Positions 1 to 64,000 of a DNA stretch of 64,000 nt are shown piece after piece. The DNA is from Ornithinibacillus caprae (GTDB lineage: Bacteria > Bacillota > Bacilli > Bacillales > Amphibacillaceae). The stretch covers positions 186,001-250,000 of the forward strand of contig NZ_WOCA01000004.1 in NCBI RefSeq assembly GCF_009728145.1, given 5' to 3'. Positions within the stretch are counted from its first letter, which is position 1. Every line of letters begins with the position of its first letter. The notes below the pieces were generated by a model. That model had not been told where the DNA came from and searched no databases. It saw only the letters and a list, made by a program, of their open reading frames with translations. Made by a program: the position numbers and the translations under genes.

Positions 1-46
1 GAGATATATTAAAACTGTGTGGGGGGTTGGCTACACGATTGAGTAA
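1..46 (+). CDS. Response regulator, OmpR/VanR type (3' end only)
   Basis: Only the last 14 codons lie in the window, reading in the frame of position 2 and stopping at TAA 44-46. The visible C-terminus (RYIKTVWGVGYTIE) is the typical final strand of an OmpR/PhoB winged-helix DNA-binding domain. The sensor-kinase gene starts inside it at 27, a 20-nt overlap typical of translationally coupled two-component pairs. The regulator should bind DNA when phosphorylated by that kinase. Its regulon cannot be read from this fragment. Confidence 0.8.
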   Translation, partial: RYIKTVWGVGYTIE

Positions 47-1139
47 GGAAAAGAATAGTCTCTCAGGACAAGCACTAACAAAAACAATTTTTACTCGCTT
101 GTTTATCACAGTAGTCTTGTTTACGGTAGTGTTAGGTATTGTTGTTTTAATATCTAGTTATATCATAACTAGATTTACCTGGTATGAAGGTGATTTTTTA
201 TATGAATTCCTTCTTCAAATTTACAACATTAGATTCCCCATTCTAATAATATGTTGGCTAATTGGGTTTATTATTATCATCCTTATCAATTGGAAAAAGA
301 CCCTTCGCTATATTGATACCATTGTTGATGCGAGTAATGAGCTAGTGGAACCGGATGATAACCTAATACATCTACCAGTAGAATTAAAACAGGTAGAAAA
401 TCAAATGAATCAAGTAAAACAAGAAGCTATTCGAAACGCCCGATTAGCAAAAGAAGCGGAGCAACGAAAAAATGATTTAATTGTTTATCTTGCCCACGAT
501 CTGAAGACGCCACTTACTTCTGTCATTGGTTACTTAACCTTGTTAAGGGATGAGAAGGAAATATCCGACAAGCTTCGTGAGAAATATTTGGCTATTTCTT
601 TTGAAAAAGCGGAGCGTTTAGAGGATCTAATTAATGAGTTTTTTGAGATTACACGCTTTAACCTGAGTCAATTATCACTTGATAAATCCAGAGTCAATCT
701 AACGAGAATGTTAGAACAAATCACATATGAATTTAAACCATTGCTTGATAGCAAAAATCTTCAACTTTTCTTGCAAATGGAAACAGATATTGAATTTACT
801 TGTGATGTTAATAAAATGGAGCGGGTCTTCGATAATTTAATTCGCAATGCGATTAATTACAGCTTTGAAAATTGTTCCATTAAAATTGGTGCGGTTAAAA
901 AGGATGACGGTGTCGAGGTTTATTTTGAAAATCAGGGAAACACTATTTCAAAAGAAAAACAAAGTCGCATATTTGAACAGTTCTACCGACTTGATGTCTC
1001 TCGTGGTACAAAAACTGGTGGAGCAGGGTTGGGTCTTGCCATTGCCAAAGAAATCGTCGAACAGCATCAAGGCTCTATTACGGTGTTTAGTGAAAATGAA
1101 ATCATCAGGTTTACGGTTTTTTTACCGGAAGTGTCGTAA
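27..1139 (+). CDS. VanS-like sensor histidine kinase
   Basis: A membrane histidine kinase of 370 residues. Two transmembrane segments (about 22-45 and 70-88) flank a very short outside loop, so envelope stress may be sensed at the membrane rather than by a large sensor domain. A linker with coiled-coil character leads to the phosphoacceptor box LAHDLKTPLTS (His157), then the N box NLIRNAINYS and the G box GGAGLGLAIAKE. From the H box onward it resembles enterococcal VanS (AEQRKND, GYLTLL, FFEITR, EQFYRLD). The TTG start at 27 lies inside the upstream regulator gene. No vanHAX genes are visible, so resistance is not implied; cell-wall regulation is the inference. Confidence 0.88.
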   Translation: MATRLSKEKNSLSGQALTKTIFTRLFITVVLFTVVLGIVVLISSYIITRFTWYEGDFLYEFLLQIYNIRFPILIICWLIGFIIIILINWKKTLRYIDTIVDASNELVEPDDNLIHLPVELKQVENQMNQVKQEAIRNARLAKEAEQRKNDLIVYLAHDLKTPLTSVIGYLTLLRDEKEISDKLREKYLAISFEKAERLEDLINEFFEITRFNLSQLSLDKSRVNLTRMLEQITYEFKPLLDSKNLQLFLQMETDIEFTCDVNKMERVFDNLIRNAINYSFENCSIKIGAVKKDDGVEVYFENQGNTISKEKQSRIFEQFYRLDVSRGTKTGGAGLGLAIAKEIVEQHQGSITVFSENEIIRFTVFLPEVS

Positions 1140-1196
1140 GAATTTTGTAGGAATTTTTATAGAAAAAGAGAGGAATTTATTTAAAATAAACGAAAG

Positions 1197-1255
1197 AACT
1201 ACACTTACTGAATTGGTACTATTTAACTACCGATTCAGTAAGTGTTTTTTGTTTA
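1197..1255 (+). terminator. Terminator/attenuator before the amidase gene
   Basis: The arms ACACTTACTGAATTGGTA and TACCGATTCAGTAAGTGT pair over 18 bp with one G-T pair and are followed by a T-run. It ends the kinase transcript. The amidase starts only about 55 bp further on with no obvious promoter between, so partial read-through is plausible. Confidence 0.75.
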
Positions 1256-1309
1256 TTAAAAGCTATGAAACAAAACCTGAATCTATTAAAAAAGAGAGAA
1301 GGTTGAAAG

Positions 1310-1981
1310 ATGCAAAATAAATTATATAAAGTTGCAGTAATTTTTCTTATCATGCTGATATGTTCAGCTTGTAATAGCGCGGAAAATGATAATACGAATA
1401 ATAATGTCCCCGAGGACGACAGCAGTTTAGTAGATTCAACCTATAAAGTTGTGTTAGACCCAGGGCATGGAGGCAAAGACGTTGGAGCGACAGGTGTAAG
1501 TGGTCAATATGAAAAAAGCTTTACATTAAGCTTATCTATGAAGGTAAAGGAACTATTGGAACAAGAAACAGATATTGAAGTTTATATGACAAGATCAGAT
1601 GATAGTTATATATCTCAAGAAAGTCGGTATAGGCCAACGTTTGCAAATGATTTAAATGCAGATGTATTTATATCTATTCATGGGAACACGTTTACGGATA
1701 GTAATGTTTCTGGTACAGAGACATTTTATTATCACAAGAGCTCCCTTTCATTTGCTAAGATCGTGCATGAGCATGTGGCTGAAGCTACTGGTTTTAAAGA
1801 TCGAGGGGTTAAAAGGGAAGCGTATTTTGTTGTTAAAGATACAGAGATGCCAGCTGTTCTGTTAGAGATAGGATATTTAACTAATCCAATAGATGAGCAA
1901 GAAATGTTGACGGAATCATTTCAAAATCGCGTTGCTGCTGCAATAGTAGAAGGAATTATAAAATATAAATTGGAATCTTAG
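1310..1981 (+). CDS. N-acetylmuramoyl-L-alanine amidase (Amidase_3), lipoprotein
   Basis: A 223-residue zinc amidase predicted to cleave the amide bond between muramic acid and the L-alanine of the stem peptide. The N-terminus is a lipoprotein signal ending in LICSAC (Cys21), so the enzyme should be anchored outside the membrane. An Asn/Asp-rich linker precedes the catalytic domain. Zinc and catalytic residues fit the family: H53 in DPGHGGKD, E68 in YEKSF, H124 in SIHGN and E186 in LLEIGYLTN. No SPOR or LysM module is visible. The gene starts 170 bp after the VanS-like kinase, beyond a terminator, so it may be part of the kinase's response, but this is inference. Confidence 0.88.
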   Translation: MQNKLYKVAVIFLIMLICSACNSAENDNTNNNVPEDDSSLVDSTYKVVLDPGHGGKDVGATGVSGQYEKSFTLSLSMKVKELLEQETDIEVYMTRSDDSYISQESRYRPTFANDLNADVFISIHGNTFTDSNVSGTETFYYHKSSLSFAKIVHEHVAEATGFKDRGVKREAYFVVKDTEMPAVLLEIGYLTNPIDEQEMLTESFQNRVAAAIVEGIIKYKLES

Positions 1982-1996
1982 CATTTTGTTAATTTT

Positions 1997-2019
1997 AGCT
2001 ATTTTAATAGCTTCTTTTA
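1997..2019 (+). terminator. Terminator after the amidase gene
   Basis: AGCTAT and ATAGCT form a short stem with a 4-nt loop, then CTTCTTTT. It lies 16 bp after the amidase stop codon. Confidence 0.5.
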
Positions 2020-2245
2020 TTGCTTAAAAAACCGTTAGCATAATTGTTATGGAAAACCATACCATAAATAAGGTAAAACAGAAGGTAAGACTGATAATAG
2101 ACAGAGAATGGTTAAATATGTAATAGAAAATAAGAAGTAATTGTAGAGGAGCTCTATATTAAGAGAGCCCCTTTCCCTTCTGAATTTGACATTAAAAAGT
2201 AAAAATTCCTCTATAACAGCGATATTATAGTATATTGAGGTTTTC

Positions 2246-2530
2246 TTAAAATTTTTGTTCGCATATATTCCCTCTCTTGTCTCTTTGACCGTATGCTGGG
2301 ATATCTTCTAGTCCCATAGCCTTGAGAATACTTAAAAGGCATCCTCCGATTTGTTTTTAATATAGATTTCTCCCTTCCATGTTAATCTGCTTGATGGTTG
2401 CGCTTCGAATAGCTCCTGTATTTTCTCTGTAGATAATCCCAACCCTTTTTCGTTTCTGCTTTCATCTGCAAACAGATTCAACCAATCGTTTTGATTTAGC
2501 ACAATTTTTTCCCGATCTGTTCGATCTTTG
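2246..2530 (-). pseudogene. Possible frameshifted gene fragment in a 574-bp intergenic stretch
   Basis: The stretch 1982-2555 has no intact gene. On the minus strand an open stretch of about 60 codons (containing NDWLNLFADES and LTWKGEIYIKNK) ends in a stop. A second frame then continues with ILKAMGLEDIPAYGQRDK to a stop at 2246. Together these look like one protein-coding sequence broken by a frameshift and lacking a start. I do not recognise the family. The rest of the stretch holds a weak hairpin near 2147-2175 and nothing else that I can see. Confidence 0.3.
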
Positions 2531-2555
2531 TGTTGTCATTTATCAACACCAGAAT

Positions 2556-2999
2556 TTATGACTTGCTAACGCCGTTTTTATTTGCTATGGAAAGACGGTT
2601 CCAGCTATTGATTATAATAATAAGCATCACTAAATCAATCGTTTCTTTTTCATCAAAGTATTTTCTAACTTCCTGATAGAGTTCATCTGTCACACCATTT
2701 TCTGAAATATGGGTGACTGCCTCTGTTAAAGCCAGTACTGCTCTTTCTTGGTTGGTATATAATGCTGTCTCCTCCCATGCATCAAGACAGAAAATCCTCT
2801 GTTCCGTTTCACCTGCTTGAATTGCTTCTTTTGTGTGCATATTGATACAAAAGGCGCATCTATTTAATTGTGAAGCACGGATTTTTATTAAATGGATTAA
2901 CTTTTCATCAAACCTTGTCTCCTTTTTATATGCATCTAGCTGTATTAGTAATTTCAATGCATCTGGCGCTACTCTCCCATAATTGATTCTTGTCACCAA
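2556..2999 (-). CDS. Carboxymuconolactone decarboxylase/AhpD-like protein, ECF41 partner
   Basis: A 147-residue all-helical protein of the CMD/AhpD fold. The redox motif C48-A-F-C51 followed by H55 (RCAFCINMH) is that of the alkylhydroperoxidase-like branch, so a thiol-based peroxidase or oxidoreductase role in the cytoplasm is likelier than true carboxymuconolactone decarboxylation. It lies directly downstream of an ECF41 sigma-factor gene. Genes for carboxymuconolactone decarboxylase, oxidoreductase or epimerase proteins are the known genomic partners of ECF41 sigma factors. An ECF41-like promoter is visible just upstream. The start is TTG 2999 or the adjoining GTG; the strong AGGAGG site fits either. 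Confidence 0.85.
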   Translation of the reverse strand: MVTRINYGRVAPDALKLLIQLDAYKKETRFDEKLIHLIKIRASQLNRCAFCINMHTKEAIQAGETEQRIFCLDAWEETALYTNQERAVLALTEAVTHISENGVTDELYQEVRKYFDEKETIDLVMLIIIINSWNRLSIANKNGVSKS

Positions 3000-3034
3000 A
3001 ATCTCCTCCTTTAATTTGTCCTTTCACTAAACAA

Positions 3035-3060
3035 GACAAATTAAAGTAATAATTTGTGAC
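3035..3060 (-). promoter_or_regulatory. Candidate ECF41-type promoter for the CMD gene
   Basis: On the minus strand GTCACA is followed after exactly 16 nt by TGTC, close to the ECF41 consensus as I recall it (TGTCACA, 16 nt, CGTC). It overlaps the last codons of the sigma-factor gene and lies about 35 bp before the CMD start. Confidence 0.5.
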
Positions 3061-3913
3061 CTATTTTTGATAATTTTTTTGGATTCATTACAAAATAAAT
3101 GTTCGTGATACCTTCTTTTTGGATATCAAACATAATTGCTTTGTTTGGTATACCATTTATTTCTTGCAAGACACCTATGCCACCATTCACACTGATCATG
3201 CGCAATACACCTTGGAAACTTCCTCTTTTATATATACCTTGTAAAAATGCGATGACATTCTTCTTACTATGAATAGGTTTTATTGCTGCCAACACTTTAC
3301 CCCCGCCATCCGTAATAAGCACGACATTCTCTGATAATTCTTTAATAAAGGGATCGAAATCACCACTTTCAGCACCTTCTATAAATAGAGAAGATAATTT
3401 TGTATCTTGTGATTTATTTTCTATGTTCTTGTCCGCGGATTCTATCTTTTGATTTGCCCTACTATAAACCTTTCTTAAACTTTGCTCCGTACGGTTTAAA
3501 ATGGAGGAGATTGTCGCGTAATCGAAGGTAAGTGATTTTTTCAAAATGTATACACATCGTTCTAATTCAGTAAGGTTATGCAAAAGGACAGTAAATGCAT
3601 AGGAAATGGACTCTTCTTTCAACAGGCGATTTAAAAGCTCATTCGTATGTATATCAATTAAAGGTTCAGGCAGCCATGGTCCAGTATATACTTTTCTCTT
3701 GTGTCTAGTAGATTGAAGATAATTCAAACATTTATTCACCACCATTTTCATTAAATATGCTTTCGGTTCAACCAAAGAGGATAAATCTACCCTATTTAAC
3801 TGAACATATACTTCTTGAACAATATCTTCAGCATCATGAATAGACCCTATCATTTGATAAGCAACAGAAAATGCTAAGGATCTATAATTGTTATACAGCT
3901 GTTCATATTTCAC
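3041..3913 (-). CDS. ECF41-family RNA polymerase sigma factor (SigJ-like)
   Basis: An extracytoplasmic-function sigma factor with a fused C-terminal regulatory domain. Sigma region 2 is visible in AFSVAYQMIGSIHDAEDIVQEVY and following residues, and region 4 in LTELERCVYILKKSLTFDYATIS. The C-terminal SnoaL-like (NTF2-fold) domain keeps the ECF41 hallmarks DGGGK and NPKKL. This domain is thought to replace an anti-sigma factor. The start GTG at 3913 is preferred because GGGAGAGG lies 7 nt upstream; an earlier TTG at 3949 has no such site. The CMD-like partner gene follows. A sigma-A-like promoter (TTGATT, 17 nt, CATAAT) is visible upstream at about 3966-3995. Confidence 0.9.
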   Translation of the reverse strand: MKYEQLYNNYRSLAFSVAYQMIGSIHDAEDIVQEVYVQLNRVDLSSLVEPKAYLMKMVVNKCLNYLQSTRHKRKVYTGPWLPEPLIDIHTNELLNRLLKEESISYAFTVLLHNLTELERCVYILKKSLTFDYATISSILNRTEQSLRKVYSRANQKIESADKNIENKSQDTKLSSLFIEGAESGDFDPFIKELSENVVLITDGGGKVLAAIKPIHSKKNVIAFLQGIYKRGSFQGVLRMISVNGGIGVLQEINGIPNKAIMFDIQKEGITNIYFVMNPKKLSKIGHKLLL

Positions 3914-4119
3914 TAGTAATCCTCTCCCGTTTACTAAGGTGGATGACAAGTATTATTTCTTAATATTATGATATTTGTTGCTGTGATAATCAACTAACAA
4001 ATCTACTCTATCCTTATCCTGGAATCTAATTTACCATTTTCCATTAGAAGACTCCTACTTCAATGTATGTAAAGGTATAGCCCAATGAGTAAGCGGGAGA
4101 TGATTGTCGGTTGGGTTTT

Positions 4120-4168
4120 TGTCAAAAAAATAACAGCACCCACTAATTTGCTGAAGAGGTGCTGTTTG
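4120..4168 (-). terminator. Terminator of the YobU-like gene
   Basis: AACAGCACC pairs with GGTGCTGTT around a loop of about 16 nt. On the minus strand the hairpin is followed by ATTTTTTT, so it terminates the gene ending at 4199. Confidence 0.75.
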
Positions 4169-4198
4169 GTAGGACATTTTCATCCCACCTTTTATCTC

Positions 4199-4678
4199 TT
4201 ATTTCCGAACAACAGGAATCCACATTTCACCAAATACTAAGCCGTTTCGCTGCCCCATCTCAACGGTTGCATTTGGTCCACCAACATAGGCGAAACTCTT
4301 TGCTTCTGGCAAGATCTGACCAAAGGCAATACCGGTAAGCTCATTACTCAATTCATCAGCCGTTTTTCCTTCCCCTTTAACAACTAGGTATTCCCCCTTA
4401 GGAAATTGGATAACTCTAGACTCTTCTTGTACGGTTTCCTCTGTCATAACGCCAGCATAATGCATCATCTTGTTATTCACCGCTTCATTCACTGCAAAAA
4501 TGTAGTTATTTTTGGCAATGGATTTTAAAGTGTCAAGCCTTCCATCTTGTTTGACAGCCCGCCAAAAGTCTGACTTTTCCTTGTTAATACCAGCAAAGTC
4601 TGTGTAATCGCTCTTAAGTTCAGTTCCGATACCTAAAACGGTAAAGCTGTCTTTTTCTTCTAGGGTATAATCTGCCAT
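4199..4678 (-). CDS. GyrI-like effector-binding protein (YobU-like)
   Basis: A stand-alone GyrI-like/AraC_E_bind domain of 159 residues with no DNA-binding part. The C-terminal hallmark NGLVFGEMWIPV is present. Such domains bind small hydrophobic or cationic ligands and may serve as ligand sequestering or sensing proteins. It is transcribed divergently from a YobV-like regulator, the arrangement of B. subtilis yobU/yobV, so the regulator probably controls it. ATG 4678 is chosen because the AGGTAGG site lies 8 nt upstream; a TTG two codons earlier is too close to it. Confidence 0.75.
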   Translation of the reverse strand: MADYTLEEKDSFTVLGIGTELKSDYTDFAGINKEKSDFWRAVKQDGRLDTLKSIAKNNYIFAVNEAVNNKMMHYAGVMTEETVQEESRVIQFPKGEYLVVKGEGKTADELSNELTGIAFGQILPEAKSFAYVGGPNATVEMGQRNGLVFGEMWIPVVRK

Positions 4679-4715
4679 ATTCAAAACCTACCTTTTTTTA
4701 AATTTATCAAATGAC

Positions 4716-4743
4716 TTGTATTTTCACTTGATGGGTTTATAAT
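4716..4743 (+). promoter_or_regulatory. Sigma-A promoter of the YobV-like regulator
   Basis: TTGTAT (4716-4721) and a perfect TATAAT (4738-4743) are separated by 16 nt, about 45 bp before the start codon. Confidence 0.65.
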
Positions 4744-4787
4744 AGCTTTAAATCATGTCAAAAAATGATACTGTTTAGGAGGTCCCA

Positions 4788-5753
4788 ATGAAAAAAGTTG
4801 AACGGATCAATATCATCATGCGGTATATCAACAACCGTGCCCACTTTACAATATCTGAAATTATGCGTGAATTTAACATCTCTCGTTCGACTGCTATTAG
4901 AGATATCAGAGAAATTGAAGCCATGGGGATGCCACTAGTCGCAGAAGTTGGAAGGGATGGAGGTTATTTTGTCATGAACAACTCTGTCCTGCCTAATATT
5001 CACTTTACCGATAATGAGATCAAAGCTCTTTTTATTGCCTTCATGGCCACCAGAAATCAACAACTCCCCTATCTAAAGAGTCGTCAGTCTTTGGCTGAAA
5101 AATTACTAGGTCTCATTTCAGAAAACCAACAAGATGACCTTGTTCTTTTAAACCAAATCTTGCTTTTTGAAGGGACGAATCCACATAATCCCGACCTACT
5201 TGATCTGTCAGACCTCCCGCATCCCATGTTAGAAAAACTCATTCAAATCATTCTTTTGGATAGCTATTTATTAATTATGATCAAAGAAGAGGAGGTAATA
5301 AAGTCTCATCCAATTTATCTCTTACACCTTTATCAAGAAAAAAGTCTTTGGTTAATTGAAGGCTTTGACCTAAAAGAAGAAAGGAAGCAAATTTTTACTG
5401 TCGACAACCTCATCAATGTCAAACCCTATCCAACGAAAAAAAGACTAAGTAAAAAACAGATACTAGAAAAATTAAGTAAGCAGGAAGAAGTTGTCAACCT
5501 GATCATTGAACTTGGTCCAAAGGCGATTACCCAGTTCAAAAAATACCATCCTTTTAAAGTTTCAATTACCTATACGAATCCTTACCAAACCACAGCTATT
5601 TTAAAGACTTTTATCAATGTTAATAATCACGAAGAATTGACCGAAATAACAAACTGGATACTTTTCCTAGGTGAGGATATCAAGATTAGGGAAGTGCCAA
5701 AAGAAGTCTTACAGGGTTTACAAAAGAGAGTATGTCTATACACTCATAAGTAG
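4788..5753 (+). CDS. HTH/WYL-type transcriptional regulator (YobV-like)
   Basis: A 321-residue regulator with an N-terminal winged helix-turn-helix of the HTH_11/DeoR type (residues 1-60, FTISEIMREFNISRSTAIRDI). A linker follows, then a WYL-like ligand-binding domain (about 135-215) and a C-terminal extension (about 235-320). A strong AGGAGG lies 7 nt before ATG. It is divergent from a GyrI-like protein over a 109-bp intergenic region, as in B. subtilis yobV/yobU, and probably represses that gene. The inducer is unknown. Confidence 0.8.
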   Translation: MKKVERINIIMRYINNRAHFTISEIMREFNISRSTAIRDIREIEAMGMPLVAEVGRDGGYFVMNNSVLPNIHFTDNEIKALFIAFMATRNQQLPYLKSRQSLAEKLLGLISENQQDDLVLLNQILLFEGTNPHNPDLLDLSDLPHPMLEKLIQIILLDSYLLIMIKEEEVIKSHPIYLLHLYQEKSLWLIEGFDLKEERKQIFTVDNLINVKPYPTKKRLSKKQILEKLSKQEEVVNLIIELGPKAITQFKKYHPFKVSITYTNPYQTTAILKTFINVNNHEELTEITNWILFLGEDIKIREVPKEVLQGLQKRVCLYTHK

Positions 5754-5899
5754 TTCCAGTTAAACCACAAATAATTTTAAGTTTGGCAAGTGCCAGTTAT
5801 CCACTTTTTACGCATGCTCAGAAAAGTTAAGACTTTTGAAAGTAGAACATATTTTAAAATTGGTAATAGAACTTGTATAAGTAAACTCAGAACGTGGAA

Positions 5900-5945
5900 G
5901 ACCTCAACTTCAGTATCTGCTTATCTGAAAGTTGAGGTCATCTAA
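5900..5945. terminator. Long hairpin between convergent genes
   Basis: GACCTCAACTT-CAG pairs with CTG-AAAGTTGAGGTC in a stem of about 14 bp. It sits between the convergent YobV-like and ABC-permease genes and could end both transcripts. The T-tracts on either side are short. Confidence 0.55.
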
Positions 5946-5967
5946 AAAACTATTATTTTCCCAATGC

Positions 5968-6741
5968 TTACATTTTAATCGTAACGTTTTTAGTTAAGGA
6001 ACGGATAGTCCAAAGCACAAGGAGAACGATCAATACTATAACGGGAACCGCAATAGTTACTGGTAAATCAATGAATGAAAAGTTATCATGTATAGGCAAA
6101 TTCAGTGTGTTTCTTATTAGCACGTTTTCAAGTGTTAAGATAGTTACTGAAATGAGAATAAACCCTAATCCAATGACAGTATGAAACCGATAAAATGCTA
6201 CACCAATCAACCAACCAGCTAGGTAATACATTAATATGTTTAAACTAAATATGCCAAGGGCTAACATTAAATTACTTTCAGGATTAACGTAAGGAGTTAA
6301 AATTAGAAACTGAATAATATCTCCAATTAAATTGCTATCGCTTGAAAATGCGTCAAAATTTGGTTCTTTAAAGGTTACACTTGCTACCTGCTTTAAAATA
6401 AATTGTGTTAATACAGAAATAACCAAGGCTATTATTGGAAGAATCACAGCTAAACCAATGGAAGCCAAAGTCGCTCCTCTAAAGTAATCCTTCCTTGTTA
6501 CACCATTTCCGACAAAGTACGGGAGAAAGGAAGCGGAAATTATTCCAATAATGAATGTGAAAAAGTTCGCCACTACAAAAAATGTACTATAGAAATTATC
6601 CGGGGCGTTTCCTTGATTAATGCCGAGTATTAGCTTACCAATCTGTATGATTAGCATGACACCCATAACACCAAATGCCCAGAATAATTGAACCCAAAAC
6701 ATATCGTTCGTAACTTTAAGATAGATTGCTTTATTCTTCAT
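5968..6741 (-). CDS. ABC transporter permease
   Basis: A 257-residue polytopic protein with about six hydrophobic segments (near residues 16-36, 58-80, 92-115, 160-180, 185-207 and 230-250). It resembles ABC-2-type permeases encoded with GntR regulators. The ATG overlaps the stop of the ATPase gene as ATGA, so the two are coupled. It is the last gene of a GntR-ATPase-permease operon of the YtrA/YhcF kind. The substrate is not evident; cell-envelope stress or peptide antibiotics are typical for such operons. Confidence 0.75.
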   Translation of the reverse strand: MKNKAIYLKVTNDMFWVQLFWAFGVMGVMLIIQIGKLILGINQGNAPDNFYSTFFVVANFFTFIIGIISASFLPYFVGNGVTRKDYFRGATLASIGLAVILPIIALVISVLTQFILKQVASVTFKEPNFDAFSSDSNLIGDIIQFLILTPYVNPESNLMLALGIFSLNILMYYLAGWLIGVAFYRFHTVIGLGFILISVTILTLENVLIRNTLNLPIHDNFSFIDLPVTIAVPVIVLIVLLVLWTIRSLTKNVTIKM

Positions 6742-7607
6742 TCGTTTTCCTCCTCAGTTAAATGGACAAATAAATCATGAAGGGAGATGGGTGCTACTTC
6801 AAGACCCTTATCCACTGCGGCTTGTTTCTTATCGTCATGAAGTTCTCCGTATATCGTTACCGATTTCGTACTGCCCAACTGTTTTTCGTTAATCTGGTTC
6901 ATGGATCGCACAAAATCATCTACGGTTTCTGCACTTCCAGTAATAGCTGCCCCTTTTGACATAAGGGAATGGAATTCCTCTTGAAGGAGAATCCTGCCTT
7001 TGTTTAATAAAATAACCTCATCAAATAAATAGTCCATTTCAGATACGAGGTGAGTCGAGAGGATTATAATTCTTGGATGATCCTGTTGATCTTTTAATAA
7101 TTCTTTATAAAATATATCTCTAGACGGAGCATCCATACCTAGGTATACCTCATCAAATATCGTGACGGGAGTTCTGCTCGCTAACCCGATGATGACATTA
7201 AGAGCGGATTGCATCCCTTTTGAAAAATGTTTGATCGGTTTCTTTTTTTCGAGTCTAAATTTCCCTACGAGATATTCAGCATAGTTCATATCAAAATTGG
7301 GACGATATCTCTGGATGTCTTTGAGATAATTTATAATATGACTCGTCTCGTCTTTATAGCTTTTGTCATATAAAAAGGCGACTTGCTGCATGATGCTTGC
7401 ATTCTCAAATGGGTCTTCTCCAACGATAGTGACCGAACCCTTAGAGGGTTGATTAAATGAGGCAAGAATGGATAAAAGGGTTGTTTTTCCAGCACCATTT
7501 CTACCAAGTAGTCCATATATTTTCTTTTCGTTTAACTCAAATGTTACATCTTCTAGAGCAGTATGGTTGCCATAGCTTAAACCTATGTTTTCAACTTTAA
7601 TGTTCAT
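6738..7607 (-). CDS. ABC transporter ATP-binding protein
   Basis: A single ABC ATPase domain with Walker A GRNGAGKTT (about 35-43), a degenerate signature FSKGMQSA in place of LSGGQ, Walker B VTIFDE and the switch His in STHLVSEMD. The family around YtrB-type proteins has the same kind of altered signature. A C-terminal extension of about 70 residues follows. ATG 7607 is chosen over GTG 7619 because GGTGAT lies at a suitable distance. It overlaps the end of the GntR gene by 11 nt and the permease by 4 nt. Confidence 0.85.
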   Translation of the reverse strand: MNIKVENIGLSYGNHTALEDVTFELNEKKIYGLLGRNGAGKTTLLSILASFNQPSKGSVTIVGEDPFENASIMQQVAFLYDKSYKDETSHIINYLKDIQRYRPNFDMNYAEYLVGKFRLEKKKPIKHFSKGMQSALNVIIGLASRTPVTIFDEVYLGMDAPSRDIFYKELLKDQQDHPRIIILSTHLVSEMDYLFDEVILLNKGRILLQEEFHSLMSKGAAITGSAETVDDFVRSMNQINEKQLGSTKSVTIYGELHDDKKQAAVDKGLEVAPISLHDLFVHLTEEENE

Positions 7608-7980
7608 TGGTATCACCACTTTTTACTTTTTTTATTAAACGAATAATATCATTTTCCCCAATTTCCAGTTTGTCAGCTTCCTGAACCAATTTGACAATAT
7701 AATCCTCCATAAAGGATGCCTTTCTTTTTTCAAGCAATTTTTCTCTTGCCCCAACAGCAACAAACATTCCAATCCCCCTCTTCTTGTATAGAATACCTTC
7801 ATCCACTAATGGGTTAATTCCTTTTGATACAGTGGCATGGTTAATTTTATAAAACTCAACCAACTGATTAGTGGATGGCACCTGTTCCTCTTCTTTTAGT
7901 TGATGATTGATAATTTGATCCTCTATGATTTCGCGGATCTGGACATATATAGGCTTATCTTGAACAAATGGACCTCTCAT
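7597..7980 (-). CDS. GntR-family repressor (YtrA subfamily)
   Basis: A 127-residue repressor with an N-terminal winged helix (VQIREIIEDQIINHQLKEEEQ onward, PSTNQLVEFYKINHATVSKGI) and only a short C-terminal dimerisation tail. That size is typical of the YtrA subfamily, which has no large ligand domain. It is the first gene of an operon with an ABC ATPase and permease. A palindrome directly upstream (8005-8042) is the likely operator, giving negative autoregulation of the whole transporter. Confidence 0.88.
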   Translation of the reverse strand: MRGPFVQDKPIYVQIREIIEDQIINHQLKEEEQVPSTNQLVEFYKINHATVSKGINPLVDEGILYKKRGIGMFVAVGAREKLLEKRKASFMEDYIVKLVQEADKLEIGENDIIRLIKKVKSGDTNEH

Positions 7981-8004
7981 TTTTATCTCCCACTATCTTT
8001 TTTT

Positions 8005-8042
8005 GTTATACACTCATACGGTTATATACTTATGTGTATAAC
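8005..8042. promoter_or_regulatory. Operator palindrome for the GntR/YtrA-type repressor
   Basis: GTTATACAC at 8005-8013 and GTGTATAAC at 8034-8042 are perfect inverted arms, and the inner bases CATA/TATG continue the symmetry. The site ends about 25 bp before the GntR start codon, as expected for an autoregulating YtrA-type repressor. Confidence 0.7.
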
Positions 8043-8163
8043 CATAACAGTATATTTTTATTCAGTCAATATGGAAATGGTGAAAAAATAAAATTTACGT
8101 TATGAATTCATTTATGGAAACAAGATTGTTATAAAAAAATAATTATGATATATTTTCACCATA

Positions 8164-8187
8164 ACTTATTAAAGATATTTAATAAGT
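8164..8187. promoter_or_regulatory. ROK-repressor operator, site 1
   Basis: A perfect inverted repeat, ACTTATTAAA, 4 nt, TTTAATAAGT, lies 19 bp before the ROK gene start. The same two arms recur at 9297-9320 before the permease gene. Confidence 0.75.
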
Positions 8188-8206
8188 GTTTTAGGTGGTG
8201 AACGTA

Positions 8207-9244
8207 GTGGATGATAAATTAGCTAATCCAAAATCTATGAAAAAGATGATCCTTCGTGATATTCGTACAACTCTTTTAGAAATTGGAAGTACAACAAAAG
8301 TAGAATTAAGTAATAAATTGAAAATTAGTTTTCCAACCATAAGTAAGTTCCTAGCTCAAATGGAGAAAGAAGGAGAAGTTATTTCAGTTGGTTTGGATGA
8401 ATCTAGTGGTGGCAGAAGAGCAAAGAGATATAGGTACAATCCCGAGTATATGCTAGGTCTTTCGATTTTCTTAGAGAGGTCAGAGACAAATTATACGATC
8501 TTTAATTGTTTGGGAGAAATAAAGGATCAAGGAAAATTTTCAGGTGTATTAATAGACGATGGGTTACATGTATTAACGAACTATATTGATAAAATAATAA
8601 CTGCAAATCCCAAAATAAGCTCTATGGCAATAGGTGTTCCTGGTGCAGTTGATGGTGGGCGAATTTTTCATATACCAGGATACGAGCAGTTTCAAAATAT
8701 AGATTTAAAAGGATACTTCGAGGAACATTTTTCTATACCTGTCGCAGTGGAAAACGACATGAATGCAGCTGTGTTCGGCTATTATACTAATAGGAAAATG
8801 AAGGTGCAATCGCTTGTTTACTTATATTCTGGTCAAAATGGGCCAGGTGCAGGAATTATGTTAAACGGTGATGTCGTTCGTGGAAGCACGTTTTTCTCGG
8901 GAGAGGTTCAGTTTATCCCCCAATATAATAATCGAAATTTTCAACAAGCACTAAATAAAGAAAATGGATCGAAAAAAAAGATGATAAGTAAGGAGTATGA
9001 GATTGATGCCATTAGTAGGTTAATAGCCTCGTTTGTTGCTATTATTAATCCTCATGTATTCATTTTCTGTGAGGACGAAGTGGATGAAACAATAATAGAT
9101 AAAATTCAGGCTGTAAGCTCTAAATATATTCCATCAGAACATCTTCCTGAGTTTGAAATGAGTGATTGGAAACAAGACTATTTATTTGGATTACAAACGC
9201 TTTGCCTCGATGTAATGATCGAAGAAATAAGTAATATCTCATAA
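8207..9244 (+). CDS. ROK-family transcriptional repressor (NagC/XylR type)
   Basis: A 345-residue repressor: an N-terminal winged HTH (about 12-72, KVELSNKLKISFPTISKFLAQM) fused to a ROK sugar-binding domain. Weak phosphate-loop remnants and the AIGVPGAVDGG, VENDMNAAVFG and GEVQFIP blocks are visible. The usual ROK zinc motif CxCGxxGC is missing, and the ATP-binding blocks are weakened, so it should be a regulator and not a kinase. GTG 8207 is preferred because AGGTGGTG lies 6 nt upstream. Matching palindromes flank the gene, one before it and one before the MFS gene, so it probably represses both. Confidence 0.88.
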   Translation: MDDKLANPKSMKKMILRDIRTTLLEIGSTTKVELSNKLKISFPTISKFLAQMEKEGEVISVGLDESSGGRRAKRYRYNPEYMLGLSIFLERSETNYTIFNCLGEIKDQGKFSGVLIDDGLHVLTNYIDKIITANPKISSMAIGVPGAVDGGRIFHIPGYEQFQNIDLKGYFEEHFSIPVAVENDMNAAVFGYYTNRKMKVQSLVYLYSGQNGPGAGIMLNGDVVRGSTFFSGEVQFIPQYNNRNFQQALNKENGSKKKMISKEYEIDAISRLIASFVAIINPHVFIFCEDEVDETIIDKIQAVSSKYIPSEHLPEFEMSDWKQDYLFGLQTLCLDVMIEEISNIS

Positions 9245-9296
9245 ACCTTTTTTGTAGGCATTCATCTATATAAGTATGAATGCTAAAATTTTTAAC

Positions 9297-9320
9297 ACTT
9301 ATTAAATGTGTTTAATAAGT
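9297..9320. promoter_or_regulatory. ROK-repressor operator, site 2
   Basis: ACTTATTAAA, 4 nt (TGTG), TTTAATAAGT has arms identical to site 1 with a different spacer. It lies 86 bp before the MFS permease start. Conserved arms with an unconserved spacer point to a dimeric DNA-binding protein. Confidence 0.75.
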
Positions 9321-9406
9321 TCTTTTAAAAATCCATGAGAGAGCGTTTTTGATTTTCGAATAAAAAAGTACAACAAAAATTTATAGTCAGGAGAAGAGGA
9401 GCAAAT

Positions 9407-10615
9407 ATGACACTATTACTCTTAGTTATTATTTATTTGGCTTTTATAAGCTTAGGATTACCTGATTCGTTATTGGGAGCTGCGTGGCCTGTGATGCAAC
9501 AGGACTTTGCCGCTCCGCTTGAGACAGCTGGTTTACTTTTTATGACCATAGCAGGGGGCACGATTGTTTCTAGTTTAGTTAGTGGGAAAGTAATTAAACG
9601 GTTTGGTACCGGAAGGGTCTCATTTATAAGTGGATTAATGACGGCTAGTGCTTTACTTGGTTTTTATTTTGCTCCTTCCATCATTTGGTTAGTTGTATGT
9701 GCTATACCTCTTGGATTAGGTGCAGGAGCTGTAGATGCAGCATTAAACAATTATGTTGCTTTAAATTATAAGGCACACCATATGAGCTGGTTACATAGTT
9801 TTTGGGGTGTAGGAGCTACCCTTGGGCCAATCATAATGGCTCAGTTTATAGCTGGACAACATGCTTGGAGAAGTGGGTATCTTACAATAGCAGGAATTCA
9901 GTTCGGATTAGCAGCTATCCTACTATTCTCTTTACCATTGTGGAATAGAGTATCGAAAAATAGTAATAAAGCATTACATGAGAATTCAGAAGACATCCAT
10001 AACAATTCTGATCATGAGGATACGAAATATGTAAAGCCGTTGCAAATTAAAGGAGTAAAACTCGCCTTGTTGTCCTTCTTGTTTTATTGTGGGGTTGAAG
10101 CGACAGTAGGACTTTGGGGAAGTAGCTTTCTCGTAAATGTAAAGGAGCTGCCAGCATCGGTTGCTGCACAATGGGTTTCATTTTACTGGGGTGGATTAAC
10201 AATTGGTAGATTTATAACAGGGTTTGTTACGTTTAAAATGAGTAACCGTATGCTTATTCGAACGGGACAAATTATAGCATTAGTTGGTGCCGTTCTTCTA
10301 TTATTGCCATTACCTTCTATTTTATCACTTGTCGGTTTTATTATGGTTGGGTTGGGGTTAGCACCGATATTTCCATGTATGTTACATGAAACACCAATAC
10401 GTTTTGGTAAGACGCATTCCCAGACAATTATGGGTTATCAAATGGCAGTAGCTTATACAGGTAGTACCTTTATGCCGCCACTTCTCGGTTTCATTGCTTC
10501 CTATACAACAATAGGAATTTTACCGATTTTTATAGCAATTTATATTGCAGTGATGCTTCTAAGCTCAGAACGGTTAAATACCTTACTAAGAAAAAGGGTG
10601 CACATTTCAAATTAA
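9407..10615 (+). CDS. MFS permease, probable sugar transporter
   Basis: A 402-residue major-facilitator protein with about 12 hydrophobic segments and a central hydrophilic loop (about 188-212, rich in Asn/His/Asp). Helices 1-2 carry GLPDSLLGAAWP and the loop GKVIKRFGTGR, the usual position of the MFS signature. Overall it resembles the FHS/sugar-permease branch (YfkF-like). AGGAGAAGAGGAG lies before ATG. Its neighbour is a ROK repressor with a shared operator, so a carbohydrate substrate, induced by that sugar, is the best inference. Confidence 0.82.
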   Translation: MTLLLLVIIYLAFISLGLPDSLLGAAWPVMQQDFAAPLETAGLLFMTIAGGTIVSSLVSGKVIKRFGTGRVSFISGLMTASALLGFYFAPSIIWLVVCAIPLGLGAGAVDAALNNYVALNYKAHHMSWLHSFWGVGATLGPIIMAQFIAGQHAWRSGYLTIAGIQFGLAAILLFSLPLWNRVSKNSNKALHENSEDIHNNSDHEDTKYVKPLQIKGVKLALLSFLFYCGVEATVGLWGSSFLVNVKELPASVAAQWVSFYWGGLTIGRFITGFVTFKMSNRMLIRTGQIIALVGAVLLLLPLPSILSLVGFIMVGLGLAPIFPCMLHETPIRFGKTHSQTIMGYQMAVAYTGSTFMPPLLGFIASYTTIGILPIFIAIYIAVMLLSSERLNTLLRKRVHISN

Positions 10616-10636
10616 ACCAAGTATATATACTTGGTT
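10615..10636. repeat. Perfect 22-bp palindrome after the MFS gene
   Basis: AACCAAGTATA followed by its exact reverse complement, starting on the last base of the MFS stop codon. There is no T-run, so it is not a normal terminator. It may be an operator or a processing site. Confidence 0.6.
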
Positions 10637-10662
10637 AGAAGTAAAAAGGGAGGAGAATTTAT

Positions 10663-10995
10663 TTGATTAAGTTAGTGTTAACTGATATGGATGGGACCTT
10701 CTTAAATAATAATGGTGATTTTAACAGGGAACTTAGGACTGGAGATTATTCGTTTACTTGAAGAAATTAGTTTAGAACATACCATCATCGCATGTACACG
10801 AAGCGGTGCGGTAATTAAAGAAAACACACCTCAAGAAGAAGCGGCTATTGTTAGAAGGTCGTATACACAAGTAAGGCAAGTTTCGGTTAAGCCCATATGA
10901 CTGTTACGCTTTAAAGTCCGGAGTCTGTTCACTCTATTTAACAGATGAGGAAGCTAAAAAGATAAGTGAAAAGGACAATAGTAGAGGAGAAAATC
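10663..10995 (+). pseudogene. HAD phosphatase (Cof type), broken 5' part
   Basis: A TTG start with GGGAGGAG 7 nt upstream begins MIKLVLTDMDGTF, the DxDGT nucleophile motif of Cof/HAD phosphatases. After about 24 codons the reading shifts to another frame (LGLEIIRLLEEISLEHTIIA), which in intact relatives lies far further along, so an internal deletion plus frameshift is inferred. A third frame (YDCYALKSGVCSLYLTDEEAKKISEK) continues after the stop near 10898. The matching C-terminal part appears 2.2 kb downstream (13168-13485). The gene cannot make an active enzyme. Confidence 0.8.
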
Positions 10996-11000
10996 ATGTA

Positions 11001-11357
11001 ATGTCCTGTAGAAATCTATATAAATCACTATCTGAAGACGATTACTATAATAATCCTGCTTTTCAAGAAGATCCTTATTCTATAAGAATGACACGAGATG
11101 ATTGTGGACACTATACATTTATAGATGACCAACATAGAAGTTGTATCGCAAAGCATTTGGGTATTACTTCCATGTATGTAGAAATGCAAGTCGATGAAGA
11201 TAGAGATTATGTATCAACATGTGGAGCTTGTCTAGAAAAATTAGAGCAAAAGAAAACGTTAGGTCTAAAGGATTTTCTATTTAATTTAACTAATAGAAAA
11301 AAAGAAGAAAAACTCCCCCATGAGTTCATTGATGAGGAACAAAACCTTCACAAGTAA
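11001..11357 (+). CDS. Uncharacterised cysteine-containing protein
   Basis: A 118-residue protein that I do not recognise. It has no signal peptide or membrane segment. Cys residues at 3, 35 (DDCGHYTF), 48 and the pair CGAC (about 75-78), with nearby His, could bind a metal. The C-terminal third is highly charged (KKEEKLPHEFIDEEQN). GAGGAGA lies about 10 nt upstream. It is the first gene inside the DNA that splits the HAD phosphatase gene, and starts right after that gene's last recognisable codons. Confidence 0.6.
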   Translation: MSCRNLYKSLSEDDYYNNPAFQEDPYSIRMTRDDCGHYTFIDDQHRSCIAKHLGITSMYVEMQVDEDRDYVSTCGACLEKLEQKKTLGLKDFLFNLTNRKKEEKLPHEFIDEEQNLHK

Positions 11358-11362
11358 CTGAT

Positions 11363-11388
11363 AATAAAAAAGGCTATTTCGATAGCCC
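11363..11388. terminator. Hairpin after the uncharacterised gene
   Basis: GGCTAT and ATAGCC pair around TTCG. The T-run lies on the minus-strand side, so it would terminate leftward transcripts best. Confidence 0.5.
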
Positions 11389-11534
11389 AATGTAACGATA
11401 ACTGGTCTATTACACTAGCACCTTTATTACGATTCACATGCCTGTAGGTTTGATTCTGTTTTGATTTCTTAAAATCTCTTTAATAAATCCGCATTCGTTT
11501 CTTCAACCTAGATAGCAGCAATGAAGCGCACATA

Positions 11535-11570
11535 AAAAAGAGAACAAAGACTTTTCTTTGTCCTCTTTTT
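11535..11570. terminator. Bidirectional terminator
   Basis: AGAG-ACAAAGA and TCTTTGT-CTCT pair around CTTT, with A-tract on the left and T-tract on the right. It serves the rightward gene ending at 11357 and the leftward gene ending at 11602. Confidence 0.8.
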
Positions 11571-11601
11571 GTACAAATTCATATAAACTTTCAACTAAAA
11601 T

Positions 11602-12009
11602 CTAGTCACTCTTCATTACTTCTACATGATAAGCAGAAATTTGACCTGGATTAGATTCCTTTAAGTGGTCACCATAAACCAATACCTTTTGGTTGATTTT
11701 TAGACCCCTGAATAATTCACTATTATCAACATCTTTATGCCTTGATACTATTGTAACCTCAGAACCATAGTTCGAAGTAAAAAATCCTATTATTCTTTCT
11801 CCAATACTTTTGGGTTCAGCTGCTATCCATATTGTGTTAATTCTCTTAGAGACAACATAACCCTCTATAGTAATATAATCTATAGGAAGGTTGTTTTTTA
11901 AATCTCCAGATGCTTCCTTTTCGAGTAATATTTCTTTAAAAATGAAAGAAAACAATAAAGTTAGTAAACAAGCTACTAGTAACCTGTTATATGGTGGGGT
12001 CTTATCCAA
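11602..12009 (-). CDS. Uncharacterised membrane-anchored protein
   Basis: About 135 residues. An N-terminal hydrophobic segment (LLVACLLTLLFSFIF, about residues 10-25) anchors a predicted outside domain of beta-strand character (YITIEGYVVSKRINTIWIAAEP, then KVLVYGDHL). The second half looks like a small OB-like domain, but I cannot assign a family. TTG 12009 is preferred because AGGTG lies 6 nt before it; a GTG three codons earlier has no good site. It sits 42 bp downstream of a secreted protease gene on the same strand, so the two may be one transcript. Confidence 0.55.
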   Translation of the reverse strand: MDKTPPYNRLLVACLLTLLFSFIFKEILLEKEASGDLKNNLPIDYITIEGYVVSKRINTIWIAAEPKSIGERIIGFFTSNYGSEVTIVSRHKDVDNSELFRGLKINQKVLVYGDHLKESNPGQISAYHVEVMKSD

Positions 12010-12059
12010 CTTAAACACCTACCAACCATTTAGTTTATTACTATATTAATAGAAAAAAC

Positions 12060-13061
12060 TCACTGGATTACAATAGAATTAAATAAATTTGTGAAATGTC
12101 TCCTAATCTTTGGACCACCATTTAATTGATCTCCATTGGTAAATGTGTATCCAGCATTATGAACACCAATCATTTGATTTGATGAATTAAGTACCGGGGC
12201 ACCTGATTGCCCATTAGATGTATCCATATCATAAAATAACAGTGAAGGATCACTCAATCTAGAACGGCCTTCCATTCCCCATAATGAAATTTGATTAGTT
12301 TCATCCATTTTATCCCCAGGATATCCATAAGTCTTTAAGAGCGTATTATCCTCTATTGTACCAGCTTCCTTCCAGGATAATACACCTGCTCTATCTCCTA
12401 TCAAGTTTCCATTTTCATCAGGTGCCACTCTTAAAATTGCATAATCATATTCACTGGCATTAGTTTCAGAATACTCTTCAGGGACAATTATATGTGTAAC
12501 ATTATAAGCCCCATATGCAAATTGAGTATTATTCATACCAGGTATAACAGTTCCTCTTAATATAGAGTTACTAATACAATGGGCATTTGTGACTACTAGT
12601 TCATCTGCTATTACTCCACCCGAACAGATCGAAGATGAAAATAAAGAATCAAATTGAATATAAGTTAAAGCACGATATGGCATTATTGAGGTATTTTGCA
12701 CCTGATATCTACCGTCATCTCCAATTATAGAAAAAGGAGTCACTCTTTTATCTATTTCCTCTCCAGTCAACGGATCAATGATAGGTTTACTTTTATCAAT
12801 TATGTCATCAAGATTTATTTTCTCCATCTCTCCATTTCCCTGTTTACCTTGGTATTCAAATGGTTTATTGCCTAGATTAGTAGTATCTTCAACCCTAATT
12901 ATTGACTTTTCTTGTTTTTCTAAATCATACTCAATATAATTAATTTCTTTAGTAGTATCTGGGGTGTTTAGTGTATCATCGTGTTCTTCCGCAAAGATGC
13001 TGATACTTGGAGAGAATAAAACAAAAAACAAAAGAGAAAATACAAATACCAATCTCTTCAT
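12060..13061 (-). CDS. Secreted V8-like (glutamyl endopeptidase-type) serine protease
   Basis: A secreted trypsin-fold protease of 333 residues. It has a signal peptide (about 1-25, KRLVFVFSLLFFVLF), then a propeptide of about 95 residues. The mature domain keeps the whole triad: His161 in VVTNAHCI, Asp206 in YDYAILRV and Ser286 in NGQSGAPVLN. These blocks match the staphylococcal V8/Bacillus glutamyl endopeptidase family (S1B), so cleavage after Glu/Asp is likely but not provable here. ATG 13061 has GGGTGGG upstream. It lies in the island that interrupts a HAD gene, a possible sign of acquisition. Confidence 0.87.
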   Translation of the reverse strand: MKRLVFVFSLLFFVLFSPSISIFAEEHDDTLNTPDTTKEINYIEYDLEKQEKSIIRVEDTTNLGNKPFEYQGKQGNGEMEKINLDDIIDKSKPIIDPLTGEEIDKRVTPFSIIGDDGRYQVQNTSIMPYRALTYIQFDSLFSSSICSGGVIADELVVTNAHCISNSILRGTVIPGMNNTQFAYGAYNVTHIIVPEEYSETNASEYDYAILRVAPDENGNLIGDRAGVLSWKEAGTIEDNTLLKTYGYPGDKMDETNQISLWGMEGRSRLSDPSLLFYDMDTSNGQSGAPVLNSSNQMIGVHNAGYTFTNGDQLNGGPKIRRHFTNLFNSIVIQ

Positions 13062-13167
13062 TATCAATCCCACCCTTTTAATATTTTACAAGATTATAAT
13101 AACATATTTTGAATTTTTAATAATATTTATAATTATTTTTTAAGAAAAATAAGTCTTTTTACTCATC

Positions 13168-13485
13168 ATGTGGAATTTTACTAGAGAAAAACAAAAACCG
13201 TATTTTGATTCCGTTTATATTGTTGCGTCAGAAGCTGCGTGGACCGATATAGCTAATGCCAATGTTCATAAGGGCACAACCGTTGAACATTTACAGCGAT
13301 TATTGAATGTAACTCCCAAAGAAACGATGGCATTTGGAGATGGTTACAATGATATAGAACTCATGACTCGCTCTACTTATAGCTTTGCTGTCCGAAATGC
13401 AGTTAAAGAAGTTAAAGATGCTGCCAATATTATTACCCGTTCAAATGAAGAAGAAGCTGTCATGAAAACTATTATTCAAATATAA
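13168..13485 (+). pseudogene. HAD phosphatase (Cof type), broken 3' part
   Basis: The open stretch carries the C-terminal half of a Cof-type HAD phosphatase: NVHKGTTVEHLQRLL (the conserved Lys motif) and ETMAFGDGYNDIELM (the GDGxND metal-binding motif), ending in EEEAVMKTI. There is no proper ribosome site and no DxDGT nucleophile. It matches, in order, the N-terminal remnant ending near 10990. This is the distal half of the same gene, separated by a 2.2-kb insertion. A short product could be made but should be inactive. Confidence 0.8.
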
Positions 13486-13567
13486 TCTTTATAATAAAAA
13501 AGGGTTAGGTGAAGTCCGCTGATCCTATCAAATAACTCCGCTAAAGATGTTTAAAGAGGGCTTGTTT

Positions 13568-13709
13568 TTGATTGAGAAAAAGAATACAGTTAAAAGAACT
13601 AGTCATAAATGAAATGATTCAATTAGGCTTAAATGATGAAGTAGTAAGATTAAGGAATATAGATTAGATTATCCTATTAAAATTAGGATCCGATAGAGGT
13701 TTACTATGA
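13568..13709 (+). pseudogene. Spo0E-like phosphatase relic
   Basis: A TTG with AGAGGG upstream starts MIEKK. One base later the frame shifts to QLKELVINEMIQLGLNDEVVRL, then a stop, then ILLKLGSDRGLL. The order and spacing resemble the small Spo0E-like aspartyl phosphatases (ELV...GL.deeVv.LSq.lDkli), with the SQELD motif destroyed. I read it as a decayed Spo0E-like gene. The fragment is short, so the assignment is tentative. Confidence 0.45.
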
Positions 13710-13726
13710 AGAGGAGATGTAGAATC

Positions 13727-14734
13727 ATGAAAGCGGTAACCTTAGTTGAAGAAACAAGAGCAGGTCTTGTTGAAAATGTCCATACTGGAATGATTTGTGG
13801 AGTAAATGAAAACTTAGAAACGATCTACCATGCCGGAGATTCTTCGCATTATACGTATTACCGTTCTGCAGCTAAGCCAATTCAAGCGCTACCTGTATTT
13901 CTATCAAATTGTATAAAGAAATATGGACTGACGAGTGAAGAAGCTGCTTTATTCACTGCTTCTCATCGAGGGGAGTCTTACCATATAGATGCTCTTGAAT
14001 CGATGTTAAATAAATTACCTGTTCATGAAAATGAATTATATTGTCCTTATTCCTATCCATTAAATGCCAAGCCAAAGAAAGAGATGCTTCGAAAAAATAA
14101 GGAGAAGAGAAGACTGTATCATAATTGTTCAGGAAAACATATGGGATTTATCACCGTTTGCCGTGAATATGGCTATCCAGTCGAAGGATATTGGGAAGTA
14201 GATCACCCCCTTCAACAACATATACTGAAATTGCTTTCGGAGCTCTCGGAAGTACCCCTAGCTAAGATTCATAGTGGTTTAGATGGATGTGGGGTCCCCG
14301 TTTTTGCAATTCCTCTTCAGAACATGGCACTAACATACTTAAAATTAGCTTGTTCAGAGTTAATTGGTGATTTGCAAGTACAAAAAGCTGTAAAGCAAAT
14401 GACTAGTGTGATGAATAAACATCCGCGAATCGTTGCTTCCGAGAACTTTATTTGTTCCGAGCTGCTTCAGGATCAAAATATTGTAGCAAAAGGTGGAGCG
14501 CAAGGGGTATATTGTTTTGGTTTGAAAAAGGAAAGAATGGGCTTTGCATTAAAAGTATTAAATGGATCAGAGGATGTCTGGCCAGTAATTGTAGCTAGTA
14601 TTCTTGAACAAATTGGCTATAAAAACAAAGAAACAATTGCTAGATTACGAGCTTTAAAACCATCAATTATTACAAATGATGCAGGAGTTGAAGTAGGGAA
14701 GGTGCACGAGAAGTTTTCATTAACCAACATGTAA
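13727..14734 (+). CDS. L-asparaginase II (Rhizobium etli-type)
   Basis: A 335-residue asparaginase of the Asparaginase_II family (PF06089), unrelated to E. coli AnsA/B, hydrolysing asparagine to aspartate and ammonia in the cytoplasm. Visible family blocks are YYRSAAKPIQALP, ASHRGE, YHNCSGKHMGF (conserved Ser-Gly-Lys-His) and SGLDGCGVP. There is no signal peptide. ATG 13727 is chosen because GAAGAGGAG is 10 nt upstream; the ATG seven codons earlier has none. CutC follows 47 bp later, probably in the same transcript. The enzyme frees ammonium and aspartate from imported asparagine. Confidence 0.88.
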   Translation: MKAVTLVEETRAGLVENVHTGMICGVNENLETIYHAGDSSHYTYYRSAAKPIQALPVFLSNCIKKYGLTSEEAALFTASHRGESYHIDALESMLNKLPVHENELYCPYSYPLNAKPKKEMLRKNKEKRRLYHNCSGKHMGFITVCREYGYPVEGYWEVDHPLQQHILKLLSELSEVPLAKIHSGLDGCGVPVFAIPLQNMALTYLKLACSELIGDLQVQKAVKQMTSVMNKHPRIVASENFICSELLQDQNIVAKGGAQGVYCFGLKKERMGFALKVLNGSEDVWPVIVASILEQIGYKNKETIARLRALKPSIITNDAGVEVGKVHEKFSLTNM

Positions 14735-14781
14735 GAAAGACGACGGAAGAATAGTAGATTCTAAATTAAAGGTGGATGCAT

Positions 14782-15414
14782 ATGCTGAAAGAAGTCTGTG
14801 TCGAGAACTTTAAGAAGGTCCCAGAGTTAATTGCCAAAGGGGCTGATCGTATTGAACTTTGTGACAACCTTGCTGTAGGTGGTACTACAGTAAGTCATGG
14901 TGTAGCTGCAGAAACGATTAGCTATTGTCACGGTAAAAATATTAAGGTAATGTCCATGATTCGGCCAAGATGTGGAAATTTTATTTATAGTAAGGAAGAA
15001 ATTGAAATTATGAAGCAGGATCTTGTCCATCTAAAGCAATTAGGTACAGATGGAGTGGTATTAGGTTGCTTAGATAACAAGAACTGGATTGATGAGGAGG
15101 CTATGATCACCTTATTAGAGCAGGCAGAAGGGCTAGAGGTCACCTTTCACATGGCGTTCGATCAGATAAATCCTGATAACCAGTTAAAAGCTATTGACTG
15201 GCTGGTGAAACACGGTGTAGATCGAATCTTAACCCATGGTGGCCAATTAGATTCCAAGATTGAGGATAACCTAGTAAGATTGAAGGAATATGTAGATCAT
15301 GCAGCAGGCAGAATTATTATCCTACCAGGTGGAGGAATTACGGGTAAGAATCTTGATTTCATCACAACAGAGCTAAGCGTTAGCGAGGTTCATGGGACGA
15401 GGGTAGTTGATTGA
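14782..15414 (+). CDS. cutC: CutC family protein
   Basis: A 210-residue TIM-barrel protein of the CutC family, with LKEVCVENFKKVPELIAKGADRIELCDNL at the start, MIRPRCGNFIY, VTFHMAFDQ and the glycine-rich ILPGGGIT block near the end. CutC was linked to copper tolerance in E. coli, but its enzymatic activity is unsettled, so the name should be taken as a family label. ATG 14782 is preferred since AAAGGTGG lies 6 nt before it. It sits behind asparaginase and before a good terminator. Confidence 0.88.
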   Translation: MLKEVCVENFKKVPELIAKGADRIELCDNLAVGGTTVSHGVAAETISYCHGKNIKVMSMIRPRCGNFIYSKEEIEIMKQDLVHLKQLGTDGVVLGCLDNKNWIDEEAMITLLEQAEGLEVTFHMAFDQINPDNQLKAIDWLVKHGVDRILTHGGQLDSKIEDNLVRLKEYVDHAAGRIIILPGGGITGKNLDFITTELSVSEVHGTRVVD

Positions 15415-15511
15415 TAATAGGTCGAGGCTTCTTTTTTCGGTATGAGGTAAATTCTGTTGTCTCTCTCAACTTAAGAAATTGGTAGACCAGATATATGTAT
15501 GATGAAATAGC

Positions 15512-15545
15512 TAGAGAGTAGATCATTTAATCTGCTCTCTTTTTA
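15512..15545 (+). terminator. Terminator of the asparaginase-cutC unit
   Basis: AGAGAGTAGA pairs with TCTGCTCTCT (one G-T pair), followed by TTTTT. Confidence 0.8.
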
Positions 15546-15561
15546 GAATAAACTAGATCCA

Positions 15562-16386
15562 TTAATATTCCTCATTATGTATAATTCGATAGGCTTTCAC
15601 AAGATTATCGTCAATGGAGATAAAGTGATTGGTTTCGCTTGGATCTAATCCTCTTGCAGTACCATTAAAATGACCGACAAGTTGTGGACGTTTACTGCCA
15701 AATTCCCAACAATAGACTTCTCCATTGGAATTATACCTATCATAAAAGTATGCGAATCTTCCTCTTACACAGATGCCATTCGAGCCATGTAAGACTTTAG
15801 GAACCTTATAAGTTTCAACCGTTTTTTTAGTTGGATTGACGTTAAGTAAAGGAAATTCAATATACGGAAATAACCAAAGTGAAGGAGATGTTCCTTTGCA
15901 AATAGCATAACAATCAACAATGGATGGTCGATCTAATAAATCACTATGGTATCGAAACAAAGACTCACCTTGAATTGAGAAAAGGACAAGACCTTCTGTT
16001 GAAATACCATGTCCAAATACCCCTTCATCAAAATAACTAATCCAAATTCCATCATTACTAACTACTATATCTTCAATACCGTCTCCACAATGAAAGGAGT
16101 TGAGTACCGTTCCATCAAGATTGATTATGTATAGATTTTCTGTATTATCTTCATTTCGAGCATCAGCAATTAAGAAACAATTATTGTCAATCCATCTAAC
16201 TAAAGGATACGTACAAGATATAGTAAAATTAGGAAGCATCAATTTACTGTCCCCGATTTGCACGACGAACTTTCCATTCTCCTTTAATACTAATATCAAT
16301 CCATAGTTGTCTGTCCAATCACCATCAATTAATTCTACATTGTCAGCATCAGGTTTTGAATATAAAACGGTCTCAATAATGTCCAT
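15562..16386 (-). CDS. Hypothetical protein, beta-propeller-like
   Basis: A 274-residue cytoplasmic-looking protein with no signal peptide or membrane segment. Repeating beta-rich blocks of about 45 residues (GLILVLKENGKFVV, NLYIINLDGT, GIWISYFDEG, GEVYCWEFGS) end in Asp/Gly turns and suggest a partial beta-propeller. I do not recognise a specific family or catalytic residues. ATG 16386 follows GGAGATGA at a good distance; the track to 16416 adds ten residues without a site. It stands alone on the minus strand between cutC and an AraC regulator. Confidence 0.65.
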   Translation of the reverse strand: MDIIETVLYSKPDADNVELIDGDWTDNYGLILVLKENGKFVVQIGDSKLMLPNFTISCTYPLVRWIDNNCFLIADARNEDNTENLYIINLDGTVLNSFHCGDGIEDIVVSNDGIWISYFDEGVFGHGISTEGLVLFSIQGESLFRYHSDLLDRPSIVDCYAICKGTSPSLWLFPYIEFPLLNVNPTKKTVETYKVPKVLHGSNGICVRGRFAYFYDRYNSNGEVYCWEFGSKRPQLVGHFNGTARGLDPSETNHFISIDDNLVKAYRIIHNEEY

Positions 16387-16613
16387 TAAATCATCTCCAA
16401 ATAATCGTATGTACATATTTTACACCAGGTTAAGGAACAAAACATATATACACCAGAGTATAAGCGCTTCTACAGCAATGTTTTTTCTACAGGCAACATT
16501 TAGCAAATTACAGCAAGATTTGGAAAGTCTGACTAAAGCCCGTTGTGTTACTTTTTAATCATAAATACAAGTTACATGGAAAGGAGCAGAAACAAAATTA
16601 TGATAATAGAAAG

Positions 16614-17483
16614 TTAGATTTCCGAATCAATGGGTAGTTTTTTAATAGGTGTATAAATGTGATAGGTAGATTCAAGGTTGTGAATGTCATCGAACGATTG
16701 AATAAGCTCAATATCTGAAACCTCAGTTTCCTGTTTAGTGATTTTTAAAAACCTTGCATAGTCCGTTATGAACACGTCTCCTATGTCAAGAATATCACCA
16801 GAATAGTTGAATTTGGCACAAAAGAATTGCGGTATATCAACGGTGAAATAATAAGGTTTATTTATTTGAGTATCCTGGGGAATCCCAAACAAAACCTTAA
16901 AATGGGTTGAGTTTGGTTGGCAGTTTGAATAGACGACATAACATGGACTATGTATTGTTTCATCAATATTTTCTAGCAGCATTTTTGAGTGAGAGCGAAT
17001 CTTTGTCTTGTAGTCATCTAATGCTAAATCAACTTCAAATGCGATTCCACTTAATCTAATTGTTTCAAATTCAGTAAGGGTGAAATTAGTGACAACATCA
17101 CCATTAATGTTTTTAATCGGTCTTTTAACAACTGAAGGTATGGGAACTTGAGGTATGGCAATATCATTAATTCTTAGAGTACTTGGAGCAATATCGTATT
17201 GACGTTTGAAAGCACGAGTAAACGATGACTGAGTCCCAAAGTTTAACAGATAGGCAATATCTGTTAGAGATATGTCTGTATTTTGGATGAGAGGAAGAGA
17301 GGCATTCAATCTTCTAGAAAGTATGTAATTATTTAATGAATCACCCATCATTGCGGAAAAAAGTCTATGAAAATAGTATTTGGACATGTTGAAGTGATTA
17401 GAAACAGATTCTAATGTTAATGACTGGTGTATATTTTCTTCAATATACATTAAAGCATCCTCGATTACTTCATTATGCTCCAT
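16614..17483 (-). CDS. AraC-family regulator with GyrI-like effector domain
   Basis: A 289-residue regulator. Two AraC helix-turn-helix motifs lie at the N-terminus (about 8-105, LTLESVSNHFNMSKYYFHRLF and ISLTDIAYLLNFGTQSSFTRAFKRQYDIAPS). A GyrI-like effector-binding domain fills the rest (about 130-285), the SoxS/Rob-like or BmrR-like plan for sensing small toxic ligands. AAGGAG lies 8 nt before ATG. It is divergent from a DUF4386 membrane protein over 71 bp, which it probably regulates. Confidence 0.85.
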   Translation of the reverse strand: MEHNEVIEDALMYIEENIHQSLTLESVSNHFNMSKYYFHRLFSAMMGDSLNNYILSRRLNASLPLIQNTDISLTDIAYLLNFGTQSSFTRAFKRQYDIAPSTLRINDIAIPQVPIPSVVKRPIKNINGDVVTNFTLTEFETIRLSGIAFEVDLALDDYKTKIRSHSKMLLENIDETIHSPCYVVYSNCQPNSTHFKVLFGIPQDTQINKPYYFTVDIPQFFCAKFNYSGDILDIGDVFITDYARFLKITKQETEVSDIELIQSFDDIHNLESTYHIYTPIKKLPIDSEI

Positions 17484-17554
17484 ATGAAAACTCCTTAACT
17501 TGAGTATTTTAAGATTATTTTATCATACGAATTTATTCGTGGGAGGTAAAAATA

Positions 17555-18244
17555 ATGACAAATGACAGAGTGAATGGAATCTTAATCGGTATTTTTTATA
17601 TCGCAGCAGCAGTTACTTCCATCATAGCTGTTGTTCTTTATGAGCCAGTATTGTCAGAACAGTGGTATATGACAGTGGAAAATGGCATGGAAATGAAGGT
17701 ATTAATTGGTGTATTTAATGATATATTGCTCGTAGTATCAGCGGTTGGAACAGCTGTAATGTTATTTCCATATATTCGTCTTTGGAATGAACATCTTGCA
17801 TTAGGATATCTTTGTTTTCGATTTATGGAAGCGGTATTTATTGCGATCGGTTTAGTCAGTATATTAGGTCTTTTACAACTCAGTGGATATTCTGAAGGAA
17901 GTGGAGAAAATCTTTTAGCGGTTGGATCTACGTTACAAGCTTTTCATGGATGGACATTTATGTTAGGTCCGAATTTGATGCTAGGTTTAAATACATTCTT
18001 GTATAGTTATTTGCTTTTTCAGACGAGATTAGTTCCAAAGAGCTTAGCACTTTTTGGTATGGTTACAGCCGTTATGGTATTCATAGCTGGTGTGCTTGAA
18101 ATGTTTGGTATAGTTGAACCACTATCTACTACAAAGGGATTAATTGCATTACCAGTAGGTGTATATGAGATGAGCTTGGCAGTCTGGTTAATCGTAAAGG
18201 GATTTAATAAACAAAAGCTTGAAGAATTAAGAAGGGGTAAATAA
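17555..18244 (+). CDS. DUF4386 family membrane protein
   Basis: A 229-residue integral membrane protein with about six transmembrane segments (near 10-30, 50-72, 82-105, 130-152, 162-185 and 190-215). The pattern VNGILIGIFYIAAAVTSI, LCFRFMEAVFIAIGL and ALFGMVTAVMVF matches DUF4386, a family of unknown function. GGGAGG lies 8 nt upstream of ATG. The divergent AraC/GyrI-type regulator suggests inducible expression in response to a small molecule. Confidence 0.8.
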   Translation: MTNDRVNGILIGIFYIAAAVTSIIAVVLYEPVLSEQWYMTVENGMEMKVLIGVFNDILLVVSAVGTAVMLFPYIRLWNEHLALGYLCFRFMEAVFIAIGLVSILGLLQLSGYSEGSGENLLAVGSTLQAFHGWTFMLGPNLMLGLNTFLYSYLLFQTRLVPKSLALFGMVTAVMVFIAGVLEMFGIVEPLSTTKGLIALPVGVYEMSLAVWLIVKGFNKQKLEELRRGK

Positions 18245-18344
18245 AACTTAGCGCAGAATATACAAGGTTGGACTAAAATATTTAAGGCCGACTCGTGCGA
18301 TTTAACTTTCTAAAAATATACATTGCATGCCCTATAAATAGAAT

Positions 18345-18472
18345 TGGTACCACTAGCGGAGGCAGAATACGTAGACTCTTGCTGCAAAGTAGACACTGTG
18401 AAAGTGACTGCAAGAACAGATGTCGCCCTTGTGCTGGAAGTGAAAGCGAAGTATTCTGCCGTAGTGGTGTTA
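18345..18472. repeat. Structured intergenic repeat (BOX/MITE-like)
   Basis: Within the 357-bp gap 18245-18601, GGCAGAATAC (18361-18370) pairs with GTATTCTGCC (18451-18460), and ACCACTA (18349-18355) with TAGTGGT (18462-18468). Inside are CTTGC/GCAAG and CACT/AGTG stems. The ACTAGCGGAGG...ACGTAGACTC layout resembles the structured repeats seen between genes of many Bacillaceae. No coding sequence is credible here. Confidence 0.6.
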
Positions 18473-18601
18473 AAATACTCGTTTTGAAGGAGTGGATCTA
18501 TGCTGAAATTTACGACAAAGTTTATATTTTTTTAGCCTAAATCGTTCGTTTTTAGAGTTATACGTATTAGTTATGTCTCCCCCCTATTAATGGTCATATT
18601 A

Positions 18602-19615
18602 TTAACTATTCCTTTCCCTACGTAAAAGATATAAAAAGTACGGAGCACCGATTACCGCAATTACAATTCCAACTGGAATCTCTTTTGGGGGGATTAACCC
18701 TCTGCCAATAGAGTCTGCCACTACTACTAACAATGAACCAATTAGTGCAGAAACTGGTAGTAAATATTTATGCTTTATTCCAACTAATCTTCTTGCCATA
18801 TGTGGGGCTATCAAACCTACAAAGCCAATCGATCCAACTGCTGCGACACATGCGGCAGCTAAAGCAACTGCGATGGTCAGCATGAGTAGTCTGACACGTG
18901 TTACATTTTCACCCAAACCTTGTGCTACATCATCTCCAAGATTTAAAATATCTAGTTTAATAGCCAAGAAAATCGTTAACGGTAGTAAAACAATGATCCA
19001 CGGAAGTGTTCCGATAATGTGCTCCCAGCTACTGGACCATAAGCTTCCAGTTAGCCAAATTAATGCTGCATTAATTTCAAGGGGATACTTAATCATGAAA
19101 TATTGTATACCAGCATGACATAAAGCACCTAATGCAACCCCGCCTAAAGCTAGTGTTGTTGGTTGTACCCCTTGTTTATATACGAGAACAAAAAGAATGA
19201 AAGCAACTACCATTGCTCCAGCAAAAGCCGCGACCGGAAGAACGATACTAGGTGCTTTTGGAAATAAGATGATAACAATGATAGCGGCTAATCCAGCCCC
19301 CTTCGTAATTCCAATCACATCTGGAGATGCTAACGGATTTCGAACAAGTCCTTGTAAGATCGTGCCAGATACAGCTAACCCAGATCCAATTAGTAACGCT
19401 AATATAATTCGTGGAACTCGAAAGTTTTCGATAATAAATGTATCCATTTCAGCACCTGTTCCTATCAGAACGGCAAATACATCCCACGGTTTTATATATA
19501 CTGCTCCAATCCCTGTACTTATAATAGATAATAGAATAATAACGATAGGTAAAATAACTAAAAGTTTCTTAGGAGTTAGTATGTTCCTTCTTGAGCTTTT
19601 CTTGGTTTGTGTCAT
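18602..19615 (-). CDS. Iron-siderophore/ferric citrate ABC permease (FecD-like)
   Basis: A 337-residue FecCD/BtuC-type permease with about ten hydrophobic helices. Family blocks include RVPRIILALLIGSGLAVSGTILQGLVRNPLASPDVIGIT and GFVGLIAPHMARRLVG, the latter being the loop that contacts the ATPase. An N-terminal Lys/Arg-rich stretch faces the cytoplasm. It overlaps the preceding permease gene by 4 nt (ATGA) with GGAGGAAG upstream, so the two form a heterodimer. No ATPase gene follows. Confidence 0.9.
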   Translation of the reverse strand: MTQTKKSSRRNILTPKKLLVILPIVIILLSIISTGIGAVYIKPWDVFAVLIGTGAEMDTFIIENFRVPRIILALLIGSGLAVSGTILQGLVRNPLASPDVIGITKGAGLAAIIVIILFPKAPSIVLPVAAFAGAMVVAFILFVLVYKQGVQPTTLALGGVALGALCHAGIQYFMIKYPLEINAALIWLTGSLWSSSWEHIIGTLPWIIVLLPLTIFLAIKLDILNLGDDVAQGLGENVTRVRLLMLTIAVALAAACVAAVGSIGFVGLIAPHMARRLVGIKHKYLLPVSALIGSLLVVVADSIGRGLIPPKEIPVGIVIAVIGAPYFLYLLRRERNS

Positions 19616-20634
19616 GATAGTTTCTTCCTCCTTTTTATGAGATAGAAGAAGAAGGGAGCACCTAATATCGCTGTTACAATTCCAACTGGAGACTCATAAG
19701 GAAATGCAATAAATCGAGCTATGATATCCGCATAAACAAGCAAAATGGCTCCAAACAAAGCGGAGAACGGTAACACCAAACGATAATCGACGCCTACTAT
19801 ATATCTAGTGATATGGGGAACGATTAGTCCTACAAAGCCAATTGGTCCAGCGATTGAAACAGAGGCACCAGCTAAGATAACAACTAAAATTCCAGAAAAT
19901 AGACGAATCAGTCCTATATTCTGGCCTAACCCACGGGCAACATTCTCTCCCAGACTAAGTACACTAATCGATTTTGCAAGGATCAATGATCCAAGTAATC
20001 CTAAAAGGCTCCATGGCAGGATAATTTTAACGTCTTGCCAGCTTTTGCTATCAACGGCTCCAGCCAACCAAAATAGAACACCTTCTGTTGTATGTTCATT
20101 AAATATAATAAGTCCTTCTGTTAAAGCGGATAAAAAGAAGTGAATCGTAATTCCGGCTAATGCTAATTTTACAGGGGTCATGCCGCCAGATGAGCCTAAA
20201 TAATAAACTAACACCCCCCCAATTGTCGCTCCGAGAAATGCAAAGTACACAACGGAGCTTGGAGATGCTGCGGTAAAGAATACAGCAGAGAGAACGACAA
20301 AAAAGGAAGCGCCAGCGTTAATCCCAAATATTTGAGGTGAAGCAAGGGGATTTCTAGTAATTGCTTGCATAATTGCTCCTGCAACTGCTAGATTTCCTCC
20401 AATTAAACATGCGATGATTGCCCTTGGTAAGCGAATGGTTTGAACAAATAAGTGCTCTTTTGATAAGTCATTAATAAAAAAGGACTCCACGATATGGGAA
20501 AAATGTACGTCAGCAATTCCAATTGACATACTAAGCATAATTCCTACTGTAAGAATACTTATACCAATGATAAAAAGAAGTCCCAAAAAGATAGGGCGTT
20601 TTTTCGTATTATTTTTCTTTAACAATACATTCAT
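19612..20634 (-). CDS. Iron-siderophore/ferric citrate ABC permease (FecC-like)
   Basis: A 340-residue FecCD permease with about ten membrane helices and the hallmark RLPRAIIACLIGGNLAVAGAIMQAITRNPLASPQIFGI and GFVGLIVPHITRYIVG blocks. ATG 20634 is preferred to GTG 20646 because GGAAGTGA lies 8 nt before it. Between it and the upstream binding-protein gene lie a repeated structured element and an intrinsic terminator, so permease expression may be lower than, or regulated apart from, that of the binding protein. Confidence 0.9.
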   Translation of the reverse strand: MNVLLKKNNTKKRPIFLGLLFIIGISILTVGIMLSMSIGIADVHFSHIVESFFINDLSKEHLFVQTIRLPRAIIACLIGGNLAVAGAIMQAITRNPLASPQIFGINAGASFFVVLSAVFFTAASPSSVVYFAFLGATIGGVLVYYLGSSGGMTPVKLALAGITIHFFLSALTEGLIIFNEHTTEGVLFWLAGAVDSKSWQDVKIILPWSLLGLLGSLILAKSISVLSLGENVARGLGQNIGLIRLFSGILVVILAGASVSIAGPIGFVGLIVPHITRYIVGVDYRLVLPFSALFGAILLVYADIIARFIAFPYESPVGIVTAILGAPFFFYLIKRRKKLS

Positions 20635-20689
20635 AACTAGGATCACTTCCTTGATTACCTATAAAAAATATCAATTTTAAGCTGATAAT

Positions 20690-20722
20690 GAAAAAAGCAG
20701 CAAAGTATTACTTACTGCTTTT
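20690..20722 (-). terminator. Intrinsic terminator between fecB-like and fecC-like genes
   Basis: On the minus strand AAAAAGCAG and CTGCTTTTT pair around a loop of about 14 nt, ending in a T-run. It lies inside the operon, 56 bp before the permease start. Confidence 0.75.
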
Positions 20723-20726
20723 TCAT

Positions 20727-20804
20727 TTTATCGTACTTGGGCGACAAGGCTCCTTCCTCAAAACGAGACAACGTTTAGGAGGGAGATGAATCGACTGTTT
20801 TTTT
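20727..20804 (-). repeat. 78-nt conserved element, copy 1 (followed by a terminator)
   Basis: Matches 32539-32616 at 71 of 78 positions in inverted orientation. Conserved core pieces are CGATTCATCTCCC, CTAAACGTTGTCTCGT, TTGAGGAAGGAG and TCGCCCAAGTA. CTCC/GGAG and CTC/GAG can pair. Read on the minus strand, a terminator hairpin follows within 5 nt. It may be an attenuator-type leader or the end of a relict mobile element. Confidence 0.65.
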
Positions 20805-20823
20805 AAAAGCTATTAATCATATA

Positions 20824-21771
20824 TTACTTATATAAATGGTTGATCGTTTGCTCTACGATCAGTTCAGCAGCAATCAATCCACGGAAACGTGACCACTCAT
20901 TTTGATCTACTTCATAAACATGACCATTTTGAACGGCGCTAATTTCTTCCCATAAAGGATTCTGTTGCCACTCACTAACAATTGTTTCTCCTCCAGATGT
21001 CATAAAGAACATGATATCTGGATTAGATTCTACAAGCGTTTCTAGATCAATTTTATTGGTAGCATCCTCAATTCCTGTGCCTTGGATCGCATTTTCAAAT
21101 CCCAATGATTCTAATAATGAACCCGTGTAAGACGTAGAAGAGTGAGCATGGAAACCGGTGTCTGTTACTACTGCAGGTAATATGGTACGGCTTTCATTTT
21201 CTGGTACATTAGACTTTAGCTCACTCATTGTATCTTCGTGTTGAGCTAATCGTTGCTCAGCCTTCTCTGTTTCACCTAGTGCTTCTGCAATAACGGAGAA
21301 CGAATCTACATTTTCTTCGTAATTTGAACTTAGACTAGATAATACAATGGTTGGTGCAATTTCACTTAGTTTTTCGTAGACATCTTTATGTCTATTTATA
21401 TCAGCAATAATTAAATCTGGCTGTAAACTACTAATAATTTCTACACTTGGTTCTTTTCTGGTTCCTACTGAAGTATATTCTCCGATCTGTTCAGCAATTG
21501 GACCGATAATACGCTCTGAATCGTCATCATCAGCAATACCAACAGGTGTAATTCCAAGAGAAGCTAACGCATCAACGAATGAGAATTCTAACACAACGAT
21601 ACGTTCTGGGCTCCCACTAATTGGGGTTTCTCCCATCTCATGGGAGATGATTCTTTCATCACCAGATTCTTCAGATGACTCATCGCTGTTATTGTCAGTT
21701 GAACCACAAGCAGACAGGATCAAAGCTAATATTGCTATTACTACAAACCAAAGAGAAGATTTTCTATTCAT
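20824..21771 (-). CDS. Ferric citrate-type binding lipoprotein (FecB-like)
   Basis: A 315-residue substrate-binding lipoprotein for iron uptake. The signal peptide ends in the lipobox LILSACGS (Cys22), followed by a Ser/Glu/Asp-rich linker and a class III periplasmic-binding fold. Blocks such as ERIVVLEFSFVDALASLGITPVGIADD, QPDLIIAD and SSTSYTGSLLESLGF resemble E. coli FecB closely, so ferric citrate is the best guess for ligand. A near-consensus Fur box lies about 35 bp upstream. Permeases follow, but no ATPase. Confidence 0.87.
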   Translation of the reverse strand: MNRKSSLWFVVIAILALILSACGSTDNNSDESSEESGDERIISHEMGETPISGSPERIVVLEFSFVDALASLGITPVGIADDDDSERIIGPIAEQIGEYTSVGTRKEPSVEIISSLQPDLIIADINRHKDVYEKLSEIAPTIVLSSLSSNYEENVDSFSVIAEALGETEKAEQRLAQHEDTMSELKSNVPENESRTILPAVVTDTGFHAHSSTSYTGSLLESLGFENAIQGTGIEDATNKIDLETLVESNPDIMFFMTSGGETIVSEWQQNPLWEEISAVQNGHVYEVDQNEWSRFRGLIAAELIVEQTINHLYK

Positions 21772-21804
21772 GGACCATTCCTCTTTCCTTATGTATTTTG
21801 AAAT

Positions 21805-21819
21805 TGATATTCATTCTCA
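21805..21819. promoter_or_regulatory. Fur box
   Basis: TGATATT-C-ATTCTCA, a 7-1-7 inverted repeat agreeing with TGATAATnATTATCA at 12 of 14 positions. It lies between the FecB-like start codon and its upstream promoter region, as expected for iron repression. Confidence 0.8.
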
Positions 21820-21895
21820 ATTACGAGTCGTATTTATTTTACTTGGATCATAATGTACTGTCAATGTATTTTTTGACAGTATAGGATAGTATAAA

Positions 21896-21964
21896 CTGTC
21901 TTATCCTGCGTAACTGCACCTAAGGCTTTTGGAATAAAGGTTTAGAGGTCGCCGAGTTTTCTGA
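21896..21964. repeat. Dispersed repeat B, copy A
   Basis: The core CTTATCCTGCGTAA-CTGCACCTAAGG-CTTTTG matches 50277-50308 at 27 of 32 positions, and the flank GCCGAGTTTTCT matches GCCAAGTATTCT in copy B at the same distance. Both copies are intergenic. Confidence 0.5.
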
Positions 21965-22046
21965 ATTGTTATTTATTGGCATTTTAAAACTACTCTAGCT
22001 TGTTTGATCTCTAATATTGAACTTTAGAGAGGATTACACAGTTCAG

Positions 22047-22058
22047 GAAACCGATTTC
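22047..22058. promoter_or_regulatory. LacI-type operator, upstream site
   Basis: GAAACCGATTTC, a near-palindrome centred on CG, about 30 bp before the -35 hexamer of the sugar operon promoter. Confidence 0.55.
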
Positions 22059-22088
22059 TTTATTTTTAGATCATTTTCCAAATTTTTG

Positions 22089-22117
22089 TTGATTTTTATT
22101 ACGACAGGCAATATAAT
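22089..22117 (+). promoter_or_regulatory. Sigma-A promoter of the beta-glucoside operon
   Basis: TTGATT (22089-22094), a 17-nt spacer and a perfect TATAAT (22112-22117). The leader to the first gene is about 185 nt and holds two operator-like palindromes. Confidence 0.75.
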
Positions 22118-22125
22118 AAGAAAAA

Positions 22126-22137
22126 GAAAGCGGTTTC
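22126..22137. promoter_or_regulatory. LacI-type operator at the transcription start
   Basis: GAAAGCGGTTTC lies about 9 bp past the -10 box, where a bound repressor would block initiation. Confidence 0.65.
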
Positions 22138-22172
22138 TTAAGTAGTGGAAACCTTTTTATTTTCCTAGTTAC

Positions 22173-22184
22173 GAAACCGCTTTC
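22173..22184. promoter_or_regulatory. LacI-type operator, downstream site
   Basis: GAAACCGCTTTC is the exact reverse complement of the site at 22126, spaced 47 bp from it centre to centre. Confidence 0.6.
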
Positions 22185-22309
22185 CTAAATCTATCAATAA
22201 GAAACAGTATTATCGCCAAAAAGGAGGTGAACAAAACCTATTTATGGCATTCCGGTATTTTTATAGTCACCTATTTTAAAATTTATAACCTATAAGGGGG
22301 TAATTGGTA

Positions 22310-23596
22310 ATGAAGAAAAGTAAATTAGTATTAATGATTAGTATTTTGTCTGTAATGATACTTTCGCTTGTGGCTTGTGGTGGAGATAAAGAGTCAAGTG
22401 GAGGTAAAGATGGGGAAGTTACGTTGAATTTTTGGGTGTTTGGAGCTACAAATTACGAGGAATTAGCTAAGGAATATGAAAAAGAAAATCCTGGTGTAAA
22501 AATTAAAGTGAAAACATCCGAAACAGATGATCACCACAATAGCTTATTTACATCATTATCCGCTGGAAGTGGAGCGCCTGATATTGCCATGTTAGAGATT
22601 GATCAGTTAGATAGATTTAAAGAGGCACAAGATAGATTCGTAAACTTATATGATGTGGGTGCAAAAGAAGTTCAAGATCAATATTTAGATTGGAAATGGC
22701 AAATAGGAGAAAACAGTGATGGTGACTTCTTATTTGGATTACCAACAGACATTGGACCAAAAGCAATGTTTTATCGTACAGATTTATTTGAAGAAGCTGG
22801 GTTACCAACAGAACCAGATGAAGTTGAAGCTTTAATTCAATCCAAAGAGGACTTCATCAAAGCTGGTCAGCAAATAAAAGAAAAAACCGGTAAGCCTTTA
22901 TTAGATAGTATGGAAATGGCATACCGTGCAATTATCGATGGAGCAGAGGAAAGTTTCTTTGATGAAGAGGGTAACTTGTTGATTGAAAACGAAGGAAATG
23001 CAGTTAGACAGGCATACGATTTAGCAATTGAGTTAAATGAGCTTGGTCTTGTTGGGGAATATGAAATGTGGACTCCAGAGTGGGGAAATGCTGTAAACAA
23101 CGGTGATTTTGCAATTGAGTTAGGTGCTGCATGGTTGAAAGGCTGGATGTTAGATAATGCTCCTGATGCATCAGGTAAGTTCCGAATTGCAACATTACCA
23201 ACAGAGTTTGCTGGTAACTGGGGTGGCTCATACATAGCTGTTCCAGCAGAAACAGAGCATGAGGAGGAAGCGTATGAATTTGTGAAATGGTTAGTATCTC
23301 CTGATAATCAATTAGCTTCATTCAAGAGTGATGCAGGGCTTTTCCCATCATCACCAGATGTATATGAAATGGATGAATTCAAGAATACAGAAGATGAATT
23401 CTTCGGTGGCCAAAGTACTGCACAGTATTTTGCGAATGCAGCACAAGACATAAGCTTTATTTACAAAGGTACGAAATACAAACCTGCTCATGACGAAATT
23501 TTAAATGCAATGAATAATGTACAACAACAAGGTGGGGACCCTGAAGAAGAATGGGCTGCTGCAGTTGAACGTATAAAAGATCTCGTTAGCAGATAA
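22310..23596 (+). CDS. Sugar ABC transporter substrate-binding lipoprotein
   Basis: A 428-residue solute-binding protein of the MalE/MsmE cluster. The lipobox LSLVACGG gives Cys23 as the lipid anchor, followed by a Gly/Ser/Glu linker. Typical blocks are LNFWVFGATNYEELAKEYEKENPGV, SAGSGAPDIAMLEIDQ, TDIGPKAMFYRTDLFEEAGLP and GGSYIAVPAET. ATG 22310 has GGGGG 9 nt upstream. It heads an operon with two permeases, LacI, a ROK kinase and a GH1 enzyme, so the ligand should be a beta-glucoside such as cellobiose. A hairpin follows the gene. Confidence 0.9.
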   Translation: MKKSKLVLMISILSVMILSLVACGGDKESSGGKDGEVTLNFWVFGATNYEELAKEYEKENPGVKIKVKTSETDDHHNSLFTSLSAGSGAPDIAMLEIDQLDRFKEAQDRFVNLYDVGAKEVQDQYLDWKWQIGENSDGDFLFGLPTDIGPKAMFYRTDLFEEAGLPTEPDEVEALIQSKEDFIKAGQQIKEKTGKPLLDSMEMAYRAIIDGAEESFFDEEGNLLIENEGNAVRQAYDLAIELNELGLVGEYEMWTPEWGNAVNNGDFAIELGAAWLKGWMLDNAPDASGKFRIATLPTEFAGNWGGSYIAVPAETEHEEEAYEFVKWLVSPDNQLASFKSDAGLFPSSPDVYEMDEFKNTEDEFFGGQSTAQYFANAAQDISFIYKGTKYKPAHDEILNAMNNVQQQGGDPEEEWAAAVERIKDLVSR

Positions 23597-23616
23597 TTTG
23601 TTTTATGTTTTTGATG

Positions 23617-23650
23617 CATTGATGTGGTGGTCTCTCCTGCCACATCAATG
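23617..23650 (+). terminator. Intercistronic hairpin after the binding-protein gene
   Basis: CATTGATGTGG and CCACATCAATG form an 11-bp perfect stem followed only by TCTTTT. It probably protects the abundant binding-protein mRNA and attenuates the permease genes. Confidence 0.6.
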
Positions 23651-23722
23651 TCTTTTATCCCGCATGTAACGGATAATTCCCCACTAATAAAAGGTTCATT
23701 TTATAGAAAGGAAGGGGAGACA

Positions 23723-24646
23723 ATGGCCTTTACCCGCAAATATCGTTCAGAGGAAACGAAAGATAAAATAAGTGCGTATTTATATATTTCGCCTTTCTTT
23801 ATTATTTTTGCCATTATTGGACTTTACCCAGCTATATTTAGTTTGTTTCTCGCATTTCAAAAATGGAATGGTTTAGGAGAAATGTCTTTTGTTGGACTTA
23901 ATAACTTTAAAGTTGTATTACAGGATCCAATATTCTGGAAGGCTCTTTACAATACAATTGTAATGGGAATTATGGGAACGGCACCTCAGATTATTGTTGG
24001 TATTATTTTGGCGTTTATTTTAAACCAAGCCTATCTAAAATTTAAAAATACATTTCGAGCAATGGTATTTTTACCATATATCACCTCCATGGTAGCTGTT
24101 GCACTAGTGTTTGGTGTGTTTTTTAGTAACAATGATACAGCTTTAGCCAATTACATATTAAATATATTTGGTATGGATACGGTGGCGTGGAAAACAAGTG
24201 AATGGGGTGCGAAAATAGCAATCTCCATTATGGTATTTTGGCGCTGGATTGGATACAATACCATCATTTATTTAGCAGGGTTACAAAGTATTCCGAAAGA
24301 CTTATATGAAGCAGCACGAATTGATGGTGCAAATACATTTCAACAATTACGTTATATAACCATCCCACTATTGAAACCATTCATTGTGTTAACTGTGTTC
24401 TTTTCTACAGTTGGAGCGCTGCAGTTGTTTACAGAGCCAACCGTGTTTTTAGGTACGCAGGCATTTAGTAGAACAGAAGCAATGACGGTTGTTATGTATT
24501 TATATCGTGATGCATTTAGCTTGCAATCCTTTGGAACTGGTTCAGCTACAGCAGTCATTTTACTATTCATTATTGTTGTTGCCTCTGCCATCAACACGTA
24601 TTTAACATCAGGCATTCGCAAAAAAGGAAAGGGGATTAAATCATGA
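23723..24646 (+). CDS. Sugar ABC transporter permease (MalF-type)
   Basis: A 307-residue permease with six membrane helices and the EAA loop EAARIDGANTFQQLRYITIPLLKP (about 190-215), which docks the ATPase. The start ATG 23723 follows GGAAGGGGAGA. An upstream in-frame GTG at 23624 adds a segment without ribosome site, overlapping the hairpin, and was not used. The gene overlaps the next permease by 4 nt. Confidence 0.9.
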   Translation: MAFTRKYRSEETKDKISAYLYISPFFIIFAIIGLYPAIFSLFLAFQKWNGLGEMSFVGLNNFKVVLQDPIFWKALYNTIVMGIMGTAPQIIVGIILAFILNQAYLKFKNTFRAMVFLPYITSMVAVALVFGVFFSNNDTALANYILNIFGMDTVAWKTSEWGAKIAISIMVFWRWIGYNTIIYLAGLQSIPKDLYEAARIDGANTFQQLRYITIPLLKPFIVLTVFFSTVGALQLFTEPTVFLGTQAFSRTEAMTVVMYLYRDAFSLQSFGTGSATAVILLFIIVVASAINTYLTSGIRKKGKGIKS

Positions 24647-25470
24647 AAAAGAAATTTAAGATAAGTCGATTTTTCGTGTATCTGTTTTTAATTGTTGCAG
24701 GTTTCTTTTCCGTATTCCCTTTTTATTGGATGTTTGTGATGGCAACAAGACCAAGTGCGGCATATAACTCGATTCCACCAACTTTAACTCCTGGTGAACA
24801 ATTAGTAGAAAACTTTCAGAAAGTATTGGAAAAAACCCCGTTCTTTGGAGCGATGTTTAATACATTAATTGTTTGTTTAGTCGTTACACTCGTTGTCTTA
24901 TTGATTAGTTCATTAGCTGGATTTGCGTTTGCAAAATTTAAATTCCCTGGGAAGAATATATTTTTTGTTTCAATTTTATTAACGATGATCATTCCGCCAC
25001 AGCTTGGGTTGATCCCACAATATTATTTAGTAGCAAAATTTGGTTTATTAGATACTTTGTTTGGTGCTATGATTATCTTTTTCCTAAACCCTTTAGGAAT
25101 TTTCTTGATGAGACAGTATATTTCACAGTCAGTCCCGGATGAATTAGTTGAAGCAGCCAAGTTGGATGGTTGTTCTAATTTCCGTATTTTTCGCAGTGTT
25201 GTTCTCCCAATTATATTGCCGGCATTTGCAACATTGGGGATTATTGTATTTACGGCCACTTGGGGAGAATTTTTATGGCAATTTACTGTTCTTAGAGACC
25301 CAGATATGTATACAATACAGGTAGCCCTTTCTTCCATGAACACTACAAGTAATGTTGACTTTGGGATGATTCTATCTGGTGTATTTTGGGCGACGATTCC
25401 TTTAGTCATAGTGTTCTTGATGTTCAATAAATTATTTATCTCTAGTATTACAGAGGGCTCAATTAAATAG
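24643..25470 (+). CDS. Sugar ABC transporter permease (MalG-type)
   Basis: A 275-residue permease with six helices, an N-terminal FFSVFPFYWMFVMATRP segment and the EAA loop ELVEAAKLDGCSNFRIFRSVVLPIILP. It forms the channel with the MalF-type partner. No ATPase gene lies in the operon. In Bacillus such importers often share one ATPase such as MsmX encoded elsewhere. A LacI gene follows after 24 bp. Confidence 0.9.
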   Translation: MKKKFKISRFFVYLFLIVAGFFSVFPFYWMFVMATRPSAAYNSIPPTLTPGEQLVENFQKVLEKTPFFGAMFNTLIVCLVVTLVVLLISSLAGFAFAKFKFPGKNIFFVSILLTMIIPPQLGLIPQYYLVAKFGLLDTLFGAMIIFFLNPLGIFLMRQYISQSVPDELVEAAKLDGCSNFRIFRSVVLPIILPAFATLGIIVFTATWGEFLWQFTVLRDPDMYTIQVALSSMNTTSNVDFGMILSGVFWATIPLVIVFLMFNKLFISSITEGSIK

Positions 25471-25494
25471 ATCACTAAGACATGAGGGAATGTT

Positions 25495-26520
25495 ATGAAA
25501 CTTACCATTAAAGATATTGCAAAACTCGCGAATGTTTCTCCAGGGACCGTTTCGAAAGTAATTAACAAAACGGGAAACATCAGCCAACAGACAATAGAAA
25601 AAGTAAACGCAATTATTGAAGAAACGGGTTATCAACCTACTTTTTCTGCCAAATCGCTAGCAACAAAAAAATCTAATTTAATCGGTTTAATCTACGCCGG
25701 AAATATTAATGCAGAAATGAACCACCCGTTTTTCAATGATGTTGTCAATTCATTTAAAAATGCGGTTGGAAATCTTGGTTATGACATCCTTGTTTTTTCT
25801 AATAACAAATTTAGTAGGGATAAGCAGGATTATTTAGCTCGGTGTGTTCATTTTCAACTAGATGGTTGTTTAATTATAGCTGGGGATCGCATTGAAGAAG
25901 CTACACATGCACTGGACCAAAGCCATATTCCATGTGTTGGGGTTGATATTGCACTAAATGGTCCGAAATCAAGTTATGTGACGACCGATAATCATAAGGT
26001 CGCAGAACAAGTTGTGACCCATCTTTATTTGAACTCCATAAAGGAAGTTGCTTTTATTGGGGGGCCGGAATACTCTGTTGTATCTAATATTCGTAAAGAG
26101 AGCTTTATTCGCCATATGAATCTTTTTGGCATGAACACAAAGGATGAGTGGGTCCAACACGGTGATTACTTTGAAGAAAGTGGATATCAGGCAATGAATA
26201 GAATATTGGAGCACTCATCCATTCCACAGGCAGTGTTTGCAGTCTCGGATATGATGGCATTAGGGGCATTGAGAGCACTTAAGGAAAAAGGTGTCCGGGT
26301 CCCAGAGGATATCAAGGTTATTGGCTGTGATGATATTGAAGCGTGTCGCTATAGTGATCCATCACTTGCAACAGTTAAGCAAGATAAGGATAAAATGGGT
26401 AAATTAGCAGCATATATGCTTCATGATTTAATTAACGGAGCAGCAGATCCTAATTCAGTTATGGTCGACCCTGAATTAGTCCTTCGAGATTCATGTTTAA
26501 TCGATACCACTGAGCAATAA
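25495..26520 (+). CDS. LacI-family transcriptional regulator
   Basis: A 341-residue repressor with the LacI headpiece (LTIKDIAKLANVSPGTVSKVINKTGNIS, residues 2-30) and hinge helix (AKSLATKKSNLIGLI), then a periplasmic-binding-like sensor domain with FAVSDMMALGALRALKEKGVRVPEDIKVIGCDDIE. Three LacI-type sites (22047, 22126, 22173) flank the operon promoter and are the likely targets, so it should repress the operon until a beta-glucoside binds. It is cotranscribed with the genes it controls. Confidence 0.9.
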   Translation: MKLTIKDIAKLANVSPGTVSKVINKTGNISQQTIEKVNAIIEETGYQPTFSAKSLATKKSNLIGLIYAGNINAEMNHPFFNDVVNSFKNAVGNLGYDILVFSNNKFSRDKQDYLARCVHFQLDGCLIIAGDRIEEATHALDQSHIPCVGVDIALNGPKSSYVTTDNHKVAEQVVTHLYLNSIKEVAFIGGPEYSVVSNIRKESFIRHMNLFGMNTKDEWVQHGDYFEESGYQAMNRILEHSSIPQAVFAVSDMMALGALRALKEKGVRVPEDIKVIGCDDIEACRYSDPSLATVKQDKDKMGKLAAYMLHDLINGAADPNSVMVDPELVLRDSCLIDTTEQ

Positions 26521-26639
26521 ATGGTTGTTAGCTGAAGGTTATATAAAGCCTGATTTTACCGGCATTCTTGTAGATTTATTTATGATAGAAAGTATTACGA
26601 CAAAAACATTGATTAGCATAAAGAGTAAGAGGTGGAGAC

Positions 26640-27530
26640 ATGAAACGATATTTGGCTGTTGATATAGGCGGGACATTTATCAAATATGGAATTGTCGATG
26701 AACAGGCGTCTATTTTAGAAATGGATAAGACAAAAACACCAAAAACCTTGGATGGATTACTAGAATTATTGGAAGACCTTTATCAAAAACACCCTGATGT
26801 AACAGGTGTAGCCATCAGTTGTCCTGGAGCTGTTGCTGAATCGGGAGTCATTTATGGCTATAGTGCGCTTCCGTATCTTCATGGACCAAATATAAAACAA
26901 TTGATAACGGATCGATTGGGAGCACAAATATATATGGAAAATGACGCCAATTGTGCAGGCTATGCTGAGGTATGGAAGGGGAAGGCACAAGGGAAACAGG
27001 ACGTTCTCGTAATGGTTATTGGTACAGGTATCGGTGGTGCCGTCATCAAGGATGGTATGGTACATAAAGGTGCCAATCTTCATGGTGGCGAGTTCGGGTA
27101 CATGGTGGTTCCTAGCGATTCAGGAACAGGATACGATACATGGAGTGCTACTGCTGCCACTGGTGCATTAATTTCAAAGGTAGCTCGTTTGAAAAATATA
27201 GGGGAAGATGAATTAACAGGCGAAGCTATATTCGATATGGCTAATGCTGGAGATGTAGTTTGTAGCGAGGCTATTGATCAATTTTATCAGTTATTAGCTT
27301 TAGGTATTTATAATTTACAATATATCTATGATCCAGAAGTCATTTTAATAGGTGGCGGCATTAGTGTAAGGGAAGATCTGATTAATCATATAAATCAAAA
27401 ACTAGATAGTATACTCAAGCATTTAGAAGCATCAAAGATTAAACCGAAGATCGACACATGTGAGTTCCGTCAGCACTCCAATTTACTAGGTGCTGTATAT
27501 GGATTCATCCGTGAAAGGGAAGAGGACTAA
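26640..27530 (+). CDS. ROK-family sugar kinase, probable beta-glucoside kinase
   Basis: A 296-residue ROK kinase with an intact phosphate loop LAVDIGGTFIKYGIVD (residues 4-19), ENDANCAGYAE containing the catalytic Asp (about 102), VIGTGIGGAV and HGGEFGYM. The CxCGxxGCxE zinc motif of glucokinase-type ROK proteins is absent, as I recall for BglK-type beta-glucoside kinases. With the adjacent GH1 gene this suggests ATP-dependent phosphorylation of an imported beta-glucoside at C6. Glucokinase activity remains an alternative. GAGGTGGAG precedes ATG. Confidence 0.82.
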   Translation: MKRYLAVDIGGTFIKYGIVDEQASILEMDKTKTPKTLDGLLELLEDLYQKHPDVTGVAISCPGAVAESGVIYGYSALPYLHGPNIKQLITDRLGAQIYMENDANCAGYAEVWKGKAQGKQDVLVMVIGTGIGGAVIKDGMVHKGANLHGGEFGYMVVPSDSGTGYDTWSATAATGALISKVARLKNIGEDELTGEAIFDMANAGDVVCSEAIDQFYQLLALGIYNLQYIYDPEVILIGGGISVREDLINHINQKLDSILKHLEASKIKPKIDTCEFRQHSNLLGAVYGFIREREED

Positions 27531-27596
27531 TTTTAATCCCAGTTCATTTGGGCAGTAGATCGTTTCCTCTCTCCCGCTATAATTAATTACTTTTAA

Positions 27597-29051
<1,455 letters not shown>

Positions 29052-29163
29052 TCATAGAGTTTAAATGGAAAAAGTTTTATCGATGGGACTTTCTATTAAT
29101 TGAATTATAACCAATTCACATAGAGAAAATTATCCATAATAGAATATCATGTAACAAAACTTA

Positions 29164-29201
29164 GCACCTTCAACCCACCTTTGGATTGAAGGTGCTTTTT
29201 T
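29164..29201 (+). terminator. Terminator of the beta-glucoside operon
   Basis: GCACCTTCAA and TTGAAGGTGC form a perfect 10-bp stem, followed by TTTTTT. Confidence 0.9.
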
Positions 29202-29319
29202 ATTTTAAAAATGTGCTCTATTCGTCGACTATTGTCTCAATCAAATAAAAATAGTCATTCATAGTCTATCAGTAAGAGGCATCTAATGTCTTAATTTTTT
29301 AATAGAAAGGAGAATGAAA

Positions 29320-29430
29320 ATGTCCTATGAATACGGTGGAGGTAGTTATGGAAGAGGAGACAGTAATTTTGCATTAATTGTTGTATTGTTTATCCTGTTA
29401 ATCATTGTTGGATCAGCATTCGTTAGATAG
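29320..29430 (+). CDS. YjcZ/SscA-type small spore-associated peptide
   Basis: A 36-residue peptide: a Gly/Tyr-rich start ([13 protein letters not shown]) followed by one hydrophobic helix [15 protein letters not shown] and a short charged tail. This is the YjcZ-family pattern that includes B. subtilis SscA, a small sporulation protein involved in coat assembly and germination. AAAGGAG lies 8 nt upstream of ATG. It is too short for usual gene calls. A second small gene with a hydrophobic tail follows 38 bp later. Confidence 0.82.
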
Positions 29431-29468
29431 AAGGTTGCTAGAAAGAAATTGATAAAGGAGGAGGAATG

Positions 29469-29675
29469 ATGTCATCTAGACACTTATATCATAAAGCCTG
29501 TGAATATTATGGGAAACGCGTTGAAGTTGTAGACCACCGTGGCAATCGTTTCCGAGGTGTAATAAAGGACGTTACACCGAGAGGAGTTTATCTTGCTACA
29601 GGTGGATCGGGGTTCTTTATTCCTTTCTTTGCTATCTTATCATTAGTGTTATTAACATCTCTATTCTTTTTCTAA
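29469..29675 (+). CDS. Small protein with basic domain and hydrophobic tail
   Basis: A 68-residue protein. The first 45 residues are basic and strand-rich (RVEVVDHRGNRFRGVIKDVTPRGVYLAT), resembling a small SH3-like or Hfq/Sm-like barrel. The last 20 (FFIPFFAILSLVLLTSLFFF) are a membrane segment. Of two adjacent ATGs the second (29469) is better spaced from AAGGAGG. It follows a YjcZ-type gene and probably shares its sporulation transcript. I know no function. Confidence 0.7.
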   Translation: MSSRHLYHKACEYYGKRVEVVDHRGNRFRGVIKDVTPRGVYLATGGSGFFIPFFAILSLVLLTSLFFF

Positions 29676-29735
29676 TAGGTAGAAGGACACCAATAATTGC
29701 ACGGATTATTAATGGAAGTCTATTAAATGTGGTTT

Positions 29736-29780
29736 TAAAGAGTAGCTATTATCAATTTCCGATACGAGTTACTCTTTTTT
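29736..29780 (+). terminator. Terminator of the small-gene pair
   Basis: AAGAGTAGCT pairs with AGTTACTCTT (one G-T), followed by TTTTG. Confidence 0.7.
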
Positions 29781-29828
29781 GTTTGCATAAAAATATTTTT
29801 AAAAATTTAATCTTTTTTTATTTAACTA

Positions 29829-29859
29829 TTGAATCACACGTAACGTGTTGTTTTATACT
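29829..29859 (+). promoter_or_regulatory. MerR-type promoter with 19-bp spacer
   Basis: TTGAAT (29829-29834) and TATACT (29854-29859) are 19 bp apart, the overlong spacing that MerR proteins untwist. The spacer carries the perfect palindrome ACACGT-A-ACGTGT (29836-29848). Confidence 0.8.
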
Positions 29860-29885
29860 TAAGAAAATAAATAAGGGGTGAAGAA

Positions 29886-30617
29886 ATGTACACGATTGGG
29901 AAATTGTCAAAGAACACGGGAGTAACCGTTAGGACGTTAGATTATTATGATGAAATTGGTTTGATCAACCCGTCATCAAAAACAGATGGGGGTCATCGTT
30001 TATATAATGAGGACGATGTAATGCGGTTAGAACGTGTTTTAGCCTTAAAATACATGGGATTCTCACTAGAACAAATAAAAGATATAGTAAACAGCTCAAC
30101 CTCAACTTGGCAGCAGTCGATTCAACAGCAGTTAGAGATGATCAGGCGGGAACAGGAACGTTTAAAGATGTTAGAACAAGCGCTTACGGGTGTATCATTT
30201 TCCATTGAATTTGAGGGAGAAATTAATTGGTCGATAATTTTCAATATTATTCAACTGTATCAACAGGATGTGGAGGATATCTTTCAGCAATATAAAGATT
30301 ACCTTAATAACGATGAGATGAGAAAAATTATTGAAATGGATGCACAAATGAGTAAAGAAGATATGAAGGAATGGATGGAGGCTATAAGTGATATCAAAAA
30401 TAACCTTGAGATTGATCCAGGTTCGGAAAAGGCACAACATCTTGTTAAGAGATGGTTAAACCAAGTAGAAAAAATGTTTGGAAATGATGAAGAACTACTT
30501 GGCGATATGTGGAATGCTCTACAAAATTTAAAGGAAGGCATTGTCTTTTATCCTATGGATAAGGATGTCATCCATTTTATAGAACGTGTCTTTCTAACAA
30601 AGGAGGAATTAAAATAA
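29886..30617 (+). CDS. MerR-family regulator (Mta/TipA-like)
   Basis: A 243-residue MerR regulator: winged HTH at 2-70 (YTIGKLSKNTGVTVRTLDYYDEIGL), a long dimerisation coiled coil (about 75-115) and a helical C-terminal domain of about 125 residues like the TipAS/Mta effector domain. Its own promoter has a 19-bp spacer with a dyad. Its stop overlaps the ABC gene start by one base (TAATG), so it heads and likely activates a MerR-ATPase-permease operon, typical for drug or lipophilic-compound efflux. Confidence 0.85.
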   Translation: MYTIGKLSKNTGVTVRTLDYYDEIGLINPSSKTDGGHRLYNEDDVMRLERVLALKYMGFSLEQIKDIVNSSTSTWQQSIQQQLEMIRREQERLKMLEQALTGVSFSIEFEGEINWSIIFNIIQLYQQDVEDIFQQYKDYLNNDEMRKIIEMDAQMSKEDMKEWMEAISDIKNNLEIDPGSEKAQHLVKRWLNQVEKMFGNDEELLGDMWNALQNLKEGIVFYPMDKDVIHFIERVFLTKEELK

Positions 30618-31555
30618 TGATTCTCGATGTGCAAGGTGTTACAAAAGTTTTCCCTGGTCCAGGTAAGTCAAAGAAAATAGCTAATGATAACATTACATTC
30701 ACGATTAATGAAGGAGAAATATTTGGGCTTCTCGGACAAAATGGTGCTGGAAAAACAACGTTGGTCAATCAAATTTTAGGACTATTAACGCCTGATCGTG
30801 GTGACATTCAATTGCTAGGAAAATCGGTACTGCAATCACCTACACTTGCTCGATCCATTTGTTCTGTACAGCCACAGTCCCAGGTTCCACTAGGTTTTCT
30901 AACACCAAAACAAGCTGTTTCACTCATTGGGAAGATGCGTGCAGGAAAGAAATATGACCCAAAGCGATTGGATATGCTTTTTGAGGCTTTGGATATGGGG
31001 GAATGGGAAAATAAAGAAGGACAAAAGCTTTCAGGAGGAGCACGACGATTGGCAGCATTTTGTATGGCGGTGATCGTTCCTGGTAAATTAGTAATCCTTG
31101 ATGAACCAACAAACGACGTTGATCCAGTTCGAAGACGTTATCTATGGCAAGTGATACGTGATTTAACAAATGATGGTACTTCTGTTATTTTAGTAACCCA
31201 TAATGTAGTGGAAGCGGAAAGGGCGGTAGATCGTGTGGCAATAATAAATGAGGGGAAAATTCTAACACAAGGGACCCCAACGGAAGTAAAAGGTTCTGTT
31301 AGTAATCAAATGCGATTAGAACTGAGCTTAGCAAAGGAGCTAAAGGAAATCGACATACCAAATTGGGCACTTTCCACTCATCAGAATGGATCTCGATTAT
31401 TTATCTCGATGGATCCATCAGAAGTACCAGCTGCGATTGAATGGGCAAAGGTTCAAGTGGATAAAGGACAATGTATAGATTATTCCTTGTCACCATCGAC
31501 AATTGAGGATGCTTATATTGAATTAACCTCTAAAAAGGAGGTTGTATCATCATGA
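30617..31555 (+). CDS. ABC transporter ATP-binding protein (drug-efflux type)
   Basis: A 312-residue ATPase with Walker A GQNGAGKTT (about 41-49), Q-loop region SVQPQSQVPLGF, signature LSGGARR, Walker B LVILDEPTNDVD and switch His VTHNVVEAER. A C-terminal regulatory part of about 90 residues follows. This is the DrrA/CcmA (ABC-2) class. It is cotranscribed with the MerR regulator and a permease that overlaps it by 4 nt. Confidence 0.88.
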   Translation: MILDVQGVTKVFPGPGKSKKIANDNITFTINEGEIFGLLGQNGAGKTTLVNQILGLLTPDRGDIQLLGKSVLQSPTLARSICSVQPQSQVPLGFLTPKQAVSLIGKMRAGKKYDPKRLDMLFEALDMGEWENKEGQKLSGGARRLAAFCMAVIVPGKLVILDEPTNDVDPVRRRYLWQVIRDLTNDGTSVILVTHNVVEAERAVDRVAIINEGKILTQGTPTEVKGSVSNQMRLELSLAKELKEIDIPNWALSTHQNGSRLFISMDPSEVPAAIEWAKVQVDKGQCIDYSLSPSTIEDAYIELTSKKEVVSS

Positions 31556-32283
31556 ACATATTAAGCCATTACAAGTATGTTTTTCAAATGCAGTTTTTTA
31601 GAAACTCAGGGTTCTTAGTATTTATGGCTCTCATTCAAATATTGATTTCAATAGGAATCGTTATAGGATTTACGTATCTAATCCCAAATCCGGATACGAA
31701 GACAATTCTTTTTTTAGCAACAGGTGCCCCTACAATCATCTTGATTATGACAGGATTAGTTATTCTACCTCAACAGGTTGGTACATCTAAATCAGATGGA
31801 TACATGGAATTTATGCGTACATGGCCGGTTAAACGCTCTGTTATTCTAGGAGCTGATACTATCCTATGGTTATTCATTACTGTTCCTAGTATCGTCGTCT
31901 CCGCCATTGTCGCACATCTTATGTTTAGCCCAGGATATGATATCTCTTGGACAGTAGTTCCAGCTTTGCTGATGATTGCCTTAACATCGATTGGAGTTGG
32001 ATATGGATTTTCCTATCTGTTGTCACCAACAACATCACTAAGTATTTCACAAATAGTTGTTTTTGGGGCGCTTATGTTTTCACCAGTCAATTTCCCCATG
32101 GACCGGCTACCAGAATGGCTTCAAACACTTCATGAAATACTACCAATCTACTCGATGGCAGAAGTCATGCGAGCTTCTCTAGCAGCCTCTACGTTTGATG
32201 CAAGTATAGGGAATTATATCAATCTGTTTATATGGTGTGTATTGGGGTATGGTGGAGCTGTCTTTATCTTAAATAAGAATTGA
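31552..32283 (+). CDS. ABC-2 type transporter permease
   Basis: A 243-residue ABC-2 permease with six membrane segments and the conserved central block SPVNFPMDRLPEWLQTLHEILPIYSMAEVMRASL (about 180-215), characteristic of the drug-efflux ABC-2 family. It forms the exporter with the ATPase upstream. Gene order MerR-ATPase-permease suggests an inducible exporter of an unknown compound. Confidence 0.87.
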   Translation: MNILSHYKYVFQMQFFRNSGFLVFMALIQILISIGIVIGFTYLIPNPDTKTILFLATGAPTIILIMTGLVILPQQVGTSKSDGYMEFMRTWPVKRSVILGADTILWLFITVPSIVVSAIVAHLMFSPGYDISWTVVPALLMIALTSIGVGYGFSYLLSPTTSLSISQIVVFGALMFSPVNFPMDRLPEWLQTLHEILPIYSMAEVMRASLAASTFDASIGNYINLFIWCVLGYGGAVFILNKN

Positions 32284-32538
32284 CAAATTATAACATGTTC
32301 CTTGACAAGCAGATTAACAATTCATTCATCAGGTAAAATTCTATGCGTTCATCATAGTGGCTGAGCCACACAGTAATCGAATTACCGTTAATACGGAACA
32401 ATAAACTACGACTAAACAATCGTTGCAGGAAACCTAATGTTTTCTGAAAGGCGCTTGACTGCGCTGTATACCTAGCTGTTGACGCTCTATATAGCAGATG
32501 GAACGTTCGTTTACATTGAGTTTTGATTTAGTATTTAC
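32284..32538. other. Gap with an unrecognised open stretch on the minus strand
   Basis: On the minus strand 32288-32527 is open for 79 codons (including RINGNSITVWLSHYDERIEFYLM) but has no start codon in its first third and no ribosome site. It may be a gene relic. I could not place it in a family. No promoter or terminator for the preceding ABC operon is obvious. Confidence 0.3.
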
Positions 32539-32616
32539 AAAAAACTGGCGATTCATCTCCCACCTAAACGTTGTCTCGTATTGAGGAAGGAGTCTTATCG
32601 CCCAAGTATGATAAAA
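32539..32616 (+). repeat. 78-nt conserved element, copy 2 (followed by a terminator)
   Basis: Same element as 20727-20804, here on the plus strand. The outer arms GGCGAT (32547-32552) and ATCGCC can pair perfectly; CTCC/GGAG and CTC/GAG lie inside. An intrinsic terminator starts 17 nt later, as in copy 1. It precedes an HTH-regulator gene. Confidence 0.65.
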
Positions 32617-32632
32617 GTGTCACTGAATAGTG

Positions 32633-32671
32633 AAAAAGGGATATTGTTTAATTTACGGTATCCCTTTTTTA
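32633..32671 (+). terminator. Intrinsic terminator after repeat copy 2
   Basis: AAAAAGGGATA and TATCCCTTTTTT pair around a loop of about 14 nt. Its sequence differs from the terminator after copy 1, although the position is the same. Confidence 0.8.
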
Positions 32672-32882
32672 ATTTAATCATGCTAAGTGAAATACAAAAT
32701 AAATTTAGAACAATAATAATTACTATAACTTTTAGTTACTCATTGACCTCCAAAATGAAGATATACAAGGCCTTATAGCAATGGAAACCTTAGGTTGCAT
32801 CGTATTGCAACTAGGGTTATCTTTACTTTTGGTAAAAGTTATAACCATAATGGATTATAAACTTAAGAAAGGTGATCGCGAA

Positions 32883-33335
32883 GTGAGTTTTGCAGATAAG
32901 TTAAAAAAAGAGAGAAAGAATAAAGGCTGGTCTCAAGAAGAATTAGCAGAAAAGCTTTTTGTTAGCAGACAATCAGTTTCTAAGTGGGAGAATGGTCAAA
33001 ATTATCCTAGCATTGAAATCATCATTAAATTAAGTGATTTTTTTGGTGTAACCATTGATGAATTATTGAGGAGTGATGATGAGTTGAAGGAGAAAGTAAT
33101 TAATGATAGTAAACAATTGAAGTATCCGAAATTAAAAGCGTTATTTGATATAGTATTTTTACTTGGTATTGCACTTATGATCATAAAAATTGGAGCTATT
33201 TTGTTAAATAAGTTTACTGCATTAGATATTACCCTTTATGGTGGATCGTTTTTCTGGAATTTTGGTTCATTAATTTTAATTATTGGTGCTGGTATTGGTT
33301 CTAGTGCTGTTAAAGAGAAGTATAAAGAGGAATAG
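32883..33335 (+). CDS. XRE-family regulator with membrane tail
   Basis: A 150-residue protein with an N-terminal Cro/CI-type HTH (residues 3-60, LKKERKNKGWSQEELAEKLFVSRQSVSKWENGQNYPS). A linker and two C-terminal hydrophobic segments (about 85-110 and 118-140) suggest a membrane-tethered DNA-binding protein. GTG 32883 is chosen because AAGGTGAT lies 7 nt upstream and the HTH begins right there; the longer reading from 32781 adds an implausible hydrophobic lead. It stands alone. Confidence 0.75.
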   Translation: MSFADKLKKERKNKGWSQEELAEKLFVSRQSVSKWENGQNYPSIEIIIKLSDFFGVTIDELLRSDDELKEKVINDSKQLKYPKLKALFDIVFLLGIALMIIKIGAILLNKFTALDITLYGGSFFWNFGSLILIIGAGIGSSAVKEKYKEE

Positions 33336-33384
33336 ATAGTTATCACTAGGGTGATAGAACCTCTTTTATCTTTACTAATTCACA

Positions 33385-33428
33385 TATAAGGGACTAATAC
33401 CAATAAGGATTAGCCCCTTATATTTATT
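33385..33428 (+). terminator. Terminator after the XRE gene
   Basis: TATAAGGG-CTAAT and ATTAG-CCCTTATA pair over about 13 bp with one mismatch, then TTTATTATT. The remaining gap to 33604 shows nothing recognisable. Confidence 0.7.
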
Positions 33429-33604
33429 ATTCCGTTGTTTCTGTTCTTCTTCTAATATCCAATCCAATAACTTAAAAAAACAGCCATTTTTTCAATACTT
33501 ACATCCATGGGAAATGCTACTTTTTTAATCCTATCCACAAAAATTATCTGAATGCTCGTAATAATAAAAGCCGAAAAAATAAGAAAAATAGTAGTTTTTA
33601 GTGA

Positions 33605-33632
33605 TTGACTAGTTTACCAAAAATGGTATATC
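33605..33632 (+). promoter_or_regulatory. Sigma-A promoter of the STAS-like gene
   Basis: TTGACT (33605-33610), 16 nt, TATATC (33627-33632), 38 bp before the start codon. Confidence 0.55.
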
Positions 33633-33669
33633 TTGTTAAAAGACATTCAAACAAAGGAGATAGAGAAAA

Positions 33670-34020
33670 ATGGCAAAAGAAGGTTCTTACGATATTAAAG
33701 TAAATTCAGTAGCAAAATCAATCGATATGGTGATTAAAGGAACATTTACACCAGAACAAGTAGAAGCTTTTGTAAAAGATTACACAAGTAAGGTGCAAAG
33801 TGTTCAGGCAGCGGATTATACCCTAAACGTAGATTCCACGGATATGGATGTGCTTACCCAAGAGATGGTTCCTAGCATGGAAAATTCTATTAAAATGTAT
33901 CAACAATCAGGTTTCGATAAGATGGTTATAAAAATTAAAGAGAATGCCATTCTTAAAATGCAATTAAATAGAATATTACGTAATGCAAACTTTGCAAATG
34001 CAGAAATAAAGGAAGTTTAA
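33670..34020 (+). CDS. Small STAS-like protein
   Basis: A 116-residue soluble protein of alternating strands and helices: YDIKVNSVAKSIDMVIKG, TPEQVEAFVKDY, ADYTLNVDSTDMDVL, and MENSIKMYQQSGFDKMVIKIKENAILKMQLNRI. The layout resembles the STAS/SpoIIAA fold, where a short protein reports or adapts to another protein. I do not recognise a named family. AAAGGAG precedes ATG. A KAS III-like gene starts 98 bp downstream, so a functional pairing is plausible. Confidence 0.6.
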   Translation: MAKEGSYDIKVNSVAKSIDMVIKGTFTPEQVEAFVKDYTSKVQSVQAADYTLNVDSTDMDVLTQEMVPSMENSIKMYQQSGFDKMVIKIKENAILKMQLNRILRNANFANAEIKEV

Positions 34021-34118
34021 TATAACGATGGACAAGTCCTAATCAAATGACTTGTCTATTTTTCTATAGACGATGTAATTAGATAAAAAAATCATCTAGA
34101 TAAGGAGTAGCACCAACA

Positions 34119-35108
34119 ATGACACATATTAAACTAAAAGAAATATCAATCTATCACCCGGAAACGGTAGTCAACAATTCCTTCTACATGAAACATTATC
34201 AGGAGAAGGGTAGAGATGCTACTAAATTTCTTACAGATGTATTAGGAAGAGAAAATAGATACATTATTGATCAAAAAGATGAAAATGCGTTAACAATGGC
34301 GATTGAAGCATCAAAGCGTGTACTAGAGCAAGCTAATATGACTGGCAAGGACCTAGACATGATCGTATTTTCTTCCCAAACACCAGAATATACAGCGCCA
34401 TCAAATGCTATTCAATTACACCATGCGTTAGAGGCAGGAAATCAAACCATGACCATGGATTCTAATGCAAATTGTGCAGGTATGACAGTCGCAGTGGATC
34501 AAGCGGCGCGAAACATGCTAACAAATCCATATGTAAATACTATATTAGTGGTTGGTTCCGATTACAACTCACTAATGAGTAACCATGACCAAGAAATCAC
34601 TTACGGAAATTTTGGTGATGCAGCTTGTGCGGTTATTTTAGAAAAGACGGAGGAAGATACAGGATTCATAGATTCGCATTACTATGTAGATTCGATTACA
34701 TATGATAAGACGTATTTTCCTCGTCACGGATTAAAAAATGCTATTTTGGAAGGTGGCAAAGAGCAAAGTATTGATTGGCTTCCTTTTGATGGGGATATCG
34801 CTTTAGAGCCAACCTATAGCATGATTGAATCAGTATTATCACGTAATGACATGACTATTGATGATATCGATGCATTTTGCTTATCTCAATTTTCCATAGG
34901 AAATATTAATCGAATTCAAGAGCATTTTCATATTGAAGAAGAAAAGATAATGTTTGTAGGAGATCGTTTTGGTTATACAGGGACGAGCAGTCCATTTATA
35001 GCTCTTCACGAAGGAATTAAGTCGAGTCGAATCAAACGTGGTGATAATATCTTGTTTTGGACCATTGGTGGTGGATTTCAATTAGCAACCATGTTATTTA
35101 AATATTAG
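34119..35108 (+). CDS. KAS III (FabH)-like thiolase-fold protein lacking His/Asn
   Basis: A 329-residue thiolase-fold protein similar to beta-ketoacyl-ACP synthase III. The catalytic Cys119 is kept in DSNANCAGMT, as are the VVGSDYNS and NFGDAACAVIL blocks. The usual HQAN motif is replaced by LSQFSIGNINRI (no His), and the usual GNTS by GYTGTSS (Asn to Tyr286). Without the decarboxylating His/Asn pair, normal condensation with malonyl-ACP is unlikely; acyl transfer or another thioester reaction is more plausible. It follows a small STAS-like gene. Confidence 0.8.
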   Translation: MTHIKLKEISIYHPETVVNNSFYMKHYQEKGRDATKFLTDVLGRENRYIIDQKDENALTMAIEASKRVLEQANMTGKDLDMIVFSSQTPEYTAPSNAIQLHHALEAGNQTMTMDSNANCAGMTVAVDQAARNMLTNPYVNTILVVGSDYNSLMSNHDQEITYGNFGDAACAVILEKTEEDTGFIDSHYYVDSITYDKTYFPRHGLKNAILEGGKEQSIDWLPFDGDIALEPTYSMIESVLSRNDMTIDDIDAFCLSQFSIGNINRIQEHFHIEEEKIMFVGDRFGYTGTSSPFIALHEGIKSSRIKRGDNILFWTIGGGFQLATMLFKY

Positions 35109-35112
35109 GATG

Positions 35113-35148
35113 AAAAAAGCAAGAGATACTTTAGCCTCTTGCTTTTCC
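35113..35148. terminator. Bidirectional terminator
   Basis: AAAAAGCAAGAG and CTCTTGCTTTT pair around a 9-nt loop. It overlaps the stop codon of the reverse-strand oxidoreductase gene. Confidence 0.8.
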
Positions 35149-36048
35149 TTTTTCAATGTAATTTACAATTTGTTCGCATATTTCATGGGTCATCAGTGAA
35201 TCTTCTATTGAAGGAGTTGGTACTTTGTTATACTGAACAGATTCGATGAAATGATCTACAATTTGATAGAAGCCCCGTTTATACAAGGTCGGAACCCAAT
35301 CACCAAAGGATGAAATGCTTTTTTCTTGATTATGATAATGAGTGGTTTCTACAAGGCTGTTGACCACATATTTATCAGTTCCGGTATTATATTCGATGAT
35401 TTCTTCGGTAACACCATTATTTCTGTTCATGATTCCAATAGCAATACATCCATCTCCGATAAGCTGTATAACAATCGTTTCGAGCATGGTATCCTTTTTA
35501 AGATGTTCTACTTTAACATCCTTAACTTCTGTATCCATCAAAAATCGAAGCGTGTCGACCACATGGATAAAATCCTCTACCACAAATCTTCTTGTATATT
35601 CGAAAGCGGAAAACCTATTTTTTTGCATGAGGATGAGATTAGCTTTTCCATGCTCCTTTAGTTCTTTAACTGTTGGAATGAATCTTCTGTTGAAACCAAC
35701 CATTGCTATTTTTCCAGCTTCCTTAGAGAGATTAACAATACGTGTGGTTTCATCGAAATTCAGGGAGATAGGTTTATCGATGTAGGTGTGTATACCACTT
35801 TTAAGTAATTTTTCAGCTATTTCGACATGTGCTTCTGTTGCAGTACTTACGAATGCTGCATCAATCCGCTTTTTGATTAGTTCATTTACAGACTGGGCAG
35901 TTTCTAGAATTCTATATTTTTTGGATAAACGATGTAGCTCGTCTAAATTTCTCGTACAAAGCACTAATTCTATTCCTTCTTTTTCAGATAGAACGGGTAA
36001 GTAAGCTTTTTGCGCAATATCACCTAATCCGATAATTCCAATTTTCAT
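35131..36048 (-). CDS. Gfo/Idh/MocA family oxidoreductase
   Basis: A 305-residue NAD(P)-dependent dehydrogenase. The Rossmann fold begins at residue 2 with KIGIIGLGDIAQKAYLPVL (GxGxxA-like), and the EKP-type active-site motif appears as YIDKPISLN (about 91-99, with D replacing E). The C-terminal alpha/beta domain binds the substrate, normally a sugar or inositol. The substrate is unknown. It is a single gene, convergent with the KAS III-like gene. Confidence 0.85.
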   Translation of the reverse strand: MKIGIIGLGDIAQKAYLPVLSEKEGIELVLCTRNLDELHRLSKKYRILETAQSVNELIKKRIDAAFVSTATEAHVEIAEKLLKSGIHTYIDKPISLNFDETTRIVNLSKEAGKIAMVGFNRRFIPTVKELKEHGKANLILMQKNRFSAFEYTRRFVVEDFIHVVDTLRFLMDTEVKDVKVEHLKKDTMLETIVIQLIGDGCIAIGIMNRNNGVTEEIIEYNTGTDKYVVNSLVETTHYHNQEKSISSFGDWVPTLYKRGFYQIVDHFIESVQYNKVPTPSIEDSLMTHEICEQIVNYIEKGKARG

Positions 36049-36338
36049 AAAGACACCTCATCAGGGTTTTTAGTTATATCTAAATTATACTATGTATCAA
36101 AATAGCTAACAAAGGTAGTACTCTAGAACGAGCATGTAAATTATTATCGTAATATCCGAGAAAGTATAACTAACTGAAATGCTAGGTATCTTGCCTAACT
36201 TCTTTATTTTCCCTTTAAAAAATTGGAATGTATATAACTTGTCCATCATAAGCTTAACTGTTAGTGAATATATGCAAGCCAGAAGCTTGCTATGGATCAA
36301 GTTATTTCAATCTAAGGGAAGGAAAGGAGCTAGGGTCA

Positions 36339-36989
36339 TTGGAGTTTATTGAGCCACTGTTAAAAATACTACTAATTAACTTAGTTTTAAGTGGAGATAA
36401 TGCGGTTGTGATTGCAATGGCAAGCCGAAACCTTCCGGATAGATTAAAAAAGAAAGCCATTGTATGGGGAACCTTAGGGGCGGTTGCATTTAGAATTATA
36501 TTTACGGTATTGGTGATCTATCTCTTAAAATTACCGTTTATTCATTTAATTGGTGGGCTACTTCTTTTAATCGTTGCGTATAAGTTGTTAGTTGATAATG
36601 AAGAGGAAGCGAACATTAAAGTTGGAAATACCCTTCAGGATGCAGTGATCATCATCATATTTGCTGATGTCCTTATGAGTTTAGATAATGTCCTTGCTAT
36701 TGTTGCTGTATCTAGTAATAATTTTCTTCTGATCTTAATTGTTGGTATTGTACTGACAATCCCAATTATCCTCTTTGCAAGCCAGCTTATTATAAAAATA
36801 ATGGACAAGTATTCCTTCATTGTCTATTTAGGGGCAGGTCTGCTTACATGGACAGCAGGTGAAATGATTCTAAAGGAGCAATTCGTTCAACAATATATCT
36901 CTTCCGTTCCGTTTTTAGAATCTTTGTTTTTAATTGGGATGGTCATATTCATTATGATAATGGGTGGCTATAATCGAGCACGTAATTAA
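36339..36989 (+). CDS. TerC/YjbE family integral membrane protein
   Basis: A 216-residue membrane protein with seven hydrophobic segments and the two TerC acidic motifs LSGDNAVVIAMASR (about 19-32) and DVLMSLDNVLAI (about 110-121), which may bind Mn or another metal in the membrane. Family members in Bacillus (YjbE, YkoY, YceF) are implicated in manganese handling during protein secretion. TTG 36339 is preferred, as GGAAAGGAG lies 9 nt upstream. I see no yybP-ykoY riboswitch motif in the 290-bp leader region. Confidence 0.85.
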   Translation: MEFIEPLLKILLINLVLSGDNAVVIAMASRNLPDRLKKKAIVWGTLGAVAFRIIFTVLVIYLLKLPFIHLIGGLLLLIVAYKLLVDNEEEANIKVGNTLQDAVIIIIFADVLMSLDNVLAIVAVSSNNFLLILIVGIVLTIPIILFASQLIIKIMDKYSFIVYLGAGLLTWTAGEMILKEQFVQQYISSVPFLESLFLIGMVIFIMIMGGYNRARN

Positions 36990-37708
36990 TGTCTAATGCT
37001 AGGAATATCATATGTTTTTTCATTTTTTAAGGAAACATGTAAGTCCTGGTTTCGGGTAATGGTTGCAAAGAACACATCATCTTTATTGTGTATACCTAAT
37101 GTCGAAAGCTGTTGCTCTAACCATTTTTCATTTAAATTAAATTTTTCTAAGATCGTTTGGTAAACCGTTCCCTCGACAATGATAGGAAATGTAAGGCTGG
37201 ACGGTTTATTTGGTATATTCATATCTTCAATTGTAACAGGATTCTTTCGTGGTTTTTTCAAGACACTTAAGGATCCATTTGATTCTATGATAGCTATTTC
37301 TACTTCATCCATATCAAAGACACTTTTTTCACGTAGCATCTGAAGAATATTATCAATGGAGTACCGGATATTCTTAATGTTTTTGTCTAGTAATTTTCCG
37401 TTATGTATAACCACAGTTGGTTCAAAGGTAACCAATTTGCCTACTTTGCGATTAAATATCTTCCATTTGCTAACTACTCTCTGAAAAACTCCTAATGAAA
37501 TGATGGCTACAGCCGTTGGTAAATGCTGTATGTTGGGATCTGCTATGTCTGCTCCAACTACTGCACCAAGCGTGAGAATGATTAAAAAGTCAAAAATAGG
37601 TAATTCCCCGATTGCACGTTTTCCCATAAATAATGTAACAAATAATAAAAGCGGTATAATAGTAGCTATTCTTCCGATAGTAGTACCTATTTCTTTAAGT
37701 ATTTCCAT
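36986..37708 (-). CDS. DUF421 (YetF-like) membrane protein 1
   Basis: A 240-residue DUF421 protein. Three N-terminal membrane segments carry MGKRAIGELPIFDFLIILTLGAVVGADIAD, then a cytosolic tandem YetF domain with PTVVIHNGKLL, ESNGSLSVLKKP and the dipeptide-rich end. YetF-type proteins are spore or membrane-associated with unsettled function. It meets the TerC gene tail to tail with a 4-bp overlap of stop codons. ATG 37708 is chosen over a weaker TTG at 37729. Confidence 0.82.
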   Translation of the reverse strand: MEILKEIGTTIGRIATIIPLLLFVTLFMGKRAIGELPIFDFLIILTLGAVVGADIADPNIQHLPTAVAIISLGVFQRVVSKWKIFNRKVGKLVTFEPTVVIHNGKLLDKNIKNIRYSIDNILQMLREKSVFDMDEVEIAIIESNGSLSVLKKPRKNPVTIEDMNIPNKPSSLTFPIIVEGTVYQTILEKFNLNEKWLEQQLSTLGIHNKDDVFFATITRNQDLHVSLKNEKTYDIPSIRH

Positions 37709-37803
37709 TATACTAGTCCCTACTTCCAAAATATTAATTATCTTGTTTTTATATTTATTATCTTAAAGAGAAGTAGAACTATACATATTATTCAAGTCGA
37801 TAC

Positions 37804-37850
37804 AGCAAAAAAAAATGCTGCCGATCGTCTTGCGATGGGCTAGCTTTTTA
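37804..37850 (-). terminator. Terminator of the FtsZ-like gene
   Basis: GCTAGCC-ATCG and CGAT-GGCAGC pair with small bulges; on the minus strand a run of nine T follows. It overlaps the end of the gene. Confidence 0.7.
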
Positions 37851-38696
37851 ATAGTTTATATTTTTCCTTCCGTTTTCTGTGAATAGCTGCCATTTCTTAA
37901 ATAATTCCTTATACTTTGGGACTTTTATATTGTCACCTTGGGTATTCTCTATCGGATCTTCAATTCCATTTACAAGTAATGTAATGGTAAATCGTTGTCC
38001 AGGCTTATCAATAAAGTAGGATCCAACTTTAAATAGGTCTGCTTTAGAAAATAAGTCGTTTAGACGTAAATTGATTTGTCGAAAAGCCTCCATATCGACA
38101 TCTCTGGTATACCCTATATCAATGATTAGTTGTTCTCCATCTGTAAAATCCTCCGGTAGATACGGAGTAGAAATTAAATACTTTAATGGTTCATCGAAGG
38201 ACTTGCCTTCTACGGTATGTAGAAATAAAGGTCCTTTTTTTCGTTTAATAAACGTTTCAATATCTCGGTAATCGATATTTATTTCACCAGTTTTCTCCAC
38301 CATGTCTCGAAGTGTATGAATGGTACGCTCTTCTATCGCATTAAAGGTAAGGTTAGCCTCTCGAATACTTGTTTTTGAATCAATTGTTTCCATTAGACCA
38401 TCACTATCAAAGAAAATAATAGCATCACAAATATCCTTCATAATAAAGTATTGTTTTGTTGCTGTTTGAAATCTTTTCTTTCCTTCAAATCGAAATGGAA
38501 AGCGGAAGATGCCAATTAATAGTGACTTTTTTTCTCGCAATGCTTTTAGCTTACGAGTAAGTTCTTCTGTTTCACTAGTATTTCCGCCAATGAAACGATA
38601 AAAGCATAGATCCTCTCTCTCAAGCTCTGCAATAATAGATTGTTTCTTGTCCGAGAAGTCTGAATCAATTTTAAAAAGACCAAAAGTTCTATTCAT
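37848..38696 (-). CDS. Degenerate FtsZ/tubulin-superfamily protein
   Basis: A 282-residue protein whose blocks follow the FtsZ order: LLIGIFRFPFRFEGKKR (about 59-75; FtsZ has TKPFxFEGRKR), a segment like FtsZ's NDRLLEIVDKNT (SDGLMETIDSKT, 98-109), the T7 synergy loop GEINIDYRDIETFI (137-150, keeping N140, D142, D145), and the C-terminal ISTPYL and TITLLVNGI strands. The first about 100 residues of FtsZ (nucleotide loops T1-T3) are missing, and the GGGTGTG signature is reduced to GGNTSE (37-42). GTP binding is thus improbable. It stands alone, with GGGAGAGG upstream of ATG. Confidence 0.78.
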   Translation of the reverse strand: MNRTFGLFKIDSDFSDKKQSIIAELEREDLCFYRFIGGNTSETEELTRKLKALREKKSLLIGIFRFPFRFEGKKRFQTATKQYFIMKDICDAIIFFDSDGLMETIDSKTSIREANLTFNAIEERTIHTLRDMVEKTGEINIDYRDIETFIKRKKGPLFLHTVEGKSFDEPLKYLISTPYLPEDFTDGEQLIIDIGYTRDVDMEAFRQINLRLNDLFSKADLFKVGSYFIDKPGQRFTITLLVNGIEDPIENTQGDNIKVPKYKELFKKWQLFTENGRKNINY

Positions 38697-38912
38697 AGTG
38701 CCTCTCCCAACTCTGCTTTTTCATCATTATATCTAATAAATCGTATAAAACTTGTCAGTTTATGTTGAGAAAATCAACTAGTTTTGTTGAAGAAAGGAAA
38801 ATAGCCTACTTGATGTCATTTATACTATTTTTATATATTCATGGACAAACACCGCCCCTCTTCAACTTCTTTTTCATAGATTAGCATTATCTAGTAGAAA
38901 GGAGGAGAAGAG

Positions 38913-40241
38913 ATGTTTGGATTTTCAATGGTACAGATGGTTAGAAACAATGCAGATCGCTTAGATCGATATTTAAGAGAAGAGTGTCTTCATCTGTATC
39001 GACCTTTCAAAAGAACCCCTTGTTTTTTACACCGACCATTTGAAAATTGGTTGAAAAATACGAAAAAAATTCCTGTAATCATACAATTTCAAAATAACAA
39101 TGATCATATAATAGAAGAGGATTTTGAACAGGTTAAAGATATTGTTGGAAATCACTTCAGGTGTAAACAAGGTAAGGAATTTAAATGTATAGGGTCCTGT
39201 AGTGCAACCGTTACTCCTAAGGCATTGGAAGAATTACTTTCCACGTGTAATCATATTCAAAAAGTCTATTATAATCGAGAGGTTAAAGCATTATTAGATG
39301 TTGCAACACCCTCCGTTCATGCGCAAAATGTCGTGAGGGATAATACGGAACTGACTGGTGAGGATGTAACTATTGCAGTTATTGATACGGGTATCCATCC
39401 CCATGAAGATTTAGAAGGAAGAATAAAAGGATTTAGAGATTTTGTCAATAACCGTACAGAACCTTACGATGACAATGGTCATGGCACACACTGTGCTGGT
39501 GATGCTGCAGGAGATGGTAGTATGTCAGATGGAAGATATGCTGGCCCAGCTCCCAAAGCTGATGTTGTTGGAATAAAGGTTCTGGACCGGATGGGATCTG
39601 GTTCTCTAGATACAGTAATGGAGGGTGTTCAATGGGCTATTGATAATAAAGATACGTTGGGAATTAATGTTTTATCTATGTCACTTGGTAGTCCTGCAAA
39701 TCCAGCTTATCCTGATGAAGATGATGACCCAATGGTGCAAATAGTAGAAGCGGCATGGGAAGAAGGAATAGTAGTTTGTGTAGCTGCTGGAAATGAGGGG
39801 CCAAATAGAAGCACAATAGCCAGCCCAGGAATTAGTGATAAAGTCATTACGGTTGGTGCAATGGATGATCAGGATACCGTTAATCGTGAGGATGATGAGA
39901 TTGCTAGTTTTTCTAGTCGAGGACCAACCATTCATGGTGAAACGAAGCCTGATGTAGTTGCCCCGGGTGTAAATATTATCTCCTTACGTGCACCAGGATC
40001 TTATCTAGATAAAGTACAAAAAAGTGCAAGAGTAGAAGGAAACTATATGGTCTTATCTGGAACATCGATGGCCACTCCAATTTGTGCAGGTGTAGTAGCT
40101 TTGATATTAGAGAATAACCGTGATTTAACACCTGAGCAAGTGAAATCAATGTTGATGGAGCGTGCAGATAACTGGGGAAATGGTGACCCTAATGTATATG
40201 GTGCAGGATATATTCATGCAGAAAATACAATCCCTTCCTAA
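38913..40241 (+). CDS. aprX: AprX-like intracellular subtilisin-family protease
   Basis: A 442-residue S8 protease, exactly the length of B. subtilis AprX and collinear with it from MFGFSMVQMVRNNADRLD to the C-terminus. There is no signal peptide, so it is probably intracellular. The catalytic triad is Asp158 (VIDTG), His190 (NGHGTHCAG) and Ser385 (GTSMATP), with the oxyanion Asn in AAGNEGP. Cys-rich residues in the N-terminal region (84-96) are shared with AprX. AAAGGAGGAGA precedes ATG. In B. subtilis aprX is expressed in late stationary phase. Confidence 0.93.
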   Translation: MFGFSMVQMVRNNADRLDRYLREECLHLYRPFKRTPCFLHRPFENWLKNTKKIPVIIQFQNNNDHIIEEDFEQVKDIVGNHFRCKQGKEFKCIGSCSATVTPKALEELLSTCNHIQKVYYNREVKALLDVATPSVHAQNVVRDNTELTGEDVTIAVIDTGIHPHEDLEGRIKGFRDFVNNRTEPYDDNGHGTHCAGDAAGDGSMSDGRYAGPAPKADVVGIKVLDRMGSGSLDTVMEGVQWAIDNKDTLGINVLSMSLGSPANPAYPDEDDDPMVQIVEAAWEEGIVVCVAAGNEGPNRSTIASPGISDKVITVGAMDDQDTVNREDDEIASFSSRGPTIHGETKPDVVAPGVNIISLRAPGSYLDKVQKSARVEGNYMVLSGTSMATPICAGVVALILENNRDLTPEQVKSMLMERADNWGNGDPNVYGAGYIHAENTIPS

Positions 40242-40247
40242 ATAAAT

Positions 40248-40284
40248 AAGGTAGCTCCAACCCATAGAGGCTGGAGCTACTATT
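40248..40284 (+). terminator. Terminator after aprX
   Basis: GTAGCTCCA and TGGAGCTAC form a perfect 9-bp stem; only a weak T-tract follows. It may serve the convergent BceB-like gene as well. Confidence 0.65.
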
Positions 40285-42229
40285 AAAGTGCTTCTTTGAT
40301 TACTCTCTTATAATAGAGTACGGATAGAATAGCAAAAATGGAATAAAGTACTGCGTAAAGTAGCATTACAATTATCATTGGTGCCCAAAGCTCCGTACCG
40401 AAGAAAAACCATCCAGATTTAACAGCAAAATAACTATGGCTTAGCCCTACTAGTAAAGGGATTCCAAAATTGATCAATTGTTTTGCACGTATCCCTCTTA
40501 ATAAGTCCCTTTGTGTAAATCCAAGTTTTCGTAAAATGGTATAACTTGATTTTTCTTCTTCACTTTCATCCATCTGTTTAAAGTAAAGGATGCACCCGGA
40601 AGTTACTAAAAAGCTTAGTCCTAAAAAGCCTACAATAAACATGATGAGTCCCATGTTTTGTTTTTGAGCTGTACTGACTTCTAGTCTAGATTCATGCCCT
40701 GCCCATTTACCAATGGTTTCTTGAAAAATCTCATCTGCATGGTCTAATTGATTTCTTTGAGTAATATCGACCCCAACATACTCTGTGAATTCACCTTGGA
40801 TAGAAGGATCGATGTCTTCTAATAACTGAAGAAAAACCTGATGATCCACAACAGCTACTGGAAATCCTCCACCTGTTATACGTGTTGGAAGGATGCTTTT
40901 ATCTTCAATTCTTAAGTAATCCAGTTCGATTGACTGATTCTTCCCAGATAGTTTAATATCCCCCGAATCCTTAAAGGACATAAATTGCAGAAGAGCATCA
41001 TTAGAGTTAATAAAAATAGTTTCATTTTCTTGAATATCTAAGTCATCAATCTCATATTCACTTATAACTGTCATGGTAGTATTGCCAGTGTCATAATTCA
41101 TATTTGTCTCGTCATATCCTTCAATAATATTACTTATATCAGCATGAGACAATATAAATTGAACCTGGGTCGACGAATAATCAATTTGATTCCTTTCAAG
41201 CTTATTCGTAAATTTCTTTGCATTTCCAACGTCAGGAATTGAAAAGTGGTTTGGTACCGATTGTTCAGCGGTTTTTTCTGCTGAATAATAAGAGATATAG
41301 CTTAATGATAATAAGCCGATTGCTAAGGCAGATACGGTTGTAATAATCGTTAATAATAATGAATTAGATTTCATTCGAAACATAATAGAAGAAAGAGATA
41401 ATACATCATTTATATTGACGTAACCATCTTTCTTTTTTCTAATCAGATTAAAAATAAAGCTTACAGACCCCTTATAAAATAGGTAGGTTCCCAGGATGAC
41501 AGATCCTAATATCGTTGCCATGGCAATAAACAATTCGTTCATTCCTACAAAATCTCCGCTAAATAATCTGGATGACAGGTAATAGCCAAACGAGATGAAT
41601 CCAATTCCAAGAATACCTATGATTATTTGGAGGATCGACATTTTTGTAATCCTTTGTTCCGTACTAGATATGATTTGAAATAATGACAGGATACTCTGTC
41701 TTTTGATAAAGATAAAATTCATTAACATGATTAGAAGATAGATACACAGAAATACGATAATTGTTTGTATGAAAGCATTGGTTGAAAATGATAACGTAGC
41801 TTCTGCTTCTATTCCAGTGATTTTAATTAAAATCATCATAATCAAGCGTGATACAGAAAATCCAAGTAATATTCCAATGAACATCGAGCCAAAATAAAGG
41901 AGAACATTTTCTATGCTTAAAATTTGAAAAATCTTTCCTTTTGTCATCCCGATTAATTGAAATAAACCAATCTCTTTGCTTCGACGCTTAATAAACATGG
42001 TATTCGCATATAATAAAAATGTCGAAACGATAATAATTAGAAAAACAGAGGCTGTTTTAATCGCCGCAGCGCCTTTAATAGAGTCCTTTGTTTCATCCAT
42101 GGCTGGGTCATATTGCAGGGTAACAAACGCAAAATATAGTGCAACACTAAATATTAACGCAAATACATATAAGTAGTAGTTTTTAATGTTCTTTTTCAAA
42201 TTCCGATAGATGAGCTGATTAATGTTCAT
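40283..42229 (-). CDS. BceB-like FtsX-type ABC permease
   Basis: A 648-residue permease with ten predicted membrane helices arranged 1+3+... and a large outside domain of about 200 residues between helices 7 and 8 (about 320-530), the defining plan of BceB/Peptide-7-exporter permeases. The N-terminus [19 protein letters not shown] and [25 protein letters not shown] are typical. ATG 42229 follows GGTGGGG at 5 nt and overlaps the ATPase gene by 11 nt. It probably senses and detoxifies bacitracin-like or lantibiotic peptides, together with the BceRS pair upstream. Confidence 0.87.
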
Positions 42230-42980
42230 GCTGAACCCCACCTAATACACCTTGTGTTTTGATGATGTCCTGGAAAAATGCTTGTCTTGGTTGATCACCC
42301 TTATTTAACTGGGTGTAGATTTGGCCATCCTTTATAAAAACAACTCTATTGCTGTAGCTTGCTGCAAGTGGATCATGCGTAACCATAACGATGGAGGCTT
42401 CTCTTTTTTGATTCAAGTCGCTTAATTTATTTAATAAATCAGATGCTGATTTGGAATCAAGTGCTCCAGTTGGCTCATCGGCAAAAATAATACTTGGATC
42501 ATGGATGAAAGCTCTTGCAGCAGAGGTGCGTTGCTTTTGTCCACCAGATATCTCATTAGGATATTTATTTTTTATATCCAATATACCAAGCTCTGTGGCA
42601 ACTGTATTGAACCTTTGGTCTGCTTCTTTCTTAGAAATCTTCTTAATGGATAAAGGTAATAGAATATTTTCCTTTACGGTTAAGGTATCCAATAAATTAT
42701 ACTCTTGGAAGATAAATCCTAAATGATGCTTTCTAAATTCTGCTAGCTGTTTTTCTCGCATTCTTGTAAACACTTGGCCATCAATTGTAATCGTTCCTTT
42801 TGTTGGAGAGTCAATGGAAGAAAGAACATTTAATAAAGTTGTTTTTCCTGAACCGGATGCTCCCATGATACTAAGAAATTCGCCCTTTTCTACATGAATG
42901 TCTATTCCTTTTAGTACTTCTTGTTTATTAAATTTGTTTCCATAATGTTTATCAATTTTAGTTGCTTCTAATATATTCAA
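42219..42980 (-). CDS. BceA-like ABC transporter ATP-binding protein
   Basis: A 253-residue ATPase with Walker [10 protein letters not shown] (about 40-48), signature [10 protein letters not shown], Walker [13 protein letters not shown] and switch VTHDPLAAS. It belongs to the MacB/LolD-like class that drives FtsX-type permeases. It is cotranscribed with the BceB-like permease and lies 108 bp after the two-component genes, with a hairpin between, so it probably has its own regulator-dependent promoter. Confidence 0.9.
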
Positions 42981-43070
42981 ATGATATTCATCCTTTCTTG
43001 ATTCATCTATCTAATCATTATCTTAACCAACATTGGCGACAATTTCCTTTTATTAACCTAACAAGTAAAG

Positions 43071-43100
43071 CAGGCATGTGACAATATCGTCACATGCCTG
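43071..43100. terminator. Perfect hairpin between the kinase and ATPase genes
   Basis: CAGGCATGTGAC and GTCACATGCCTG form a 12-bp perfect stem with a 6-nt loop, overlapping the stop codon of the kinase gene. The T-tract on the minus strand is weak. Confidence 0.65.
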
Positions 43101-44094
43101 TTATTTGAACAAACTCATTTTTCTTCGGAAAGGATAACGTAAAAACAGAACCCTCTCCAACGGTTGATTGAACCGTGATTTTTATTTTTAAAGAAGCTGA
43201 AACTTTCTGTGCCAGATATAGGCCCATACCAGTAGAAGCATTATCTTTATGGTTCGCTGTTGATGTGAACCCTTTATCAAATATGCGCGTCATATCCTTA
43301 GGTTCAATACCACGTCCGTAATCTCGAATTTCTAAATAAGTCTGGTCATTCTTTTGATAACTTTTAATGATAATGTCACTTGATTCACTGTATTTTACGG
43401 CATTTGTTAATAGCTGACGAATTAAAAATGCTAACCATTTTGCATCTGTTAATACTTCAGATACTTCTAGAGATACATCAAACCCAATGCCTTTTTGAAA
43501 GCACCAAGACTTAAGAGCTTTAATTTCTTGGTTGATGAGAGGATCCATGATCGTTTTTTCTATGTATATATCATTATGGATAAATGGCATCCGCTTTTGA
43601 TGCAGCTGTCGGTCTACTAATAAATGGATTCGTAGCCACTCATATTGTAACTGGGATCTTAAGGTTTCTTGCTCTACCCGATCAATCATTAACTGCATGG
43701 TAGTGAGCGGTGTTTTTACTTCATGAATCCATGATAGGAGTTCATCCTTTTCTTGTTCTAGGTTAGTTAGTTGTTGATCTAATTCATCTTTGTAATGTTC
43801 CGTTTGTTGGTTAATTCTTTTCTCAGTAAGTTTTTCAAACGGACTTTCAGCAGAGGAAATATTGTTTAATTCATGTGTACTATCCCACTCGTTTAAACTT
43901 CGATAAAATTTCGTTTCTTTGTTATATCGAATAACTAAAAAGATAATAAATCCTAGCATCGATAAAAAGACAATATACAATAGAGACGAGATAGGTATAG
44001 AAGCGTCAATAACCCCCATAAATATAATGAATAACTGTAGGATCATAAAGAAAATGATCCAACTTAGCCGTTCTATTAAATATTGTTTGATCAT
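43090..44094 (-). CDS. BceS-like sensor histidine kinase
   Basis: A 334-residue intramembrane-sensing kinase. Two membrane helices (about 13-32 and 38-58) have only a few residues between them, then a coiled-coil linker, the phosphoacceptor box SWIHEVKTPLTTM (His about 123), N box LLTNAVKYS and G boxes DYGRGI and STGMGLYLAQK. With no outside sensor it should detect antimicrobial peptides through the BceAB transporter. The ATG overlaps the regulator stop (ATGA). Confidence 0.9.
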   Translation of the reverse strand: MIKQYLIERLSWIIFFMILQLFIIFMGVIDASIPISSLLYIVFLSMLGFIIFLVIRYNKETKFYRSLNEWDSTHELNNISSAESPFEKLTEKRINQQTEHYKDELDQQLTNLEQEKDELLSWIHEVKTPLTTMQLMIDRVEQETLRSQLQYEWLRIHLLVDRQLHQKRMPFIHNDIYIEKTIMDPLINQEIKALKSWCFQKGIGFDVSLEVSEVLTDAKWLAFLIRQLLTNAVKYSESSDIIIKSYQKNDQTYLEIRDYGRGIEPKDMTRIFDKGFTSTANHKDNASTGMGLYLAQKVSASLKIKITVQSTVGEGSVFTLSFPKKNEFVQITGM

Positions 44095-44783
44095 ACAGTT
44101 TTCTCTTCCTTAGCCATGTACCCCTGGCCAACCTTAGTCTCTATATAGTTACCTAATCCAAGTTCTTCAAGCTTTTTTCGTAATCGATTGACATTGACAG
44201 TTAACGTATTATCACTAACAAAACGTTCGTCCTCCCATAGACTTTTAATTAATTCCTCTCGACTTACGATCGTATTCTTTCTTTCGATAAGAAACTTTAA
44301 AATATACATTTCATTTTTAGTAAGTTCTATATCTCCATTATTATTTGTGACCGTGTTCTTTAAAAAGTCAACTGTTGCACCGCACCAGGTTTTAAACGCC
44401 ATTTGCTGCTCTGTATTATAGTTGTATACACGGCGAAGCACAGCTTGAATTTTTGCAATTAAGACATCGAAGTGAAATGGTTTCTGGATAAAGTCATCTG
44501 CTCCAAGCTGCATAGACATGACCATATCTGTAGGGTGGTCACGTGATGATAAAAAAATTATTGGTACATTTGAATGAGATCGAATCATCCTACACCAATG
44601 AAACCCATCGAATTTAGGAAGTTGAATATCGATAATGACTAAATCAGGTTTAAGGCTGGAAAATTCTTGGATCACTTGATCGAAATCATTAACACCATGT
44701 ACGGTATATGACCACTGCGATAATCGTTCCTTTATTTCATGAAATAAAGTTGTATCGTCTTCAATAAGCATAATATTAAACAA
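44091..44783 (-). CDS. BceR-like response regulator
   Basis: A response regulator of about 230 residues: receiver domain with phosphorylated Asp in VIIDIQLPKFDG, Thr/Ser switch IFLSSRD and Lys FIQKPF, then an OmpR-type winged helix (LTKNEMYILKFLIER, DNTLTVNVNRLRKKLEELG). The start is uncertain; TTG 44783 (FNIMLIEDD) aligns with other BceR proteins and has GTGGTGA 6 nt upstream, though the frame is open to 44795. It should activate the downstream ABC genes. The 268-bp gap upstream (44784-45051) shows no credible gene. Confidence 0.88.
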   Translation of the reverse strand: MFNIMLIEDDTTLFHEIKERLSQWSYTVHGVNDFDQVIQEFSSLKPDLVIIDIQLPKFDGFHWCRMIRSHSNVPIIFLSSRDHPTDMVMSMQLGADDFIQKPFHFDVLIAKIQAVLRRVYNYNTEQQMAFKTWCGATVDFLKNTVTNNNGDIELTKNEMYILKFLIERKNTIVSREELIKSLWEDERFVSDNTLTVNVNRLRKKLEELGLGNYIETKVGQGYMAKEEKTV

Positions 44784-45051
44784 TGGTTTCACCACATTTT
44801 CTATTAGTAACTACATCTACATACTATAGTAATATGTTTGTAGCTTATGTGTAAATGAATTAGTGAACTGTTCCGAAATAGTTAGAAATCAGGTAAGGAA
44901 AAGAGGAGCTTTGCTGAAAATAGTTGTTACATGAACAACGTAAGAAAATTTGAAGGAGATGGAAAAGCAATTATAGTTCAAGCGAGTATGGCTATCTTAA
45001 ATACACAACCTATATAATTATGTAATGATCAAATTCATGCTCAACATTTAT

Positions 45052-45642
45052 TTACTTAGAAACAAACGGATTATTCGGAATCCAAAATCGATAGGGATAA
45101 TCCCTTGCTTCACCAGAATTATCAATACCGATTCGTTTCCCTTGGGCTATCTTCCCGGGCTTTTTTCCTTTTGCTATGTATAACGGAGGTTCTAAGAAGG
45201 ATTGTCCATAATCTTCCATGGTTATACCTAGTGCTTTGGTAAGCTTTCCAGGACCACTGGTAAGGTTTTGGAATTTCTTTACTGGGCGTCTTTGTAACAT
45301 TATATGAATCCCCCTATATGGCTCCACTGCACGAATGAGTACTGCTTCCGGTTGATTAACTTTTCCACTTACCACATTAACTAGACAGTGAGTGTGCATT
45401 GTATAGGTGTATACCATGCCAGGCTGATCAAACATAATTTCCGTTCGTTTTGTTCTACGGTTTCTGTAGCTATGAGCAGCTTGGTCATATTCCCCTAAGT
45501 ATGCCTCTGTTTCCACGATAAAACCTGATGTGATCCCATCTTTTGTTTCCTTCACTAGGATACAGCCAAGTAAAGATTTAGCTAAATCTATAGTAGGTTG
45601 AGAATAGAAATCTACGTCTAATGATTGTAAATGCCAATCCAT
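45052..45642 (-). CDS. 3-methyladenine DNA glycosylase (AAG/MPG type)
   Basis: A 196-residue alkyladenine DNA glycosylase (PF02245), removing alkylated purines in base-excision repair. Visible are DLAKSLLGCILV, the catalytic Glu in VETEAYLG, DQAAHSYRNRRTKR, MVYTYTMH (base-flipping Tyr) and VLIRAVEP, and SGPGKLTKALGI. ATG 45642 begins at the expected N-terminus MDWHLQSLDVDFY; the frame is open to 45912, but that part has no ribosome site and is hydrophobic nonsense. B. subtilis has a similar enzyme (Aag/YxlJ). Confidence 0.9.
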   Translation of the reverse strand: MDWHLQSLDVDFYSQPTIDLAKSLLGCILVKETKDGITSGFIVETEAYLGEYDQAAHSYRNRRTKRTEIMFDQPGMVYTYTMHTHCLVNVVSGKVNQPEAVLIRAVEPYRGIHIMLQRRPVKKFQNLTSGPGKLTKALGITMEDYGQSFLEPPLYIAKGKKPGKIAQGKRIGIDNSGEARDYPYRFWIPNNPFVSK

Positions 45643-45808
45643 CGTTATCATCGTCCTTGTATTTTTTAGTTTTGCCTTAAATATAACAAAAGAAAATGTA
45701 TATCTCCAAAAAAGAAATATGGTAAGGGGGGTGTCAATAATCTTTAGATAACTCTTTAAATTTCTGAAGGTTTGTACGATAGATAGAAAGAGAGGAGGTA
45801 AAGGGGGA

Positions 45809-46603
45809 TTGGCAGATAAAAAAGACAAAACAAACTCATGGATAAATTTGCTTAAGAAAAAGGAGTATGTTGCTAGTTTTATCATACTTTTAGTAACAAT
45901 CGGTATCACCATTCTGTTACTAAAACCATATCATGCAGAATTTATAGCTACAGGCGGAATTAGCTCCGTTGAAGAATTAGGAATTGATGGTAGTGTGTAT
46001 TTCACTTATGTGGAATCTGGATTGACAAATAATTATTATGAGAGAATCACCTTAGAAATGTTATATGATGATATGGAATTTATCCCGTTAGATGAGCAGG
46101 ACTTAATTGCCTATGAGTACTACGAGGAAATGGGTGACCAATTTAAGGAAGATACCATTGTTAATGCCGTGGAAAGTGCAAGCTTTGATCAGTTGGCGGA
46201 TCCTTCTTCAGACGATTTTTTGGATCGTGTATGGGAAATTACAAATAGTTCTGCGCAGTATAGTGGAGATTCCTTTGGATTAATGATTGCGATTGGTTTA
46301 GTCGAAGAGTTAAATCAAGAAGATTTTTCAAAGGATGGAACCTATGTAATTGCTGGAACTGGAACGATGGAAGCAGATCATTCCGTTGGTTCAATAGGCG
46401 GTATTCGGCAAAAATTGCTAACTGCAGAGAACAATGGGGTAGATATTTTCTTTATTCCAAAGGATAAACAATATTATTATGACATTAGTTTAAGCAATGA
46501 GGTAGAGGCAGAACAAGTAATAGCAGAAGAGGGACTTGATGTAAGAGTCGTGGCAGTGGAAACATTAGAGGATGCCATAATATACTTGAGAAATCTGCCA
46601 TAA
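45809..46603 (+). CDS. Membrane-anchored Lon-type (S16) protease without PDZ
   Basis: A 264-residue protein with an N-terminal membrane helix (about 21-39) and a C-terminal Lon catalytic domain. The Ser-Lys dyad appears as Ser155 in YSGDSFGLM and Lys202 in GSIGGIRQKLLTAENNGVDIFFIP. It resembles YlbL/SepM-type proteases in order, but the PDZ domain between anchor and S16 domain is absent; instead about 100 acidic residues intervene. The TTG start has AGGAGG 9 nt upstream. It is followed at 13 bp by a membrane-protein gene, likely the same operon. Confidence 0.8.
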   Translation: MADKKDKTNSWINLLKKKEYVASFIILLVTIGITILLLKPYHAEFIATGGISSVEELGIDGSVYFTYVESGLTNNYYERITLEMLYDDMEFIPLDEQDLIAYEYYEEMGDQFKEDTIVNAVESASFDQLADPSSDDFLDRVWEITNSSAQYSGDSFGLMIAIGLVEELNQEDFSKDGTYVIAGTGTMEADHSVGSIGGIRQKLLTAENNGVDIFFIPKDKQYYYDISLSNEVEAEQVIAEEGLDVRVVAVETLEDAIIYLRNLP

Positions 46604-46616
46604 TAGGGAGGAAATC

Positions 46617-47270
46617 ATGGAAATTACAAGTAAAACAACCGGTAATATGTTAAAACTATTTTTAACCCTTGGTATGGTACTAAGTAGTATTTTAGTTGTG
46701 ACAACATTTTTTTATGCTTATTTCTACGAGGTTTTTCTATCTATTTCGATCATTGACCAAGCGGTTACTATTATTAATGTAATTATATGGATCATAACAA
46801 TCATTCTTTATTTAGTATGGATTTACAAAGTTCATAAAGATCTACGAAATTTAAATGCAACTTATCCTATTAAACCTTCTGGTGCATTAGCTAGAATATT
46901 GATACCGGTGTATAACTTATATGGATTGTGGAATATCTTTTCGACTATGGTGGACTTTTTAAAAGGAAATACCAGTACAGCAAAACATGCGAAGCGAATA
47001 GGATTATTAATTCCTTTTTATTACATATTATTTTTTGTAACGGATCTTTTAAATCGATTAATTGGTGCAGAGTTAATCTTCAATGATCATGTACTCTTTT
47101 TATCCTATGTATTGGATGCAGTATTAATGGTTGTCTTTTTAATGATGACTAAATCCATCTTTGAATCTTTAAATATCATGGGTGCTGAATATATTGCGGA
47201 GGCAGAATCAGAAGAACTACCTGGTGAAGTAATAAGTGAGGAAACAATGGAGCTTGAAAAGCCATTATAA
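46617..47270 (+). CDS. DUF4328-like membrane protein
   Basis: A 217-residue protein with five or so membrane helices (near 10-33, 45-70, 90-108, 130-147, 160-182) and an acidic tail (EAESEELPGEV). The block VWIYKVHKDLRNLNATYPIKPSGALARILIPVYNLYGLWNIF resembles DUF4328. The function is unknown. GGGAGG precedes ATG by 6 nt, and the gene lies 13 bp after the membrane-anchored Lon-type protease, which might process it. Confidence 0.65.
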   Translation: MEITSKTTGNMLKLFLTLGMVLSSILVVTTFFYAYFYEVFLSISIIDQAVTIINVIIWIITIILYLVWIYKVHKDLRNLNATYPIKPSGALARILIPVYNLYGLWNIFSTMVDFLKGNTSTAKHAKRIGLLIPFYYILFFVTDLLNRLIGAELIFNDHVLFLSYVLDAVLMVVFLMMTKSIFESLNIMGAEYIAEAESEELPGEVISEETMELEKPL

Positions 47271-47276
47271 TTACCT

Positions 47277-47312
47277 AGGGAGGCAGTACCAACAGGTATA
47301 CTGTCTCCCTAT
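47277..47312 (+). terminator. Terminator after the DUF4328-like gene
   Basis: TAGGGAGGCAGTA and TACTGTCTCCCTA pair over 13 bp with one G-T pair, then TTTT. Confidence 0.8.
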
Positions 47313-47313
47313 T

Positions 47314-48000
47314 TTAAGTTTCATAGGGAATGACATAGATTCCATCCGTTGATAACCAATCAGCATAAAGTACTTCCTTGCTACTATTATATCCTTTCCT
47401 TTTAAGTTGGTTATCAAGCCAGCTTTGGTTATAGCCTAAGCTTTTCACATTATCCGCTATTATTTCTCCATCCATAATTAATGTCGTACTTGGGTAAGCT
47501 GGTTGAGGTGGTAAGTTTAAGTCCTTCACCGTAACTTTTTGATACGTATGCTTCTTTAGAATACTTATGGAACCATTCGTCTCTAGGACGGCATAAGCAA
47601 CTTCACGTATGGAAAAAATCTCACTTTGTCTTAACAGGCTTAGGAGCTGGTTAATATTCATCCGATTCTTTTTTAACTGATATCGATCTATTTTGCCATC
47701 ACGAATAATTATGGAGGGATTTCCTTCCCAAAATCCTCGTAAACCTTTAAATTTTAATAAGCCCTTCTCCATCATAATCATGAGAATTCCCCATAAGAAT
47801 ACAGTGTGAAAAATATTTATTAAGGATACATTTTCTTCATATATGCCATTTCCTAGTAATTCAGATAAAACAATAGCAGTAATAAAGTCAAAGGGTGTTA
47901 ACTGTTTAATCGTGGTTTTACCCAGTATTTTTGTGATGAAAAATAGTAAAAAGAAACCAACAACCACTTTTATAGTTAGGTCCATTACGTTTAATTCCAT
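47314..48000 (-). CDS. DUF421 (YetF-like) membrane protein 2
   Basis: A 228-residue DUF421 protein: membrane segments at about 8-24, 36-55 and 62-78, the motif KTTIKQLTPFDFITAIVLSELLGNGI, then the YetF cytosolic domains with NPSIIIRDGKID and LETNGSISILKK. It is clearly related to, but divergent from, the DUF421 protein at 36986. AGGAGCGG lies upstream of ATG. The function is unknown, and no operon partners exist. Confidence 0.82.
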   Translation of the reverse strand: MELNVMDLTIKVVVGFFLLFFITKILGKTTIKQLTPFDFITAIVLSELLGNGIYEENVSLINIFHTVFLWGILMIMMEKGLLKFKGLRGFWEGNPSIIIRDGKIDRYQLKKNRMNINQLLSLLRQSEIFSIREVAYAVLETNGSISILKKHTYQKVTVKDLNLPPQPAYPSTTLIMDGEIIADNVKSLGYNQSWLDNQLKRKGYNSSKEVLYADWLSTDGIYVIPYET

Positions 48001-48243
48001 ACATTCCGCTCCTAAAACTATATTGATCTAGTTATAGATCACCAATATACAGTTTTGTCAGTTTTAAAGATTTTATTCTTTCATCTAATATCTCGCTTGA
48101 TTTGTAGAAAACTAGTTTATTAATCATAGGTGTAAGTAAATAATGAGTTTTGCCTATAGAATATAAAAAGATATAAATTTTCATATCCTGCATCTGCGCA
48201 ACGAAGCTTGGCAATAGACAAGCTTCCAGAAAAAAACTTGTCG

Positions 48244-48272
48244 GAATCTTGAAACCGATTCTTGCATAGGAT
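48244..48272 (+). promoter_or_regulatory. Candidate sigma-E promoter of prkA
   Basis: GAATCTT (48244-48250), 14 nt, CATAGGAT (48265-48272). The sigma-E consensus is about KMATATT, 13-15 nt, CATACAnT; B. subtilis prkA belongs to the sigma-E regulon. The rest of the 306-bp gap holds an AAGCTTG/CAAGCTT inverted repeat near 48214. Confidence 0.45.
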
Positions 48273-48306
48273 GTATAAATACCGCGACCTATATGGAGGG
48301 AATTCG

Positions 48307-50202
48307 ATGGACATTTTAAGCAAAGTGAAGAGCTATCGGGAAGAAGAGAGACGTTTGCAGTGGGAAGGAACATTCGCGGAGTATTTAGAGATTGTGAAGG
48401 AGCGACCTGAAGTTGCCCAAACCGCACATTCACGTGTGTATAATATGATTAAAGCCTCTGGTTTAGCCGAAAGAAATGGCAAGAAAATGTATAAATTCTT
48501 CGGTGAAGAAATCTTTGGACTAGAGGATGCTATTGAAAGATTAGTAGAGGAATATTTTCATCCTGCTGCAAAACGACTAGATGTACGTAAGCGAATATTG
48601 CTTTTAATGGGACCTGTTAGTGGAGGAAAATCAACTATTGTAACCATGCTAAAGCGAGGTCTAGAACAATACTCTAGAACAGAAGAAGGCGCGGTGTATG
48701 CGATTAAGGGCTGTCCAATGCATGAAGATCCATTACACCTTATTCCGAATCATTTACGAGAGGATTTTTTCAAAGAATATGGCATTCGTATTGAGGGAAG
48801 CCTTTCTCCTTTAAATACGATGCGCTTAGAAAAGGAATATAATGGTCAAATTGAAGACGTAAAAGTAGAAAGAATATTTCTTTCTGAAGATAAACGAGTT
48901 GGCATTGGAACATTTAGCCCTTCAGATCCGAAATCACAGGATATCGCAGATTTAACAGGTAGTATTGATTTTTCTACGATTGCTGAGTATGGATCCGAAT
49001 CAGATCCCCGTGCCTATCGCTTCGATGGTGAATTGAATAAAGCCAACCGTGGTATGATGGAGTTTCAAGAAATGCTTAAATGTGATGAGAAGTTTCTTTG
49101 GCATTTATTATCTCTTACACAGGAAGGCAATTTTAAAGCAGGTAGATTCGCGTTAATTAGCGCAGATGAATTGATTGTGGCTCACACAAACGAAGCGGAA
49201 TATCGCTCGTTTATTTCGAATAAAAAGAATGAAGCACTGCATTCTAGAATTATTGTGATGCCGATTCCTTACAACCTGAGGGTAAGTGAGGAAGAGAGAA
49301 TTTATGAAAAAATGATTAATGAAAGTGATATGGCTCATGTGCATATTGCACCGCATGCACTGCGGGTTGCAGCGATTTTCTCGATACTAACTCGGCTGAA
49401 AGAATCTAAGAAACAAGGCGTAGACCTTGTAAAGAAAATGCGCCTTTATGATGGAGATAGTGTAGAAGGGTTTAATCAAATGGATGTGGATGAACTTCGC
49501 AAGGAATTTTCGGATGAAGGAATGAACGGAATTGATCCGCGGTATGTAATTAATAGGATTTCATCGACGATCATTCGAAAAGAAGTGCCGTCAATCAATG
49601 CGCTTGATGTATTACGTTCACTGAAAGATGGATTAGACCAGCATGCATCTATTTCTCAGGAGGATAAAGAGAGGTATATGAATTATATCTCTATCGCAAG
49701 AAAAGAATATGATGAAATTGCTAAGAAGGAAGTACAGAAGGCATTTGTTTATTCGTATGAAGAATCAGCTAAATCATTAATGGATAATTATTTAGATAAT
49801 GTTGAGGCATATTGTAATAAAAATAAATTACGAGATCCACTAACTGGTGAAGAAATGAATCCTGATGAGAAATTAATGCGTTCCATTGAAGAACAAATAG
49901 GGATCTCTGAAAACGCGAAAAAAGGCTTCCGAGAAGAAATTCTTATTCGTATATCTGCATACGCACGAAAAGGGAAGAAATTTGATTATAACTCTCATGA
50001 ACGTTTACGCGAAGCGATACAGAAGAAGCTATTTGCGGATTTAAAAGATGTCGTGAAAATCACTACGTCTTCTAAAACACCAGATGAATCTCAGTTGAAG
50101 AAAATCAATGAAGTTATTGCTCGATTAATTGATGAATACGGATATAATTCTGTTTCTGCAAATGAATTATTGCGGTATGTTGGAAGTTTATTGAACAGAT
50201 AA
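48307..50202 (+). CDS. prkA: PrkA sporulation AAA+ ATPase/serine kinase-like protein
   Basis: A 631-residue protein, the exact length of B. subtilis PrkA and nearly collinear with it. An AAA+ domain has Walker A GPVSGGKST (about 103-111), and a C-terminal domain has weak kinase resemblance; recent work on the family favours ATP-dependent protease/ATPase roles. It acts in the mother cell during sporulation, upstream of sigma-K. ATG 48307 has GGAGGG 6 nt upstream; an earlier frame extension lacks one. yhbH follows after a terminator, and spoVR lies 7.6 kb on. Confidence 0.95.
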   Translation: MDILSKVKSYREEERRLQWEGTFAEYLEIVKERPEVAQTAHSRVYNMIKASGLAERNGKKMYKFFGEEIFGLEDAIERLVEEYFHPAAKRLDVRKRILLLMGPVSGGKSTIVTMLKRGLEQYSRTEEGAVYAIKGCPMHEDPLHLIPNHLREDFFKEYGIRIEGSLSPLNTMRLEKEYNGQIEDVKVERIFLSEDKRVGIGTFSPSDPKSQDIADLTGSIDFSTIAEYGSESDPRAYRFDGELNKANRGMMEFQEMLKCDEKFLWHLLSLTQEGNFKAGRFALISADELIVAHTNEAEYRSFISNKKNEALHSRIIVMPIPYNLRVSEEERIYEKMINESDMAHVHIAPHALRVAAIFSILTRLKESKKQGVDLVKKMRLYDGDSVEGFNQMDVDELRKEFSDEGMNGIDPRYVINRISSTIIRKEVPSINALDVLRSLKDGLDQHASISQEDKERYMNYISIARKEYDEIAKKEVQKAFVYSYEESAKSLMDNYLDNVEAYCNKNKLRDPLTGEEMNPDEKLMRSIEEQIGISENAKKGFREEILIRISAYARKGKKFDYNSHERLREAIQKKLFADLKDVVKITTSSKTPDESQLKKINEVIARLIDEYGYNSVSANELLRYVGSLLNR

Positions 50203-50216
50203 TAACAAAGGAATAT

Positions 50217-50254
50217 AACAAGACTGACATTTCGTTAGTCTTGTTATTTTTTAA
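50217..50254 (+). terminator. Terminator after prkA
   Basis: AACAAGACT and AGTCTTGTT form a 9-bp stem, followed by ATTTTTT. Confidence 0.85.
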
Positions 50255-50271
50255 CAGAAAAGAAGTATAAG

Positions 50272-50343
50272 CTTTTCTTATGCTGCATAAGTGCAACTAA
50301 GGTTTTTGCCAAAAACACTTGGCAAAAAGCCAAGTATTCTAAA
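50272..50343. repeat. Dispersed repeat B, copy B
   Basis: Second copy of the element at 21896. After the shared core it carries a perfect small hairpin ACTTGGC/GCCAAGT, then ATTCT. It lies between prkA and yhbH. Confidence 0.5.
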
Positions 50344-50462
50344 AACAAAAATAGGATATGGTAATGCAATAATATACATCTTCATGCATAAGATAAAGAA
50401 ATATCATAACAAACCTATTTTGGTTATATGATATTTTAATAAAAGTATAGGAGGGAAAGGTA

Positions 50463-51623
50463 TTGCAGGATCAAAGTAAGAGTTTTGTTGTCTCCAAGGA
50501 AGACTGGTCCCTCCATCGCAAAGGCTTTCAAGATCAACAACGTCATATGGACAAAGTAAAGGAAGCCATTAAAAATAATTTGCCAGACTTAATTAGTGAA
50601 GAAAGCATTATAATGTCTAATGGACGCGATGTAGTGAAAATTCCAATTCGTTCTTTGGATGAGTACAAAATTCGCTATAATCACAACAAGCAAAAGCATA
50701 TAGGCCAAGGTGATGGTGACAGTCAAGTTGGTGATGTAGTTGGTCGTGAACCAGGAAAAAGCAAGACTGGATCTGGTCAAGGGAAGAAGGCTGGAGATCA
50801 GCCCGGTAAGGACTACTATGAAGCGGAAGTATCATTTGCTGAATTAGAAAAAGCTTTGTTTAAGGAATTAGAACTACCCAATTTAAAACAAAAGGAACAA
50901 GAAGAAATTATTACCGAAAAAATCGAGTTTAATGATATCCGCAAAAAAGGTCTGATGGGGAATATCGATAAAAAGCGAACGATATTAACAGCATTAAAAC
51001 GAAATGCAACGGAAGGGAAAGCTGAAATCACCCCAATTTATAATGACGATCTACGTTTTAAGACGTGGAATGAAGAAATCAAGCCAGAATCTAAAGCGGT
51101 TGTTCTAGCTATGATGGATACTAGCGCATCCATGGGAACGTTTGAAAAGTTTATGGCAAGAAGCTTCTTCTTTTGGATGACGCGGTTCCTACGTACGAAG
51201 TATGAATCAGTAGAAATTGCATTTATCGCACATCATACCGAAGCTAAGGTCGTCTCCGAAGAGCATTTTTTCTCAAAAGGAGAGAGTGGAGGAACGATTT
51301 GTTCATCAGCTTATGACAAAGCATTAGAATTAATTGATGAGAAGTTCAATCCATCCCGCTATAATATCTATCCATTTCATTTTTCTGATGGAGAGAATAT
51401 CACATCCGATAATCCAAAATGTATCAAACTAGTTAATGAAATTATGGATGTATCGAATATGTTCGGATATGCTGAAGTAAACCTATACAATCGTCCTTCC
51501 ACACTAATGCGAGCGTATCAATCTATTGATAATGAGAAGTTCCGTCATTATATTATGAAAGAGAAGAAAGATGTGTACCATGCTATGAAGAAATTTTTTC
51601 AAAAACAAGAAGCATTCGTTTAG
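50463..51623 (+). CDS. yhbH: YhbH, UPF0229 sporulation protein
   Basis: A 386-residue UPF0229 protein, as found between prkA and spoVR in many bacteria. The N-terminal half is charged, with a Gly-rich linker ([19 protein letters not shown]); the C-terminal half is a von Willebrand A-like domain with the metal motif MMDTSASMG (DxSxS-like, about 221-229). It is thought to work with PrkA and SpoVR in sporulating cells; the biochemical role is unsettled. The start is TTG 50463 behind AGGAGGGAAAGG. Confidence 0.92.
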
Positions 51624-51633
51624 ATTTTTAGAT

Positions 51634-51664
51634 TAAAAAGCCCCCTGTTTGGGGGTTTTTATTG
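51634..51664 (+). terminator. Terminator after yhbH
   Basis: CCCCC and GGGGG pair around TGTTT (extended by AAAAAG/TTTTT), ending in a T-run. Confidence 0.9.
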
Positions 51665-51706
51665 TATGAGCGTGCTTTGGTTAGGTGGTGAGTTTTCGGG
51701 TTCTCG

Positions 51707-51895
51707 GTATCAGCAGATATTTTGGTTAATTCAGCAGATACGGACATTAATTCAGCAGATGTAGATCTTAATTCAGCAGATGTAGATTTTAATTCAGCAG
51801 ATAGAGGCATTAATTCAGCATTTCGGTCCATTAATTCAGCATATCCACCCACTAATTCAGCATTTCTCCTCACTTATTCAGCGAAGTGCTTATTC
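51707..51895. repeat. Tandem repeat, nine units of 21 bp
   Basis: Nine 21-bp units with the constant part TAATTCAGCA and a variable part. The first and last units are degenerate. Since 21 is a multiple of three, each strand reads as heptads: SAEL on the minus strand and NSAD on the plus strand. A reverse-strand open frame over it has no ribosome site and was not called. Confidence 0.9.
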
Positions 51896-51914
51896 CAAGT
51901 CACCCCCCCCAAAT

Positions 51915-52268
51915 TTAATCCGCTACCTCAATCTTATAAACACCACGATCAGTGCTAATTAAAAACTTTTCTCCATCAAATTCATACAACGAGTCATCCT
52001 GTAATGGGATTTCGTACATGGAGGCTGGAAGTGGCTCGGTATTACTAGTTGCCTCAGGTGCAATGTTTCCATCACCATTTAGTTGTAACGTGTGCATGGG
52101 CTCATATTCATCTATTCTACGTGTGTTTCTGGAATAAGAAATATCTTGTAGGTTTAAAACGGTTTGGTCAAGATCATCCATTTCATGTTTGGTTACTTTT
52201 ATCGTTTGTCCATTCCATTGTTGTAGTAAGTCATTGAATTCTTCAATCGATAAGAAATTCTGGTCCAT
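51915..52268 (-). CDS. Hypothetical protein
   Basis: A 117-residue acidic soluble protein. The N-terminal helix SIEEFNDLLQQWNGQ is followed by strands (TIKVTKHEMDDLDQTVLNLQDISY) and the C-terminal beta pairs SLYEFDGEKFLISTDRGVYKIEVAD. I recognise no family or motif. GTAGGAGGGAT precedes ATG at a good distance, which supports a real gene. It is divergent from htpG, 196 bp away. Confidence 0.65.
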   Translation of the reverse strand: MDQNFLSIEEFNDLLQQWNGQTIKVTKHEMDDLDQTVLNLQDISYSRNTRRIDEYEPMHTLQLNGDGNIAPEATSNTEPLPASMYEIPLQDDSLYEFDGEKFLISTDRGVYKIEVAD

Positions 52269-52370
52269 ATTATCCCTCCTACTATTAGACTATCCCTGTT
52301 AAACACATTCATTCAGACGAATAAATGTTGCCTTGTGGTAATTTTTAACTTGAGTTAGTATGTATAACAA

Positions 52371-52376
52371 TTGACA
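52371..52376 (+). promoter_or_regulatory. -35 element of the htpG promoter
   Basis: A perfect TTGACA; AT-rich sequence with a plausible -10 (GATATT or ATATTA) follows 16-17 nt later, just upstream of the CIRCE element. Confidence 0.6.
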
Positions 52377-52409
52377 GGAATTGTCCAATTATGATATTAA
52401 AAATATAGA

Positions 52410-52436
52410 TTAGCACTCGGATGGTTAGAGTGCTAA
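52410..52436. promoter_or_regulatory. CIRCE element (HrcA operator)
   Basis: TTAGCACTC, 9 nt, GAGTGCTAA: a perfect match to the CIRCE consensus, 28 bp before the htpG start codon. HrcA repression is expected. Confidence 0.95.
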
Positions 52437-52464
52437 TTCAACTATGCTAAAGGAGAGGTTATTC

Positions 52465-54345
52465 ATGGGAAAAACGGAATTTAAAGCAGAATCCAAACGA
52501 TTACTGGACTTAATGATTAACTCTATTTATTCTCAGCGTGAAGTCTTTTTGCGGGAGTTAATTTCCAATGCTAGTGACGCAATAGACAAAATATATTACA
52601 AAGCTTTAACCGATGAAAAGCTTAACTTCAACCAAGATAATTACTACATAAAAGTAGATCCTAATAAGGATAAAAGAACGTTAACTATTACGGACACTGG
52701 TATTGGTATGACGAAGGAAGAGCTGGAGAATAACCTTGGTACCATTGCAAAAAGTGGGTCGTTATCCTTTAAAAATGAAAATGAAATAAAAGACGGTCAT
52801 GATATCATTGGACAGTTTGGTGTTGGTTTTTACGCTGCCTTTATGGTTGCTGACATTGTGACAGTAATTAGTAAGGCATTGGACAGTGACCAAGCCTATA
52901 AATGGGAATCTCAGGGATCTGATGGTTATACGATTGAGCCAGTTGATAAGGGCGATGTAGGAACCGAAATCATTTTAAAAATTAAAGAAAATACTGATGA
53001 AGAATCCTATGATGAATTTCTTGAAGAGTTTCGCTTGAAAGAAATCATCAAAAAATATTCCGATTTTATTCGTTATCCAATTAAAATGGACGTTACTGAA
53101 AGAAAGCTAAATGAGGGTAGCGATGACGAATACGAGGATGTTATTGAAGAACAAACCATAAATAGCATGGTGCCAATTTGGCGAAAAAATAAAAATGAGT
53201 TAACCGAGGAAGATTATACAAACTTTTACCAAGAAAAACGATATGGTTTTGATAAGCCATTAAAGCATATTCACGTAAGTGTAGATGGAACCATTCGGTA
53301 TAATGCTATCTTATACATTCCAGAAAATAGACCATTTGATTATTACTCACAGGATTATGAAAAAGGTCTAGAGTTATATTCCAATGGTGTGCTGATCATG
53401 GAAAAATGTGCAGACTTAATTCCAGATCATTTTAGCTTTGTAAAAGGTCTAGTGGACTCAGAAGACTTATCCCTAAACATTTCTAGGGAAATGCTCCAGC
53501 ATGATCGACAATTAAAGCTAATCGCAAAAAACATCAGTAAAAAAATAAAAACACAGCTACTAAACCTACAAAGAGATGAACGTGAACAGTATGAAAAGTT
53601 CTATGAAGCATTTGGCAGACAACTAAAATTTGGTGTGTATAATGACTTTGGAGCAAATAAAGATGTTTTAAAAGATCTTCTCATGTTCTACTCATCTAAA
53701 GAGAAAAAACTAGTTACGCTCGAGGAATATGTATCAAGAATGCCTGAGGAGCAAAAATATATTTACTATGCTACTGGAGATTCATATGAAAAAATTGAAA
53801 AGCTTCCGCAAACTGAATTAGTAGCAGATAAAGGCTATGAAATTCTTTACTTTACAGAAGAAATTGATGAATTTGCCATTCGTATGCTTATGAACTACAA
53901 CGATAAGGAATTCAAATCTGTATCAAGTGGAGATTTAGGTATAGACTCAGAAGAAACAAAAGAAACTGAGAATGAAAAAGAAGAGAATAAAGAACTGTTT
54001 GATTTAATGAAAGAAACACTTGCAGGAAAAGTAAAAGAAGTACGCGTATCTAAACGGTTAAAAACACATCCTGTTTGCTTATCTGCTGATGGTGAAATTT
54101 CCATTGAGATGGAAAAGGTAATTAACGCAATGCCTGACAATCAACAGATTAAAGCGGAAAAGATATTAGAAATTAATACAAATCATGAAATCTTCCAAGC
54201 ATTAAAGCAAGCATTTGAACAAGATAAGGAGAAAGTAAAATTATTTACAACCATATTATATAACCAAGCACTTTTAATTGAAGGATTACCAGTAGAGGAT
54301 CCGGTTGAGTTTACAAATAATATGTGTAAAGTGATGGTTTCATAA
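52465..54345 (+). CDS. htpG: HtpG, Hsp90-type chaperone
   Basis: A 626-residue Hsp90. The N-terminal GHKL ATPase domain shows [13 protein letters not shown] (catalytic Glu34 region), [11 protein letters not shown] and [13 protein letters not shown]. The middle domain has LNISREMLQ with the ATP-sensing Arg, and the dimerisation domain ends at residue 626. ATG 52465 follows GGAGAGG; an upstream ATG at 52444 overlaps CIRCE-proximal sequence and lacks a site. A perfect CIRCE lies just upstream, so it is heat-induced through HrcA, unlike B. subtilis htpG. Confidence 0.95.
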
Positions 54346-54346
54346 T

Positions 54347-54377
54347 AAAAAAACAGGCCCAATTTGGCCTGTTTTTT
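54347..54377. terminator. Bidirectional terminator
   Basis: AAAAAACAGGCC and GGCCTGTTTTTT pair perfectly around a 5-nt loop, between the convergent htpG and zinc-lipoprotein genes. Confidence 0.92.
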
Positions 54378-55485
54378 ATCGTAACACTTGATTTAATACT
54401 TCTAAATTCCTGTTCATTAAACTAAAATAATCTTCTCCATTAGCAATATCTTCATCAGTTAATACAGATAAATTGTGTAAATACATTGCTTCTGCATTAA
54501 TTTCTTCACGAATTACCTCAGCAACCTTAGGTGTAATATTCTGTTCAAAGATAATATAGTTAATATCTTTTTCTGTTGCTAGATTAATAAGTTCAACTAG
54601 GTCTTTTTGAGATGGTTCATCACTCGAGGATAGACCTGCGATTGGGATTTGGTGAATTCCATAAGTCTCCTCCCAATACCCATATGCAGCATGGGATACG
54701 ACCATCTCTGGGTTTTCTTTTTCCTCTACTAATTCATGAAAAGCATGATCTAAATTCTCCAGCTCTGTTTTCAAAGCTTCATAGTTTTGCTCGAAATCTT
54801 CGGTTGCTTCTGGATGTAACTCAACCAAAGCATTTTTAATATTCTCAGCTAGTTTAATAGAACGATAAGGGTCTAACCAAACATGAGGGTCAAGATCACC
54901 ATGATCATGTCCGTGATCGTCATGTTCAACTTCATCATCATGGTCATGGTCTTCCTCATGAGATTCCTCTTCATGTTCATCATGCTCATGATTCTCGTGC
55001 TCGTGATCCTCGTGTTCATGATCTTCGTGCTCATCCTCATGTTCGTGACCTTCATGCCCGTGATCATGTTCATGCAAATGCTCGATAGTTTCTATATCTT
55101 GAGTTGCTTCTATAAGTACCACATCTTCATTTTCAAGAGCCGATGAAATTTTTTCTGCATAAGGTTCCATCCCTAAACCGTTAAAAATAAATGCATCTGC
55201 TCTTGCTATTTCAACCATTTCTTTGGAGGTTGGTTCATACGTATGGCTATCAGAGCCTGGAGGAATAATGCTTTCAACCTCGACGATATCCCCTCCGATT
55301 TTTTTAGCAAAATCTGCTAAAGGATACAAAGTTGTATAGATTGTTAATTTGTTTTCCACTAATTCTGTGTCATTATTATTTTCTCCATCAGAATTAGAAG
55401 TTTGTTTAACTTCAGTGTTACAGCCTATCAAACCGATTGTTAGAAATAATACCCCAAGTATTAATCCGATGTATTTTTTATTCAT
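54376..55485 (-). CDS. Zinc-binding lipoprotein (ZnuA/AdcA-like)
   Basis: A 369-residue cluster A-I metal-binding lipoprotein. The lipobox LIGCNT (Cys22) follows the signal helix. Metal ligands are His81 region (GSDSHTYEPT), His in LDPHVWLDP, His in VSHAAYGYW and the late Glu/Asp. A stretch of about 65 residues (138-203) is almost only His, Glu and Asp, the metal-gathering loop of ZnuA. Two Zur-box-like sites stand upstream. No permease or ATPase genes are adjacent. Confidence 0.92.
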   Translation of the reverse strand: MNKKYIGLILGVLFLTIGLIGCNTEVKQTSNSDGENNNDTELVENKLTIYTTLYPLADFAKKIGGDIVEVESIIPPGSDSHTYEPTSKEMVEIARADAFIFNGLGMEPYAEKISSALENEDVVLIEATQDIETIEHLHEHDHGHEGHEHEDEHEDHEHEDHEHENHEHDEHEEESHEEDHDHDDEVEHDDHGHDHGDLDPHVWLDPYRSIKLAENIKNALVELHPEATEDFEQNYEALKTELENLDHAFHELVEEKENPEMVVSHAAYGYWEETYGIHQIPIAGLSSSDEPSQKDLVELINLATEKDINYIIFEQNITPKVAEVIREEINAEAMYLHNLSVLTDEDIANGEDYFSLMNRNLEVLNQVLR

Positions 55486-55520
55486 TGTTCATCTCCTCTT
55501 CATTTGCTATTCAAAATTAT

Positions 55521-55560
55521 ATCGGAATCATTACGGTTTGTAAATAGTAATGATTCCGAT
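55521..55560. promoter_or_regulatory. Double Zur box
   Basis: ATCGGAATCATTAC (55521-55534) and GTAATGATTCCGAT (55547-55560) are exact inverted copies. Each half with its flank resembles the 7-1-7 Zur box TCGTAATnATTACGA (CCGTAAT-G-ATTCCGA on the minus strand, 12 of 14). It lies between the zinc lipoprotein and the divergent YibE/F genes. Confidence 0.8.
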
Positions 55561-55780
55561 TTGTTTTTTGTAAATATATATGCGAGCAAACTACTATTAT
55601 CCATACTATTTTTGGTGTTCCTATATTTTAATGTAAATTTTGCTCCCAGATTTGCTTTGTGAAATAATAAAAAACGTAGATATTTCTAAGGCAAATAAAC
55701 AAAGATCTATTTGAAAATTGATGGATTCCTCCTAATTTAGTTAACAACTCGGTTCCATCTTTATAGTTGGAGGTATTTTG

Positions 55781-56920
55781 GTGGATAGCTTAATAAATAT
55801 ATTTAAAAAAATTACTTACAAAAAGCTTTTATATTACATCTTTATGATAATTTGTTTTGTCGGATCCCTTATCTTTGTGAACAATAATTATTCTTTCTAT
55901 GAGCGTACTATAGCTCAAGTAATCACAACAAACCTTGAAGAGGAAGTTGAAATAAGTGACCGACATAATAATGAAGATCGTCTATTTACACAGCATATTA
56001 TTGCTGAAGTAAAAAATGGTCCAAAGAAAGGCGATCAGATCCACTTAACAAACGAGTATTCCTTATCTGGTGCTTATGATCAGGAATATCATGTTGGAAA
56101 TGAATTTTTTGTATTAATTGACAAGGACTCCGAAAAAAAAGCAAAATTAACTGGGTCCATTACTGATGTAAAGCGAGATAAAGTTCTTGTACTTGTCACC
56201 TGGATTTTTATTTTTACGCTATTATTAGTTGGAAAAAGACAAGGAATGTTAGCAATTATTAGCTTGGTAATTAATGCTGTCTTGTTATCATTTGCATTAG
56301 ATATTTATGTGAATACTTTTAACGTAAATTTGTTATTGATTTGTGGGATCAGTATAATATTGTTTACAATGATCTCATTATTACTGGTGAATGGTTTTAA
56401 TGAAAAATCATATGCAGCAATCGTTGCAACCCTGTTGGGAACTTTTCTCTCTTTAATAATAACTTACCTTGTCTTCGTATTAACTTCCGAAAGAGGTCTT
56501 CGTTATGAGGAAATGCAATTTCTAACACGTCCACCTCAATTGGTATTTATGGCAGGATTATTAATAGGTTCATTAGGGGCAGTAATGGATGTAGCTATTA
56601 CGATGTCTTCCTCTATTTTTAGTTTATATGAGAAGAATCACAATATTTCAGTAAAAGCACTTAAAGCTTCGGGGATGGAGATTGGAAAGGATATTATGGG
56701 GACAATGACTAATATTTTATTTTTTGCTTACATTAGTGGATCTATCCCTATGATGATTATCTATTTGAAGAACGCATCTACACTGTCATTTACCTTTTCT
56801 ATGAACCTTTCATTAGAATTAGCACGTGCCCTTGCTGGTGGTATTGGAATCGTGTTAACTATCCCGATAGGTGTATATATATCTATATATTTTGTTAACC
56901 GAAAGAGGACTAGATCATGA
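55781..56920 (+). CDS. YibE/F family membrane protein 1
   Basis: A 379-residue YibE/F-like (PF07907) protein. An N-terminal membrane helix (about 18-35) is followed by an outside domain of about 90 residues (TTNLEEEVEISDRHNNEDR and onward), then seven membrane helices with GAVMDVAITMSSSIF and GKDIMGTMTNILFFAYISG, the repeated family signatures. The function is unknown. GTG 55781 is placed 7 nt after GGAGG. It overlaps the next gene by 4 nt and shares an intergenic region with the Zur-controlled lipoprotein. Confidence 0.85.
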   Translation: MDSLINIFKKITYKKLLYYIFMIICFVGSLIFVNNNYSFYERTIAQVITTNLEEEVEISDRHNNEDRLFTQHIIAEVKNGPKKGDQIHLTNEYSLSGAYDQEYHVGNEFFVLIDKDSEKKAKLTGSITDVKRDKVLVLVTWIFIFTLLLVGKRQGMLAIISLVINAVLLSFALDIYVNTFNVNLLLICGISIILFTMISLLLVNGFNEKSYAAIVATLLGTFLSLIITYLVFVLTSERGLRYEEMQFLTRPPQLVFMAGLLIGSLGAVMDVAITMSSSIFSLYEKNHNISVKALKASGMEIGKDIMGTMTNILFFAYISGSIPMMIIYLKNASTLSFTFSMNLSLELARALAGGIGIVLTIPIGVYISIYFVNRKRTRS

Positions 56921-57690
56921 ATGTATTAGTAACTTTATCAATCATATTATTCTTATTAATGATCATGATAGGTGGGAAGAAAGGTGCACGGTCTTTTATA
57001 GCTTTATTTCTAAATTTTAGTGTGCTGGTCCTTACCATATTTTTTATGTTGGATCCTAATGCAGATCCAGTAGTAATCACCTTGATCGCATGTGCTGCGA
57101 TTAGTTGTATCAGTCTGTTTTATATTAATGAAGTAAACATTAAAACTACCACCGCATTTATCTCATCTATTATTACAGTGATAATTTTACTGCTGTTTAT
57201 AGTAATTGTGACTAAAAAGGCTATGATCCAGGGATTTAGTGAAGAAGAATCAGAGGAATTAAGTATTTATTCTCTTTATATTGGAGTAGATCTTGTAAAA
57301 ATTGGAACGTCCGTAATTATTATGAGTACGATAGGTGCTATAACGGATATTGCCATTTCTATTACATCACCCATGCGAGAAATTTTTCATCATAACCCAA
57401 CCATAAGTAGAAAATCACTATTTATGTCTGGTCTAAGTATCGGGAAGGATATATTAGGGACAAGTGCTAATACGTTGTTTTTTGCATTCTTTGGAGGGTA
57501 TATGGGGTTGCTTATTTGGTTTAAAGATTTATCGTATTCTACAGGGGCAATCGTAAATTCCAAAGTATTTAGCGCTGAAATGATAACGATACTTTGCGCT
57601 GGAATTGGCGTAGCTCTAACAATTCCTATTAGTTCCGGAATTACGGCATATTTATTAGTGAAAGGAAGAGAAAAAAGTAAAGAAACTTAA
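56917..57690 (+). CDS. YibE/F family membrane protein 2
   Basis: A 257-residue YibE/F-like protein with seven membrane helices and no outside domain. It repeats the signatures GAITDIAISITSPM and GKDILGTSANTLFFAFFGG of its neighbour, so the two are paralogous partners, likely one complex. The coupled start (ATGA overlap) supports fixed stoichiometry. A role in metal or ion movement is only a guess from the divergent zinc lipoprotein. Confidence 0.85.
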   Translation: MNVLVTLSIILFLLMIMIGGKKGARSFIALFLNFSVLVLTIFFMLDPNADPVVITLIACAAISCISLFYINEVNIKTTTAFISSIITVIILLLFIVIVTKKAMIQGFSEEESEELSIYSLYIGVDLVKIGTSVIIMSTIGAITDIAISITSPMREIFHHNPTISRKSLFMSGLSIGKDILGTSANTLFFAFFGGYMGLLIWFKDLSYSTGAIVNSKVFSAEMITILCAGIGVALTIPISSGITAYLLVKGREKSKET

Positions 57691-57806
57691 CCATCCGTAT
57701 AGTTATAAAAATATATGTACAAGTATTGTTCCTTTCCATGCTTTTTCCTGTTCATCATTTCTTTTTCACATCATAAAATATAAAAAGCAATCATGGAGGG
57801 ATCAAC

Positions 57807-59213
57807 TTGACGGAATCAAAGGAGCTAACTAAAGCGATTGATGAAATTACAGAAATAGCATCCGGATTTGGTTTAGATTTTTACCCAATGCGCTATGAAA
57901 TCTGTCCTGCTGATATTATTTATACATTTGGGGCGTACGGAATGCCAACTCGATTTTCACACTGGAGCTTTGGAAAACAATTTCACAAAATGAAACTCCA
58001 ATATGACCTTGGTTTAAGTCAAATTTATGAGTTAGTAATTAATTCTGATCCTTGTTACGCCTTTTTATTAGATTCCAATACGCTAATTCAAAATAAATTG
58101 ATTATTGCTCATGTATTGGCACACTGTGACTTTTTCAAAAATAATGTACGATTTTCTAATACGAGACGCGATATGGTTGAAAGTATGACAGCTACGGCTG
58201 AACGTATTGCCAATTATGAAATGATCCATGGAAAAGATGAAGTGGAAAGCTTTCTGGATGCGGTACTATCAATTCAAGAGCATATTGATCCATCCATAGT
58301 AAGGCCGAAGCTTCCATCTTATGAGATAGAAGAAAAGGAAGAAAAAAAGATGAAACAACAAACACCTTACGATGATTTATGGGACTTGGATCATGTGAAA
58401 TCAGATATTGAACCAGCGGCAAAGGTACGTAAAAAGTTCCCACCCAAGCCAGAAAAAGATTTATTACTCTTTATTCAAGAATACAGTCGCGAACTTGAGG
58501 ATTGGCAGCGAAATATTCTAACCATGATGAGAGAGGAAATGTTATATTTTTGGCCACAGTTAGAGACAAAGATCATGAACGAAGGCTGGGCTTCCTACTG
58601 GCATCAACGCATCTTGCGAGAAATGGATCTAACCTCAGAAGAAACAATCGAGTTTGCCAAACTAAATGCAAGTGTTGTTGCGCCATCTAAACAGCAAATT
58701 AATCCATATTATCTCGGTTTGAAAATCTTTGAAGATATTGAAGAGCGCTATAATAATCCAACCGATGAAATGAAGGAACGTGGAGTAGAATCTGATTCTG
58801 GTAGGGAAAAGATTTTTGAAGTTCGTGAAATCGAGTCGGATATTTCCTTTATCCGAAACTACCTTACCAAAGACCTTGTACAGCAAGAAGATATGTATTT
58901 GTTTGAAAAACAAGGGGAGTATTATCGTATAACAGATAAGGATTATGAAAATGTCAGGGACCAGCTTGTATCCATGCGGGTAAATGGTGGGTTTCCTTAT
59001 ATCACGGTAGAGAATGGTGATTATATGCGGAATGGAGAATTGTATTTAGTGCATAGTTATGAAGGGACAGAGCTTGATATAAAATACTTGGAGAATGTAT
59101 TGCCGTATATTTATCAACTATGGGGACGGAAAGTGTATATGGAAACGGTTGTGGATGATAAGGAAGTGGTTTATTCGTTTAATGGGGATAAGGTTTACCG
59201 GCGGTTGATGTGA
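57807..59213 (+). CDS. spoVR: SpoVR, spore cortex-related protein
   Basis: A 468-residue SpoVR-like protein, the same length as in B. subtilis. Family blocks include [82 protein letters not shown] and [12 protein letters not shown]. It acts in spore cortex formation, with an unknown mechanism, and usually travels with prkA and yhbH. The start is TTG 57807 behind GGAGGG. It ends at a strong terminator. Confidence 0.94.
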
Positions 59214-59230
59214 AGGACTATTGTGGAATG

Positions 59231-59261
59231 AGAGCTTGATATATTTATCGAGCTCTTTTTT
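59231..59261 (+). terminator. Terminator after spoVR
   Basis: AGAGCTTGAT and ATCGAGCTCT pair (one G-T), followed by TTTTT. The following stretch to 59492 holds nothing that I recognise. Confidence 0.82.
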
Positions 59262-59492
59262 ATCGTAACTATTCCTAATAAATTTCTAAATCTTTTTTAA
59301 CTGATGGATGACAACAGCTCCCGATACCCATGCTTCTTAAAGGAAAATTAGAAAAAAACACGACAAAGAATCACTTATATATTTACAAAATTCTTGTCGG
59401 AATCTTGTTTAGGGGAATTATCCCACTCATTTAGCGGTTAGAGTTTTGATCATATTGTTCAGCCCATTTACAAAAACTTAACAAATAGTAAA

Positions 59493-59526
59493 TTGAATAT
59501 ATAAGCAAATCATTATATAATGATTT
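59493..59526 (+). promoter_or_regulatory. ars promoter and ArsR operator
   Basis: TTGAAT (59493-59498), 17 nt, TATAAT (59516-59521). A perfect 20-bp palindrome (AAATCATTAT and its complement, 59507-59526) covers the -10 box, the position for ArsR repression released by arsenite. Confidence 0.8.
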
Positions 59527-59553
59527 ACAAATTGATAAAGGTGGTGTTAGGAT

Positions 59554-59898
59554 ATGTTAAAAACTTCAATTGAGATGGATAAAGCTGCAAGTATATTAAA
59601 ATTATTAGGAGACAAAACTCGTTTAACTATGATGAAAATACTCGACAAACATGATTGTTGTGTTTGTGAGTTTGTGGAGATCTTTAAGACCAGTCAACCT
59701 TCAATCAGTCAACACTTACGTAAACTAAGGGATATAGGTTTGGTTAAAGAAGAGCGGAGGGGTCAATGGATTTTTTACTCGATTAATAAAAGCAATGAAT
59801 ATTATCCATTTATTGAACAAATTCTAAATCAACTACCTAGTCAAGATGATAAATTAAAAGAATTAGAAGAACAAGGTGCACGAATAACTTGTTGTTAA
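59554..59898 (+). CDS. arsR: ArsR arsenite-responsive repressor
   Basis: A 114-residue ArsR/SmtB winged-helix repressor. The metalloid site C35-C36-V-C38-EF lies in the start of the DNA-binding helix (family ELCVCDL), and the recognition helix is QPSISQHLRKLRDIGLVKEER. A second Cys pair closes the protein (113-114). GGTGGTG precedes ATG. It heads arsR-arsB-arsC, whose promoter carries a palindrome over the -10 box. Confidence 0.93.
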   Translation: MLKTSIEMDKAASILKLLGDKTRLTMMKILDKHDCCVCEFVEIFKTSQPSISQHLRKLRDIGLVKEERRGQWIFYSINKSNEYYPFIEQILNQLPSQDDKLKELEEQGARITCC

Positions 59899-59913
59899 TT
59901 GGGGGTAACGAAA

Positions 59914-61212
59914 TTGTCATCAATGGTTATACTAGCCATATTAATCTTCTTAGTCACTTTAGTCCTAGTCATCTGGCAACCAAAAGGACTGTCAATTGGC
60001 TGGTCGGCATGTGGTGGAGCTGTATTAGCATTACTTGTAGGAGTCGTAGGTTTTCAAGATGTAATAGAGGTTACAGGAATTGTATGGAATGCAACATTAG
60101 CATTTGTAGCTATTATTCTTATTTCATTAGTTTTAGATAAAATTGGATTTTTCGAGTGGGCATCATTACACATGGCAAGAGCTGCAAAAGGTAATGGGAT
60201 CAAGATGTTTGTTTATGTCAGTATTTTAGGGGCGATAGTTGCGGCTTTCTTTGCTAATGACGGTGCAGCGTTAATTCTAACTCCGATTGTACTGGCGATG
60301 GTTAGAAATTTAAATTTTAAAGAGAAAATGGTATTTCCATTTATTATGGCAAGTGGATTTATTGCTGATACAACTTCACTGCCACTTGTTGTTAGTAACC
60401 TGGTAAATATTGTTTCAGCAGATTTCTTTAATATTGGATTTGTAGAATATGCAATGAGAATGTTTATTCCAAATCTATTTTCACTCGTTGCAACTATAGG
60501 TGTCCTCTTATTTTACTTTAGAAAAAGTATCCCTAGAAATTATGATTTATCTCAACTGAAGAAACCAGCTGAAGCAATAAAGGACCAAAGGATGTTCCAA
60601 CTTTCTTGGTACGTTCTTGGAGTACTATTAGTCGGTTATTTTGTCAGTGAATTCATCAATCTTCCGGTTTCTATTGTGGCTGGAATAATTGCAATCTTCT
60701 TCTTGCTGATGGCAAGAAATAGTGCGGTGGTTAATACGACTGCTGTTATCAAAGACGCACCATGGGCGATCGTTTTTTTCTCTATTGGAATGTATGTTGT
60801 TGTATTTGGATTACGAAATGCTGGATTAACAGACATTTTAGCAAGTGTTATCCAACTTGCGGCAGAGGAAGGATTATTTGTAGCAACTATTTCAATGGGA
60901 TTCATCGCTGCAATTCTTTCATCGATTATGAATAACATGCCAACTGTTATGATTGATGCTATCGCAATCGCGGAAACAGACACAACAGGTGTTATTCGAG
61001 AAGCGTTAATTTATGCCAATATTATCGGTTCTGACTTAGGTCCAAAAATCACACCGATTGGTTCACTAGCAACTTTGTTATGGCTCCATGTACTATCACA
61101 AAAAGGTGTGAAAATATCATGGGGAACGTATTTTAAAACAGGGATTGTTTTAACACTACCAATATTATTTATTACATTATTAGGTCTTTATTTAACATTA
61201 ACTATACTTTAA
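59914..61212 (+). CDS. arsB: ArsB arsenite efflux permease
   Basis: A 432-residue arsenite/H+ antiporter with about 11-12 membrane helices, very like ArsB of the B. subtilis skin element ([105 protein letters not shown]). It expels arsenite produced by ArsC. The TTG at 59914 lies 7 nt after GGGGGT; the ATG at 59923 is an alternative. It starts 15 bp after arsR. Confidence 0.93.
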
Positions 61213-61227
61213 TAAAGGAGAATCATC

Positions 61228-61647
61228 ATGGCTAAAAAAGTAATCTATTTTTTATGTACAGGTAATTCTTGCAGAAGCCAAATGGCAGAAGGCTGGGCCA
61301 AAAAACATCTAGGGGACGAATGGGAAGTAAAAAGCGCAGGAATTGAAGCTCACGGTCTAAACCCAAATGCTGTAAAAGCGATGAAAGAAGTAAATATTGA
61401 TATTTCGGACCAAACGTCAGATATAATTGACTCGGAAATTTTAAATAACGCTACAATGGCAGTAACACTTTGCGGAGATGCAGCTGACAGATGCCCGATG
61501 ACACCTCCACACGTTAAACGTGAGCATTGGGGGTTTGATGACCCAGCAAAAGCAGAAGGAACAGAAGAAGAAAAATGGCAAGTATTCCAACGCGTTCGTG
61601 ATGAGATTGGCGAACGCATTAAGAAATTTGCGGAAACAGGTGAATAA
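61228..61647 (+). CDS. arsC: ArsC arsenate reductase, thioredoxin-coupled
   Basis: A 139-residue low-molecular-weight phosphatase-fold arsenate reductase. Cys10 begins the P-loop CTGNSCR, and the shuttle pair Cys82 and Cys89 ([10 protein letters not shown]) matches the S. aureus pI258 and B. subtilis thioredoxin-coupled type. It reduces arsenate to arsenite for ArsB. AAAGGAG lies upstream of ATG. It is the last intact gene of the operon, ending at a terminator. Confidence 0.95.
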
Positions 61648-61649
61648 TT

Positions 61650-61682
61650 AAAAAGCCATGAACGTTTGTTTCATGGCTTTTC
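61650..61682 (+). terminator. Terminator of the ars operon
   Basis: AAAAGCCATGA and TCATGGCTTTT form a perfect 11-bp stem. Confidence 0.88.
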
Positions 61683-61695
61683 CTCTAAACAATAA

Positions 61696-61713
61696 TATAA
61701 GTATATACTTATA
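61696..61713. promoter_or_regulatory. Palindrome before the arsD relic (possible ArsR operator)
   Basis: TATAAGTATATACTTATA is a perfect 18-bp palindrome 17 bp before the arsD relic. It may have been the promoter-operator of a second ars transcript. Confidence 0.55.
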
Positions 61714-61730
61714 ATGATGAGAGGAGTTGA

Positions 61731-62023
61731 ATGTTATAAAAAAAAATGAAATCTACGATCCTGCGATGTGTTGTTCTACTGGGATATGTAATCCGAGTGT
61801 TGATCCTAATTTGACACGAGTAGTGTCAGCTATCTATTCTCTTGAATAAAAAAACTTTATTGTTACTAGGTATAATTCAGCCAATGAATCTGCCAAATAA
61901 GAAATACCTAACGAACTGGTTCGATCTCATCGTGGGGTGAATTCTGAAGACAACAACTTACTAGCTCACTTCCCGATTCGATTTTATCAAATCCTAACCT
62001 TCCCACCTGATATCAATTTATAG
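61731..62023 (+). pseudogene. arsD: arsD (arsenite metallochaperone) pseudogene
   Basis: GAGGAG precedes an ATG that soon stops. A frame two bases off then reads NEIYDPAMCCSTGICNPSVDPNL and TRVVSAIYSLE, the N-terminus of ArsD with its vicinal Cys pair and third Cys. A stop replaces the next residue, then KNFIVTRYNSANESAK, another stop and a poorly matching tail to 62023. One frameshift and two stops make it inactive. Intact ArsD passes arsenite to the ArsA ATPase, which is not present here. A perfect palindrome lies upstream. Confidence 0.85.
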
Positions 62024-62132
62024 ATGGATTAAAAAAATACTATTGTACTATTAATAGGTTTAGATGCGCATAAAATTGTTAGTTTGTATAACAATATCCA
62101 ATAAATAGAAATAAATATTGGAGGCTACTTTA

Positions 62133-62705
62133 ATGAATTATAGTCAATATTGGAATGAAATTTATGAAAAAAGTAGAGATTTAAATTCAACGCTTATTTC
62201 TTATTGGCAGCAATACTCCTTTATAGATTCATGGCAGTTTTGGTTTGTATTATCATTGTTCATAATCCCATTAGTAATTTTGTATTTTGCATTGGATCGA
62301 ACTAGAATTTTTGAAATATTATTTTTTGGTTATACCGTTCATATCCTATGGACATATGTAGATACAGTGTTAGGGTCCACTACTCTATTTGTCCATAAAT
62401 ACTTTTTAATTCCCCTATTACCTTTTGCCTTAAGTTTGTCTTCTGCATTGCTTCCGGTTGGGTTTTTGTTAATTTATCAATACTGTACGAACAATAATAA
62501 AAATTTCTACCTCTTTACCATTCTTATTAGTGCTATATTTGCTTTTGGATTTGCTTCTCTTGAAAGGTATATGGGCTTAGTCGAATTTAATAATGGGATG
62601 AATCAATTTTATGTTTTTTTGATTGATATCATCATAGCAGTGGTTGCGTTTTGGTTAACCAAATTTTTCCTGAAACTAAGGGATAACAAACATAAAAATA
62701 AGTAA
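62133..62705 (+). CDS. CBO0543-like membrane protein
   Basis: A 190-residue membrane protein with five helices (about 38-55, 62-80, 88-112, 122-145, 158-178) and a short basic C-terminus. It resembles a family of small Bacillaceae/Clostridium membrane proteins of the CBO0543 kind, of unknown function. ATG 62133 follows TTGGAGG at 8 nt. It stands alone between the arsD relic and an mscS gene. Confidence 0.65.
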   Translation: MNYSQYWNEIYEKSRDLNSTLISYWQQYSFIDSWQFWFVLSLFIIPLVILYFALDRTRIFEILFFGYTVHILWTYVDTVLGSTTLFVHKYFLIPLLPFALSLSSALLPVGFLLIYQYCTNNNKNFYLFTILISAIFAFGFASLERYMGLVEFNNGMNQFYVFLIDIIIAVVAFWLTKFFLKLRDNKHKNK

Positions 62706-62747
62706 GGCTTAGTTCTTTCAAGTAGTAAAGGTTACTAAATGATGTAC

Positions 62748-62775
62748 AGCTTAGAGACAACCTCTAAGCTATTTT
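62748..62775 (+). terminator. Terminator after the CBO0543-like gene
   Basis: AGCTTAGAG and CTCTAAGCT form a perfect 9-bp stem, then ATTTTC. Confidence 0.75.
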
Positions 62776-62876
62776 CATATGTTTAAAATTAAGTTATAAG
62801 GGAATCTATTTTGTATTAGTAAATAGACTAGGTTAAAATAGGAACTAAACGTTAAAAAATACATAGAGGTGAGTTC

Positions 62877-63704
62877 ATGTTAGATTGGGTAAATGAGGTA
62901 AATTGGGCTGAGCTGATCGTTGATTGGGGGACAATCCTAATTAGACTAATAGCTATAGTCATCGTTTATTTTATTGTTAAATCTATTGGAAAAAGAGCAA
63001 TTGAAAAAGCCTTTCATAGGTCGGAAGATTTGTCTGCTGGGCGTTCCAAGACACTACAATCGATAAGTGTTAATATCTTTTCTTATTTTCTATTTTTTAT
63101 TCTATTGGGGATTGTATTTCCATTATTCGGTTTAGATATAATGGCATTATTAGCTGGTGCGGGGATTGTTGGTTTAGCTATTGGTTTTGGCGCACAAGGA
63201 TTAGTTAGTGATGTTGTTACAGGTTTTTTCATTTTATTGGAGAAACAAATAGATGTAGAGGATTATGTTACATTAGCCGGTAAGGATGGAATTATCGAAG
63301 AAATCGGTTTAAGAACAACTAAATTACGGGGATTTGATGGCACACTTCATTATATTCCTAACAGAGAAATTACAAGCGTAAGTAATCATTCAAGAGGAAA
63401 TATGCGTGCTTTAGTTGATATAGGTATATCTTATGATGACAATATTGACCAAGCGATGGATATTATTCAACAAGTTTGTGATCAAATTGCAGAACAAGAA
63501 GAAGACATCATGGAAGGTCCAGACGTAGTCGGTGTACAAGCACTAGGTACATCAGATGTAGTAATTCGTGTAATTGCTAAGACAAAAAATATGGAACAAT
63601 GGGCAATTGAGCGTAAATTGAGAAAAGCTATTAAAGAGTCTCTTGATCAAAATGGTATTGAAATACCATACCCACATCAAGTGTATATTACTAAAAGTAA
63701 TTAA
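62877..63704 (+). CDS. Small-conductance mechanosensitive channel (MscS/YkuT-like)
   Basis: A 275-residue MscS-family channel. Three membrane helices: TM1 about 20-37, TM2 about 62-85, and the pore helix TM3 about 88-120 with the Gly/Ala-rich pattern ALLAGAGIVGLAIGFGAQGLVSD. Then comes the beta domain (YVTLAGKDGIIEEIGLRTTKLRGFDGTLHYIPNREI) and a C-terminal alpha/beta domain, as in B. subtilis YkuT. It releases solutes on hypo-osmotic shock. AGAGGTGAG precedes ATG. Confidence 0.9.
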   Translation: MLDWVNEVNWAELIVDWGTILIRLIAIVIVYFIVKSIGKRAIEKAFHRSEDLSAGRSKTLQSISVNIFSYFLFFILLGIVFPLFGLDIMALLAGAGIVGLAIGFGAQGLVSDVVTGFFILLEKQIDVEDYVTLAGKDGIIEEIGLRTTKLRGFDGTLHYIPNREITSVSNHSRGNMRALVDIGISYDDNIDQAMDIIQQVCDQIAEQEEDIMEGPDVVGVQALGTSDVVIRVIAKTKNMEQWAIERKLRKAIKESLDQNGIEIPYPHQVYITKSN

Positions 63705-63730
63705 TATATAACCCACTATCACACTGATAT

Positions 63731-63790
63731 GCTCCCCTATAGATAGGCAGATTAAAAAATAAAGTCTGGCTACTTATGGGGAGTATTTTT
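63731..63790 (+). terminator. Terminator after mscS
   Basis: CTCCCCTA and TATGGGGAG form the outer stem, AGGCAGA and TCTGGCT the inner stem, then ATTTTT. Confidence 0.7.
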
Positions 63791-63837
63791 ATGTCTATAA
63801 GATATTACTGTGCAGAAGAAAAAATATGAAGTAATAA

Positions 63838-64000
63838 TTAGGTTTTATTTCTAGCTAATTTATCACGGTCTTTAACCCCTGGTGGTTCCTCTAACCAGCT
63901 ATACTTAATCATAATATCAGCACCAGTTTTAGCAAGTTTTGCTATCTCAAGAGATAGCCTTTCATAGTTAACAGCCACATCCAGTCGTTGACTGACTCCT
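63838..64000 (-). CDS. Unrecognised protein, 3' end of a reverse-strand gene
   Basis: The last 53 codons of a minus-strand gene entering from the right edge and ending in a stop at 63838-63840. The visible part contains RLDVAVNYERLSLEIAKL, GADIMIKYSWLEEPPGVKDRD and a basic end. It is an uninterrupted frame up to the window edge with good codon use. I do not recognise the family. Confidence 0.6.
   Translation of the reverse strand, partial: GVSQRLDVAVNYERLSLEIAKLAKTGADIMIKYSWLEEPPGVKDRDKLARNKT

Follow-up and report, generated by a model that had tools for sequence, protein, structure and literature searches.

A shortened FtsZ homologue that keeps the T7 loop, encoded behind a predicted Spo0A-type promoter in Ornithinibacillus caprae

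The window analysed here, a 64,000-nucleotide stretch of the Ornithinibacillus caprae genome, carries on its minus strand a gene for a 282-residue protein, which we name FZL. A preliminary description had placed the protein in the FtsZ superfamily, with the T7 loop present and the GTP-binding half missing. The gene, its downstream neighbour, the motifs of the protein and the promoter elements are as follows.

36986-37729, same strand as FZL: YetF-like gene (DUF421), directly downstream of FZL
37848..38696, minus strand: coding sequence of the half-FtsZ protein FZL (open reading frame with ATG start, 282 aa; assigned by FtsZ homology and fold)
38262..38294, minus strand: T7 loop, residues 135-145, KTGEINIDYRD; N140, D142 and D145 align with FtsZ N208, D210 and D213
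38472..38498, minus strand: T5 loop and start of H5, residues 67-75, PFRFEGKKR; E71 and R75 align with FtsZ E139 and R143
38568..38588, minus strand: broken T4 signature GGNTSET (GGGTGTG in FtsZ), residues 37-43, from the alignment
38701..38708, minus strand: probable ribosome-binding site, GGGAGAGG on the coding strand, read from the sequence
38726..38731, minus strand: -10 box TATAAT, from the promoter comparison
38751..38759, minus strand: proximal Spo0A-like box, plus-strand CTTGTCAGT, with TGACA exactly 21 bp before the -10 box
38763..38769, minus strand: second (middle) Spo0A-like box, plus-strand TGTTGAG, 10 bp from the proximal box
38782..38791, minus strand: distal Spo0A-like box, plus-strand TTTTGTTGAA (one mismatch to TTTTGTCGAA), from the locus comparison

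FZL is a true homologue of FtsZ. It matches the FtsZ family TIGR00065 over residues 51-253 (E 6.7e-18), its 65.1 bits lying below the curated cut-off of 295.2 and thus below the score of an FtsZ equivalog, and it matches Pfam Tubulin through the last third of the domain alone (profile positions 131-189 of 190, E 1.3e-4; 22.7 bits, below the cut-off of 33). When FZL was compared with the PDB by phmmer (E ≤ 1), 49 distinct sequences were returned, every one of them named FtsZ (best 3.2e-14). In an alignment of 20 FZL members (A1), for which we picked the start codons ourselves, an ATG stands near the same position in 20 of 20 rows; these members match Pfam Tubulin in 20 of 20 cases (best 1.8e-5) and FtsZ_C in 1 of 20 (0.0062) at E ≤ 0.01. 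The host's own FtsZ is an ordinary one of 384 aa encoded at another locus (G000:C3), and aligns with FZL at 29% over 168 residues.

The AlphaFold model of FZL, built from 20 rows, reached a pLDDT of 70.8 and a pTM of 0.69; five models span pLDDT 48.6-70.8, so that the quality is middling, and residues 1-26, 178-187 and 252-282 are poorly modelled. The secondary-structure elements, with names assigned by us, follow each other in the FtsZ order from S4 to S10, with the H7 helix joining the nucleotide part and the C-terminal domain, and the predicted fold would thus be that of the FtsZ/tubulin superfamily. A Foldseek search of this model against the PDB listed 50 matches, all with FtsZ titles (best 1.5e-16). 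The homology asserted at the outset is therefore borne out: a significant profile match exists, FtsZ comes first in the sequence and fold searches alike, and the predicted FtsZ fold includes the C-terminal domain.

The alignment with FtsZ defines what has been lost. FZL starts at about the H3/S4 position of FtsZ, so the segment S1-H3 with the nucleotide loops T1-T3 is absent and T4 survives as the remnant GGNTSET, just as had been read from the letters; within that remnant G37, G38 and N39 are invariant in the 20 rows of A1. The elements S4, H4, S5, T5, H5, S6, H6, H7, T7, H8 and the C-terminal domain are retained. The preliminary description had let the FtsZ blocks begin at strand 6; their order was right, but the homology starts earlier, and since S4, H4, S5 and T5 are present, the loss covers only about the first half of the nucleotide domain. 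FEGKKR (residues 70-75) and NIDYRD (140-145) lie where that description put them. FZL therefore resembles FtsZ (TIGR00065, PF00091 plus PF12327) in the S4-S10 order, the T5 motif PFxFEG, the T7 motif GxxNxDxxD and, in the model, the C-terminal domain. It differs in lacking S1-H3, T1-T3 and an intact T4, in scoring below the curated cut-offs, in having no C-terminal DIPxFLR peptide, in its H10 helix and in having a promoter of its own.

The T7 residues N140, D142 and D145 are invariant in 35 of 35 intact copies, so that the T7 synergy loop is present throughout, and R75, the equivalent of R143, is arginine in 34 of the 35 and lysine in the other one. When 35 FtsZ and 35 FZL sequences were aligned together, 21 positions held one residue in at least 95% of them, and these include (numbered as in the host's own FtsZ, whose numbering coincides with that of SaFtsZ for the T7 and R143 motifs) P135, F138, E139, G140, R143, G205, N208, D210 and D213. 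In SaFtsZ, the residues D46, Q48, R143, N208, D210 and D213 are described as key for association or hydrolysis (extract of PMC8936486); FZL keeps R143 and the three T7 residues, while D46 and Q48 belong to the missing part. The suggestion that FZL is a protein with the T7 face alone thus stands in part: T7 is kept and the early nucleotide loops are lost, which fits a capping or modulation of FtsZ as far as the residues tell, but T5 and R75, which belong to the opposite face, are kept too. Because T5 and the H6-H7 loop, both elements of the nucleotide-side face, are also present, a one-faced FZL is a simplification.

FZL is an old family under purifying selection. Among 159 genomes of the host family, 18 have a match at E < 1e-70; 17 of these are intact, among them 11 of 11 genomes of the host genus. 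The many family matches near 1e-14 were taken for ordinary FtsZ without each being read. When 397 genomes sampled from the order were searched with the profile (E ≤ 1e-30), 19 had FZL, as did 3 of 398 sampled from the class. Nine loci come from named carriers, among them Ornithinibacillus, Aquibacillus, Terrihalobacillus, Piscibacillus and Evansella. Pooled, there are 35 intact (open) copies in eight families; two further named records (L010 and L011) entered A1 and the promoter work as extra copies beyond the 35. The dN/dS ratios were 0.024, 0.055, 0.071 and 0.092 for the four of nine pairs in which they could be computed, the other five being saturated at synonymous sites and two pairs sharing a genome. 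FZL has evolved about 3.3 times faster than the FtsZ of the same hosts.

These data bear directly on whether FZL might simply be a decaying ftsZ duplicate without function. One copy is indeed broken (L029, G156:C23:53275-54082), with one TGA and two TAA inside the match and two open pieces, in a genome whose SpoIIE match is still intact, and the distribution is patchy. Against this stand the 35 open copies in eight families, the low dN/dS, the invariant T7 residues and one conserved promoter, and we consider such decay extremely improbable.

The FZL tree agrees partly with the FtsZ tree of the 35 hosts (14 of 32 splits in common), and the Mantel correlation between the two is 0.50, a value reached in 0 of 999 permutations. 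In the midpoint-rooted FZL tree, f66, f15 and part of f60 fall within the f1 clade, pointing to some transfer or to old losses. In this tree one member of the host genus (G099) has an FZL that clusters with the copy from a different family (G778) and away from its congeners, which is not the case for their FtsZ.

All 18 of the 18 FZL hosts outside the host family have SpoIIE above the cut-off, as do 155 of 159 genomes within it, most of which have no FZL. The near-universal SpoIIE makes a correlation of FZL with sporulation within the family uninformative, and it also means that the patchily distributed FZL is dispensable for sporulation as such: FZL counts among the accessory genes of sporulation and does not belong to its core.

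The surroundings of FZL are little conserved. Across 30 loci there is no broadly conserved neighbour, and the largest cluster, with 8 members, is the YetF-like (DUF421) gene, which adjoins FZL in the window and at L069 and lies a few genes off at five related loci (L070, L071, L073, L074 and L075); we took its recurrence for chance and kinship and rejected it as a conserved partner. A hairpin lies between FZL and this gene (z -2.1; 9 of 200 shuffles do equally well) and is at best a possible terminator.

A mobile origin of FZL was likewise rejected, in view of the viral contigs, where 7 stretches fit a pattern and 0 encode a relative, and of the plasmids, where 21 records match and the 10 listed are at 20-24% identity, 7 of these being annotated as FtsZ. 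Among viral models, 5 matched the fold at E ≤ 0.001, led by phage FtsZ/tubulin. Some FtsZ-like sequences were encountered on the way. A stretch of a Priestia megaterium plasmid (NZ_CP045273.1:644668-645279), with no listed gene, matches residues 59-253 at 24%. A 319-aa open frame (L030, G010:C12:252235-252783) in a genome without an FZL match has GGGTGTG and both FtsZ domains and seemingly no C-terminal tail, that genome having a second match; three genomes (G035, G077 and G152) have two matches each. In one FZL host, the FtsZ match (L151, G137:C22:181236-182384) contains one TAG, which could be a sequence error or reflect a match running past the start or end of the gene.

Upstream of FZL, the pattern [TC]GACA-N21-(-10 box) is found at 30 of 30 loci (29 distinct, L067 being the same record as L009), and the -10 boxes are TATAAT at 25, TATTAT at 3, TATACT at 1 and TAGAAT at 1. 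The arrangement known from spoIIG, in which 21-22 bp separate TGACA at -35 from the -10 box, is thus present at all 30. The strict form TGACA-N21-TATAAT occurs before 25 of 30 FZL genes versus 0 of 288 other mechanically called open reading frames of the same loci, and the version with a looser -10 box before 29 of 30 versus 0 of 288.

This promoter region holds three Spo0A-like boxes of unequal quality. When the best match to TTTGTCRAA was scored over the 30 loci, the proximal box averaged 6.6 of 9 (5.1 in shuffled blocks), the distal box 7.5 of 9 (5.7) and the middle box 5.6 of 9, which is barely above its shuffle (5.0) and makes the middle box a weak one. On the other strand, 10 bp from the TGTC, stand TGTT (12 loci), TGTC (12), CGTC (3), AGTG (2) or GGTC (1), so that the second box reads TGT(C/T) at 24 of 30 loci and departs from it at 6, while the distal box reads strictly TTTTGT(A/T/C)GAA at 17 of 30 and departs from it at 13. 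The perfect 0A core TGTCGAA does not occur at the FZL loci that were listed, which carry near-consensus boxes. The core is often degenerate, and spoIIAA and spoIIE likewise lack a perfect one, as given in the available part of PMC3485338.

Since the pattern had been derived from the FZL loci themselves, spoIIGA, spoIIE and genome-wide scans serve as independent tests. In B. subtilis, the gap measures 21-22 bp at both spoIIG and spoIIE, and sirA is a direct Spo0A target. Among the FZL genomes, TGACA-N21-TATACT lies within 500 bp upstream of spoIIGA in 12 of 12 cases (SpoIIGA was identified by Pfam in the host's own genome, 7.5e-82, and by BLASTP elsewhere), and TTGACA-N21-TTTA(A/C)T precedes spoIIE in 15 of 16, the exception being L124. 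A scan of the own genome with RACAN(5-6)TGACAN(20-22)TATAAT returned 3 matches (1 in the reversed control), namely FZL, the gene for SirA and a sulphur transporter. The SirA assignment rests on Pfam (5.2e-27), with no NCBIfam family, and a DsbD/CcdA-type gene follows. The match before the sulphur transporter (PF04143; L134, G000:C40:120838-120878) is spoIIG-like and may be due to chance. In 16 other FZL genomes, a related looser pattern gave 14 matches in 9 genomes (reversed control 3), of which 6 were FZL, 3 spoIIGA, 3 sirA and 2 others; this pattern misses 10 of the 16 FZL promoters, for example those with TATTAT. Over the 17 genomes, 7 of the 10 non-FZL matches therefore lie before sirA or spoIIGA. 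Three forms of the pattern were used genome-wide, and one of them gave 3 FZL promoters and nothing else.

The degeneracy of the boxes leaves some room for FZL to act in vegetative division or stress, with its promoter under another response regulator such as PhoP or WalR, which have repeats of about one helical turn. We consider this improbable, for the same gap is found at spoIIGA and spoIIE in the FZL genomes, the genome-wide matches single out sirA and spoIIGA, and the boxes resemble the 0A core as given in PMC3485338 (extract). Spo0A~P directly stimulates spoIIA, spoIIE and spoIIG, according to the portion of PMC8032392 at hand. Taken together, FZL is very probably controlled by Spo0A: Spo0A~P on the boxes at and upstream of -35 would activate a spoIIG-type promoter read by sigma-A, and FZL would be produced as a pseudo-FtsZ at the onset of sporulation. 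The preliminary description had overlooked this sporulation-type promoter, which provides a setting for its idea that FZL acts on FtsZ.

What such a protein might do is suggested by its residues. An FtsZ fold without S1-H3 should neither hold GTP nor serve as a normal filament subunit, and with the T7 loop and the C-terminal domain kept it could in principle present a catalytic T7 loop to another subunit and dock on the GTP-bearing face of FtsZ. Docking would block that face, so that a free FtsZ-GTP would be unable to join a filament and a filament end exposing its nucleotide would be capped. With N, D and D of T7 intact, FZL may also, with less assurance, trigger hydrolysis of the GTP held by FtsZ. 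The likely outcome would be to weaken the Z ring at mid-cell, or to restrict the formation of new ones, as division shifts to the pole. We judge a Spo0A-induced half-FtsZ that docks its T7 face on the GTP face of FtsZ, and so ends or sequesters filaments at sporulation onset, to have an even chance of being correct.

A different partner deserves weighing here, since the H10 helix of FZL is very conserved but with a non-FtsZ sequence. H10 is part of the docking face in FtsZ. In FZL (residues 202-216 of A1) 8 of its 15 positions are at least 90% conserved, with the consensus MEAFRQINLRLHDLF, unlike FtsZ, the alignment of FtsZ with FZL being uncertain near this helix; H10 and S8 both rank high in conservation within FZL and both differ from FtsZ. 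H10 is therefore a possible specific partner surface. In this reading FZL is likewise a Spo0A-induced pseudo-FtsZ, but it would bind the membrane or a different division protein of sporulation (SpoIIE, an adaptor and FZL itself are examples) rather than the nucleotide face of FtsZ, and T7 would be kept for the fold. T5, retained while the other nucleotide loops are gone, and FZL's own C-terminal helix, poorly modelled and variable, agree with such a partner. On the other hand, the T7 residues N, D and D are unchanged in 35 copies despite the faster evolution of FZL, and in SaFtsZ the changes D210N and D213N suppress assembly while D210N could still be crystallised (PMC8936486, in extract), which indicates that a T7 aspartate is unnecessary for folding there. 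We regard a partner other than FtsZ as rather unlikely.

If FtsZ is the partner, a known parallel in the proposed logic is MciZ (PF13072), a sporulation protein that blocks one assembly face of FtsZ (parts of PMC6126333 and PMC8936486). Unlike FZL, which is FtsZ-derived, seemingly controlled by Spo0A and predicted to act on the opposite face, MciZ is a small peptide under sigma-E that sits on the T7-side face. It has about 40 residues. No match to PF13072 was found by Pfam in the window protein or the 20 members, and at E ≤ 0.01 the family was seen, weakly, in 4 of 159 host-family genomes, none of them an FZL host, and was unseen in 155. Because the two sources differ on the end concerned, we name faces and not plus or minus ends: in the extract of PMC8936486, MciZ binds the bottom face and the T7-bearing bottom face is tentatively the growing end, monomers adding through their GTP-bearing top face, whereas the review PMC6126333, as excerpted, calls the end capped by MciZ the minus end. 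The fullest form of the proposal would make FZL a mirror image of MciZ, made under Spo0A~P, inserting T7 into the GTP pocket of FtsZ, acting as GTPase activator in trans and chain terminator, dissolving the mid-cell ring and sending division to the pole; this we offer tentatively, as a doubtful extension.

FZL shares its promoter type with SirA (PF10747) in the own genome and three others, while SirA acts on DnaA and replication and is a protein unrelated to FZL. FtsZl-1 and FtsZl-2 (Tubulin_2, PF13809) are also divergent members of the FtsZ superfamily, and FtsZl1 is described as being without some assembly elements, among them T6-H7 (PMC2875224, partial text), which FZL retains. When the 20 A1 rows were scanned at E ≤ 0.01, none of them matched PF13809. 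By description, FZL is also like ARC3 of chloroplasts, a regulator of FtsZ that itself derives from FtsZ and whose GTPase part is degenerate; ARC3 is a plant protein with other domains. Within open-licence PMC literature available in extract, including PMC2875224 and PMC9871819, we found no description of a truncated paralogue of FtsZ, either from Bacillaceae or under Spo0A control.

FZL also shows that selection can maintain an FtsZ whose first part has undergone a net loss of about 70 residues. The move of the Z ring from mid-cell to pole at sporulation is a long-standing question, for which SpoIIE, raised FtsZ levels and RefZ are named as helpers in B. subtilis (PMC6657595, in part). An FtsZ-derived protein that is apparently switched on by Spo0A and bears the catalytic docking loop would give a direct and easily tested handle on this move, and FZL would offer a natural dominant-negative design for FtsZ.
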